A stretch of DNA of 64,000 nt from Mytilus galloprovincialis (taxonomy: Eukaryota; Mollusca; Bivalvia; Mytilida; Mytilidae). Positions within the stretch are counted from its first letter, which is position 1. Each line of letters starts with the position of its first letter. The notes below the pieces were generated by a model. The model did no database searches. It was not told the origin of the DNA and was given only the letters and a program-made list of their open reading frames with translations. A program made the translations under genes and the position numbers. The stretch spans positions 31,062,958 through 31,126,957 of the forward strand of contig NC_134842.1 in the NCBI RefSeq assembly GCF_965363235.1. Direction: 5' to 3'. Below are positions 1 through 64,000 of the stretch, in pieces.

Positions 1-42
1 TTTTTGAGAAATTTCTCTTTAATTTACTGTAAAATGACTTGA

Positions 43-115
43 GCGTGTAGGTGAATGTAATATCTTTGACTGGCTTGCTAGCTATCTGAAGCATGAAGTC
101 ATTATTAGGTTCTTC
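43..115 (+). repeat. Fragment of palindromic element, also seen at 51.6 kb
   Basis: This stretch matches 51560-51640 in the same orientation (shared words 'atgtaatatcttt', 'gcttgctagct', 'gaagtcatt', 'ttaggt'). The copy at 51.6 kb is one arm of a longer palindrome; here only one arm is visible. It lies in intron 2 of the left Cys-rich gene. Confidence 0.6.
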
Positions 116-225
116 AATAAACGGGATTTGAAAAAAAGTTTTTTTTATTGTGTACCTAAGTAGCTTATTCAAAATAAAATATTTTTGTTTGTATACAAAA
201 ATTATATACCAACATAGTATATTAC

Positions 226-1151
226 TGGATTTTTTAGTCCCAAGTGCCTGACAGCGTCCTTGAATCCTAAGGTCAAGAAATCTCTTTCCTAAAGGTCTAA
301 TTAAATTGATACAACATTCATTGGCAGCACAGTCTTTAGGTGAATTACATGGTGTTGAATCCGCCAGCTGTTATGTCATAATATCAAAATAAGGAGATGA
401 GTTACGATTGCCATTGAGATAATTTTCCACCAAAATTGAAATTAAGTGGATGTATGCACTTATATGTAACCGTAGATCGGTCATTAGCAATGAGAAACAC
501 CATTACCAAAGTCTTTAAAAACAGTTGTTATTATCCTTACTATTTATAGATGTAGTTTTACATTGTATCTTTTTAATTTGGAATAACATTTGTATGTGAC
601 TCGTCGAAAAATTTATTATAAACTGGGATATTATCAAATTCAATATTTTTATAAAGTCTCACCTTTTGTGCAAAGATAAATAAATTATTGATTTAATATT
701 TTTTTACAGCAAAACACTAAAGTTAATCAATACAGTAATATGAGTGCCGATAGAAGCAAAACAAAATACATTAAAATATATATAGATATAGGAAGATGTG
801 GTGTGAGTGCCAATGAGACAACTCTCCATACAAATAACAATTTAAAAAGTAAACCATTATAGGTTAAAGTACGGCCTTCAACACGGAGCCTTAGCTCACA
901 CCGAACAACAAGCTATAAAGGGCCCCAAAATTACTAGTGTAAAACCATTCAAACGGGAAAACCAACGGTCTAATCTATATAAACAAAACGAGAAACGAGA
1001 AACACGTATATATTACATAAACAAACGACAACTACTGTACATCAGATTCCTGACTTAGGACAGGTGCAAATATTTGCAGCGGGATTAAACGTTTTAATGG
1101 ATCCAAACCTTCTCCCTTTTTCTGAAACAATAGCATAACATCACAACAAAG

Positions 1152-1189
<38 letters not shown>

Positions 1190-2022
1190 ATACGATAAAA
1201 TATCAATTGGCAGACTTAACTCAATCAAAAAACGTATGATTAAACAATGAACGAATAAATTTGATCTGCGATATCTGAATACAAATGCACAGTTAATTAA
1301 ATATTAGAGACAAACATTCATAACAATAAAGATATAAACATGTGAAAGCTCTCTCACAGGCAAACAACCAATAACTGAAATATATAAGGGCATACACTAC
1401 AAGCACGGGGACACATTTTACTGCATCCACACAGCACGAGTAACAAACCCTGCAGTAAATAGATATATATGCACAGTAATAAAATTATCAGGTCCTTTTA
1501 CAATTGTGACTGATTTTTTTTTTTTTTTTTTTTGACATATAAACGTTTTATTCCTAAATATTTCCTGTGTACAATTACCTTAGTCGTACAGGATCAGGCT
1601 AAGGGTCCCTGTTTACAAATTGAAACCATCTATCCAGGGGAAATAGAAGGCAATAAAAAAAGTAGTCCACTTTTAACCTTGGATTTACATCTGGTTGATT
1701 GTGACTGATTAATTTTGTGGAATAAATTATATACAAATATTTTTTACAGTAAAACACAAAAACAAGCATTACAGAGACTACAGAAATACGATGGACGATA
1801 AAAGCTATATAAGATACATTAGAATAGATATACACAGTAATAAAACTATCAGGTCTTTTTTTACAATTGTGACTGATTAATTTTGTCGAATATAAAATCT
1901 TAACATGAACTGGTACCTATGCATTTTATTTTAGTGCTTACTTTATATGAAATTTTGAAAATTAAACTTACCACTGTCAAAACAAATACAGCAAAAATAC
2001 AATTAAAAGTTTTAAGCTCCAT
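226..2022 (-). CDS. Secreted Cys-rich prokineticin/astakine-like protein, copy A (exons 1-2; last exon outside window)
   Basis: Exon 1 (1972-2022) starts at an ATG and encodes the signal peptide MELKTFNCIFAVFVLTV, followed by donor GTAAGT. Exon 2 (226-367) follows acceptor CAG and encodes LADSTPCNSPKDCAANECC onward to a GRC motif, ending in phase 1 before a GTAATA donor. Both exons have exactly the lengths (51 and 142 bp) and phases of copy B at 4574-6445, and most residues are identical, so the genes are tandem paralogues. The C-terminal exon must lie left of base 1. The spacing C-x5-C-x5-CC...C recalls prokineticin, astakine and Dickkopf colipase-fold proteins, which are secreted ligands; that assignment is by cysteine pattern only. 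Intron 1 (368-1971) carries a mussel repeat, a 37-base A run and a 20-base T run. No defect is seen in the visible exons. Confidence 0.68.
786..1150 (+). repeat. Mussel interspersed repeat family R1
   Basis: It contains 'gtgtgagtgccaatgagac', then 'acggccttcaacacggagcc', 'ctataaagggcccc' and 'cctgacttaggacaggtgc'. From memory these words are very abundant in Mytilus sequence. Related fragments lie near 2160, 6600, 20340, 21905, 25560, 26770 and 53690. No coding capacity is seen. The element lies in intron 1 of copy A. Confidence 0.8.
1152..1188 (+). repeat. Poly(A) tract, 37 bases
   Basis: An unbroken run of A directly follows the R1 repeat, so it may be the element's tail or slippage at it. 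Confidence 0.9.
1478..1885 (+). repeat. Direct repeat pair around a T run
   Basis: The words 'cagtaataaaa-tatcaggt' and 'acaattgtgactgatt' occur at 1478-1515 and again at 1829-1880, and 'ttgtgactgattaattttgt' recurs at 1700. A 20-base T run sits at 1514-1533. A related block at 690-790 resembles 1735-1835. This looks like local duplication inside intron 1 of copy A. Confidence 0.6.
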
Positions 2023-2059
2023 AACAATAAAACGAGATTTGGTCTATAACGTAGAAAAG

Positions 2060-2071
2060 CAGATAAGAAAG
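2060..2071 (-). promoter_or_regulatory. GATA-type site shared by both Cys-rich gene copies
   Basis: The minus strand reads CTTTCTTATCTG, 38-49 bases upstream of the copy A start codon. The identical 12 bases occur 28-39 bases upstream of the copy B start codon. TTATCT is the complement of AGATAA, the GATA-factor core. Surrounding sequence is also conserved between the copies, so the match partly reflects recent duplication. Confidence 0.4.
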
Positions 2072-2159
2072 ATCAGTTGGGACAAATAAATTTTATTGAC
2101 AATAGACATGGCGTTCACAAGTACGTTCCAATAACAAGGTTACACGATGTAGTATGTCT

Positions 2160-2280
2160 ATCAATAAAGACCAAAGGACGCCGGTGTGAAGGTGAACCGT
2201 ACGGCCTTTAACAATGAGCAAAACATATACAACATAGTACCGGCATTACAAATGTGAAACAATTAATACAATTAACACGT
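2160..2280 (+). repeat. R1 family fragment upstream of copy A
   Basis: The words 'gtgaaggtgaaccgtacggc' and 'tttaacaatgagcaaaac' match the block at 6600-6680 upstream of copy B. The tandem duplication therefore included the upstream flank and this repeat. Confidence 0.6.
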
Positions 2281-2940
2281 TAAAACCAACTAATTAAATG
2301 TTAAAACAATAATCGAAAACCAATATCGGAAACATCAACAAACGAGAAATATATTTTTGAAGTTAGAAATGTGTCAGGCATTTCCCACTTTTCATTACTA
2401 ATTCATTTTTTTAACGTTTATACCATTAGTATCTTCTATGCGTTTCAACGGATTATGATTTCGTTTTATTTACACTCGTGGCTGCAGTATTTTGCCTTGG
2501 AGAACGTGAAGCTCGAATCTTTGACATCTTTTGCATACACGATGATTATCTTTAGCTTTGACAACAATTGTTTGACATGGCGTTCTTAATTTGTACAAGT
2601 AAAACACTTATACATATCGTACATAACATATGTGCAATAGCTAAAGAAGCCTATGAAAAATAAGTAAATAATATACATGTCTAATTTCCACTTTTTTTGT
2701 TTCTTTAAAGTAGGTAAATTTTATCAAACTAACCAGACATTGGAATATTTAAAAGCAACAATGCTAGTATCCTACTATCCTATTATGAAATATCTACGGT
2801 CTCCATGTGGTTGTTTTTAACCTATCATATTCGTAGAAATGTAAAGGAGATAAGATAAATAGATAAATACGACATATTCATCACACATTATATTTATAAT
2901 TACTCTAAATAACAGCACAACAATGTTAATTATGCAAAGC
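2281..2940. other. Intergenic AT-rich stretch, nothing recognised
   Basis: There is no supported exon, RNA gene or repeat that I can name. The short open frames here look like chance. Confidence 0.6.
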
Positions 2941-2942
2941 GG

Positions 2943-3060
2943 AAGCGAATTGTTTGTTTTTCCCTCGCCTGGATTCTAACTATTGTGATATTGGGACAAC
3001 CATGCCGACACAATGTCCAGCGCTCTATACCACACGGCTACCTAGACTAAACTGCCTGCC
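2943..3060 (-). repeat. tRNA-derived SINE, degraded
   Basis: On the minus strand a box A-like 'gtgtggtatagagcgctgg' is followed by a degenerate box B 'gttagaatcca' and then 'ggcgagggaaaaacaaa'. The same tail follows the tRNA-like head at 36318-36415 ('ggcgagggaagaacaaa'), so both belong to one family. This copy is older and its box B has drifted. Confidence 0.55.
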
Positions 3061-3289
3061 TAGTGTTTCTATTCATAGTCAGTTAAAACTAGACCTGTCA
3101 AGGTTTTGTCAATTTTATCAAAGTAATCGAACTTTTCAGCGCTAAGCGTTATTGTGTTTGTCAACTAAAGGTGGTACCTGACACTACAGGGAGATAACAC
3201 TGTACAATGAATTTTATGAAAATTAAACGAGTCAAATTGATTTTAGTTAAGGTGTTGGGTACAACCTTAACCTCATTAATTAGCGCTAA

Positions 3290-4130
3290 CTGTATTATAC
3301 TTCCGGTTCCCCAATTTACAGGACCTATAATATTAATTTGTGTATTTGTTCTCGTCCTTAACGTGCCTGGGATATTTCTAGCTTGACGTAAAACAAACAA
3401 TCATTTTATCATTCAATATAAAATTGAAAAATGCATTTGTATAAAATAGGGTATGATGAATTAGGCAAATCAGAAGAAATAAGAAGAAACTTAATATCTT
3501 TAAAGTCATATGAAACGAGTGACTGGTGAAAAATAATGTTTATCTAGTTCTTGAACCAATGCATGTATATATTATAAACTCAGTCTTCTGTGTACGATTA
3601 AATCATTTTTTACGCAAAAATATCGTATAATCGTTTTTTTTTCTCTCTGTCTGTTATAAATTGCAAATATGACCGCTCATCATTAATTGACGTGTTTTGA
3701 AGCCGTAGTTTACCGATTGTCACCCTATTAAAAACAATCAACAAAGAAGCATGGATATTGAGCACGTGTATAACATGAACAGTCAGATAATAGTTTATTT
3801 CAGTGACAGATCCATGCGTAATGCGATCACAGGATTTTTACGAGGGGGTCACGCTAAGGTCACTTTGAATGCGGAAAATATGTCGGCGAATTGCTTCCTG
3901 GAAGCAAGCAATTAAAAAAAGTAAACTTCTTCTAATGGGAACAAATGAAAAAAAATTCCTCAGAAAAAAGTATATGTACATAAGTTTAACATGTTTAATA
4001 ATGACATCTATCCATTTTGTTATGCATATTTTTTTAATTTGAGGTTTCAATTGACTTTGATATAAAAATTGATAACAATAATCTAAAAACCCTGAAACGG
4101 ATCTCAAATATGGAATACACTATTCTACCA
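3290..4130 (+). repeat. Complex repeat block, copy 1 (partner at 12.4-13.6 kb)
   Basis: The part 3335-3495 matches 12472-12632 in direct orientation ('gttctcgtccttaac', 'gaagaaactta'). The part 3495-3940 matches 13135-13565 in inverted orientation ('gaaacgagtgact', 'ggtaaactacggcttcaaaa', 'catgcttctttgttga'). The part 4075-4125 matches 12745-12795 directly ('aaacggatctc'). The 3290-3410 portion also belongs to a third family member at 24590-24755. No coding capacity is recognised. Confidence 0.7.
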
Positions 4131-4573
4131 TCATAATGGTCGACTATACAAATGCCATTTAAAAAATGATAGTCTCAAAATTAAGAAATAATAAATGTTC
4201 AACATGTTGATTTGGTAAATTTATTTCATGTGTGCAACATATCATGCTACTACGGATCTGTACAATAACCTGAAAACAGAAAAAAAGGAAGTTTTAATAT
4301 TCAAAGCGTGTACTTATTTTATATTAAAAAAAAAGACTGAAGGAATAATGCTAGTTATGAGGTGAGGTAAATGTACACAAATAAAGTTGAAATTATCAAA
4401 AATAATATGTGCCTGAAAAAAGAAGTTCTAGATTCATCAAGAACATAGCAAACATTGACCGTAGGCTTTCATTTTTCCCTTGAAAACATTTTATTAAATT
4501 TGAATTCGTGTATGCTTTGTATGCCTTTGGCAGTCTTCTTGAAATGTTACCCGAAAATTGGGATCTACACATT

Positions 4574-6445
4574 TCACTTCCATTCATAAGTATACACACC
4601 TAGTTCTCCAAGAGGCATATCATAAATACCTCTTCCTTTACATATTAATGGTGAGCTACATGGGCATCCAAATACCAGTTGAGCTGGTGGTTGTGATGCT
4701 GAACCATATCTAACGTAACATTCTAAAATGACATATTGTAAATGTACACAAAACATTCTAGTAAAATTACATTTTATTAATTTGCACCAACTTTTTTAAA
4801 TTATAAAGTAAATGAATAAAACCTTGTTTCCTGTGTTGGCTTCTTCCTTGTATTTTCAAAAAAGGATAAAAAGGGAAACAAAATTGAATTTTTAATCTTT
4901 CGATACTGTTACTGATACTATTTACCGGGTTTGTAATAACATGAGCCACACGACAGGATCTGCTTACACCTGAGATCACCCCCAGTTTTTGGTGGGTTCA
5001 TGTTGCTCAGTCTTTAATTTTCTATGTTGTTTCTTGTGTACTTTACTTGTCTGTTTGTCTTTTTCGTTTTTAGACATGGCGCTGTCAGTTTATTTTCGAT
5101 TTATCAATGTGACTGTTCCTCTAGAATCTTTCATCCCTCTTTTACGCTAATCTTTGCCGAAAAAAAGATAAAAAGAATTAAATGATTTGAATACATTTAT
5201 ATTTATAATATTTTAAGGAAATGTATTTGCAACTGTTTAATGCAACTCCCAGTGCAATGCAGATTGATGACAAATTTTTTCACAACAGCAGCACCGTTGC
5301 TTTTGAGTGTGTTCAGAAGAAAATGAAATGTATCGATCTATTTGCTAAATTCTATGAATAAAACTTTCTGTAAAAACGTTTTCCATTATTTCACGTTCAC
5401 GTTCAATTGCACCTATATGTCATCTATGTCTTCAATAAAGATTGATTGATTCTTTGGTGTATAACGTCACTTTCAACACGATTGAACTATTTCGTGGCGA
5501 TCAGTTTTAATTGGTTGAGGAAGTCGGAGTTCCCGGAGAGAACAACCGACCTTCGGTTGGACAACTGACATTCCTAGTCAATTACGAATAGATTCGAGAG
5601 CCCCAGCCTGTCCAGTGTGGATCCCAACTCACAGCCTCAGTGTTAACTGGTTAGTTGTACAGTTGTTGAAATACTTAGACTACTAGGCAACCGAAGCCCC
5701 GGGTCTATTCAATAAAGGATTGCTGATATATTTATATATTTTTCGTAAAATTACATATTTAAAATCAAATGTTTTTGTTTGTATAGGTGTTATACCACTA
5801 ACTCATAGTATTTCACATCCGGTTGCATACGAAAAAGGGTAGAAAAATATTTTTTGTTTTGAATTTGATAGTTGTAAGAATTTAATCCTACATTTCGTTG
5901 CATTGACAAAGGGGTAAAAAGTTTGATTGGTTATCTTCAAATGATGGTTAAGAGGTTATATACAATGACATGTTTTTAAAATTTTGTCTGTTTTACTGAA
6001 TAGGATAAAACTTTACGCATACCAAGTATGTCTTTTATTACACAAATTATATATATATATATACAAACATATTATTTTACCTGATATTTCAGTTCCAAGT
6101 TGTTGACAGCGTCCTTGCATCCCAAGGTCAACAAATCTCTTTCCATCAGGTTTCATTAGATTGATACAGCATTCATTAGCAGCACAGTCTTTTGGCGAAT
6201 TACATGGCGTTGGAACTGCCAGCTGTTATGAAATAATATTGAAAAAATCACAATAGATCAACGAGGCAAGATCTACTGTTTTGATTTTCACATGAGACCG
6301 ATTTTTTGTGTTGAATTTAGGATCATCACGTCTATTGACACCTACTCAAGGAATTTCACTTCCTTTTTTATGAACGTTGTAACACAATACTCACAACTGC
6401 CAAAAAGCACACTGCAAATATGCAAAGAGAAGATTTGAGCTCCAT
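4574..6445 (-). CDS. Secreted Cys-rich prokineticin/astakine-like protein, copy B (complete)
   Basis: Three exons join in frame to 342 bp (113 aa): 6395-6445 (signal peptide MELKSSLCIFAVCFLAV, donor GTGAGT), 6081-6222 (acceptor ACAG, donor GTAAAA, phase 1) and 4574-4722 (acceptor TTTTAG, stop TGA). The mature chain has nine cysteines: TPCNSPKDCAANECC, then GRC, then ECY, then GCPCSSPLICKG. CC followed by a late CPC-x5-C is the signature spacing of the prokineticin/MIT/astakine colipase fold, so an extracellular signalling or immune role is plausible, but sequence alone does not show it. The length fits that family. The ATG was chosen because it opens a good signal peptide and is conserved in copy A. 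'tattatata' lies only 13-21 bases upstream of the ATG, too close for a TATA box serving this start. Confidence 0.75.
4930..5150 (+). repeat. Mussel interspersed repeat family R2
   Basis: It contains 'gttgctcagtctttaatttt', 'tttttagacatggcgctgtc' and 'agtttattttcgatttat'. Relatives occur at 15950, 43470, 44030, 44920, 48010 and 52100, some inverted. It is non-coding and lies in intron 2 of copy B. Confidence 0.7.
5500..5705 (-). repeat. tRNA-like SINE or related repeat, degraded
   Basis: The minus strand begins 'ggggcttcggttgcctagta' (box A-like) and about 70 bases later has 'gtgagttgggatccac' (box B-like). The rest, with 'gaacaaccgaccttcggttg' on the plus strand, resembles a mussel repeat I recall. 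The weak box B makes the tRNA origin tentative. Confidence 0.4.
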
Positions 6446-6457
6446 AACAAATATGTC

Positions 6458-6484
6458 TATTATATAGAACAACAGATAAGAAAG
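6458..6484 (-). promoter_or_regulatory. Upstream block of copy B: AT-rich box plus GATA-type site
   Basis: The minus strand carries CTTTCTTATCTG (6473-6484), identical to the block upstream of copy A, and then TATATAATA (6458-6466). In copy A the AT-rich box reads ACGTTATAG, so only the GATA-type element is fully conserved. Confidence 0.4.
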
Positions 6485-6589
6485 GTCTGTTGACACAAAT
6501 TACTGTTCTTGTCTATAAACATAGCGTTCACAATTACGTTCGAAATAAAGATTAGAAGATGTTGTATGAAGAACAGTGGTAATGATGTA

Positions 6590-7035
6590 ACTATCAATAA
6601 AGATCAAAGGTCGTCGATGTGAAGGTCACAGTACGGTCTTCAACAATGAGAAATATCCATACCGCATAGTAAGCCATAAAAGGTCCCGACACTACATATA
6701 TACTGACTGACCTTAAAAACGCAACCCTCATTTTGTATATATTATTTTTAACAAATCATGTTTGATCCTCATACACCTACTAATATGAGGCCATACTTCT
6801 TTCTCTTTAGAAGAAATCAACATCTGACTCACCTGTGATTATTGAACATACAAGATTATTGAAGTCGAACAAATTTCATTATCACTGAACTAGTATATAT
6901 ATTTGTTTAGGGGCCGGCTGAAGGACGCCTCCGGGTACGGGAATTTCTCACTGCATTGAAGACCTGTTGGTGACCTTCTGCTGTTGTCTGCTCTATGGTC
7001 GGGTTGTTGTCTCGGTGACACATTCCCCATTTCCA
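6590..7035 (+). repeat. R1-related repeat fragments
   Basis: 6600-6700 matches the flank of copy A ('gtgaaggtcacagtacggtc'). 6905-7035 carries 'ggctgaaggacgcctccgg' and 'ctatggtcgggttgttgtct', which matches 50540-50650 and, inverted, 9190-9290. The part between is unassigned. Confidence 0.55.
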
Positions 7036-7254
7036 TTCTCAATTTTATTCTGAAAGCGAAATTTGGAACCCGTAAAAGATTTTGTCAGTTTTGTTTTCTT
7101 TGTGAAACAGTTCTTTCCATCCTTGGCCACACTTAAATCAGTTGAAAAATGATGCATCTCTATATTGCCTGCCATAACTGTTTCCCATAAACCGAACTGC
7201 CAAAGAATCGACGGCAGAAAAACCTTTAAAGTTCTAAGGTTTCAACCGCATAAT

Positions 7255-7920
7255 TGCCAAACCCAATTGTTATGGGTGGAACAACGGCAAAATCAGAAGG
7301 TGTAAATAAAGGCAACAGTAGTATACCGCTGTTCAAACTCATAAATCCATGGACAAAAAAAACAAAATCGGGATAACAAACTAAAACTGAGGGAAACGCA
7401 TAAATATAAGAGGAGAACAACGACACAACACTACAATGTAACACACACAGAAACGGACCAAGCATCAGACAAAATCCCACGAGAATAACAAATATAACAT
7501 CAAAATCAAATACATGAATTAAGGATAGACAAGTACCGTGACACGTCTTATCGCAATGTCAATTTACACTCAAAAATAAGAGAAAGCAAACGACGCAACG
7601 TTAAATTGTAACACACACAGAAACGAACTATAATATAACAATGGCCATATTCCTGACTTTGTAAGACATTTTTAAAGGAAAACATGGTGGGTTGAACCTG
7701 GTTTTGTGGTATGCCTCGCACTTTAATGGCAATATTAAATATAACATTGAAATGACAACTTAATATTACAGGACTACAATACAAATAAATAGGAGAACGT
7801 ATTAGACAAAGAAACACATGATTAATGAATAACAAAAAGCATCAGGTTTAAAATTTAATACGCCAAAAACGCGCCTCGTCCACACAAGACTCACCAGTGA
7901 CGCCCAGATATAAAAGATCG
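7255..7920 (+). repeat. Long mussel interspersed repeat family R4
   Basis: It contains 'gtataccgctgttcaaactc', 'aaactgagggaaacgcataa', 'tgtaacacacacagaaac' twice (7437 and 7608) and 'acgcgcctcgtccacacaag'. I recall this element as common in Mytilus. The open frames on its minus strand are not conserved proteins. The repeated 'cacacacagaaacg' phrase shows internal duplication. Confidence 0.65.
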
Positions 7921-9060
7921 AAAGCGTAAAAAGTACAAATTTGTAGAGCAGTTGAAAAAGTTTGTGTCAAATACGGCTAAGTTTTTATGCTTGGGATAGA
8001 ACAGAACCCAAAACATGCCAAACAGAATTGGTAGACCTTTCTGACAATGATTTACATGCAGTCGTTGCTTTTGACGGTGACACGTTCATTGGTAAGGGGA
8101 AAACCAGGGTTTCAGTGTAAACCATATGATATGAACATACATGGTATAGACGTCGCGCAAGATACTGGTGACAATTTGAAGGTGATTCGAGAAAAATCGG
8201 CGAAAAGGCTAACTGTCCGTTTAGGACGCAACAATTTGCAGAATCGCTAAATAATTTTCGTTACCCAATCTAATGGCAACAAAATATCTGTTTTTCATGA
8301 TATTTTTTTCACGAATAGGTTTCAATTTGAAGCGCTAAATTTTATGAAATAGGCAATTTTGCCGTGTAATGCGTAACATTGAACATTGAGATCTCCAAAC
8401 ATTTTTGAGAATGAAATATGGATTGAGTAGCCAAAGGTAGTTCTCATTTGGAAGGAATTAAGAACCATATGTAAAGTTTTGAATTACATAATTTTACTTA
8501 CATATATGACGTCATAGCAACTTTTTGATCTTGTAATGGTGACAAATAATCTAGACTCCAACTGCAAACTTTGAAGATCAAATTCATATACTGAAGGTAA
8601 TTTTAAAAGGATATCGTTTATATTTATAATTTATAAATTACAAACATTTCTGTTTAAATTGGTACCAAACTTTTTGAGTTTACTTGTTTTAAAAAAAAAC
8701 TATTGAAAAAATTTAAAATCAGAAAAAATGTCCCGTATCATCTGAAATCCAAACAAATATTCCATTTTGACGATTTCGGGATCTACGATGTATCGCGATT
8801 AAATCAGAAGAAAAATACTGATACAGATTTCAAAAATTACAACAAATACTGAACATGATAATATAAATACTGGCTGTTTTTATATTTTATCCTTTTCGCA
8901 AATAAAGAAAAGAAAAATCAGAAAAAATGTCCAATGAGACAAAAAACGTCGAAAAATAATGAAACGTCATATTTCACACAGAGTCAATACGCAAAAGAAA
9001 TTATAAGAAGAACTTGTAAAGAATCGATCTCCAAACATGAAACGATATGGGCATGTTTTT
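7921..9060. other. Intergenic AT-rich stretch, nothing recognised
   Basis: There is no supported gene. Around 8680-8950 poly(A)-rich phrases such as 'atcagaaaaaatgtcc' occur twice (8718 and 8918), a weak hint of an old repeat. Confidence 0.5.
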
Positions 9061-9063
9061 GCC

Positions 9064-9644
9064 TTAGGGAGCTTCCATTTGATTTTTAAGGGGGGGGGGG
9101 GGCTAGAATGAAATTTGAAAAAGAGGGAGGACAGGGGTTTTGAGTGTAAAAAAAAGGCAGACAGGAGTTTCGAGTAAAAAAATAATGAATAAGAATGGAA
9201 ACGGGGAATATGTCAAAGAGATAACAACCCGACCAAAACGTAGAAAACAGCTCAAGGCCACCAATGGGTCTTCAACATGCGAGAAATCCCGCACCCAGGG
9301 GAGGTCTTGAGTAGGCCCCGAAATCCTAATGTATACTAGATCAAGAAAATGGACGCCACTCTTCACTTCGAAACACAGAGATGAACTAAAAGTAAAAAAA
9401 TATAAAAGACTAACAAAAGCTATAGGTACCTGACTTAGGACAGGCGCGAACTGCGGTGGGGTTAAAAGGGCAGGATGAGCAGTTGGCAAACAAACCCAGG
9501 ATAAACTTGTAAAAAAAGGCAGGACCAAATATAGTGAAAATAAAAAGGCAGGACCGAGATAACAACTAAAAAAAATGCCGGACAAAATTTTTCATCCTAG
9601 CACCCCCCCCCCCCCCGCATTAAAATCAAATGGTTGCTCCCTTA
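9064..9644. mobile_element. MITE with poly-G/poly-C inner termini and TTA target duplication
   Basis: The terminal inverted repeats are GGGAGCTTCCATTTGATTTT at 9067 and its near complement ending GCTCCC at 9641, each leading inward into a homopolymer (G run at 9091-9102, C run at 9603-9616). TTA flanks both ends directly (9064-9066 and 9642-9644), as expected for PIF/Harbinger-type insertion. The interior holds R1-like sequence on the minus strand and no transposase, so the element is non-autonomous. The open frame inside it is not a gene. Confidence 0.75.
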
Positions 9645-9931
9645 ATGAAATAAAAATATTATTCTATATTAAAATTCGTAAAAAATTATTTGACTTTAGG
9701 AAGTTCTGGAACAATCTAAAAGAAGAGTTACCATATTAGATAATTTTCGTAGACAAAACAAGAGGCACCAATCCCTTCAAACAACCGAAATGATCTCTGG
9801 TGTTTCAGGAGAATGATTAGTTCCAAAAAAATAAAACACGAGACAAAAAAGACTCATATTTAATTATTGAATGTATTTATAAACCAACAATCAATTAAAA
9901 TAATCGGACTTAAAAAAATCAGACCAAAATT

Positions 9932-11911
9932 TTGTGTACATTCAAATATAAATATGCTTTCAGAAATATGAATAACAGAAAAAAAAGTAAACTTTCGGCT
10001 AAGGAAATACTTATTAGGAACAGAGAACGAAAAAGGCTTCAGAAAAATGAAACGAGTAGAAAATCTTATGGAAAGTTGTACAAGAATAAAGAGAGCGAGA
10101 CAAAAACATATAGTCAAACGATTAATGCAAGAAAAAAGAGAGAACAAAGGGAGAAATCTAAGAAAATAAATGAAAGAAAACTGAAAAATAAAATGAATGT
10201 CCGTAAACACAGAGGTAAAAAAAAATGTAGAACTTTCATCAATGTCACTTGTTGTACCAGAAGGTTCAAATGTTTTCAAAAACAGAATGGAAAAGGCCAG
10301 AGCCCTAAGAAAATTTAAAGAAGGTTTACCAAAATCTCCATCTAAACGATGCGCAGTTATATCGACTTATTTGGCCCGCAGATCCCCTCGATCGCCAACA
10401 ATAGCTAATCTGAAACATTTAGTTTCGCCAGTTGAAATGGCCGTCGTTGCAGATATTCAAGAAATAATAAAATCTACAAAATTAAAGCGATCTAAGAATG
10501 CACGTTCGGTAATGAATTCTGTTACTGCATCAATCAGCGGGGAAAATTTAGCAAACTCGAGAGGTAAAATTAAACTGTGTAAAAATTTAGGTTTGCCAGC
10601 AAGAAGGGTTGCTGGAGGCCAGCGTATTAGGTCTAGAATTCTTAAAAGTGAATCGTCTGCATGGGCTCTTACGCAACAGAAAACAAGAAAAGATTCCATT
10701 TCAGAAGAAACAAAGAAAACAGTTTATAACTTTTGGCTCTCTGATGGCATATCACACCCGACCGGCAACAAATCCGATATCAAAAGAGAACGATTGGGAC
10801 CAAACTTATATACTTCGCATATGACACACGTGCTGGAAAAAACACAAACTGATGCGTATTTAGATTTTGTCGCCAAATATCCGGAAATTAAAATTGGACA
10901 AAGAGCATTTGAGAAACTTCGACCGTTTTTCGTAAGACCTGCATCTGAAAAAGATAGAAATACATGCTGTTGTAGATATCACGTGGAAGCAAACCTTGTT
11001 TTCAAAGCATGTATGAAGTTCAGAAAATCGTGTGACAGGGAAACCGATTCGCAAGAAAGTGACTATCCCGTATTTGAGAAAATGTCAGACCTTATACATA
11101 TTACGCTATGTCCAAAAGTAAATGGATTTTATAGAAAAAATTGTCTTGACCGAAAATGTAGCCTTTGCGGAGTTGGTAATTTCAAACTTTCACCCAACGA
11201 ATCACAGTCGTCTTCAACTGTTGAATGGCAAAAATATGAATATATAACTGAAAAAAGCCAAGAAGTGCATTATTTAAAAGAAGGGTATTTCGATATGTGG
11301 ACTCAATTGATAGACACAATTCCAAAATATTTAAGCCGATCCAGCAAAATAGACAAATACATCATGTTTTTACTAGTACATGTAATGAAATCATTGTTTC
11401 CGATCTCTCTTGTTACACGTGCGATCAATGCATTTTGGGGAATTATCTTAACTGTTTAAATGTAGAAAATACCGGGGTAAAGAAAACTATTAAGCCACGC
11501 GAAATAACACAAACTTCTAACGAAGAAGAAGTAGCACAAGACACTGACATTCTTTCAGAAGACATATCAGATTTGGTATCCATAAACTCTGTTGTGGCTG
11601 TCAAAACCGACGATGATAACTTTGACTATTATTTAATGAAAATTTCCAAAGGTTCACACGTATTGAATTCAGCAGAGAGTGACAGCTGGGGTGCTACATA
11701 TCCCCCTGGATTCGAGGTTTTCCGGGGTCATTATTATGACAAAATCAGTGACAATGATCCGTTAAAATATAAACTTTTAAAGACAAAGACTGCTTTGGTA
11801 CCGACGAAATCTCTGCTATACATACTTGCTGATGTAGATGCCTCAAATCGTATAACTATTTCAGAGGACACCCATCTAGACATTCTTTCTGTATTGGACA
11901 ATTTGGATTGA
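9932..11911 (+). pseudogene. Decayed multicopy mobile-type protein (RERKR-rich N-terminus, Cys/His core, DSWG C-terminus)
   Basis: Three overlapping open stretches follow one another. 9932-10318 is very basic (AKEILIRNRERKRLQ). 10197-11459 has GLPKSPSKR, a conserved-looking KIGQRAFEKLRPFFVRPASE followed by DRNTCCCRYHVEANLVF, then CLDRKCSLCG. 11297-11911 has LSCYTCDQC and a C-terminal DSWGATYPPGFEVFRGHYY. The frame changes near the A run at 10217 and again near 11300-11450. From memory these blocks match a large unnamed family in cnidarians, fish and molluscs that behaves like a transposable element. Full members have a longer middle section, so this copy appears internally deleted as well as frameshifted. 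I cannot name the superfamily. An alternative is a dead host gene. GC content looks higher than in the flanks. Confidence 0.5.
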
Positions 11912-12028
11912 AATAAGAATTAAATTATAAAACATCATGCACTGTTGTTTAGCCACTCATAAAATATTTTAGTAGACCTTTCCGATTCAAATGAAATGAT
12001 TCAACGTGGCTCTGCTTATAATTAAAAA

Positions 12029-12033
<5 letters not shown>

Positions 12034-12091
<58 letters not shown>
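12034..12091. repeat. (AT)n microsatellite
   Basis: An almost pure AT dinucleotide array directly precedes the half-palindrome at 12105. Confidence 0.85.
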
Positions 12092-12093
<2 letters not shown>

Positions 12094-12104
12094 TTATATA
12101 TATA

Positions 12105-12256
12105 AGTACGTCTGAGTCAGTGACAACCCTACAACAGATGTATCCATCGGATCGCCATCAATGATGGTGATACATGGCTGTGTACATAATGTATATACAA
12201 CTCGTCTAAACATAATGTTTAGACGAGTTGTATATATATATATATATATATATACA
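12105..12256. repeat. Half copy of the element at 35.8 kb, with perfect hairpin
   Basis: 12105-12200 matches 35836-35940 ('acgtctgagtcagtgaca', 'atggctgtgtacat', 'tatacaactcgtct'). It then forms a near-perfect inverted repeat around 12212: 'caactcgtctaaacat' is followed by its complement 'atgtttagacgagttg'. A TA array follows. Confidence 0.7.
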
Positions 12257-12419
12257 TTTTTCGTTAAATAAAATATACATGAATATCTTTACTGAAAAAA
12301 AATATTCCCATGAAAAAAAACCTGAATGAATCAATGCTTACACATTAGAAATCACATTAGAAAAACGTTACGTAAAAAACAAGAAAATAAGACGGCTTTT
12401 TGCTATATTTCCGACGTTA

Positions 12420-13565
12420 CGTTATTATCACCAGTATTTTGCGCGACGTCATAATGTATCATCCCTGAATTAGTTCTCGTCCTTAACATATCTGATATAT
12501 TTGCCATTGGACGTAAAGCAACAAACAATCAATAACTCCATCCAATGTAAAATCAAAATGCGTCTTTATGAGATATGTTATGATAAATAAAGGCACATAA
12601 GCTGAAACAAGAAGAAACTTATTTTTTAATATATTTAATATAGAAATTATTAACAAAAAAATCAAAACAAGAGACTAGGTAACGCAACTTACAATTGCTA
12701 ATCATAAGCCATTAAAGGCCCATCTGTAATAAGATGGTTAAAAATAATCAAGAAACCCTAAAACGGATCTCTAGACTGGGATAATGTACCCCGATATCAA
12801 ACCATTTTTGAAACGATTATTCATATTAAAAAAATATTTACAACAATAATAATTTGTTATTTTAAAAGCAACAGATTATAACGACAAAACATCATATGAA
12901 AAAATATAAATAAAATCCCGACACCTCATACGAGGCCTTAAAATTACATAATTAGAAACTCATGTATATATAATTTGGGATTTTGTATTTCAAATGCATG
13001 CACCTTTTATTTTGTGAATGATGAATGTAGTCCTCTGTCGTAATATGACAGATTTATGATTTTATTGTCTAAACATTTTAAAGTCATATGAACATCAAAC
13101 AAAAACAAAAAATGCATATGTGGATAGTTCTTTACTTTATCCACAATTAAAAGAGTTTACTTTATTTTATTTGCTTGCTTCGCCGACATATTTTTCTTAT
13201 GCAAGTAACCTTAGCGGGACCCTACTCGTAAAAATCCGGTGATCGCAATACGCATGAATCTGTCATTAAAATAACCTATTATCTGATTGTACATGTTATA
13301 CACGTGCGCAATATATTAATATCCATGCTTCTTTGTTGAATATTTACTATAAGGTGACAATCGGTAAACTACGGCTTCAAAACACGGCAATTATTAGCTG
13401 CAACATTTTTTAACAGTCAGAGAGAAAAAAAATGACGATTATACGATATGTTTGGGTAAAAAATGATAAAATCGTGCACGGAAAACTAAGTTAATGGTAC
13501 ATACATGCATTGGGTCAAGAATAGAATTAACATTATGTTTCACAAGTCACTCGTTTCATATTAAT
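12420..13565. repeat. Complex repeat block, copy 2 (partner at 3.3-4.1 kb)
   Basis: 12472-12632 and 12745-12795 are direct matches to copy 1, while 13135-13565 is inverted relative to it. The word 'ttaaagtcatatgaa' lies at the edge of the inverted part in both copies (3500 and 13078). No gene is seen. The open frame 13494-13754 overlaps the repeat and looks like chance. Confidence 0.65.
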
Positions 13566-13784
13566 TTAAATGAAAATGATAAGTTTTTCTGTATTCGTAT
13601 TGGACATCGTTTATTTTGTGGTGTGGTCAAGTTTAACAAATCGGCGAGCTTTAAACCCTCCCCTAACCTGCAGTACAGCTGGTGTTACGGCACGGCATAT
13701 AAACAAAATATAAACTCACTTAGAAAGGGCAAGACACTAGTACTGTTAGATTAACGCAAAGAACTTTAAATCATCTAACAACAA

Positions 13785-13905
13785 GAATGTGTCCATAGTA
13801 CACGCGGATGCCCCACAGACCAGAAATAATAATGCCCTTTTAGATCTACTATCGTAGGTGGGGCATACAAATGAAAAGAAAGTTGTAAATCTAAGACAAT
13901 TGGCA
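13785..13905 (+). repeat. Mussel repeat fragment ('aacaagaatgtgtccatagt')
   Basis: The opening words 'gtgtccatagtacacg' and 'gatgccccac' match an abundant Mytilus repeat that I recall. Only the first part is present. Confidence 0.5.
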
Positions 13906-14098
13906 GCTACTTAAAGATGGACAAGATCCAATAAGAACTCCTGAATAAACAGTGCATGTTTCCCTTACAATTTACCAATGTTTGCATTGCAATGCTTTGC
14001 AATGTGTTCCCTTATATTACGACATTCATGGAATGTCTGTTTTTATCCTTATGTGCAAAATGGCGGCGTTGCGACAACAGTGATTGTGACATCAAACT

Positions 14099-15189
14099 CT
14101 ACAAATGTTCAACGAAATTTGCCGTTTGTACTCCAATATCACAACAATCGTGGTTTCTTGGAAACTCTTTCCAAAAGACCGATGAATTGTCAGACGTGTC
14201 AGAGCTCGAAGTTGAAGCAGACTTGTAGCTACGAGTGCTGTCTGTTAAAGAATCATTCACTTTACGTTTCAAAGAAGATCTGTGTATTTCTTTATGGCTT
14301 CGCAAGGAATTAACTGCGTATAGAATTCCTGGATTTTTGCTGAATTTTTTGTTCATGTCTACTTTTCTGAACTTTTCTGCTTTCCGTCTGCATGCATTCC
14401 CTCTACAGTTATTGTTATGACTAAATTCATCACTGGTGTATTGTTTTGTAACATTCAATATTCTGTTGTCGATCTTCCTTTGAATTCCCTTCTTAACCGG
14501 TTCTTTACCCTGTACATGTTCATATTCGTTTTCTATAACTAGATAAGTAGTGACGTCATAACTGCATCCACGATCATTGAACTTCTGCCAACGAGTTAAA
14601 CGTGAGTTGACAAATTTAAGTACACATAAACAAACAGCAAAAGTAACTGCAACTGTTATTACCAAAATCCATATCCAGTTAGGAATACTTCGATCGATAT
14701 AGTCAGTGTCATATCGAGGTGTCACAGATGAGGTTTGGTCAGTCGAGTTTTGCACTTCATTTAGTCCTTCGATGATGGATACATTTGGTACCATTCTGAA
14801 ATGAAAGTTGAAAAGAAACCATTTTAATTTTTTCCATACTGCAAGTTCATGAAAAAAAACTTTTTTAACTCTCACATATATGCTGTTTTATACTACTACA
14901 TGTAATTCCGTAAAACAATAACATGGATGGAAATGAAATCTTTAATGAAACGAACAAAAAATATTTAAAAGGCACAGTAATCATTGAGAGAGACAAATAA
15001 ATTCATACACCATACATGTACAGAAAAAGGAGATATTGTATGATTATATTAGAAGGGATAAGATATGAGAACATGGACAGAATTGCATTAAGAACTGAAG
15101 ATTCTTTGAAAATTTCATAGTTATCTACTCAGCGGTTTAGGATTTCAAAATACTTACCCTGTTTGTAGATATATGCGTTTTAAGTCCAT
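14099..15189 (-). CDS. Small single-pass membrane protein with RGCSYDVT motif
   Basis: Two exons, 15158-15189 (MDLKRIYLQT, donor GTAAGT) and 14099-14795 (acceptor after a pyrimidine-rich tract ending TTTCAG), join in frame to 242 aa. Residues 12-50 form a short outer segment with Asn-X-Ser/Thr sites (NVS, NST). Residues 51-70 (WIWILVITVAVTFAVCLCVL) are one transmembrane helix. The inner tail starts WQKFNDRGCSYDVTTYLVI, containing a TxYxx(V/I) tyrosine motif, then KKGIQRKIDNR, then a basic and Ser-rich region. The same blocks follow the membrane helix of the protein at 45216-46889, so the two are diverged paralogues. I do not recognise a named family. No cleavable signal peptide is visible, suggesting a type III-like insertion. 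A receptor or adaptor role is inference. Confidence 0.65.
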
Positions 15190-15949
15190 GATAACAATGA
15201 CAAGGGTCAAGTTTTGCTACTGGAAACCCGAAAAATCATTCGGATCAATAAAGGAAATATGAAGATGTGGTTCTTTATACAATATGTTAGAACATCTGGT
15301 AGAAAATTAAGAAAATTAGAAACTTGCAGTAAAACGTGCACCAACACGCATTGATCTGTTATCCAATAGTGCAATTCTAACGGTCTATAAAACAAGAAGG
15401 ATCATTGCAAATTCAAAGTGAACTCGACGAATATATGCATCTATGATACTGATTGGTAAACCTATTTTTGTGTGTTGCTTCTCCAACTGACATCAGCATT
15501 GACGTTGTTATAATCATTTTATTTTTTAAATACTATGGACAATAATTATTAAAACTAGAAAACCTATGAGCAAGGGTCACAAATGTATTCACCATTGATA
15601 AGATTTGACAAAGCCAATGTTTTGTAACGTAAACCCCGTAAATTATTCGTATCGAAAAATAGAATAAGAAAGGCATAATGATAAAAATGTAAGAAATTAT
15701 CATGGAACTGTCAGTGAAATAAAGGCATTTGATCGGTTAATGAGCTGTAGCGGATACAAATCTAAAGGATAACTACTATAGTATCCATTTTGTAGACGGG
15801 CAACAGTCTATGCTTTGCTGTCGAAAGGAAACAAAATAAGATTGAGATTAGATACGAAAGATTCTTTGAAAGTTTCATTGAGACTTGACTAAGACGGATA
15901 AACAAAAGCTAAAAAAAAAAACATCAACTAAAAACAAGAGAGTCGGAAG

Positions 15950-16145
15950 ATAGAAAAGGGATAGTCAAACTCAAGTCGAAAATGAACAAACAATGCCGTG
16001 AACCCCCCCCCCCCCCCCCCCGAAAAACGACATATAGACACATAACTAAAAGTCTACAGAACACAACATAGAAAACTAAACAACATCACTAAAAAACGGG
16101 TGTGATCTCAGGTGCTCCGGGAGAGAACCCGGAACAATAAACGAA
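15950..16145 (-). repeat. R2 family fragment with poly-C run
   Basis: The phrases 'acaacatagaaaactaaaca' and 'tgatctcaggtgctccggg' are R2 on the minus strand. A C run of about 19 bases lies at 16003-16021. Confidence 0.6.
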
Positions 16146-16612
16146 TGGTAGAACGGTTTCAATATTCCACAGCTTAAGTAATCGGGGATTCATTAAATCA
16201 GTAATATAAGATACTTACATTCAAAGTTGTAGAACTATCTGAAATCCATTTATATGCTATGTGAATAAGACAAGTGTCTGTCCTTGTAAGAATTAAGTTA
16301 TATAAACTTGTTTGAAAGAAATAATATAATTATCAATAATCAATTGACATTGATTGGTCTGAATTTGATCAAAGTTTAAATATACATGAACTATATGCAA
16401 TTTTTGTTTATTGTAACGTCAATGTGCCAAATCTATTATAAAAGATTCACAATAGAATCATATTAATCATTGTTCTATCTCTGGTTTGGTATTTAATAAT
16501 GTGAAAATCAGTTACACAAAATAGTTATAAGGCGCTTCTTTACGAACAACAAAGCGATTTGTAAAAAGAATGTCTAATGAAATTTTTGCGCATATACATA
16601 ATAAAAAAAGAC

Positions 16613-19252
16613 TAGGCTCAAGCTAGCAAACATTAACTAGCGAACAATAAGTCGATATATCGAAAATTCGAAAAAATGAATAAGATAGGAACGACCGTTA
16701 AATGAAAAATATTTAAAAAGGCAGAAATTACGTCCAAATATTGCAATTTTAACTCTATCATAAAATGGTGTTTATCCCATCAATTGATAAAACAAGTCAC
16801 ATCTCTTTTTTTGGCTTATATTCAGTACCACAGTTAATCTGCATCTGTCAACGGATTATTTGTAGGTGTAAGACCACCAATGCACCCACTTCAATTTAGA
16901 ACGTATGTAAAAGAAAATCCTTCCCTGTAAAGATAGCACCTTTGATGTCATTGTTTAATTTAACTAACATACACATTTGCAGAAATGGGGTTTGGCCTAT
17001 TCCATCGCTTCCAGAGAAAAAATAATGAGGGGTGTCACGGAGTATGACTATATAAGTCTTGTAGAAGAGAAACAGGCGCTTCTTTTGTGGAAAAAAAACG
17101 GGGGCTGGCCTATTCCATGGCTTCTATAAAAATATAATGAGGGGTGTCATGGGTTATGACTATATAGGTCTTGTAGAGGAGAAACATGCACATCTTTTGC
17201 ACAAGGTATCAAGTGGCGCTATGTTCAAAAATCTGAAACTAGGGCTCAAAACTATATAGGTCTTGTAGAGGAGAAACAGGCGCATCTTTTGCAAAAGGTA
17301 TCAAAGTGGCTCTATGTTCAAAAATCTGAAACTAAGGCTCAAAATTTGAAAAAAATAGAAAAAAAACAGTGGGGTTGGGATTTTCCATGGCTTCTAGAGA
17401 AAAATAATGAGAGGTGTCATGGGTTATGACTATATAGATCTTGTAGAAGAGAAACAGACGCATCTTTTGCTCAAGGTATTAAGTGGCGCTATGTTCAAAA
17501 ATCTGAAACTAGGGCTCAAATTTTAAAACAAAATGAAAAAACAGAGGGGGTTGGCCTATATCATGGCTTCTAGAGAAACAAATAATGAGGGTGTCACGGG
17601 GTATGACTATATAAGTCTTGCAAAAGAGAAACAGGTGCATCTTTTACTCAAGGTATCAAGTGGCGCTATGTTCAAGAATCTGAAACTAGGGCTCAAAATT
17701 TGAAAAAAAATTTAGAAAAACAGGGGGGTTGGCCTTTTCCATGGCTTCTAGAGAAAAATAATGAGGGGTGTTATGGGTTATGACTATATGGATCTTGTAG
17801 GAGAGAACCAGGCGCATCTTTTGTACAAGGTATCAAGTGGAGTTATGTTCAAGAATCTGAAACTAGTGCTCAAAATTTTAAAAAAATGGAAAAACAGGGA
17901 GGTTGGCCTATTCCATGGCTTCTAGATATAAATAAGGAGGTGTATCACGGGGTATGACTATATAGGTCTTGTAGAGGAGAAACAGGAGCATCTTTTGCAA
18001 AAGGTATCAAGTGGCGCTTTGTTCAAAAATCTGAAACTATGGCTCAAAATTTGATTTTTTTTTAGAAAAAAACAGGGGGGTTGGCCTATTCCATGGCTTC
18101 TAGAGAAAAATATTGAGGGGTGTCATGGGTTATGACTATAAAGATCTTGTAGAAAAGAAACAGACGCATCTTTTACACAAGGTATCAAGTTGCGCTATGT
18201 TCAAGAATTTGAAACTAGGGCTAAAAATTAAAAAAAAATGGAAAAAACAGGGGGGAATGTGGCCTATTCCATGGCTTCTAGAGAAAAATAATGAGGGATG
18301 TCGCGGGGTATGACTATATAGGTCTTGGCGCATCTGTTGCACAAGGTATCAAGTGGCGCTATGTTCAAGAATCAGAAACTAGGGCTCAAAATTTGAAAAA
18401 CAAAATGGAAAAAAAAACCAGAGGGGTTGGCCTATTCCAAGTCTTCTAGAGAAAGATAATGAGAGGTGTCATGGGTTATGACTTAATGGGCTTGTAGAGG
18501 ATAAACAGGCGCATCTTTTGCACAAGGTATCAAGTGGCGCTATGTTCAAAAATCTGAAACTAGGGCTCAAAATTTGAAAAAAAAATGAAAAAAAAGGGGT
18601 GGCCTATTCCATGGCTTCTAGAGAAAAATAATGAGGGATGTCACGGGGTATGACTATATAGGTCTTGTAGAAGAAAAACAGGTGCATCTTTTGCTGAAGG
18701 TATCAAGTGCCGCTATGTTCAAGAATCTGAAACTAGGGCTCAAAATTTGAAAAACAAAATGGTAAAAGATGAACCTGTTTTTCCTCTACAAGAACTATAT
18801 AGCCATACCCCGTGACATCCCTCATTATTTTTCTCTAGAAGCGATGGAATAGGCCAAACCCCATTTCTGCAAATGTATATGTTAGTTAAATTAAACAATG
18901 ACATCAAAGTTGCTATCTTTACAGGGAAGGTCTACTTTTACATTCGTTCTAAATTGAAGTGGATGCATTTGTGGTCTAACACCTACAAATAATCCGTTGA
19001 CAGATGCAGATATACTGTGGTACTGAATATAAGCCTAAAAAGAGAAGTGACTTGTTTTATCAATGGATGGGCTAAATACCATTTCATGATAGAGTTGACA
19101 TTTCAATATTTGGACGGAATTTCTGCCTTTTTAAATATTTTTCATTTAACGGCCGTTGCTATCTTATTCGTTTTTTCCGATTTTAGATATATCGCCTTAT
19201 TGTTCGCTGACATTGCTCGCTAGGTATTGTTCGCTATAGCTTCAGCCTGGTT
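16613..19252. mobile_element. Foldback element: ~470-bp inverted repeats around a ~175-bp satellite array
   Basis: The left arm (about 16613-17080) and right arm (about 18770-19252) are inverted copies. Matching landmarks are 'agcgaacaataagtcgatat' with its counterpart 'atatcgccttattgttcgct', and 'tctgcatctgtcaacggatt' with 'aatccgttgacagatgcag'. Between them about nine direct monomers begin with 'ggcctattccatggcttcta' at roughly 17107, 17378, 17551, 17730, 17904, 18081, 18261, 18427 and 18601, a spacing near 175 bp, with one extra partial unit near 17250. The arms themselves end in a monomer. No transposase is seen, so it is non-autonomous. The open frames inside are not genes. The termini carry short repeats of 'agcgaacaat'. 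Confidence 0.85.
17107..18770 (+). repeat. Tandem array, ~175-bp monomer
   Basis: Each monomer reads roughly 'ggcctattccatgg', 'gggtatgactatataggtct', 'gagaaacaggcgcatctttt', 'caaggtatcaagtggcgcta', 'aatctgaaactagggctcaa' and ends in an A-rich link of variable length. The monomers differ by scattered substitutions and by A-run length. Confidence 0.9.
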
Positions 19253-19551
19253 CGAGAAAGGACTAGTTTTGACTTTTATAATCTCACTGATAAATAGATA
19301 TAGATATAAACAAAATTTGAATGATAACACGTATGGCTATTGTCGCACGTTGTACCAGGACAACCTCTGAATATCAACTGTTTGGAATACTGATGTGTTA
19401 GTTTCGTCATATGCTACAATAATGTTTTTCTACTTGTTTGTTATTCAATAAAACGAAATGTGTGGTATATGTCATTTATACATACAACAACCAATGATAC
19501 AAACAGCCAAAAGACATGTTTTGCTAGAAAATATCATTATATGACTATAAA

Positions 19552-19581
19552 CTGAGACTACTATAATTATAGTAGTCTCAG
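19552..19581. other. Perfect 30-bp palindrome just after the transporter stop codon
   Basis: CTGAGACTACTATAATTATAGTAGTCTCAG folds perfectly (halves 19552-19566 and 19567-19581). It starts 13 bases after the proposed stop of the SLC46-like gene, so in RNA it would be a strong hairpin in the 3' UTR. Confidence 0.7.
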
Positions 19582-19594
19582 CTATAAAGTATAA

Positions 19595-22500
19595 CTAAAT
19601 TGTACTTTCAGTGACATTATCGCTAAACGGTTCCAATTTTACTGCACCAAATGTGCATCTTTGACATATATATTTCAGAATTCTAAACGTTATACAAAAG
19701 GAAAATAGAATATAGAGTCCAACTTCAAAGAAGTATAAATATAAACGGCAAAAGAGGGAATTGCTAATGATGAGAATGGAAAAATGGCCATTCTTTACAT
19801 ATGCATGTTTCACAAACTTTTACGGTTTAGGTGATGAGTGGACCCAAGTTTCAAAATGTGCTTATCTTCCTCTTAAATCTATTAGAGAATTAAAATGAAT
19901 GCCTTTTAGTTGTTCGTTTAACTTAGCGTGAGATAATATCTAAAATAGCAATTATGTTAACCAGTTTTATCTCCGCATGTGCAAGACATAACAACTCACA
20001 GTTGCATGAAGGTTTTGTATTTTCTTCTTTATTTTGTCACCTCCTATATAAATTTGATGTGTAACCGAGGATCACTAAAAATTTCGATATGCTATATGAG
20101 GATCTTCCAACGAATACATCATTCTAATATATGATATGCATTATTCATTATTTTGCCGAGAAATCTGATGTTCCAAAATTATAGCTGTTCTAACATTTTA
20201 CATTTCTTGATTTAATCGATAACTTGGTCATTTGGTATGGATTTCTAGCTAAAAATATTTATCAACAGATATTGTCTTGTAAGCATCAACTTTGTATACG
20301 TCCGTTTCCAAATCAAACAAATGAGACTTCCACCAAAATTCAAATGAAGTGGATGTAAGCAATAATAGGCAACCGTACGGCCTTCAACAATGAGAAAACC
20401 CATTCCTTGTGGTTGGCTATAAAAGGCCCCGACATGAATAATAGCTTACTCCACAGTATGGATTTTGCTCATTGTTGATGGCTGTGCGGTGAACTATAGT
20501 TTCTTACTTCTACGACCGTCATTTGGTTTCTTGTGGAGTGCTGTCTCATTTGCAATTATACCACAACTTTTTAAATTGATGCAACTGATGCAATCTTAAG
20601 GAAACCATGGCCAGTCGTGAATAATCATCAATTAGAGAATTATACCTGGCATGCAGGGCATAGGTAGAAGGCAGCTCTGCTCTTGTCATCCCGTTCCCTC
20701 AAAAACGCTACGACTGAAATATATTCCAGTCCTAACTTCACTATCACTTTGGCCAACTAAACTAGACTCAACTCAAATATGCATTTTGCCGTGTAGACAG
20801 ACTGGACCCAGTATTTAATTTTTTTTTTTTTTAAATCTAAGACAACAATACAGTAATCTCATAATTTTCAAACATCATATAACTCAATGATATATAGTAT
20901 ATATATCTCATTCGTCTCAACTCGGCCGATTCCGTACCCTCTTCTAACGGATAGAAGGAGAGTAGCGGATTCTACCGAGGATTATACCGAATGTGGTATA
21001 TATTTAAAGTAAATTACACACAACTTGGTGAACAATAAAAAATATACTACCGGCAACAATAGAGGTAAATATCTATATATACTTCCAAAACATTCCAAAT
21101 GATAAATATCATATTAAGAATACCCATCATAAACGGACACTCGCCGCCCCGGAAAAACCCTCCAGAGAATTTGGAAACCTGCGTCACGGATCAATGCAAG
21201 AACCGTTTATGGGTAATGATGCCGCACCTCATCATAAATAGGAAAATACAAAAATTTATACAAAGAAGGAAGTTTTGACTGTACGATGTCTACGGCTAGA
21301 ATGACCACCTAGACACTTTTTTTTCACGTATTCAGTAGTGTGTTTGTTGACGCCAAATCACGAAAAAATTGTTACCATAACAAAACATTAGATCACCTGA
21401 CCTAACAAAGCCTACATCATTGACCCATACAAAATATGATTGAAACTTTAATACAGTATTGTTCCACTATACTGCGAAACACTGAAAAATATATCAAGTA
21501 TGTGAGTTTGGCGATACTATCATCATTCGGGTATCATAGGGAATTCTAGCATCGTTCGGGGATTCTAGCTCATGTCTCAATTTAAGTGACTCCAAGGCGC
21601 TGTTGAATAATATACAAGATAAAACAGAAGATGTGGTATGTGTAAAAATCTTTAATTTTTTTAAAGAAAATTGTTTCAATTTTGTCATAGAAAAGGCTGA
21701 TTGATATGTTATACCAATATAAGTATATTGGATTATTAAATGAATTAATATTGAATCTTTGTGTAAGTAGATATAATATTTTATGTACTTTGTAATGTAC
21801 AGTTATTATTTGAGGGTCCTCCGGAAGATTAATTTTAAATAATGAGGTTATCATCCTTAAATTAGTGTTATTTATATGTATATATAAATACGATTAATAA
21901 ATAGATACGCCAAGGCTCCGTGTTGAAGGCCGTACATTGACCTATAATGGTATACTTTTATAAATTGTTACTTGGATGTAGAGTTGTCTCATTGGCACTC
22001 ATACCACATCTTCCTACAATGTATATCTACATAAATGACAAAACAGATATAAATTGACTTGTTGGTTCCATAAACATTTTCGTTTGAATAAAGAACATTT
22101 AGGACATTCAAATGACAGCTGATTATAATATTCATACGTATAATAACGAAATCTAAATAGATAAAGCATCATATCTTTCAGTCAGGGATTTCCATTTATA
22201 GTTATAATAATAAAGTCAATTAACATTTTAACAAAGACTTTAAAGTTGCCTATAAATGCTTATGATGTTTTTGCAAGAAGGTTCTTAAACTGCACACTAT
22301 AGTAATTGTTTTGTAGATTTAATGCTTATGATGTTTTTGCAAGAAGGTTCTTAAACTGCATACTAAAGTAATTTTTTTGTTGATTTTTATACTGGAACTG
22401 CATAACAAGTTATCAGTGTGTTTCATCTAAAACATAAGGCACCTTATCTTTTCAAAGGTGTAGGTCCAGTAAGGCCCCTTTTTGGCCCAAAAATATAGAA

Positions 22501-25500
22501 GTTTTACAAAATTGTTTAAATGTAAACTTTAAGCTATTAATTGGAAAGTAGAATACTTCTCTTAAATAGATTTGGGTTGTTTTTGACAATACAATGCACA
22601 TATATCGGGTACTAGCATCATTAAGTCATGCTAAATGACTGAAATCCTCGAAATGTTTGCATTTTGGTTAATTTTTAGACGGTTTCCATTTGACATGGAA
22701 GTGGCCGCATTTGTGTTCATTCCTAATATTTAAATGTAAGTTGTATTTGATGATAATACATAACATATATAAAGGTTGAGAATGAACGCGGATGCGGCCA
22801 CTTTCATTTTTGACAAAAAACATATGAAAAGTGACATATTATGGCATATTTGATAGATTTTTCATATTTATGCTTGAATTGGAGCGTTTTTAGTGACTAA
22901 ATCAGTTTTAAGATCTTTCTCATATACTAATTGATTCGACTAAAGTAGACACTTAAGTGTTTAAAAAGTGTCCAAAATCTTTCATCAGAAGAACCTGAAA
23001 TTTGAGGCCAAAATCGGCCCTTACCGGACCTACTCCTTTATCAGACGAATAACATAATTGTAACTGAAACGAATGCTTTGTCCACTAATTATAACTAGAG
23101 GCTCTCAAGAGCCTGTGTCGCTCACCTTGTTCTATCATATGCGCATATTAAACAATGGACACAGATAAATTCATGACAAAATTGTGTTTTGGTGATCATG
23201 ATGTGTTTGTAGATCTTACCTTACTGGACATTCTTCTTGCTACAATTATCATTATCTATAATGAACTTGACCCAGTAATTACAGTGGAAAATATATACTA
23301 AAAATTTACAAAAATTTACAAAAATTTATGAAAATTGTTAAAAAATGACTATAAAGGGCAATAACTCCTTAAGGGGTAAACTGACGATTTTAGTCATGTT
23401 GACTTATTTGTAGATCTTACTTTGCTGAACATATCTGCTGTTTACAGTTTATCTCTATCTATTATAATATTCGAGATAATAACCAAAAACTGGCAAATTT
23501 CCTTAACATTACTAATTCTGGGGCAGCAATCCAACAACAGGTTGTCTGTTTTGCATGAAAATTTCAGGGCAGATAGATCTTGCCCTGATAAACAATTTAT
23601 TCCCGTCAGATTTGCTCTAAATGCTTTGGTTTCAGAGACATAAGCCAAAATCTACATTTCGCCCCTATGTACTATTTTTAGCCATGGAGGCCATTTTGGT
23701 TGGTTGGCAGGGTCACGCCACACATTTTTAAAACTAGATACCCAAATGATGATGGTGGCCAAGTTTGGTTAAATTTTGCTTAGTAGTTTCAGGAGAAGAT
23801 TTTTAAAAAGAATACTAAAATTTAAGAAAAATGGTTAAAATTGACTATAAAGGGCAAAACTCCTTAAGGGGTAAACTGACGATTTTGGTCATGTTGACTT
23901 ATTTGTAGATCTTACTTTACTGAACATTGTTGCTGTTTACAGTTTATCTCTATCTATAATGATAATCAAGATAATAAGCAAAAACTGCAAAATTTCTTTA
24001 AAATTACTAATTCAGGGGCAGCAACCCAACAACGGGTTGTCTGATTTGTCTGAAAATTTCAGGGCAGATAGATCTTGACCTAATAGATTATTTCACCCCC
24101 ATGTCAGATTTGCTCTAAATGCTTTGGTTTTTGAGTTATAAGTCAAAAACTGCATTTTACCCCTATGTTCTATTTTTAGCCATGACGGCCATCTTGGTTG
24201 TTTGGCCGGGTCACCGGACACATTTTTAAAACTAGATACCCCAATGATGATTGTGGCCAAGTTTGGTTTAATTTGGCCTAGTAGTTTCAGAGGAGAAGAT
24301 GTTTGTAAAAGCTAACGACGGACGACGACGACGACGACGACGGACGACGGACGACGGACGCAAAGTGATGGGAAAAGCTCACTTGGCCCTTTGGGCTAGG
24401 TGAGCTAGAAAAGGAATCTAGTCATTAAAGTCTAGTTATTAAAACAATGCAAAGGGCAAGCATTTAATAAAAGTAAAATATATAAAAATAAAGAGACGCT
24501 CCCTTTCAACAACTCTTTGAAATCTCCGTAATTGACCTGTTGGAAGGCAAATTTATCTCACTACCCAATATACCCTCATTTTCCAGTGGCAGTATACATT
24601 TTTCGACCCTCATCCCGGACGACCATATTATATTTACAGGACCGTTACTATTACCTATTGTAATTATTTGCATTTTGTTTTGCCTTGAAACATGCATGAA
24701 ATATTTGCCACTGGACGTTAAGCAATCAACAATAAATCAATCTTTTCATCTGGTCAATAGTTCACTATTAACAAGGTTAATGTTAGAACTTTTTTTAACG
24801 AAACTACTGCACCATTCTTAACAAAAATGTATTCCATTACACCACAATGAGACATTGGGATTATCAACCATTTAAAAAAAAAATCGCATGATACAGTTTG
24901 AGTGTCCAGATTCTATAAACTTGTTAATAGAAATATCAAAGTCTTTGAGTTGTGCTGGTTGTTTCACGACTTTGTTATCCTGTTGGTATTAAGCAGCTAC
25001 TTCTTTCAAATGCATTTCTTTTGAGGATTTCATTTTTCGTATCAATATTCTGAAATGGTATGTTAATTGTGTATCATTTGTTCAAACAGATTTAATCATC
25101 AAAAGTTTAAAAAAGAAAATTGAATCGGATACATTTGATATATTTGACCAATGATACATATCTAAAATATTTTTAAACAGTTAATTTTCATGATGATCTT
25201 TTTAACTACCATTAGTCTCAGAGATGACCTTGAAAGCGTTATTTTGTCGTAGTTCTTATGTATTCTCCTTTTTAACCAACTAAAGATTTTATTTCGGACA
25301 ACCCGTCAGTTGTTCCATTCAAAGAGACATTGCGGATTCATCGGTTCTACAATTTTGGTTTTAAACTTAGCAGATGACGTTTTCCAATATTTTGCGCTTT
25401 TCATCATTTTTGTGACTGATCGTCCATTTCTATCTTCGTATTTCAATAAAAAAAAAAAACTCTCAGAACTAGAGTTGTAGCATTGTTTTCAAACTTGCAT

Positions 25501-28500
25501 TTATTTTGTCAAAAGCTGTGTCTCGTTTTTTTTTTATATCTTGGAGCCCTATATGGCTGGCTTTCTGTTCAAAGTGAGCCAAGGCTCCTGTTGAAGGCCG
25601 GAATTTGACCTTTAATACTTTACTTCTAAAAATTGTGACTCGGATGGAAAGTTGTCTCATTGGCACTCACACCACATCTTCTAATACCTAGATCAAGGTG
25701 ATTACATCATAAAAACAATTTTGATTTTACTTACAAACAAAGAATGATGGCTATTACATTGTACCCGGCGTTCACAAAGAAAACTGTTCCTTTATAAACC
25801 TCTACCGTTGCGCTATATATTGCATTAGCAGTGACCGAACCAGTCATATTCACTATGGCCTCAACTGCAGCCATACTTCCAAATAAGGAACCTGCAAAAT
25901 TGCAATACAAATTGTCATGTCTGCCAATTTCCCTGGCACGTGTAAACACAAATATATATATATATATATATACTAGTGGCTAAAGAGATAATAAACGTTT
26001 TTGGAAACAGTCCTCGGCTTGTCGATGCTTTTAACAAACATTCATTAATAAAAAAATGTTTACATCTCATAATTGAGTGTTTTAATTGTTGTCTAACTTT
26101 CACTGAACTTTTCATTTTCTTATTGATTGATATACCTTTAAACTCAGTTTTACTTAACCATGCGTTTTAGCCTCGATGCATGTTTCAACCTCATCTCAGA
26201 TATCTCAACTAGAAATATACTTCTATTGATGTGGTTTTATCTGAATTTTTGTTATTGTAACTGCCTCATTCAACTATTAAGTACAGCCGGTGTTTTCATC
26301 TTCACATAAAGGAAAACGGAATGGCGCCTAAAAAGAATTTACCGTATTGGTCAGAATGTGTAGTGAGTTGAATGCTTAACCGAGTTCTTAACCGATTGAA
26401 TGAATATTTGTTGCAGAACTACACATACTGCTATAGAAGAATAACGTTACATATATATAGTGACAATAATGACAGAAAACAGACAGCCACATAATGAAGT
26501 CATAACATTCACAGAAATACAAATGTTATATATGCAATCATTAATAATTAATTATCATAGCTTCCATGTCGCATATACGAAAATTAGTAGAAAAAAGTTG
26601 AATAGCCAAACTACAGAACTCCGAAGAAAATTATAAACGGAAAGTCCCTAGTAAGCAATTAACAAAACCAAAAGCTCAAACTCATCAAACGAACGAATTA
26701 TAACTGTCATATTCCTGACTTGGTACAGCCATTTTAGTATGTAGAAAATGGTAGATTGAATAGAAATAAGAAGGAGTGGAATGAGTGCCAATCAGACAAC
26801 TCTCCATTCAAGTCACAAATTATAAAAGTAAACCATTATAGGTCACAGTACTTTCTTCAACACAAACCTGGTTTTATATCTACCTAAACCTCTCACTTGT
26901 ATGACAGTCGCATAAAATTCCACTAATATTGACAATGATGAGTGAATACAAAGTTACCTTGCAGATCTGGTGGTGTCAGTTTAGACATTGTACCTCTCAT
27001 CATCGGCATTGCTAAGGTACTACCCACACCAATCACAGGTACTGCAATTTAAATCATAATGAAATCTAATTTAAAAAATAAACAAAACATCTCACTGAAA
27101 CATTATTTAGACACAAACATGTTCACATCGTATGCCCCAAAACCTTTTGTATTGCTGTTATATTTAAACTTTCTGGTTTTAGCGTACTAAAGTCTATTGA
27201 AAACAAAATAACATTATATGAATCAAAATATTTACGCAGATTTAGTAATGTGACAAAATAATGTGGTTAAAAGTAAGAAACAACCGATGAAGAATGAAGA
27301 AAGTAGAATGATTAGGAATATGTGGTATTGTTCTCATTACATATGAGGGGGAGGACAGGGGTAAGGGAGACAGGGAGAAAGGGGGTAGATGAAAGGAGAA
27401 AGGGGTGGGAGAAAGGAGAAAGGGGATAGGAGAAAGGAGAAAGGGGGTAGGAGAAAGGAGAGGAAGGCTGGGAGAAAGGCGAAAAAGTTGGAGAAAGGAG
27501 AAAAAGTTTGAGAAAGGAGATTTTTTTTTAATTTATCTCAAAAGGAGATGTTTTATTCTAATGGGAGAAAGGAACACGGGGGTAGGAGAAAGGAGAAGAT
27601 GGGTGGGAGAAGGGAGAAGGGTACCCCCTGTCCTCCCTCTTACATATGGTACTGCTATATAAATATCAAAGCTATAACCCTGTAACATAACTTGTACAAA
27701 CCTAAATACAACATGAAGCTAGTATTGGCAAACCCTTGCCAAATGAGCGACAATGCAGAAGTAATACTACCGACAAGAGCAATAACTTGGTCCGTGGTGC
27801 AATAATGAAATAATTTAATCATTAGGATACAGGCCACACATCCAACTAGAGTCTCTATGGTTCCAAAATTTCCGACTTTTACATTACTCCAGCAGAATGG
27901 CGAACCTAGCTCGTATAACATGGAAATGTTAACACTGCCGAGTGAGAAATCTGTTAGAATAAAAATACTAATTGCAAGGACAAAAAGCCATTTGTTCGCC
28001 ATAGAAGATACCTGTGACGTGTAAAAATCTGTCATCTTTTTCATATTATGTATAATTGGAGTGGCGGGTCGTCTCATTGATAGCGGAAGCGTTTCCGGTA
28101 GGAGTAATAAAACGACAAGAATTCCTAAAATAGTAACGATCTCCGATAATAACACGGGAATAAGAAATCCTTTTGTATATTTTATAAGGTATCCAGATAA
28201 TAGTGACGATAATAATGATCCTACTTCAAAACTAGTCTCCATAACTCCTATAGCAAAAGATCTTTGTTTCCCCCCTTTAGTCAGATCAGATATATAACAA
28301 AGAGTCATAGCAAGTGATGCAATCCAGAGACCACCAAAACCTTCAACTATGAAAAAGGGAATAAACCAGTTCATAGTTAGTTCATAGTATATTCCAATAG
28401 AGCATAGTAAGCTTTTAATCATCGTTCCTAGAAGAGGTGGTAGGAAAAATATTTTTCTTCCGTACACATCACTATACGACACGATATTAATGCTTACGAA

Positions 28501-28851
28501 TATGGACGGAATATTTGATGCAAGTGTGCAATATATTGACCATCGTGATTGTATTTCTTGAACTCTTAGTTGTTGCTTGAAGGCATTTGTACTTGTATTT
28601 AACGCACACCCTGTTCCATTACCGTTGTCCTCGTCCATTCCATTCGGATATTGTTCTTTCGTTATAGCTAAGTAAGCATATTCGTTGAGCACATACATAT
28701 TTAGAATATACGAAAACATATGTATCATTAACACGGCACCGACAATTACAAACGACCATCTTCCACTATTTGTTTTTCCTATGTGACTGCTTCGATCAGA
28801 GACGTTTGGAATAAGTGGTTCGTCGTCGGACATCGTCGATTTGTGATTCAT
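19595..28851 (-). CDS. SLC46-like major facilitator transporter (PCFT/SLC46 family)
   Basis: Four exons give 492 aa: 27702-28851, 26958-27041, 25735-25891 and 19595-19682. All junctions have GT/AG ends and matching phase. The first exon opens with an acidic DDEPLIP tail, TM1 (WSFVIVGAVLMIHMFSYIL), a glycosylation-prone loop (NGTGC, NTST), then YSDVYGRKIFFLPPLLG, which is the MFS motif A form after TM2. Further helices follow, with LPETLPLSMRRP before the central loop. Later exons supply PVIGVGSTLAMPMMRG and a final helix NVIAIILCLILKYI. The family moves folates or related solutes with protons across plasma or lysosomal membranes; the substrate here is unknown. The first three exons are strong. 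The last exon, across a roughly 6-kb repeat-filled intron, rests on phase, polypyrimidine tract and helix continuity. A full-length LINE sits 178 bp upstream of the ATG. Confidence 0.82.
19683..20330. other. Intron 3 of the transporter, first part, nothing recognised
   Basis: No repeat or exon is named here apart from the acceptor region of the last exon. Confidence 0.5.
20330..20570 (+). repeat. R1 family fragments, two opposed pieces
   Basis: It contains 'aaccgtacggccttcaacaa' and 'ctataaaggccccgacatg', then inverted 'gctcattgttgatggctgtg' and 'gtgctgtctcatttgcaatt'. It looks like two R1-type fragments facing each other within the last intron of the transporter. Confidence 0.55.
20571..21900. 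other. Intron sequence, low-copy or unrecognised
   Basis: A short inverted pair 'cccatcataaacgg' (21122) and 'ccgtttatgggtaatg' (21206) brackets a GC-richer patch (21139-21160). No coding exon is supported. Confidence 0.45.
21905..22020 (-). repeat. R1 family fragment
   Basis: 'aaggctccgtgttgaaggcc' and 'gtctcattggcactcatacc' are R1 read on the opposite strand. Confidence 0.75.
22255..22388 (+). repeat. 66-bp tandem duplication
   Basis: 'aatgcttatgatgtttttgc' followed by 'aagaaggttcttaaactgca' occurs at 22255 and again at 22321 with only a few differences, a head-to-tail duplication. Confidence 0.9.
22455..23040. mobile_element. MITE with GTAGGTCC-type inverted ends and internal palindrome
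   Basis: The left end is 'gtgtaggtccagtaaggccc'. The right end complements it as 'gagtaggtccggtaagggcc'. A second inverted pair lies inside: 'gaagtggccgcatttgtgtt' (22699) against 'gaacgcggatgcggccactt' (22782). It has no coding capacity and is a non-autonomous DNA element. Confidence 0.7.
23096..24412. repeat. Bivalve repeat with two internal ~490-bp units and GACGAC-rich end
   Basis: It starts 'gaggctctcaagagcctgtg' and ends 'ggccctttgggctaggtgag', an edge pair I recall from many bivalve repeats. Two long units (about 23340-23815 and 23835-24305) share 'gggcaataactccttaagg'-like starts, 'gcagcaatccaacaac' and 'ggccaagtttggtt'. 'gacgacgacgacgacgac' lies at 24315-24360. The open frame inside is not a gene. 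Confidence 0.75.
24590..24755 (+). repeat. Third member of the 3.3/12.4 kb repeat family
   Basis: 'atatttacaggaccg' and 'aaatatttgccactggacgt' followed by 'taagcaatcaacaataaatc' correspond to 3310-3410 and 12470-12540. This copy is closest to the form I recall from Mytilus. Confidence 0.6.
24756..25555. other. Intron sequence, nothing recognised
   Basis: No exon with good splice sites and phase was found here. A 12-base A run lies at 25449. Confidence 0.45.
25560..25690 (-). repeat. R1 family fragment next to transporter exon 3
   Basis: 'gccaaggctcctgttgaagg' and 'tgtctcattggcactcacac' are R1 on the opposite strand. It ends about 45 bases short of exon 3. Confidence 0.75.
26600..26960 (+). 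repeat. R3 family repeat interrupted by an R1 fragment
   Basis: R3 words ('cagaactccgaagaaaatta', 'cctgacttggtacagcc', 'cctctcacttgtatgacagt') match 49860-50080 and, inverted, 55560-55880. At 26765-26870 an R1 piece ('gagtgccaatcagacaac') is embedded between its two parts, showing nested insertion. The block abuts transporter exon 2 (26958-27041). Confidence 0.7.
27345..27640 (+). repeat. Polypurine GGAGAAAGG minisatellite
   Basis: Roughly 290 bases are nearly all purine on the plus strand, built of 'ggagaaaggggt' and 'aggagaaagg' units with one pyrimidine-containing interruption near 27515-27560. It lies in transporter intron 1, ending about 60 bases from the exon 1 donor, where the pre-mRNA would be pyrimidine-rich. 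The open frame across it is an artefact of the repeat. Confidence 0.85.
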
Positions 28852-29214
28852 CACTTAAATGAAATATTAATTTTAAATTTAAAATCACATTTACGTATGA
28901 TGATGTATATTTCATACTATGTTTTTGTTATCTTGTTTATGATAGAAAATATCTAATCATTACCTATTTTGTATCTACAAAGGTTATATATATAATTAGG
29001 CCATTGACTATCTTGTCATTGGAATGTTTTTTTTTTTTTTTTAACTACATAATAATTTTATTCATCAAATATTGCTTGTTACATAAACCATCAAGATTCC
29101 AAGCTTCTCTTGACGTACCCTGTTACAATCCACTGACTACCCAGGGAATAGTCAGCTGATTAAATTAATTGACATACATTTTTTACAAATCTCTATATTA
29201 ACAATTTAAAAATA

Positions 29215-32200
29215 TTATTCATTGACTATGTGTCTTTTTATTGAAAGTAACATTGGACTAATTGCCTTATGTCCATTAAGATTGGTATCTACTCTCTTTG
29301 TGTATTCGTTAATAAACATTTTGAATACGTCTATGTTTTTTGTTTTCTGTTCAGATACATAGTACGACTTGTATATTGAAAAACTAATAATTGTAATCAA
29401 AAAATTTATCGGGTAATACTTGCTGTCTGTAATTTTGTATCCAAATATCATGTGTTGTAATTTTATTGAAAAATGTAAATTACTCTTTTTTAAAAGTTCG
29501 TTAAATTGTTGCCAAAATCTTGTTAAATAAGAGCAATTGAAAAAATAATGAGCATAGTCTTCTTCTAAGTTACAAAAATTGCAAAGACTGTTATTAGCTA
29601 TTTTCCATTGTAATAAATGCTTTTTGGTTGGTACAATAAACTGTAGTAGTTTCCATCTGTATATTTTTAATTTATTTTCAGTTAAGTATTTGAAAATAAA
29701 GTTATATAATGAATTCATATTTGATTCTTCTTGCAATGGTAAAATATTGAGCCATCTGTTTATCCCTATTGACGTTTCTTTTTTACTATTCACTAGAGAG
29801 TCATATAACATTTTATTTGAAAAAAATGTAGTCTCAAAATAACGATCTTTCCATATGATCTTATTTCTCTGGATATTTACTTTACTTTGGACAGAATTTT
29901 CTTGTTTAACTATGTCAATCCAATTTTGTGGAATGGATTGTTTCAATTTATGAAATTCAGCAATCCAGTTTACTTTACACTTTAATTTGTTCAAAATATA
30001 ATTTTCTGATAGTGACATAGTGTCATCTAGAATGTCATTCAAGTATATTATATCACTTTTAATCCAGTTTTCAAATATAATTGGTTTCTTATGAAATGCA
30101 ATAAATTTATTTCCCCAAATTGTTTGTTTTCTTATACCAGCATATGTCACTGCTTGTTTTGTTTGCCCACCCCCAGTCAAAATCCAGGACTTTATTACTT
30201 CTCTATAAAATTCTGGAACACGTTTAAAATATTCTAAATGTTTTATATCATTTAAATTCATATTGAATATAACTAAAATATTATTAGACACTTTTAAATA
30301 TTTAAAAGGTATTAGCTTCCAGTTGGAAAATTTACCATTAACTAGTCTATATACCCATGATGCTTTAAGCGCTATAAAATAACTTTTAAAATCGACCATT
30401 TGTAGGCCTCCTTTTTCATAAGGAAGTGTTATCAGGTTTCTTTTTACTTTGTCTGGCTTCCCATCCCAAATATATTTAAAGCTTCTTGTTTCTATTTCTT
30501 TAAGATAGTTTTCAGGTGTTAAGCAGACACTTCCCAAAAACGTAAATAACGGCAAAATTAATGCTTTAATAATTAGTATTTTCCCTAAAATTGAAAGATT
30601 CCTTTTTTCCCATGTCTTGAATAATTTCATCATTTTCTCTATTTTACAATTCCAATTTAATTTTTCGCATTCATCTTTATCATGTCCAAAAAACACCCCT
30701 AATGCTTTAATGGGTTTATCTCCCCAATTAATCCCCGCAATTTTATCTTTACATGATTTCAATTTCCCGATCCACAATCCTTCTGTTTTATTTCTATTTA
30801 CCAATAGTCCTGAAAATGAGCCAAAAATTTCGATTATATTCATTGCAGATATTACATCGTTTTTATCTTTACAAAATAATGTTGTGTCATCTGCTAGTTG
30901 TGAAATTTTAATGCTGTGACTTTTCCCATCTAACTTAATAGTGATTCCTTTTACTTCGTTGCTGTTCCTTAACTTAAGAGCCATAATTTCAACAGCAAAA
31001 ACAAACAATAATGCTGATAAAGGACAGCCTTGTCGGATTCCCCGTGAATTTTTGAAAATTTCTGATACCCACCCATTGTTCATAACACATGTTTGAACAT
31101 CTGTATACATAGTTTTAACCCACTTAATGAATGATTCATTAAACCCAAAATGTTTTAAAGTTCCAAGCATAAAATCCCATTCTAAAGAATCAAATGCTTT
31201 TGTAAAATCCACAAAAACAAGTGCTCCCTCTATTTTGTATGTTTCTGAGTAGTCTATTACATCTTGGATTTGCCTCAGATTAAACCCAATGAATCTATTT
31301 TTAACATAACCGGTTTGATCCTCATTTATAATTTTTGGAAGTACCCTTTTTAAACGTTGCGCAAGAACATATGACAAAATTTTAAAATCTATATTAAGAA
31401 GTGATATTGGACGATAGTTTTCTAAAAGTAATGGATCCCCCTTTTTAAATATCAAAGTTAATATACTAGTACGTTGTGAATATGAAAGACTGTTTCTGTC
31501 GTATCCAGTATTTAATACATTTACCAATAGTGATTTAAGTTTATTCCAAAAACATCTATAAAATTCTACCGTAAGTCCATCAAGACCTGGAGATTTATTT
31601 AATTTCATTTTAAAGATACCATATGTGCATTCCTCTACTGTAATCTTCCCATCGCATATTAGTTTGTCATTTTCATCAACGGTACATTCTAATTTTGTAT
31701 CGGTGATATATTTTTCTGTTAAATCTTTATTTAAACCTTTTTTGTTATACAAGTTTTCATAATAATCTTTTATTTTGTTTAAAAGTTTCTCTTGATCCGA
31801 AATTATTTCCCCATTATCTCCCATTAGCTTACTTATAGATTTTTTAACTTGTCTTTTTTTTTCTAACCCAAGGAAGTAAGAATTATTTTTTTCACCAAAC
31901 TCTACCCATTTTTCCCTAGATCTCACTTGAGCTCCCTTCGCTTTTTCTTCATATATCTTATTTAGCTCTTCTTCAATACCATTAATTTCTTTTTCTATCT
32001 TATCGTCATCTATATTTATCTCATCTCTTAATTTTATTATTTCTTCTAATTCTTTTTCCAGAGTATATCTCCGTCCCTTGGTTAACTTTGCTTTATTTTT
32101 ACAATAGTTTGTGGTTACTTCCCTTACCGCGATTTTAAACCCATCCCATAATAGTCTACAATCTAATGATTCCTTTTCAAAATTATATTTATCAATCAAA

Positions 32201-33015
32201 GTATTAATCAGTTCTTGGTAATCTTTATCTTGCAAAATTGAATTGTTAATTTTCCAATACCCATTGCCCCTTTCTGATACCCCTGGCTTAAATTTTAGAA
32301 ATACGCTTTGGTGGTCAGTAGACCGAATAACAGCTGGTTTGATTTTACAAAATTCTACCAGTGGTAAAAAATCTGACCCAATAAAAATCATGTCAATTCG
32401 ACTAGCTTGTGACTTATCTCTTCTTCTCCACGTGAATTGCTGTTTATTTTCATGTAAGTTTCTCCATATATCTGTTAGTTTGTTAGATTTAATCAAGTTT
32501 TTTAAACCATGTACAGGTTGAGTAAATTTACATGGACGTATAGATTTTCTATCAATTGGTTTTATTGTCTCGTTAAAATCGCCCCCAAGTATTGCTATTC
32601 CTAGACCGTGTTCCTTTAAATTATCGCTGACTTTTTTAAAGAAAGAATTTCGTGATGTTTTACAGTTAGGTGCATATACATTAATAAATGTAAAAATTGA
32701 GTTATTCATTTGCACATTGATAAGCACCAATCTTCCGTCCCTATCAATAAATTTATTAATTAGTTCGTAGCGTAATGATTTTTTAATTAATATAGCTACA
32801 CCCCTACTAGCCGTAGTACCATGACTACAAAACGCATCATATGCTGTTTTATTATTTATATCCCTTTCGATAATTTCATCAAGATGTGTTTCTTGCAAAA
32901 AACTTATGACACTTTTTTGAGCGGTAACCCATTCTATTACTCTATTTCTTTTTTCTCTTGAATTAATTCCGTTTACGTTGAGACTACATAGATTAACTGT
33001 ATTTGTAAATGTCAT
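29215..33015 (-). CDS. LINE ORF2: endonuclease and reverse transcriptase, 1266 aa
   Basis: The N-terminal apurinic-type endonuclease shows SLNVNGIN (11-18), FLQETHLD (39-46), FINVYAPN, GGDFNE, SRIDMIFI and a RSTDHQSV block. The reverse transcriptase shows KSPGLDGLTVEFYR, RPISLLNIDFKI, FVDFTKAFDSLEW, RGIRQGCPLSALLF and QLADDTTLFC, where LADD replaces the common YADD, as in many Tx1-type elements. Near the C-terminus CNFCNLEEDYAHYFFNC is the C-x2-C-x7-H-x4-C motif typical of L1-group ORF2. The protein nicks target DNA and copies the element RNA into the nick. The frame is complete from ATG to stop. Its low GC matches the window. Confidence 0.95.
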   Translation of the reverse strand: MTFTNTVNLCSLNVNGINSREKRNRVIEWVTAQKSVISFLQETHLDEIIERDINNKTAYDAFCSHGTTASRGVAILIKKSLRYELINKFIDRDGRLVLINVQMNNSIFTFINVYAPNCKTSRNSFFKKVSDNLKEHGLGIAILGGDFNETIKPIDRKSIRPCKFTQPVHGLKNLIKSNKLTDIWRNLHENKQQFTWRRRDKSQASRIDMIFIGSDFLPLVEFCKIKPAVIRSTDHQSVFLKFKPGVSERGNGYWKINNSILQDKDYQELINTLIDKYNFEKESLDCRLLWDGFKIAVREVTTNYCKNKAKLTKGRRYTLEKELEEIIKLRDEINIDDDKIEKEINGIEEELNKIYEEKAKGAQVRSREKWVEFGEKNNSYFLGLEKKRQVKKSISKLMGDNGEIISDQEKLLNKIKDYYENLYNKKGLNKDLTEKYITDTKLECTVDENDKLICDGKITVEECTYGIFKMKLNKSPGLDGLTVEFYRCFWNKLKSLLVNVLNTGYDRNSLSYSQRTSILTLIFKKGDPLLLENYRPISLLNIDFKILSYVLAQRLKRVLPKIINEDQTGYVKNRFIGFNLRQIQDVIDYSETYKIEGALVFVDFTKAFDSLEWDFMLGTLKHFGFNESFIKWVKTMYTDVQTCVMNNGWVSEIFKNSRGIRQGCPLSALLFVFAVEIMALKLRNSNEVKGITIKLDGKSHSIKISQLADDTTLFCKDKNDVISAMNIIEIFGSFSGLLVNRNKTEGLWIGKLKSCKDKIAGINWGDKPIKALGVFFGHDKDECEKLNWNCKIEKMMKLFKTWEKRNLSILGKILIIKALILPLFTFLGSVCLTPENYLKEIETRSFKYIWDGKPDKVKRNLITLPYEKGGLQMVDFKSYFIALKASWVYRLVNGKFSNWKLIPFKYLKVSNNILVIFNMNLNDIKHLEYFKRVPEFYREVIKSWILTGGGQTKQAVTYAGIRKQTIWGNKFIAFHKKPIIFENWIKSDIIYLNDILDDTMSLSENYILNKLKCKVNWIAEFHKLKQSIPQNWIDIVKQENSVQSKVNIQRNKIIWKDRYFETTFFSNKMLYDSLVNSKKETSIGINRWLNILPLQEESNMNSLYNFIFKYLTENKLKIYRWKLLQFIVPTKKHLLQWKIANNSLCNFCNLEEDYAHYFFNCSYLTRFWQQFNELLKKSNLHFSIKLQHMIFGYKITDSKYYPINFLITIISFSIYKSYYVSEQKTKNIDVFKMFINEYTKRVDTNLNGHKAISPMLLSIKRHIVNE

Positions 33016-33769
33016 AGTTAATAGTATATAAATTATGCTTAAGTTTCAACATACTAGTATACAAATTTACAACAGTTACAATTTTATAACACTCAGAAAT
33101 ATTTATTACAGTTACATCAATCGAAACACAATTAAAATACATATTCATTATTTCAGTCAATAATGCATAGTTGTTACACATATCTATCATGTCTATACAA
33201 CCTACAAAATAATTACCTTTCACCTGGTGTGACCTTAAGCCAATTGTTCCGCTATTAAACCTCGTGAAAGTAATGTGTATTTTAAACGCATTGTAAATAT
33301 TTGGATAGTTTGATAGTGTAGGAATTACCGCATGGTAAACGTAATTAAATAATTTAGAATTCGATGTCTGTGTTTGAAAGGAAAATACTATCATGTAAAT
33401 ATGTATCAAATTAACAGCATGAACTTGACACGATTGAAAGGTGGACAATTTAATGCCGTTCATGTTTTTACGATTATAAAGTGTAGAACCAGAAACACAG
33501 CATATAACATGTTTCGAAATATTCTCAATCGTAGGATTTACGCTACTTGCAATGTTTTTCAATTCAATACAATGGAAATGGTTCGGTGCTTTTTTGTATA
33601 CATGTGCACTTGATATATATTTTGTGCATTTTTTATCGGATTGAAAAGTAAATTGTTGTGGACAAATATAAGTGCATACTGCCGGACTATATACGTACTC
33701 TACAGGTAAGTAGTTATTTTTCTCTATCGTATTACTTGTATATATTTTATTGATTTGTAGGTATCTCAT
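32993..33769 (-). CDS. Open frame between LINE ORF1 and ORF2, 258 codons
   Basis: The frame runs 777 bases without a stop in AT-rich sequence and overlaps the start of ORF2 by 23 bases. The product is rich in Tyr, Asn, Ile and Thr and shows no motif I know. A run this long is unlikely by chance at this base composition, but the protein does not look like a known domain, so it may be a relic, a spacer with biased composition or a lineage-specific ORF. Confidence 0.3.
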   Translation of the reverse strand: MRYLQINKIYTSNTIEKNNYLPVEYVYSPAVCTYICPQQFTFQSDKKCTKYISSAHVYKKAPNHFHCIELKNIASSVNPTIENISKHVICCVSGSTLYNRKNMNGIKLSTFQSCQVHAVNLIHIYMIVFSFQTQTSNSKLFNYVYHAVIPTLSNYPNIYNAFKIHITFTRFNSGTIGLRSHQVKGNYFVGCIDMIDMCNNYALLTEIMNMYFNCVSIDVTVINISECYKIVTVVNLYTSMLKLKHNLYTINYDIYKYS

Positions 33770-33783
33770 CAGTGATGTAAGGT

Positions 33784-34209
33784 TCAGAATGAAAAGTTTC
33801 TTGTTTTGTTCACCGTAAACCGTGTTACTATAAATAGCATAGGTAAAAACCTAATTCCTATGTTTATAATGTAAACATTGAACAGCTGATGTATGATTAC
33901 ATGTATCATAATAGTTAAACAACATTTACACACTACATTTGACATTTTCACATTTTGGTTACATGTTTCACATTTTAGTACAACTTCACATTTGAAAAAT
34001 ACTTCTCCATAGCAACTTTTAACTCTTTTAAAGAGCTTTAAACTTTTACATATTTTTATTATTTTTTTAAATGATATCAAATTAAGATAAAATTTCAGCA
34101 AAACAAAAATAAAACTGAAACTGATTAAGCAAAAGTTACAATTTATGTTTTGTCTATTTGATTGGTAAACTCTTGAAATGAGCTGTAATTTATTTGTCAT
34201 TTTTGTCAT
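33784..34209 (-). CDS. Second open frame between LINE ORF1 and ORF2, 141 codons
   Basis: It begins 76 bases after the ORF1 stop and ends 14 bases before the start of the 258-codon frame. The product has two hydrophobic stretches and a Cys-rich centre (KCETC, VCKCC). Part of it comes from short direct repeats of 'ttcacatttt', which may keep the frame open by chance. Confidence 0.22.
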   Translation of the reverse strand: MTKMTNKLQLISRVYQSNRQNINCNFCLISFSFIFVLLKFYLNLISFKKIIKICKSLKLFKRVKSCYGEVFFKCEVVLKCETCNQNVKMSNVVCKCCLTIMIHVIIHQLFNVYIINIGIRFLPMLFIVTRFTVNKTRNFSF

Positions 34210-34285
34210 TTTTTTTTTAGTTAATTTGTATGATAAAACTATTGTACAATCATTGTCATTGTTTTGTGATTTCTATACATTTGAA

Positions 34286-35632
34286 TTATCCTTTACTCTT
34301 TTTAGTTCCAATATTTCCACTAGTTTTGTCATGCAAAGCTTCTGTAGGTGTTGGAGGTGATCTGTCACTTGCATTTACTATTCTCCTATGTGGTGTTTTA
34401 ACAAATCTATCAATTGGAGGTTGTGCTTTGTCTACATTGTCACTATTTCCATCTTTATTTCTTTTTGGTGCAACTGTCTTGCTAGTAGATGCTTTGATGT
34501 TATTGGGTTTTTTTCCAGATTGTTTTTTAGCAGGTGGTATTGTAGGAACTTCTAATTCAGTGTGATCTACATTTTCATCCTGATCTGTGTTGTCAACAGA
34601 TGCTATATTGTCATTCTCAGGTTGCTGTCTAGATTCATCATGGTCATGTTCATCAACAGTCTGAAAATTTTGTGGACAGTCTAACATTTTGTGACCACTT
34701 TCCTTACATGTTTTGCACACCCAGTCATTGGGACATTGGAATAACATATGGCCAGGTTGAAGGCATTTGTGACATGTTCTCTCTTTTCTTTCACTATTGT
34801 TGTTATTTTGGAATTCTGGTTGACCAGCATGGAAAATTCTCCCAAAATATCTTCCAATAGGCAGATTTCTGGGGATTGGTTTGTCTAGAGTCTTGCTAAT
34901 AACAAGCCTATCTCCTGTTTCACAAGCTGTCATTCTACCATCTACTCTTAGATACTCTCGAAATAAACCTTGTATTTCACAGCCTTGAAGGGTTAGGGCT
35001 CGGTGTATTTGCCCATCATCCGCAGAAAGGGGGATGTTTTTCACCTTTATGCGTATTGTGTCTTTTTGTAGCGTTGATGGGTTGTGAGGGTTTTGTGAGT
35101 GAAGGGGTACTTGCCTGCCACGTAAGTTTAACCCCTGTACCAACAAAGACAGTCTGTCACCCTCATTGTCCATATAAATTCGCCACATCTCTCTGATTCT
35201 CTGTATTCCCTTTATACACTGTTTAGGGACTTTGGCACTAATAGATTTGAAGATTTCAACATTAGTTAGCCATTGCGCCCGAGGAGGTTTTTCCGAGCCA
35301 TGCACATCTTGATCTTTTAGAAAAATTGGCTTAACAAGATCACTAGGGTCACTTGATTCCTTTGGTTTACTATATTGACTGATGTTTTCAATGTTAGTTT
35401 GTTCGGATAGTGTGTTAGCTTGACTTAAGTGTGTATCTGAAATTACTTCGGCGTAGGTCGCCATTTTTTCTGTGTTTACATTTTGATGAGCTGTCGATTC
35501 TTTGTTATCAATAAACGGTTCTATACCTTGTAGACCTTCTAAAAGCCTCAGAAAGCGATCCTGGGTCATTTTCTTACACAATGCTTCCACTTCTGCATTC
35601 ATTTTAGGTTTCGAAACAACGATTTTTATCAC
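34286..35632 (-). CDS. LINE ORF1: nucleic-acid binding protein with two zinc knuckles, 448 aa
   Basis: A low-complexity N-terminus precedes a central domain (APRAQWLTNV-like opening, DTIRIKVKNIPLSADDGQIH, RYFGRIFHAGQ) typical of ORF1 of Tx1/I-type LINEs. Two CCHC knuckles follow, CHKCLQPGHMLFQC and CKTCKESGHKMLDC, and then a basic tail. It would bind the element RNA. The first ATG is at 35632; Met11 at 35602 is an equally possible start. Confidence 0.92.
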   Translation of the reverse strand: MIKIVVSKPKMNAEVEALCKKMTQDRFLRLLEGLQGIEPFIDNKESTAHQNVNTEKMATYAEVISDTHLSQANTLSEQTNIENISQYSKPKESSDPSDLVKPIFLKDQDVHGSEKPPRAQWLTNVEIFKSISAKVPKQCIKGIQRIREMWRIYMDNEGDRLSLLVQGLNLRGRQVPLHSQNPHNPSTLQKDTIRIKVKNIPLSADDGQIHRALTLQGCEIQGLFREYLRVDGRMTACETGDRLVISKTLDKPIPRNLPIGRYFGRIFHAGQPEFQNNNNSERKERTCHKCLQPGHMLFQCPNDWVCKTCKESGHKMLDCPQNFQTVDEHDHDESRQQPENDNIASVDNTDQDENVDHTELEVPTIPPAKKQSGKKPNNIKASTSKTVAPKRNKDGNSDNVDKAQPPIDRFVKTPHRRIVNASDRSPPTPTEALHDKTSGNIGTKKSKG

Positions 35633-35835
35633 TTTTTGACGGAGTATTGTGCGATACGTCTTGACATATCAGGGGACAGCACTCTTTTTTGGAATGTTAA
35701 CTTTTATGGTTTAGGGTAATTAATTAAAAAAATAAATAAATTGAGAAATATATAATTAGAATGGGAATGACAATAACAAGGAGTTTATCACAAAAAACAA
35801 CAATATAGCTTTATATATATATATATATATATAAA

Positions 35836-36485
35836 TACGTCTGAGTCAGTGACAGCTCTACAACAGATCTATCCATCGGTTCACCAGCAATGATGGTGAA
35901 ACATGGCTGTGTACATTATGTATATACAACTCGTCTCAACATCAACCCAACAATGTTAGATCTGTAAATGGGATTCGAACCCATGCTACTGAGATATCGT
36001 GACACCTAATCGCCTGCACTGTAGCCGTCCCGCTAGACCACACGACCACTTGGGCTTCACAATAATAAAGCTTTCATTGGCCGTGTGTTACCTTTCCTCG
36101 TCAGTTTTAATCTAGCGCCGTACTACAGTACATGATATATTTTCTGTGACTGTATCTTCCATTAATTTGTAGAATCCTTTACTATAGATAATTGAGCTGA
36201 TCTGTAACAATAACATCTCCATGCCTTATATATCATGTACTGTAGTACGACGCTAGATTAAAACTGACGAGGAAAGGTAACACATGGCCACTGAAAGCTT
36301 TATTATTGTGAAGCTAAGGTGGTCGTGTGGTCTAGCGGGACGGCTACAGTACAGGCGATTAGGTGTCACGATATCTATGTAGCATGGGTTCGAATCCCGG
36401 CGAGGGAAGAACAAAAAAATTTGCGAAAGCAAATTTACAGATCTAACATTGTTGGGTTGATGTTTATACGAGTTGTATATATATA
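35836..36485. mobile_element. Palindromic element with two head-to-head tRNA-like SINE heads
   Basis: The arms 35925-36145 and 36225-36480 are inverted copies around an approximately 80-bp spacer. Each arm contains a tRNA-like promoter: plus strand 'gtgtggtctagcgggacgg' (box A region, 36326) and 'gggttcgaatcccgg' (box B, 36387); minus strand the same between 36045 and 35965. The outer ends are 'tatacaactcgtct' at 35930 and its complement 'cgagttgtatata' at 36470. 35836-35925 adds a segment also found at 12105-12200. The tRNA-like heads point outward. No protein is encoded. Confidence 0.75.
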
Positions 36486-36489
36486 CAAT

Positions 36490-37260
36490 CAAAATCTCTT
36501 ACTAATGATACTTGGAAGATCCAGAACAACTTTTCAGTTTTAAATGCATTGGATAAACCAAAGTAAGAAATAACAAACCAAATCAACATAAATAGAACCA
36601 TGCAAATATTACATGTTTTCAGGTTCTCGGATACCATATCACATATTAAAATTAAATCATGCAGAAATGTGTTTCTTTCTAATTTTGATTCGTTGCTGCT
36701 ATCCAAAATCTTTTTTTTGTTTAAGTCATGAGGAAATCCTTGCAATCGTCTGCTGCATTACGTAAATCTCTCCAGTGTTGTGTATTAAAAGTTACTTGAG
36801 ATATATCCTATTAATTTACAGAAATGTACATAGCATATACACAAAACACTCATAGTATACTGGGCAATGTAGATTTGATATTAAAAGCAATAATATCTAT
36901 GAATGGTCGACACTGGTTTTAATTCATGTCCTCTATGACAGTCTTGAACACTAAAACTAAATATTTAATAAAAGACACCGCTATTCTTAGTGTTCGGTAC
37001 ATGTTGGCTGACCCTATGGGAAAAACAAGAGTGCACACGCTGAAATGTCTCGCCTTTTATACTAATCATTGATATTATGTTGATAGTCCTAAGTATAAAG
37101 CTCAGCTTTATTACAACTGTCACATTAACTTAACATTAACCAAGATAACTAAACAAAGACCAATGAACCTTGAAAAAGAGGTCCAAGTCAGATGAACCAT
37201 GCCAGGCAGACAGGTACAGCTAACAATGCTTCTATACAACATATATAGTTGACACATTAC
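36490..37260. other. Intergenic stretch, nothing recognised
   Basis: No exon, RNA gene or repeat is supported. It lies between the SINE palindrome and a GCC-rich repeat end. Confidence 0.5.
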
Positions 37261-37284
37261 TTATAGTTTAAGAAAAAATAAGAA

Positions 37285-37385
37285 GTGAGCTAACGCCGCC
37301 GCCGTAGCCGCCGCCGCCGCCGGATCACTATCCCTATGTCGAGCTTTCTGCAACAAAAGTTGCAGGCTCGACAACCAGAGAATTC
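37285..37385 (+). repeat. Repeat end with (GCC)n run and short hairpin
   Basis: 'gccgccgccgtagccgccg' runs to 37322. 'cctatgtcgagctttctgca' and 'gttgcaggctcgacaa' follow and form an imperfect hairpin. I recall this terminus from several bivalve repeats. Confidence 0.6.
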
Positions 37386-37659
37386 TTTTTGTCAAAAAAC
37401 ACTGTCAAACATAGTTTTTTTACTATCCACACTGATCTGTGTCCACACTTATTATGTTATTGATATATTTATATATGTGTTACATGCATTTTCAGTCAAT
37501 TGTTGAAATGCTTAAGCTTGACAATCATTAAAACTTATTATTATGTCCTTATGTAAAAAAGCTAAAAAATACCTAGTCATTGTGTAGCACTCCTTAAGTT
37601 TTGAAACAAAATTCAAGAAATTGCCTTTTCTATTTCAATTGTTTTTAGGAAAACGATAT

Positions 37660-38050
37660 AATTGACAACTTTCGAGTTCGATGCATTTCCGTCAAAAACT
37701 CTGGTTTTAGTGAACGTCATTTGTGCGTTTAGGGGCGTCGTCACTTCCATTCCAATGTTGAGCGAGTGGTTGGAAAACTATAATTCTATATTGTACGAAT
37801 TATACGACAAATTGAATTCTCAAAATTGACAATCAGCAATGCTGTCATTAGGGAATTGTCATTAAGTACCTACAGAACAACCATTATTTCTAGTTTATCC
37901 TGCACAATGACGATCACCAAGACGCTTGATGAACGTAAATAGTGCAGGGATACAGGCGACCCCCTCTATCTGGTAAATGACGTCATAAAGGCGCGTATAA
38001 TTTACGAGTTTTTTCCGGTGACAGATGAACTCGAAAGTGGTCTATTGAGA
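37660..38050. mobile_element. MITE with ACTTTCGAGTTC inverted ends
   Basis: 'acaactttcgagttcgatgc' at the left and the complement of 'gatgaactcgaaagtgg' at the right form the termini, about 390 bp apart. 'aaaaactc' follows inward on both sides. No coding capacity is seen. Confidence 0.7.
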
Positions 38051-39480
38051 TACGTTATATGAAAACATCAAATATTGTTAAGAAAATATTTACTGGTTCT
38101 AAAAATTTGTCAATTCTTCTACAGCTGGAAAAGTTAGTATGCATGTATTTGTTTTAGCGTGACTACGTTAAGTATGAACCAACTCTGTACTTGGTACATG
38201 TATGATCTTCATGTCATGATTCGTTTATGTTTGCGTTCAGTATCACATATTTCATGCATATTGAGGACAAGATCAAATGAGTAAATTCTGCAATAGATTG
38301 ACCCGTATGAAAGACTGGAATTCGACTGCCGCTTAAAATGAAGATATGTTGGGTAGGGAGAGAAATGGCGCCATCCAACAGGTCTCCAACTGAAGAGTCA
38401 AAGATTTCTTAACAATCATACAACCTTGTACTACAGGCATCATATTAGACGTCTTCATTGATAAAATGCTAATTTATACATGGCCTGACACGTCCCCTGA
38501 TTGCAACATACAAGGTCGTGCTGGGTTGTAATATAAAAATATGAGTATCTTATCATTGGGTGTTGACAATATTATGAATTGAGGCGGCTGTAATTTACCG
38601 AGTTTCATTGTTTACGGGAATTTGAAATAAATCAGCTTAATATTTTGGATAAGTTCAGACATTTAATGATAGCTCATAATTGTATGCTTTTTCGGCGCTC
38701 AGGATGTCATTTGAGGTTTAGCTTAACAAACTTATGTTTTCTATTTTACGTTTTGTGGACTATATTTGTGCTTCATTTGTACGACTATCCTTCAACTTGT
38801 AATCTTTGTAAAAGCATGTTTCTGTTAATGACATGTATTTATCTAAATATTATTTTGTATCAATCGCATGTATCCTAAATTCAATATTGCCCAATTCACG
38901 TATGTTGAAATTAGTTTTTTTACATAAATTTCATGCTCGTGTCGAGAAAGTCTCAGGCTCCTTGCAGATGCGGATCCAGGATTTTGAAAAAGGGAGGAAG
39001 GCATGAAAGACAATTTAGACGAAGTTGGTTTGTATTTTTTTTAACCATTTACCCCATGTATTTATATATATAGCTTCATAAAGGGAGCGACCCCTCCAAC
39101 AGCCCTCCAAATCACCAAAGAACTGTAACTACAGTTAATATATATAGCTAAAGGAATCAGCGAATAGCATGTTGCATGGCAAAATATTCAAAGCTCATTT
39201 TCCAGAGGCCACCTTATTTGCCCGGACGGACCTTTTTTAATTTCCAACCTTCACGCTCGGTGATGCTAAAATGAATTGATGTACCGATTGTTTATTAACT
39301 CTTTTGTCTTTCACTTTGGACAAACACCTCTACCAATAACAGAAAATTTAATGGTACCAATTTATTTGCTCCAGATGTGCATTTCAAAAATTAATGTCCC
39401 TTTAGTGATGCTTTAAGTCAAAATATTATAAACCAAAAAGGACAAAACAGTATAGCCAATTTAAGCTGGGTAATCTGGTA
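38051..39480. other. Intergenic stretch with old repeat scraps
   Basis: 38965-39110 ('gcggatccaggattttgaaa', 'agggagcgacccctccaac') resembles a bivalve repeat. The remainder is unassigned. No gene is supported. Confidence 0.45.
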
Positions 39481-39484
39481 CCGT

Positions 39485-40250
39485 GTAATGTTCTTTCATT
39501 CATTGGTTATGATTCAATGTTTTCTGACAGAAGCAACACATGTCATAAGAAGAGCAGGCACTGTTAACTCTTTGGGATCACACGAGTCCAAACACGTTTT
39601 TTTTTAAATTGGTTCGTGTTATGCAATCTTTAGTTTTTTGTAATGTTTTGTAAATTTCTGTTTATTTGCCCATCTTTCTTACATTTAGGGTTTTTCCTGA
39701 GGCCGTGTTTTAATTCTCCCATGGTATTAGTAGTAGCCCAGTAGTCAGCACATATGTGTAAACATGAATTATCATTGATATGGTTATAATTATGAATTAA
39801 ATGTTTTAAAAACTTTAAAATTTTGCAAAAACCAATGCTTTCTACTTGAAAAATAGGATGATTTAGCCTTGTTGTATTTGGCAAAACTTTTAGGAATATT
39901 TGGTCCTCAATGCTCGTCAACTTCGTACTTCATTTGGCCTTTTTTTATCATTCGAGCGTCAATGTAGACGAAAAGCGCGTCTGCCGCGAATTCAAATTGT
40001 TAATCCTTGTATCTATGATGATTTTATTTATCCTCTTACAAACAAAACAAAGCCTGAAAAAAAGTTGGGTTTACATTTCAACTTATGTTATTGTAGAACA
40101 AGGTTTGTAGTTTACCAGATTAACCTCCTTCTTGATAACTATTATCAAATCATATGCAATGTAATCTGCCTAACGATAAATCAGGACAATAATAAATGTC
40201 AAATGTAATTTATGCAAATGATACAGTTATACCTATATATACCAGTCTGC
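39485..40250. repeat. Tandem duplicated segment, copy 1
   Basis: The start ('ttctttcattcattggttat') and the end ('gtagaacaaggtttgtagtt', 'tatgcaaatgatacagttat') match 40917-41340. The middle (39720-40030) holds an inverted relative of the repeat at 44300-44620, which copy 2 lacks. Confidence 0.75.
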
Positions 40251-40257
40251 TAACGTA

Positions 40258-40917
40258 TAAGGGACTTATCATTTTTTACCTAGGAGGGGAGTTGGTAATT
40301 TTTAAAGCAAACATATAAAATTTTCTTGATCCCCAAATAATGTTTCACCAATTTTATTTGACCCCCCCTGTAAAAAACATTAAAAAATGTGATCCCCCTC
40401 GATTAAGCATGCCAAAATTTTAACATGCAAAACACATATCATGTTATTTCAAGGAAATATTGAAACATGAAATATTCTCAGTGTAGTGTCCCAAAGGTAT
40501 TTGAGGAAAATTGACTTGGCATAGGGCTCTTCCATGGATATTAGTAAGCACAGCAAGCCAGTGCTTTAGGAATCTTTTTCTAACTTTTGTTCAGGTTATG
40601 AAGCACCTATATAGATGCATTTTATATTAGACAGAATCACACAAAATGGCAACTTCCTACATCACCAACGTCTTACTTAAAATTGTATGTGAATGGTGGT
40701 AAACATATATTTCTATTTGACTGTTGTAAAGATCTTCATGACATTTTGTCTTTTGAAGTATGTTTACTACTTATTTCCATGTGCAAAAAATATTGATCCC
40801 CCCACTTTGCTTTATAAAAAAAATTGAACCCTTCTTTTCCACATACAGAAAAAAAACTTGATCCCCCCTGTATTTTGATCAGCCCCGCCTCCTAGATAAA
40901 AAATGATAAGTCCCTAG
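40258..40917. mobile_element. MITE with GGGACTTATCATTTTTTA ends at the duplication junction
   Basis: The left end 'gggacttatcattttttacc' is complemented by 'ataaaaaatgataagtccc' at the right. The flanking triplets are TAA and TAG, nearly the TWA expected of a PIF/Harbinger-like element. The interior repeats the phrase 'gatcccccctgta' several times. It is non-coding. Confidence 0.75.
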
Positions 40918-41340
40918 TGCTCTTTCATTGATTATGATTCCATCTTTTCCAAAGGAGCAGCGCAATTGATGTCTTTAGTATAGCTGCAGACATTGTGAAT
41001 TCTTCCGGAGCACATGAGTCCGCCCACGTTTTTTTCGGGTTCGAGTTGCGCAATCTTTAGTTTTTCTATGTTTTGCAGATTGTGGTTTATGTGTCCCTCA
41101 AGTACACTGATTTTTCTCAGGCCGTGTTTTCTCCCCTTCATAAAACTAAAAGATTGGTGATGTAAAGTTAACATTTCAAGTATTGTTATTGTAGAACAAG
41201 GTTTGTAGTTTGCCAGATTAACCTCCTTTCTTATAACTGTTATCAAATCATATGCAATGCAATCCGTCTAACGATACTAAGTCAAAACAAAAATAAATGT
41301 CAAATGTACTTTATGCAAATGATACAGTTATACATGAAGC
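40917..41340. repeat. Tandem duplicated segment, copy 2
   Basis: It aligns to copy 1 at 39485 ('gctctttcattgattatgat', 'caggccgtgttttc') and 40060-40240, lacking the central repeat of copy 1. Confidence 0.75.
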
Positions 41341-43465
41341 TTAGTGACGATGATCCATAACATATAACAATTGCATCATCATGGCAGTTCTCCAATTAGA
41401 AGAACATGTGATCTCCTAACAATTAATCTACAATTAAAAGAACGAAGAAAATATAGCTTCTAATTCTGGTATATGTATGTTTTTTCTTGTATCATACATT
41501 CATAAGATAACAGTTTAGTGCTTTTTCAATGATTTGATAGTAGAATATATTCGGATACTTATCAATACCGATACATACACATGTATCAAGCTAAGATCGG
41601 TAAAAACTACTTTTGGTATTTATTACTGTTCAATGTAGAATTTCAATAATACATGGACAAGATACAAGGATTTTCCAAACTATTAGACAGTACATTAGAA
41701 CGTACAAAGTACAGACCACTCCTGTTTCCGATAAAATAGAGGTATCTGCGAGCAAAATCTATTAACAATAACCTAAATACTAGTTGCAAACAATGGCTAC
41801 GATTTGTTTCAAAAGTAGTTTGGATAATAAAAAAAAAGGTCCACAACAGCAGTGTGTGGTTAAGACTTTGAAAAGGTTAAATACAGTGGTACCCGACAAA
41901 GTTCAATATTATCTACGGGTAGCCCAAAAAGTACTTTTGAATAAAACAATTATGGATGTGGATAGGCATTAAATAATGAAGATTCTTTGAAAGATTATCA
42001 AGTTTGGTTTCGATGACTAAGAGAAAAAGCGAATACAAATACTTATTGAAGCTTAAAATAAATTAAGACATTTAATGACAAAAAAACCCACAAATAATCA
42101 TTTGGATGAAAAAAATCAAATGAAATGTAGGTGTAAAATGCTTCAAATCAGTAAATTTTTTAGAAAGTTTCACAAAATTAAATCGCGACGTTCAGGAGCA
42201 GTTGAGGTTGCTACAACAGTGGAACAGATAGACGGACAAACGAACAAACAGAAGAACAGACGGACTCCCCAGATCAATTTATACCTACCACTTCAGATAG
42301 AGGAGATTTTGTAGAATGAAGTACAAAGAACAACACAAATCCGTTTTGATAACAAGCAAACCCCTTCCTTAACCTACCTATACCATATGTTGTAAAAATA
42401 AAACTAATGATAAAAACCCTAAACAGTTCAACTACAAATGTACATGTGTCAACAGGATGACCACTAGTAATTGAACAAGGAAATACAGGTTACATAATCT
42501 GGAAGGGGTCGTCAAGTGTGCTTCCTACTACAGGAACCTAAATATACGTTTAACCATATGTGTTGATGAAACATTATTTAAATCTATCGCTTAAAAAAAA
42601 ACCGAACAACACAGAAACAACATTCTTCACTTAAAGATTTCATAAAGTCTTTGTTAAAGGCCAATAAGTATTTTTTAAAAATCTTTAAATCATCGACAGA
42701 AATAAATAAATGTATATGCATATCACGCTTTTAGCACATGCTGTTAATTAATGCAATGCTTTTAAATACTAATATATAATTGTCAATGCTAAAATAATAC
42801 TATCAAGCTGTAAAACTAGGTTTAATCTACATAATGAAATGCCTGCATCGAGTCATCAAGTCGGAAATATGACAGTTGTTTTCCATACATTTGTTAGACG
42901 TTTTTGAGTTATTGATTTTATGTTATAAAGGACTTTCCGTTAGGAATTTGCCTTGGATTTCGTTATATTTGATATTATATGTTTCACAACAGAAGGAAGT
43001 ATGAACTGAGGAAAAACTAAATTTTCAGACTACTATGTAATGGAGGTAGCTTCCGAGTAACAAAGTGACCGTACTGCAAGAGGAAAACGTAACTATATTA
43101 TTACATCGGGCAAAAATGAAGAAAAAAAACAGATGTAAAAAATTGAGACAAAAACCGCAAATAAATACAAAGACATATAAACAACTCACATTTATACACA
43201 CATCTCTAACTAGAACATTAGAATGATATTTGAATATTTCAATGTAATTCATGAACAAGGAACAATTTCAAATCTCAATGACCAATGCAGCTGCGATGAC
43301 AAAAAAAAAATGTAAGCATTTGGTTTTCACTAATTCAATAATTCATATGAAACTTTGCATATTTGTGGAGTCAATTGAAATAAAAATTGTTGATTCAAAT
43401 TCAAGCCATTACCCACCGCCTTGTTAAAGCGATGTACACACTCGACAGCAAAACGTTTTATATCA
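41341..43465. other. Intergenic stretch with probable repeat tail
   Basis: 42180-42315 ('cagatagacggacaaacg', 'cctaccacttcagatag') resembles the end of a mussel repeat rather than a gene. The 79-codon frame there is basic and unconvincing. Nothing else is recognised. Confidence 0.45.
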
Positions 43466-43469
43466 TATA

Positions 43470-43640
43470 CTGACAGTTTTTGGTGTGTTCCGGTTTTCTT
43501 AGCTTTTTGTTTTTTTTTATGTTGTGTTTTATGTAATGTTGTTTGTTTGACTTTTTGTCAGCCATTGCGTTGACAGTGAATTTTCGGATTTTGAATTTGA
43601 ATGTGACTTCAGGATATTTCGTCTGTCTTGTAGAAAAGAC
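43470..43640 (+). repeat. R2 family fragment
   Basis: 'tttttatgttgtgttttatg' and 'gcgttgacagtgaattttcg' match the R2 pattern at 4990-5100. Confidence 0.65.
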
Positions 43641-44029
43641 AAAAAGAATTGAATTACGAAAACTGCACATATTCGTTGTCATCTATGACGTCCATCTAAG
43701 ATTATATGATGGTGCGGCTAAAATTTAGTATGAGTTGATTTCAAATTTTATTATTACGAACCGTTGGTTTAGAATTTTTTTTCGTACAAACAAACATTTG
43801 CAAAATTACTCTAGAAAGCAAAGAAAACCCGGGGATTTTAATAGATGTATACTCAATATCAAATTCAGCGAAATTGGAATATTGCTACATGCAAAAAAAG
43901 AATGAAAGGAAATTGAAGTCCTTTCTTTAGTCGTGAAGGTTTGTTAAAAAAAAAAAATCACAGTAATAACAACTTTTGAATGCCACCTTATACATTGATG
44001 AAACTAAGGTTTAAAAAAGAGGAGAATTA

Positions 44030-44100
44030 TACCAAAGGGACATTAAAACTCAATTTGAAAATAAACTGACAACGCCATGTCAAAAAGAAAAATAATAATG
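44030..44100 (-). repeat. R2 family fragment, inverted
   Basis: 'aaataaactgacaacgccat' is the complement of the R2 phrase seen at 5080-5100. Confidence 0.6.
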
Positions 44101-44299
44101 AAAAGACCAAAAAATAATGAGTATACATAAGATATTTGCATTGTAGATGTTAGGCAAATAACTTTAGTATCAATCAGATATGAACGTTTGCTTCATAACA
44201 GATCTTAGCTTGTTCTACTCAGATCTACGTAGTTGGTTTGAATTAAATGTTTTTGTCCAGAACGATAAACAATATAAGGAACTGGAAAAAACTCATCAT

Positions 44300-44620
44300 A
44301 GATACCAGGATTGAAATTTTGTATTTGCGACAGACGCACATTTCATCTACAAAAGACTCATTAGTGACTCTCGAATCAAAAAATTTAAAAATGCCTAAAA
44401 AAAGTACGTAGTTGAACAGCAGTGAGGACCAAAAATTTCATAAAAATTTTGCCAAATAAGGATAAGGCAATCTATTCATGATGAAGAAAATCCTTAGAAT
44501 TTTAAAATATTCAAAGTGTTTTGAACAGTTAATATATAATTATGATCATGTTAATGATAATTCATGTCAACACAGAAGTGCTGACTATTAGGCTGGTGAT
44601 ACCTTCGGGTAATTAAAACT
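44300..44620 (+). repeat. R5 family repeat
   Basis: It contains 'ttgcgacagacgcacatttc', 'caaaagactcattagtgact' and ends 'gtgctgactattaggctggt'. The inverted relative is at 39720-40030. It resembles the tail of R4-type repeats. Confidence 0.65.
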
Positions 44621-44664
44621 CCACAACATTACTAAATTAAAAACTTAACTTTGATCTTGAAGTT

Positions 44665-44830
44665 TGATTTTGCTTATTATTACTATTATTATTCATCACG
44701 GTTGGGCGGTCACAAATTTCTTTTAAATCTTCAGTATCATTAAGTATGTATACATCTCTCACGTTTGGATTTAACAGGTACATATGATTTTTTTTTCGAT
44801 ATGATTTTTGTTGGAATTTTCTTGTCGTAT
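44665..44830 (-). pseudogene. Duplicated fragment of the adjacent membrane-protein gene
   Basis: The minus strand encodes LNPNVRDVYILNDTEDLKEI followed by CDRPTVMNNN, nearly identical to residues LNPNVGDVYILNDIKDLNEI and CDHPTVMNNN in the gene at 45216-46889. The DNA match covers about 160 bases (45855-46000 is the source region). The copy lies 390 bases beyond the parent stop, separated by an R2 repeat, and ends in an AAT-rich microsatellite. It could be a dead duplicate, or less likely an alternative 3' exon. Confidence 0.7.
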
Positions 44831-44919
44831 AATAAAATAATTTGTTTGTTCTTACATTAGCAAACATGACAGGTTTCACATGTGGAGCACGATCTGCTTT
44901 CCCCTGCGGAGCTCCGCAG

Positions 44920-45065
44920 ATCAACCCCAACTTTTGGCTGTGTTCCGATTGCTCAGTCTAAAGTTTTCTATGTTGTGTTTTGTGTATTTTTGTTTGTCTG
45001 TTCGTTTAATCCTTTGTTAGCGATAGCGTTGGCAGATTGTTTTCGACTTATGATCGAGTTTTAAT
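44920..45065 (+). repeat. R2 family fragment
   Basis: 'ccgattgctcagtctaaagt' and 'tttctatgttgtgttttgtg' mark R2. It separates the duplicated fragment from the parent gene. Confidence 0.7.
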
Positions 45066-45215
45066 TTTCTTCTATTATATAAGAACAGAAATGTTTTGTA
45101 ATTTTGAAAAAAAACTATAGGCCAACATTTCTATGACCTTTTGTAAGATGAACCGAAATTATCAGTAATTTGAAAATTAAATATGCAAATGATAATTTCA
45201 CAATCATTAAAATGT

Positions 45216-46889
45216 TTATTTGCATGAACATGAATTATTTTGGAATGTAGATGAAAGTGTATGATTCGTAATCTTTGAGCATTCATCACAAATATAGTTA
45301 TTTGTCTGAACGGAACTTTGTTTATGCATAACAAATTCGTCATTGCGATTACAATCTTCTTTTAATATATGTCCTGATGAAGATTGTTGCTTTTGTAAAT
45401 CGTCATTGGTATGAAGTTCGGAAGACGTATGCGAACAATTTTCACAAATAACACGTGAGTGCCTATTGTCGTTCTTTAAACATATTAAACAATGCACATG
45501 TTCACGATCACTGAGTTTTGCAATAGAGTTTTTACATTTGGAAGACAATTCTGCATTTGAGGTATATATTTGTTCGTTTCGGTGGTTATTATTAACTTTA
45601 ATACTGCAATCACTTGAATTTCCTTCATTTTCTTTGCATGTTTTGCACTTTTGTCCATTTTTAAATGGAATGTTTTCATTATATTTATCAAGGTCTTTGG
45701 AAAGCGTCAAACTTGGTATTACGTTATCATTATCCTTCACCTTTGCTCGAGATTCTAATGTTTTATGTGATTCTTTCACAGATATGTTGCTATTTTGATT
45801 TATTTCTTCTTCGTTAGATACACAATTAGCATGTATCATAGCCGTTGTATATAACTTATTATTATTCATCACGGTTGGGTGGTCACAAATTTCATTTAAA
45901 TCTTTAATATCATTAAGTATGTATACGTCTCCCACGTTTGGATTTAAAGACGTACATTCAATAGGACTTTTATTTGAACTTTCTTCTCGTGAAACAGCTG
46001 ATCCGAATGTCAATTTACTGACACTTTTTTTCACTTGAATTGAAACATTCCGTCTGTTTGTTTTATTAATTCCTGAACCTGCTGAAAACAATCGGCTGTC
46101 CGACACTGAACGACGAGGGGATCGTTTCGGTTGTCTGTTTTCATACGACATTGATGCACTGAAATCTGAAATATCCCTCAAATGAAAACTAGGCTGTTTA
46201 AGAGAAGGTTTCAACCTTTTTGAGTTCATTGTATTTTTTAAGCGTACATAATTATCAATTACTGGTGCAATATAAAATCGGCCATTTTTATGAACAGTTT
46301 CTTTTAAACCCTCCGGTTTTTGTATGTCTGGTGTCGGACTCCTCCGCGCATTCATTGCTGTGTTATATTTCACTAACGAAGCATACGAGGTCACCGTATC
46401 ATACATTTTATTATCGATTCGGTTTTGTAAACCTTTCTTCGAAGTTACAGTATCATATACCAGATGCGAGGTCGATAAATTCAATTCGTTAAAATCTTGA
46501 TCTTCCTGCGTCACTATAACATACGATGTGACGTCATAACTACATCCTCTTTCGTGGAATTTAGAGTCTTCTCTCATCCACTTGCAAGCGCGAAGACAAA
46601 TAATCCACAAGAAAGCAATTATAGCTAGTACCGGTATAATTGTTATACTTTGAAAAGTTTTTCCTTTTGATGCTTGGTTAGCAAGCCATTCGTCAAGGTT
46701 ATAATAAACTGGTTTTGAACTATTTCGTGAATCGATAACACCTGTTTTCGTTGTATTTGCAAGTCTGTTTAATATAACTGAAGGTTTTGTAACATGAATC
46801 AAATAAAATATAATCCATATCTGAATGAGGGATAAAACTAATACTTTCATTTGATGTTCAACGAAAACCGAACAAGCTAACGTCTTCAC
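45216..46889 (-). CDS. Membrane protein with RGCSYDVT motif and CxxC-rich tail, 557 codons
   Basis: One long open frame. Met14 (46850) opens a good signal peptide (MKVLVLSLIQIWIIFYLIHV) and is the likelier start. A short outer segment with NTT and NSS sites leads to a membrane helix at 81-99 (SITIIPVLAIIAFLWIICL). Just inside are SKFHERGCSYDVTSYVIV (109-126) and KKGLQNRIDNK, shared with the protein at 14099-15189. YDTVTS occurs twice nearby. TSYVIV fits the ITSM form TxYxx(V/I), and HLVYDTV contains an ITIM-like LxYxxV. A long polar tail carries LNPNVGDVYILND and ends with several CxxC pairs (CKTC, CLIC, CENC, CDEC). I do not recognise a named family. A receptor that recruits SH2 proteins is a possible role, by inference only. 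Confidence 0.7.
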   Translation of the reverse strand: MKTLACSVFVEHQMKVLVLSLIQIWIIFYLIHVTKPSVILNRLANTTKTGVIDSRNSSKPVYYNLDEWLANQASKGKTFQSITIIPVLAIIAFLWIICLRACKWMREDSKFHERGCSYDVTSYVIVTQEDQDFNELNLSTSHLVYDTVTSKKGLQNRIDNKMYDTVTSYASLVKYNTAMNARRSPTPDIQKPEGLKETVHKNGRFYIAPVIDNYVRLKNTMNSKRLKPSLKQPSFHLRDISDFSASMSYENRQPKRSPRRSVSDSRLFSAGSGINKTNRRNVSIQVKKSVSKLTFGSAVSREESSNKSPIECTSLNPNVGDVYILNDIKDLNEICDHPTVMNNNKLYTTAMIHANCVSNEEEINQNSNISVKESHKTLESRAKVKDNDNVIPSLTLSKDLDKYNENIPFKNGQKCKTCKENEGNSSDCSIKVNNNHRNEQIYTSNAELSSKCKNSIAKLSDREHVHCLICLKNDNRHSRVICENCSHTSSELHTNDDLQKQQSSSGHILKEDCNRNDEFVMHKQSSVQTNNYICDECSKITNHTLSSTFQNNSCSCK

Positions 46890-48005
46890 TCATCGAACTA
46901 AAGTGATATTTTGGAGGGTATGTAGCAGTTTCATCGGCGCCTGATTATTGTATAAACCTCTCATCAAAATAATTGTAATACCAAGTTATCTCTCAACTGA
47001 AAAAAAAGTATTTAAAAAATCAGATCATTGACAACCTTTTCATACAACGTAACACAATCTTGATAAACAATATTGAATGCAGTTGGTTTTACTTTCAATA
47101 TACTTTGAATAGACTGAATTTTGTGAAAAGGAAAAGGATCGCATTCTCACATACTAATTAGGCATAATTTTAATAGATTTTATTCATTCATGAAATATCA
47201 AAGGAATAAATTGACGTCTATTCATATAGTTCTTAAATCGAGATTTATTTTATTCGCATCTATCTATATTTGTATACATATTTATTTTGAGTACATACGG
47301 CATTGATATAACAGAAAACAAAAGTGAGACAACTCAAACACTTAAGTCTGACACTTTCAAATCAATGACATTTTTTTTTATCAATACGCTTCTTTTAAAC
47401 TTTTAACTTACCAACTGGGAAAATTAATATTACACAATATCCGGACGGAGAAAAACACGCCATGATTGTCGACAATGACACATCTGTTTCTCAAGTGAAT
47501 TACATGTACCAACACGTGGGTTTAGCACAATAGATTTACTTGTTGTTTGTTTATTATATAGTTAATCAAGGGAAAAGACGATACAAAAATAAACGGAAAT
47601 ACTACTGAGGCTCCTGAACCACACTACTTATCCGTCTTTGTCTCCAATGACGATTGGAAAAAGGGTCAGATATTAAATCAAGTTCGCATAATCAATACAA
47701 ACATTACTGTAAGATTTAATATATTCGAACTGTATTTTAAATGAAGTGAATGCATTTAAGGTTAATAGGTAATCGGATATTAAGGAAGTTATTATAGAAA
47801 GCTCATTAAGTAAATATATAAGTACGTGACAGTCTTAAAGCTTTTACATTTAAATGATATATAACAAAATATTATTTTACAGTCTAGTTAAATGGCTACT
47901 CATTTTCTCTTTACTTTGAAATTAACGTTCTACTTTTTAAACTCGTGCAAATCATTTCAACTTTCAAAAGTGTCTAAATAAAAAAGGGTTGATAAAACAA
48001 TCTGT
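46890..48005. other. Upstream region of the RGCSYDVT gene, nothing recognised
   Basis: There is no clear TATA box or additional 5' exon. It is AT-rich throughout. Confidence 0.45.
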
Positions 48006-48009
48006 TTTG

Positions 48010-48160
48010 AAAAAGGAGACGAGCGATAACAAATAAATTGACAACGACAAGGCTAAAAAAGAAAAATACAAACAGAAAAACAACAGTACACAAAATAAAA
48101 CATAGAACACTAAACACCGAGCAACATGAACCCAACCAAAACTAGGGGTGACGTTTTTGA
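48010..48160 (-). repeat. R2 family fragment, inverted
   Basis: 'aaattgacaacgacaaggct', 'acagtacacaaaataaaaca' and 'gagcaacatgaacccaacca' are R2 on the minus strand. Confidence 0.7.
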
Positions 48161-49845
48161 TACGGAATCAAAATGAATTGCAATCTGTGAGTGTGCTTAC
48201 TCTTACACAGATAAAAAAGACTTATTAGATGCTACATTATAAAATTTCATGAAAACCAAACATACATTAAAAAAAACCGACATGCGACATACAAGATCAA
48301 CTTCGGACGATGGACTATAAAAGTCAACTTCTATACTAGTACAAAAAATTGAAACTTGGTCCACAAATGGAGTGACTGTTACAAGAGTAGAACCCTTCTT
48401 CAAATTAAGTTAAAATAAATGTCTACTTTTAACATGTTTAATCGATAGAACATGAAAAGAAGAACCAAGAAAGGTCTTTTTAATATTAAAAAAGTGTACA
48501 CAATATCCATTTCATACATAGGAAAGCAGAACACAAGTAAGACACTAAGAACCTAAAAATTTAAATGAACGCAGTCAAATATTAAAGACTAAAACACTAG
48601 GATTTACATAAATAATGGGTTTAACTCCAGTCAGTTAAAGAAGGCATTGACCGACAATAAAAGCAAAATATAAGACTGTACGCAAGCTTTCATTACCTTA
48701 AGTAAGGATTATAATTTGCTCTAAATGTATTGCTGACTAAAAAAAAAAGAATTATGAAATGTTAATACAAAAGTTCAAAGTGCATGTATAGTTTTAGAAG
48801 TATGACCAGACTAGAAAGAAAGTAGAAAGAATGAAAACATTATCTATTCAAACCAAAAGGGGGTAGTAATTCGGATAAGAAAATCAAAGAGAGGTGCACA
48901 ATGGAATTAAATGTTAAGAGTTCACATGAGTTGGTCGACTATTATGAAATAAGTGGGATTCAGATATCCACTGTATGTCACAACTGTCATGTTTGGTCGT
49001 TTATCGGTATTTCACATGATAGTTTTTTCTTCAACTTGTCAATTTTTAATTTCCCCTCTTTATCTCTCATCTTGTTTTCTGAATTCTGATTAAAGGTTAA
49101 GAGAAATGGGTTTAAATTCGTATCGTGATTTGTAACTCATTCCAAAGTTAAAAACCCTTGAAACATTATTTGAATGAAGATATGGACTACACATGAATAA
49201 AGAAAATTGAATGTGCCCAAGTACGCGAGGACGATTCTTTCAAATTATTGAAACATGGTCGAAACAGTCAAGGAAATCGTCAAGGGGAAGTTACTAATGT
49301 ATTTGAAGGACAAAACGGACGAACGAATCAACATTTCTGTCATTATTTACAGCCCGATTAAAAAATAAGAAATAAATAGAGAACACAGATCTAATAAAAA
49401 GTAAAATATACAAATAGAAAATTGTATATTAAACGAACCTAACTGACTGTCAACATTAGATTAACACAAGATAAATTATTCCAACATTTAAAAAAAATTA
49501 TATGAAATTAATTGGGTAGGTAATGTGAATCTGTTGATAGTCTTACTTGTTTCTAATTGATCCAAAAATAATTTCTAAACAATAGACGTTTGCTAATGTT
49601 ATGTTCAGGATATATAAATCTTAGTAAACTATTGTTTACAGAAGCGTGTACCTAATAGCTTACTAAACATTTGTATTAGATGAAACAATAAGTAAGTGTA
49701 CAATCACGTTCATATGTGTTTCTTCTTGTGTCTGTTGACTTTGGCATATGATGCATTTATTACTGAAAACGCTTACCCTGACAACGCCACCGGTTTTGTT
49801 TCTGTTTGGAATTTGCGTGATTTCCTCATTTTACGTTTTTAAAAA
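48161..49845. other. Intergenic stretch, nothing recognised
   Basis: No supported gene. The 62-codon frame at 48901 is not convincing. Confidence 0.45.
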
Positions 49846-49849
49846 ATGA

Positions 49850-50170
49850 AAGTAAAATAACAAAAATACCGAACTCCGAGGAAAATTAAAAACTGAAAGT
49901 CCGTGATCAAATGGCAAAATCAAAAGCTCAAATACATCAAACAAATGGATAACAGCTCTCATATTCTAGACTTGGTACAGACATTTTCTTATGTAGAAAA
50001 TGGGGGTTAAAACTTGTTTTATAGCTAGCTAAACCTCTCACTTGAATGACAGTCACACAAATTTCATTATATTGACCATGATGTGTATATGAACAAAACA
50101 AACAGACAAAATAGGTAAAAATTCAAAAATAGATGAACAGCAGTCAACATTGTGTTATAATATTAACCTC
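49850..50170 (+). repeat. R3 family repeat
   Basis: 'ccgaactccgaggaaaatta', 'agacttggtacagacatttt' and 'aacctctcacttgaatgaca' match 26620-26920. The tail 'aacagcagtcaacattgtgt' matches the inverted copy at 55640. Confidence 0.75.
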
Positions 50171-50539
50171 TATAAAAACAAACAAAATGTCAACAAAGAA
50201 ACATAAAAACTACTGTCGCCTTTATTTGGATTATAGCCAGCAGATACAAAACGGGGCTTGTTCTTTTAAAGCTACATTGCCAGATATGAAAGAGAGATAA
50301 AAGACACGTATAAAAAGTTTTAAATTGTAATCAAGATATCATTCACATTTCTAATTGAGCCGCTAATAAAAAATATTTCTCAGAATTATTAAAAATATGC
50401 AGAATTTGTCTAGTAATAGAACTTGTATAAAGCGGAAACAAATGACGATTTTAGAACAGAAGTTTGATATCCTATTTCTAAACTCTGAAAACTTTTATTT
50501 GCAGACGTCATCGAAGTAAATATTGTAAGATATATAAAA

Positions 50540-50650
50540 AGGATTTCATCCTTGTGTTGAATACGCAATGGTGGCCTATGAATGTTGTGTGCTCTATTGT
50601 CGGTTTTCTCTTTGACACATTCCCTATGTTCATTCTTAATTTTATATAGG
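50540..50650 (+). repeat. R1-type tail fragment
   Basis: 'gctctattgtcggttttctc' and 'tttgacacattccctatgtt' match 6990-7040 and, inverted, 9190-9250. Confidence 0.6.
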
Positions 50651-51564
50651 GAATAAGACCAGATAAACCTGCCAAATTGCAAAGGTTGTTTTAAAGTTGT
50701 GATTTTTAAGATGAACATTCTCGTCTGCCTTGGAACTGATATTAATCTAATTTTGTAAAGTTTATTCAGTCGACATCAAACATGTTGTACACTAGTACTA
50801 AAACATCATAGACATAAACTTATAAAAGTAAAATACAAATTTAAATCATATTTCCATTACATTTGTCTCTTTAATTTACTCGTTTACTGTCCATTAATTT
50901 AAAGAGAACCAAGATTCGAATTTCGACAATTGAATGACTCGTCAGTGTTATGTATATACCAATGTATACAATTACTTAATTATGTATATTATTCGAAAAG
51001 AAACGTTGAAGATATTATATAACCGAAAAGGATCAAAGTACATCCAAACAGGAATGTTAACTATACACGAGGTAGAGCAATCAATTAATTTCAAAAGATT
51101 TTACAAATTTCACAACAGCACATCTGAATAAGATAACATTCGTATTGTCATGCAAGTACCGAAGTACTGCATGGTGTTAAGGGAGATGACAAATATTATG
51201 GACCCATTGGTAGAAACACGATTGAACTGAACGATTTTATGTGCACCTGATGTCAACGTGTCTAACATTACTTCAATAGAATAGAAACGATATTTTATGA
51301 CTAATATTTCTTAGAATTTAAATCTTATATAGCTTTAAAAGAATAATACGTGCAAATAAACACGAGAAAGAAGTTTAACAAAAGAAACACTCATACAGAA
51401 AACGATTCATATGTATCAACAATATCAATTATGTTGTACTTAATGCCTAAATTTAGTAAATACATATGTACTCTGCATCTAGATCAAACGGTTTTATACA
51501 GAGTAATTCGTGGACAACACGAGATGCTTACTCTACGGACACACTTGGTATACAGCCGGTTACA

Positions 51565-51810
51565 TTTAGTGTGTAGATAAATGTAATATCTTTTGTTAGC
51601 TTGCTTGCTAGCTGAACCGTGAAGTCATTTTTAGATTAGGTAAACTACCCTCCCTTAAGAGTAGACTAGTCCGACAGTTAAACAATCAATCTGTCTATAT
51701 GACTAGACTACTCGAAAGGAGGGTAGTATACCTTACCTAATAATGACTTCTCAGTTCATCTAGCAAACAAGCCAACCAAAGATATTAGATATACCTACAT
51801 AATCAATGCA
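51565..51810. mobile_element. Palindromic element (foldback MITE)
   Basis: The arm 51575-51665 ('gctagctgaaccgtgaagtc', 'ggtaaactaccctcc') is complemented by 51710-51800 ('ggagggtagtataccttacc', 'aatgacttctcagttcatct'). An approximately 45-bp loop contains 'gagtagactagtccgac' and its partial complement. A single arm occurs at the left edge of the window (43-115). Confidence 0.75.
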
Positions 51811-52099
51811 ATTGGCTGTAAATGTGTTTGTAAGTTATATGGTTAATTCCGAGGCATCAGTAGTTTAACGATGTTCAATTCTCATGAATGCATTAAGATA
51901 ATACAAGTATAGGTAACAAACAAAATCTGAAGAAATCACGTGAACTCCAAAGGAGTTTAAATTCGTATAAGAACAGCGTATCAATTGAGGCATGTAAACG
52001 CCATACGACGGGGTAGAGGGGTTATAATACGGCCGAGAAATTAGATGTTTACAATTAGAGTTGGAATCATCTACCAGTAGACAGTAAGACAATAACAAT

Positions 52100-52270
52100 C
52101 AAAACCAAGGAGTAAACAAAGACTCACAAAACCAAAGGACATTTACATCAACAGTTATAAATAATAATTAAGAAACAACATGAACTCCACTAAAAACCTG
52201 GAATGAAATCATGTGCTCCGGAAGGATAAGCATTTCCTGCACCGTATACCGCACCCGTCGTGTTATTTCT
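52100..52270 (-). repeat. R2 family fragment, inverted
   Basis: 'gaaatcatgtgctccggaag' and 'cctgcaccgtataccgcacc' followed by 'cgtcgtgtt' match the R2 group. Confidence 0.55.
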
Positions 52271-53685
52271 TTGTTCAGTTCGATATTTCGGTAAAATACA
52301 GTCTGTCTGTTGAAATACCTAACCCACAAATATGTTGTCTATCAGAAAGTCAGGCATTTTGATGATAACAATTCTAGTGTTTGAATCAGTGTTTCTTTAC
52401 TATGTTAGATTGTTTACATTTTTTTGTGACTTTCATTGCAAGTTTTCATACGAATTAAGTACATCATCTTTAATCTAATACGATTTAAGATACATGTCTT
52501 ATTTCTTGACTTTTGACATGTAACTGACCATTTGTACACTACCTTAATTTATATTCCGTACATTACCTTCACTAGAGTACTAAGTACACTTTCATCGGAA
52601 CCTGTTATTCCTGTCTTCACAGTTACTGGCGTCTACTATTAGAGAACATTTCATGAAACAAGGATTTATACTTGAATAAAAACTATCCTCATCAACAGAT
52701 AAAACTTTGCTCGACAGGAAGAACAAAATCTGTATAACAAAATATTTCTATTTCCTTTTATTAACAGCAAATTAAACGAAATCGTGTTTTAACGCATCAG
52801 TAATATGTTTTTATAAAAAATAAAAATGAACATTTATAATCTCTTAAAGTAGCTGAAGCATTTCAGTCATTTAAAAAAGACGTCAGTAATTCGAAACTGT
52901 ATTTATATCTCTTTTGATCTTGTCAAAAAGTAACGATAAGATCAAGGTTTTAAATTAAAAAGTAAATCCGTGATCAGATTAGTAAAATAAAAAAAAACAT
53001 TACATTTAATATCAGTGGTTATGTTGTAGACCTACTTTAAAGATTTCATGTATGATAATAATGTAAAACAAATTACAGGTTTTTATGTCAAATCTCTATA
53101 CCCGTCATGGACTATGACATAAAAGGAATTATAGCAGTCAAATATTTTGTACAGTATCACAGAATGCATTAATTGACTGTTGATTATATTTACTGTTCTA
53201 GAGATATGAATGTATGTCTGTCTGTGATTGTAATAAGTAGGTTTTGCGATTAATCATATAATTAATGCATTATTTTATATCAACAAACAGAAACATATCA
53301 TACTATCATGGTTTTCGTTCTGTGGAACTTAATATCAAGGCAGAGGATATACTTTTTACCAGTTTTTAAATAATGAAAAAAAATAAAAAAATACGCTTAA
53401 TCTTTCAACTCTATGATACTTTGAAAAACAAATATATCCACTAGCTTACTATCCCTCGCTAATGCAAAGCACTGATTCCTTGTCCGGATTTAACTTTTCT
53501 TTATGTATTTTTTGTTTGATCCTCTATTCAACAATTGTATAAAATTTAGAAAATTAAAATATTTTGGCATCGTATACATCACTGAAGAGACATAAATGGT
53601 TGAAATGCGCATCTGTTGCATAATAATTTGTAGTTTGGGATATCAATATTATTTCATAAGTATTGGACTGGAATTGTATAATACT
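52271..53685. other. Intergenic stretch with a short repeat scrap
   Basis: 53565-53640 ('acatcactgaagagacataa', 'atgcgcatctgttgcataat') resembles the R4/R5 tail. No gene is supported. Confidence 0.45.
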
Positions 53686-53689
53686 GTTA

Positions 53690-53950
53690 ATAAGGAAGAT
53701 ATTTGTATGATTGCCAATAAGACAACTATCACCTAAAGGCCAAAAGACGAGCATGTACGCACACAAATTTAAGGCACTGCACGGCCTTCACCAAGGGGCA
53801 AACCAATACCGTGGCTAATTAAGTCACTAGCAATGCAAAATGTGAAAGAACTCAAACTGAACATTCTACGGCCAGGTTTGTGTTACAACAACAAACAAAC
53901 AACCAAAGAAAGACAGCAACTAGAGACAACCACTGAATTACAGGTGTTTT
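53690..53950 (+). repeat. R1 family repeat, diverged
   Basis: 'gattgccaataagacaacta', 'gcactgcacggccttcacca' and 'gagacaaccactgaattaca' follow the R1 order with many changes, so it is an old copy. Confidence 0.65.
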
Positions 53951-55560
53951 AACTTTGGACATGCACCTTAGGAAATTTTTAACGCCCGTCCCCTAGTAAC
54001 CTGGGGTTTAAACAGCACGACATAAAAATTCAAAGCTTGAAAATACTTGAAAAGGCATTTATTATTAACTAGTATTAAGAATTACGAATGCGTGAAAGTT
54101 TCACCTGTTTTTTTAACCAGACACATGTTTCATTGATATGCTAATGTTGTCGTATATTTAAGATTCGAAAAACGAATCCCGCCAGGTTCACATGTATATT
54201 TATGCCTTGTTGCAATAAATATTTTCACAAAAGTAGTTTCAAATACCATACTATATACGTTTTCTTGTGACTTAGGGGCTAATTTGCGGACTTATAGACT
54301 ATACTGGTCTAGCTCAGACAGTGAGAACAAATTTTCATTTTTGCTGTTTTATGGTAATTTGCGGCAACGCTTTATTTTATTATATAAATTGTGTTTTTAA
54401 AATAGTATTTGGAAAAAAAATGAATGAATCAAATCGTCTACATATGGCACCATTAATTTCAAAATGAAAGCAAGTTATATAGGATTTTGTGTGTTTTTCA
54501 GTCTTTTCGGTATTGAACTAAACGGAACTAAATGCATGGCGTCAATGTGCACTACCATATGTTTTTACAAGCTACTTATAATTTTCAACCTGGTTCGAAA
54601 TAAAATCATTTACAATATACCAATAACATTCAACTTTCATAATTTAGACGAAACGGTAGGTAAATATTCTGTCTTTGAAATGACATTACATTTTGACACT
54701 TTTTTCAACATTTTACAAATTCATATTACATTGCCAAATTAAATGAAATGTTTTAAAAGAATAATTAAGTTCCATACTAAATTTTAATTAAACCTGGCAA
54801 TTCATCATAAATTTATAATTAATGGCAAGAATAAATGGTTATTTGACTTAATATTAATATAAAACAATTTTATTTGAGTGTAAAAACTATTGAATTAATT
54901 TCAATAGTTTAGATTCAACAACTATAAATTTTCCTGTGTATAAGGGTAATTCAAGTCGAGTCAACTCGATTATTATAATACAAGTTATTCAGATCAGATG
55001 TGCACAACATATGGTTAAGTGTGTCCAGATGCTACTTTACCATAGTATATTAATGCACATTCGACTATTGACATCAAGTAAGGTATTTATACACTACTGA
55101 ACTCTCATTAGTGGAAAATTCAGTAGATTACATATTGATATTATTGTTGGGTGGACATCAATAAGCAATAATCGTTTATTAATGACAGACAAAATGTGCA
55201 TACCTTACTTGCTAGAACCTCATCATCATTCAAATCTCATATAGTAGTATAGTAGTAGTGCAGTTAGTCAAAACATTGTACAAGTGTTGTACTGGAGCTT
55301 ACAAAACTCTGTAATTTCGTCGAACATTCAACTCCATTCATACATCTATCATTAGATTTATCACTTTACTTTAAATGCAAATATCCATTAAACTTAAAAT
55401 TGTTAAATAAATCTCCAGGGGTTAATCCAACATAGTGAATCAATGAGCTGTATAGCTCTGAGGGATAAGATCGCCATAGCTTCTATTTACCTTAGTAATC
55501 TTTCTCAGAAATATTTCAACTGCTTATTTTATAAATCCTGTCATTGTTGTTGTGCTATGG
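53951..55560. other. Intergenic stretch, possible small secreted ORF only
   Basis: The plus-strand frame 54464-54742 begins MKASYIGFCVFFSLFGIELN, which could be a signal peptide, but there is no homologue I know and no clear splice pattern. I do not call a gene. Confidence 0.4.
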
Positions 55561-55564
55561 TAAA

Positions 55565-55880
55565 TGTGCTAATGAGTTGGTTTTTTTGGGGGTTTTTTCT
55601 TTGTTGACATATTTGTTTGTTTTTATACTGATTCAGATTATTACACAATGTTGACTACTGTACCCCTTTTTTGACATTTCTACCTATTATGTCTGTTTGT
55701 TTTGTTCATACATTTTTGTCAGGATAATGAAAATTTATGAGACCATCATACATGTGGGAGCTTTAGCTAATTCATTAGAAAATACGTGTATAAAGTCAGG
55801 AATAATAAAGTTGTGTTCCATTCATTTGATGTGTATGAGTTTTTGATTTTGCCATTTGATTTGGGATTTTACATTTTCAA
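55565..55880 (-). repeat. R3 family repeat, inverted
   Basis: 'cacaatgttgactactgtac', 'tatgtctgtttgttttgttc' and 'tttttgattttgccatttga' are the complement of the R3 copy at 49900-50150. Confidence 0.75.
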
Positions 55881-57060
55881 TTAAAAAAAAGTTCTCTTAC
55901 TTTGTTATGCCTTTGCGTTTTTTGATTCAATCTTAATATAGATTTTCAGCTCTAAAAAATTGCCAATCTCTCTTGCAAATATATTTACAAATGAATAACA
56001 TAATCGATTGTGTTCATTGGCCTTATTTTTGGAAAGAAGGATGTATATTAGATTTATTTGAATTATGTTAGTTATACGTCCTTGTTGGAAATTTAAAAAT
56101 AATCATTACAAAATATTCCTCTTGACTTGGTGTCAAATATTCATTTGTATAAGGCTAACAAATACCAAGAGAACCCTGCTATTCCTTTAGCTTTAGGGTC
56201 ATGCGGTAAAAAATAATACAAGTCCCAACACTCTTCCAAAAATGCAGAAAATTAAAATGACTGTAAAATACAATTTTAAATAAGAGTTTAATAACAAATA
56301 AATTCTACCATGGACGAAATATTTTGGGAAAAGCCTACATAATTAATTTACTTCTTTGGCACAGACAGGAGATTTTTCAAATGAGACGTATGTGGTAGGG
56401 CTGAATAAAACTTATCTTCAAACAGATTGGCCAGGAATACAAGCCACTACAAGAATATATAATGTCGCTCAATGTGTGGGAACTAAATGGCAATTAAGGC
56501 AGGAACTACGTTTTAATAAAACTAAATAAACAAATAGTCCTTCTAATAGTATATATCATCTCAAGAAAAAATAAGAGGTATAAAAAGATGCTCAACAGAT
56601 ATTGACAATAATAATCAGTCATAAACAAAATATTTCATTTGCACACTTTCATAATTATACTACATATTCTGAAAATAGAATGGCTATTTTGAATTTACTT
56701 TCTATACAATAGTTTTTAGATATAGTTGTAACTGAATTAACAAACTTTAATATCTGATTTAAAGAGAGCAAACCCTCATTACAAGCAGCAAAATATTAAC
56801 AATAGCAGGAATGAAATAAAAAACGGTGTTATTCTTCAGAACAGACAAATAAATTAAAGCACTTATATCATAAGCTATATTTTGTTAAGCAATGACTGGT
56901 ATACATGTATATTGACAAATACATCCAGCCAAATTTTAAGAGGAATGATATTGAAACAAACAATGTTAAAGCTTTAATCCCCTAGCCAGAGTCTTTACAT
57001 GAGGTCAAATAAATGCTAACAACATGTAACAAATTAAATCTCAGTTTGCAATTATATATA
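55881..57060. other. Intergenic stretch, nothing recognised
   Basis: AT-rich, with no supported exon or repeat. Confidence 0.45.
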
Positions 57061-57065
57061 TATAG

Positions 57066-57925
57066 ATTCTACCACTGCATTGAGTGTGATACGATAATTA
57101 TCCACTCGAGACAGTTTAATTTTCAAATTTAAAACGTGAGGCTCGCCGAGCGTTTTAAATATTTAAAATTTAACTGTTGAGAGTGGATAAATATCATATT
57201 ACACGAGATTTGGTGGTAGAATCTGTTTCTCTAATGATTCTCAAACAATATGGAGGCAAACGTCTTCCTTCTTTTAGAATGATCTGCAAAAAGATGTGTT
57301 CTTTCTATGTGACGTCATCAGACATCATCGCCTTTTTTCATGCCATCACAATAGGAAAATTCAGAGGAAAGGAAGAAAATTCGATGTCATAATTGGATTT
57401 TAACCAATGAAGAACTGAGATCAAATGAACCACACGTTGATTAAATTTTTTTATACCATGGGTGCAGAAAGGGATATTTCCAAAGAATTAGAGAAATAAA
57501 GATTCTACCACTGCATTGAGTGGGATTGATATTTATCCACTCGAAACATTTAAATTTTTTAATTTAAAACGCGATGCTGGCCGAGCGTTTTAAATATTTA
57601 AAATTTAACCTGTCAAGAGTGGATAAATATCATATTACACTAAATTTGGTGGTGGAATCTGTTTCGCTAATGATTTTTTTAAACAATATGCAGACAAATT
57701 CAATACTTCTTTTCAAATGATCTGAAAAAAGATGTGTTCTTTCTATGTGACGTCATCAGGCATGGTCGTCTTTTTCCTGCCGTCACAATAGGAAAATCAG
57801 AGGAAAGCAAGAAATTCGACGTTATAATTGTATTTTTATCACTGAAGAACTGAGATGAAACAATCCACACGTTGATTAAATAAAAATAATCAACATGTCA
57901 GGAAAGGATTAAATCGTGTAAGAAT
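57066..57925 (+). repeat. Tandem pair of ~435-bp units with palindromic core and TGACGTCA
   Basis: Both units open with 'gattctaccactgcattgag', contain an inverted pair around 'cgccgagcgttttaaatatt', then 'tctatgtgacgtcatcag', and close with 'agaattagagaaat'. Unit 1 is 57066-57498 and unit 2 is 57501-57925. The closing part alone recurs at 59740-59815. TGACGTCA is the consensus CRE site. No gene is present. Confidence 0.85.
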
Positions 57926-59740
57926 TAGAGAAATATATATATATATTTAATTCAGCAGTAGACATAACATTAAATATTAAAACTTATGTAAGTAAAATAT
58001 CATATTTTAATGTAGTGTCTTATCACATCAACAGAAAAAGTCACAACTTAGAATAAGAATAACAAACCTGAACATGCTAAATAGAATTCAATTTTGTCAT
58101 GTTTACATAATAGTAAACATTGTTTGCATTTGGGAGTTATAATCTATAAATTTGTTCATGATTAAATTATAGAGCATTCAATATACAATGTAACATAACT
58201 ATATGCAGTAAAATGACAAAATCACTTGTTTTGAGACATTACAATGATAATTATGTGATATATGGTCATATACCTGAAAAAAATCAGATCTCATAGACCT
58301 AAGGGTGATCTCAACATAAATATAGCAAAATACTTTTGGTATAGATATCATTTGTTTAGGAAATTTTTACAAGTTACAATAAAAAACTAGCAGTTTATGC
58401 AGCAACCCTTTTTATAACCATCATTTGTTTATTGAATTAAAAAAATGCATACTTAGGGAAAATTCCATCCAGAAAATTCATCATTATTTATTGGATACCA
58501 ATTGCAATTTTAATTGATTTCCTTGCAACAGGAAAATTACCTATGCAAATATACAAAGAATAACTTATTGTTTATGAGCTTATATGGAGATTTTGGCAAA
58601 GCCATGAATTCAAATATTCCTACCAATTTAAACATACAAAGAATAACTTATTGTCTATAGGCTTGTCACGGAATAGAAGTTCCTTCATAATATAAGTTCC
58701 AAAAGGAAAATATATTCTAAAATATTATTTCCACAGGAATAAATATTACAGAATATGTTCCTAACGGAATAAATGGTATAGAATATTTGTTCTAACAGGA
58801 ATAGATATTATGACAATGTTTATAACAAACTTTCCATTGGAACTTATGTTAGCTGGAACAAATATACATTGACAGGCTTATATGGTTTGGTCATGAAATC
58901 AAATATCCATGAAAATATAAATTGTCCTCAATCCACAAAATAAATCCAGTTTATGTTAAATAAAGGAATGTTTAATGAGTTACGATATATATTTTGATTG
59001 GTTGAGTTTGAATTATCCTTTTATCAAACGATACCTGTTGCTATGGCAGCACCTTAAGGTAAAGTTGTCATGCAGGATAAACATACAATAATAAAGATAC
59101 ACTCCTAATACACATCCTCTGATAACAATAAATCAACAAGGTATACAAAATATTACAAAATATAAAATGACTACACAAGAATCCTGTTCTGCAGAATCAT
59201 TGAAAGAAAAGTAGTCTTTTAATATACAAAAAGCAGTTTATAGCTACATTTTATTACCCACAATGACATGCATGCATATGTTCTCAATTACAAAAGATAC
59301 ATATAGATTATTACATTGATACAAGTGATACATTGATTTTGCAAAATGTTGTATGTGAACTTGAACATTTTTGTAAAAAGCAGTGAAATAAAAACTTTGA
59401 CATTTCTGGATTATCCAAGAACTTAAATTATTTTCACAGAAAAAAAGAAATGTACAATTATTTTTTCCCAAAGCCATTCTACAACGATTTTCAAGTTTTC
59501 ATACAACATTTTGGAAGCAAACTTTACAAACAACTGACATTGGCAATTTTGTAATATGTCTATTTCACACATTTTGATTGGTCTAACTGTATGCTATTTT
59601 GTAATACCAAAGATTTCCTCCCGCACAGACCATTGGTGTCAAAAAGTATTTACAGCTAAAAAAGTCATATACAACATTTTAGAAGCCCAGCGACGTTATG
59701 ACCCTTTGACTCGGCCAATCATCTTCTGAGATCACCAGCA
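57926..59740. other. Distal flank downstream of thioredoxin reductase
   Basis: 'acaaagaataacttattgt' occurs at 58553 and 58636 around an inserted-looking block (58655-58880) of repeated 'ggaata' phrases. No exon is supported. Part of it could be 3' UTR. Confidence 0.45.
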
Positions 59741-59815
59741 ACCACACGTTGATTAAATTTTTTTATAAAATTGGTTCGGAAAGGGATAAATTTCCATAGA
59801 ATTAGAGAAATAAAC
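59740..59815 (+). repeat. Solo end of the 57-kb tandem repeat unit
   Basis: 'ccacacgttgattaaatttt' and 'agaattagagaaataaa' match the closing part of both units at 57.1-57.9 kb. Confidence 0.8.
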
Positions 59816-60293
59816 ACAAAAAACTGCATCTCAGCAACATTTGTACCTCGACAGTGGTTTACTAACAATGAATATTTCAATGTTTTTTTTGGCAACAAAT
59901 TCTAAAGTCACTACTCCTTGACTATACACAGTCAAACTTTTACATTAAATATAATTATATAACAGTATATAAATGTGACTCACATGTTCAGTGTAAAAGA
60001 GAACACACACAACAAAATTTATTGTAGACACAAATTTTTGCACTATTTTATCTTTTTAATTTTATACATGATTGTTTTTGCTCAAATAAAGGTCATTTTC
60101 AGATCATATAAAAGCTATAAACAAAGTGAAAGATCTTGTATTAATCAGATTGCTTCATCTTCAATGGTGGAAATAAAATAAAATTAAATAAACCAATAAC
60201 AGATGGCAATCAACCGTCCATTGCTCTGTCTGACATGACTACAGGCTTTGGAGCAATTTACATAAAAATATGGTAATTACTCTGTCTTATATA

Positions 60294-60349
60294 CATTACA
60301 TAACATGCATCATCAATTTCATACTTTTAAATTAAATTCATATAAAATG
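60294..60349 (-). promoter_or_regulatory. Weak SECIS candidate in the thioredoxin reductase 3' UTR
   Basis: A selenoprotein mRNA needs a SECIS hairpin. About 145-200 bases after the stop, the minus strand has ATGA, a short AT-only stem (ATTTAATTT against AAATTGAT), an apical loop starting AAAA and then GATGAT, which could supply the UGA side of the quartet. The stem is short and weak, so this is only a candidate. I found no clearly better one by eye. Confidence 0.22.
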
Positions 60350-60491
60350 TCTCTTTTAAATTCTCATTCATGCACATATATTGAAACATTTGCATACCTC
60401 ATACATAAATACTTACAAAATAAACCTCACAATACACACTTAGGAGATTCTTACATTATCAGAGGATAGTAAATAGTAAAAGGAGTGAACT

Positions 60492-63869
<3,378 letters not shown>

Positions 63870-64000
63870 TCATATATACAAATTGTTATCATTTCTGTAA
63901 TTTTATATTTGATTATGATTTTGTGGTATTAAGAGAAAACAAAAATATTCAAACTCAGATCTATTCTTATTGATTACTTTCCATAACCAGGTGTTTTGAT

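Follow-up and report, generated by a model that had tools for sequence, protein, structure and literature searches.

The question raised by this locus of Mytilus galloprovincialis is whether two open frames, lying about 30 kb apart on the same strand and both encoding a predicted membrane protein with a short tyrosine-containing block behind the helix, are related to each other, and whether the residues they share may serve as a docking site in signalling. The window referred to below is the whole stretch of 64,000 nucleotides that was analysed, and positions without a chromosome name are counted within it. The smaller of the two genes comprises the following features.

14099..14794, minus strand: coding region for the small protein (231 aa from ATG to stop); the open frame reaches 14887
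15158..15189, minus strand: 5' exon proposed for the small gene by the first-pass annotation, 32 bases without a hydrophobic signal; optional and unproven, splice dinucleotides and phase fit
14618..14674, minus strand: predicted transmembrane helix, residues 41-59; hydropathy 2.89 over 19 residues, AlphaFold2 helix 39-74
14534..14584, minus strand: juxtamembrane block KFNDRGCSYDVTTYLVI, residues 71-87, with TxYxxI at Y84; 11 of 17 residues identical to the paralogue
14432..14494, minus strand: second conserved block KKGIQRKIDN...QYTS, residues 101-121; 0/2000 shuffles
14114..14131, minus strand: C-terminal VQTANF, possible shared LC8-like short motif; shuffles 24/400 and 30/400

The frame of 262 codons described in the first-pass annotation, together with the residues quoted from it, was present at 14099-14887 on the minus strand, the 231 residues being counted from the ATG at 14794. 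The longest open frame in 30 mononucleotide shuffles of the window reached 170 aa. Among the six frames that of the gene obtained the best codon-usage score in both cases; since the margin was small and no fewer than 12 of 186 background frames outscored either gene, this score carries little weight. The proposed splice from 15158 to 14795 is possible with respect to its donor GT, its pyrimidine-rich stretch with acceptor AG and its compatible phases, but it is not required because the ATG at 14794 carries an A at -3 and a G at +4 by direct reading. Hydropathy revealed no signal peptide in the small protein, neither from its own ATG nor from the proposed exon. The alignment of the pair places the first residues of the small protein directly behind the signal-like part in the large one, in an ectodomain whose similarity is not above chance, and a separate signal-peptide exon for the small gene is conceivable. 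The search for such an exon upstream yielded one candidate under strict criteria (23126-23199), which was unconvincing.

The larger gene, with an open frame at 45216-46889, comprises the following features.

45216..46850, minus strand: coding sequence for the 544 aa of the paralogue, starting with the ATG at 46850; apparently one coding exon
46785..46850, minus strand: hydrophobic, signal-peptide-like N-terminus, residues 1-22; hydropathy above 1.6 in the windows from residues 1-4, model helix 2-20
46593..46649, minus strand: predicted transmembrane helix, residues 68-86; hydropathy 2.74, model helix 67-101
46512..46562, minus strand: juxtamembrane block KFHERGCSYDVTSYVIV with TSYVIV, residues 97-113; alignment and 0/2000 shuffles
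46374..46463, minus strand: LVYDTV (Y132), block KKGLQNRIDN...SYAS (residues 138-158) and TSYASL (Y156); motif scan, shuffles and block conservation
45294..45311, minus strand: VQTNNY near the C-terminus, possible counterpart of VQTANF; same shuffles

The C-terminal part of the large protein (45216-45710) contains several CxxC pairs (HCLIC, ICENC, ICDEC, KCKTC), which are possibly metal-binding; zinc-finger families matched this region in Pfam at sub-threshold level only, and a further sub-threshold match of the C-terminal part was Y1_Tnp (E 0.11). A 91-base piece of the coding sequence (the NPNVGDVYILNDIKDLNEICDHPTVMNNN region, 45857-45947) recurs 3' of the gene at 44684-44774 with 93% identity, within an open frame at 44637-44957. 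This copy may represent a partial tandem duplication or an alternative 3' exon. Between the two genes lie a retroelement (29215-35668), with a frame of 1276 codons resembling an endonuclease/reverse transcriptase and a CCHC gag-like frame upstream, both named from their residues, and a frame on the same strand as the pair that matches the major facilitator family (27655-28854; Pfam MFS_1, E 1.5e-11).

Based on reciprocal protein searches of the 1.38 Gb genome, in which the small and the large protein find each other with E values of 3.5e-4 and 3.7e-4, the two genes are homologous. Both products have one membrane helix, followed 10-11 residues on by KFxxRGCSYDVTxY and later by KKGxQxxIDN...YxS. 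The local alignment scores of the juxtamembrane region and of the KKG-block region were not reached in any of 2000 shuffles each, in contrast to those of the ectodomain (179/2000) and of the remaining tail (596/2000), which bears out the earlier statement that the rest of the two proteins has diverged. The arrangement is less regular than it had been described. The first block does lie near the helix but does not follow at once: the gap measures 11 residues in the small protein (block from 71 after helix 41-59) and 10 in the large one (from 97 after 68-86). The second block, said to stand at the same distance from the helix in both, starts at residue 101 in the one and 138 in the other, 41 and 51 residues after the helix, respectively.

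The synonymous codons at 24 residues common to both genes were identical in 10 cases, compared with 11.3 expected from codon usage; this comparison covered both blocks as well as the C-terminal VQT, which is doubtful, and the usage was derived from three local frames, two of which are the pair itself. The codons of the first block considered separately were identical in 7 of 11 cases against 4.9 expected (P 0.14), which is no significant excess. Synonymous identity is therefore at chance level, and by this measure the duplication is old and the remaining likeness of the two short stretches has been kept by constraint at the protein level.

Within the conserved block both genes contain the palindrome TGACGTCA (14551-14558 and 46529-46536), which is the CRE octamer. 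It matches six times in the window, where 0.5 matches are expected, and none of 100 shuffles had as many. Its presence in both blocks may reflect shared ancestry together with codon choice, or a site acting at the DNA level.

The likeness of the two C-termini (VQTANF and VQTNNY), with scores reached in 24/400 and 30/400 shuffles, is not clearly beyond chance. According to PMC3078936, ligands of LC8/DYNLL follow a loose motif with D or S at -4, K at -3, T, V or I at -1, Q at 0, T or V at +1 and D or E at +2. Compared by eye with this motif (PMC3078936), DIGVQTA of the small protein fits at -4, -1, 0 and +1 but not at -3 or +2, and QSSVQTN of the large protein fits at -1, 0 and +1 only. Dynein light chain domains gave 14 matches in the genome.

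A dispersed repeat of about 460 bases in the best-matching copies read (loci L001-L008) contains GGTTGTAGTTACGACGT or a one-base variant of it, so that it can be read as GCSYDV. The block might accordingly have been derived from a repeat or transposon carrying GCSYDV in many copies. The 17-base pattern of the block has 249 matches in the genome, two of which are the genes; most of the others, among the matches listed, are one DNA sequence, and all eight copies that were read are members of a single dispersed repeat. Furthermore, two of these eight copies have RG before GCSYDV (HERGCSYDV in L003, and L006), diverged pieces of the repeat flank the large gene on both sides (44845-45053 and 48031-48151), and the comparison of the large gene with L003, which had been selected because it looked alike, gave a score that only 5/200 shuffles reached. 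However, GCSYDV is built into the copies because the pattern used for fetching them demands it, and all eight continue after DV with R instead of T. The other three of the four gene-repeat comparisons were ordinary (22/200, 187/200 and 81/200 shuffles), and where L001 and L003 align best with the large gene, the alignments stop within the pattern, none being seen to reach the second block. Taking these points together, we consider an origin of the block from the repeat very improbable, and the GCSYDV reading is probably a coincidence.

The first-pass annotation had spoken of a family. Two homologous members do exist, but the searches of this genome gave these two only, and the family is therefore one gene pair. 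No third member was detected by genome searches with both full proteins and with the 45-residue double block, by two degenerate DNA patterns, or by scanning the 264 kb in and about the window for the residues; the genome searches were run exon by exon with only the top candidates scored, and a very diverged member could be missed in this way. The strongest further match (C5:31107639, E 1.2e-7), on the contig C5 that also holds the window, corresponds to the partial copy next to the large gene. A match at C1:71.8 Mb (E 0.137) sits within a gag-like frame, named by eye, and those on C13 (E 1.02), C2 (E 7.91) and C8 (E 2.02) are short and contain stop codons. One of the patterns gave three matches, against one for its control; two are the genes, and the third has stops near its frame on either side. 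The second pattern gave 12 matches, compared with 11 for the reversed control, and ten of these 12 fall outside the window. None of these ten has RG before the cysteine, and in nine a stop occurs within the 274 bases read; the single match without a stop (L052) resembles by eye the copies L050 and L053, which have stops. A pattern match was obtained for 15 stretches of the viral collection and 22 of the prokaryotic one, none of them a relative by tblastn. Judged by these searches, the two genes are an orphan pair in this genome.

No Pfam family scored above its cut-off in either protein, with LST1 and zinc-finger families appearing below threshold, and PDB gave no match below E 0.98; the earlier view that no named family carries the block agrees with this lack of a significant match. 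An Ig-type, lectin or other recognition domain above the Pfam cut-off was likewise found in neither protein. The string RGCSYDVT did not occur in the literature searched, nor did any title or abstract start in the literature on tyrosine-motif and adaptor signalling in bivalves and molluscs name the pair.

With respect to topology, the helix is preceded by 40 residues in the small protein and by 67 in the large one, the hydrophobic start included, and this part contains in each case two N-glycosylation sequons and no cysteine. An outside position of the N-terminus is favoured because these sequons precede the helix in each protein. Both products are probably single-pass proteins that expose a tiny ectodomain and keep a longer tail, which is probably disordered, on the inner side. 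The AlphaFold2 model of the small protein is confident in the membrane helix only (pLDDT 91-92 over residues 41-60), and that of the large protein is moderately confident in its two hydrophobic stretches (block means 75-84), the mean pLDDT being 45.0 and 35.8, respectively. Because one and two sequences underlie these models, their low pLDDT values count as weak evidence for disorder. Both proteins have cysteines close to where the helix ends on the inner side and also within the block.

The conserved tyrosine had been reported to sit in TxYxx(V/I), and a motif scan found this form in both proteins. The ITSM reading derived from it stands in part: the large tail carries three motifs, but the small tail is near chance and the longest identical run precedes the tyrosine. 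Strict ITSM forms occurred in 3.4% of the shuffled small tails and 9.1% of the shuffled large tails. PMC11460946 gives (V|L|I|S|T)xYxx(I|L|V) as the intracellular pattern of ITIM/ITSM receptors, and a shuffle test in which 41 of 51 known receptors lie below 5% and 10 of 51 at 5 to about 25%, the cut-off being about 25%. By this pattern, with the intracellular side taken from the predicted topology, the small tail has one motif and the large tail three (PMC11460946). The count of the small tail was reached in 0.2698 of 10,000 shuffles, narrowly outside the cut-off of about 0.25, and that of the large tail in 0.0522, within it (PMC11460946). The three motifs of the large tail, TSYVIV (Y110), LVYDTV (Y132) and TSYASL (Y156), are spaced by 22 and 24 residues. 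Among known ITIM/ITSMs 99 of 101 have a pLDDT below 80 and 64 of 101 below 50, according to PMC11460946; all four mussel motifs lie in stretches below 50, compared with the criterion of below 80 given there, in models made from one and two sequences.

The run RGCSYDVT, eight contiguous residues and the longest identical one, lies upstream of the ITSM tyrosine, and the motif positions -1, +1, +2 and +3 differ conservatively between the two proteins. Because this run precedes the motif tyrosine, the block is not explained by an ITSM on its own. The link of the blocks to immune-receptor motifs is weakly supported.

The anatomy of the pair, with a tiny ectodomain, one helix and a longer tail whose conserved blocks lie near the membrane, leads us to read both products as adaptor-like, membrane-anchored proteins, and the two kept stretches just inside the membrane are probably docking sites for signalling proteins. 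Our leading interpretation, held tentatively, is docking through phosphotyrosine. Provided that the genes are expressed and oriented as predicted, the two short blocks, about 10 to 70 residues from the membrane, would form a docking site in the tail. Y84 and perhaps Y79 and Y119 of the small protein, and Y110, Y132 and Y156 of the large one, would be phosphorylated and would recruit SH2-domain proteins, so that both proteins would serve as membrane-anchored docking platforms as the vertebrate transmembrane adaptors do, conceivably with a role in immune cells. Inhibitory receptors of the ITIM/ITSM kind are characterised by recruiting SH2 proteins of the SHP-1/SHP-2 type once phosphorylated (PMC11460946). 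SH2 domains are encoded in the same genome by at least 54 matches, all above the family cut-off, which are not a gene count because they are exon pieces, some with stops.

We regard it as less probable, and rather doubtful, that RGCSYDVT and KKGxQxxIDN form a docking site or a membrane-proximal structural element for one specific partner independently of phosphorylation, with the ITSM match being incidental and the conserved cysteine perhaps lipidated. The eight contiguous identical residues before the tyrosine, the fairly frequent occurrence of ITSM-type matches by chance and the cysteines at the inner helix end and in the block of both proteins agree with such an element. However, both tyrosines of the first block and that of the second are among the identical residues, and the large protein bears three motifs. 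Unlikelier than either would be endocytic sorting, in which YLVI and YVIV are recognised by clathrin adaptors as YxxPhi trafficking signals; the proteins would then be sorting receptors or cargo, and phosphorylation would not be needed. YxxPhi also fits both block tyrosines and occurs five times in the large tail, and signals of this kind are commonly found in short cytoplasmic segments close to the membrane. Yet the counts are near chance (two in the small protein, mean 1.2, P 0.35; five in the large one, mean 3.0, P 0.15), and sorting would leave the RGCSYDVT run unexplained.

Returning to phosphotyrosine docking, such a site would make adaptor-style signalling of a bivalve accessible from sequence without any homology in receptor domains. 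The constrained residues of the orphan pair are precisely known, which makes the reading testable with two peptides, a candidate peptide sequence being KFNDRGCSYDVTTYLVIENE. More speculative, and in our estimate improbable to a slightly greater degree than sorting, is the broader proposal that RGCSYDVTxYxxV and KKGxQxxIDN...YxS constitute an undescribed molluscan bipartite juxtamembrane tyrosine switch in mussel cell signalling, which would have arisen independently as an equivalent of the vertebrate ITIM/ITSM transmembrane adaptors.

Among known systems, the ITSM/ITIM immune receptors such as PD-1 and the SLAM family resemble the pair in having TxYxx(V/I) in a predicted cytoplasmic tail, three motifs of this type being present in the large mussel protein. 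They differ from it in that the pair is devoid of an Ig or other recognition domain above the Pfam cut-off and that the small protein has one motif, near chance. Closer in form are the vertebrate transmembrane adaptors LST1, SIT1 and LAT, in which, to our knowledge, the RGCSYDVT block has no counterpart. LST1 is described in PMC8111073 as having a very short ectodomain, one helix, cysteines near the inner membrane face and ITIM-type tyrosines in its tail, and in each of these respects the mussel pair is alike. The same source assigns a dimerising cysteine outside to LST1, whereas the mussel ectodomains lack cysteine (PMC8111073). The block region of the small protein matches LST1 (Pfam PF05083) with 12.8 bits (E 0.14) against a gathering cut-off of 22.3, which shows no sequence relationship. 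LST1 is the closest named relative in form, but on present evidence not in sequence. The dispensable, taxonomically restricted genes of Mytilus, as portrayed in PMC7653742, are similarly orphan and of simple coding structure; the pair differs from them in being an old duplication and not a recent expansion (PMC7653742). Taken as a whole, the pair consists of unnamed orphan genes of a familiar kind rather than of a new kind of system.
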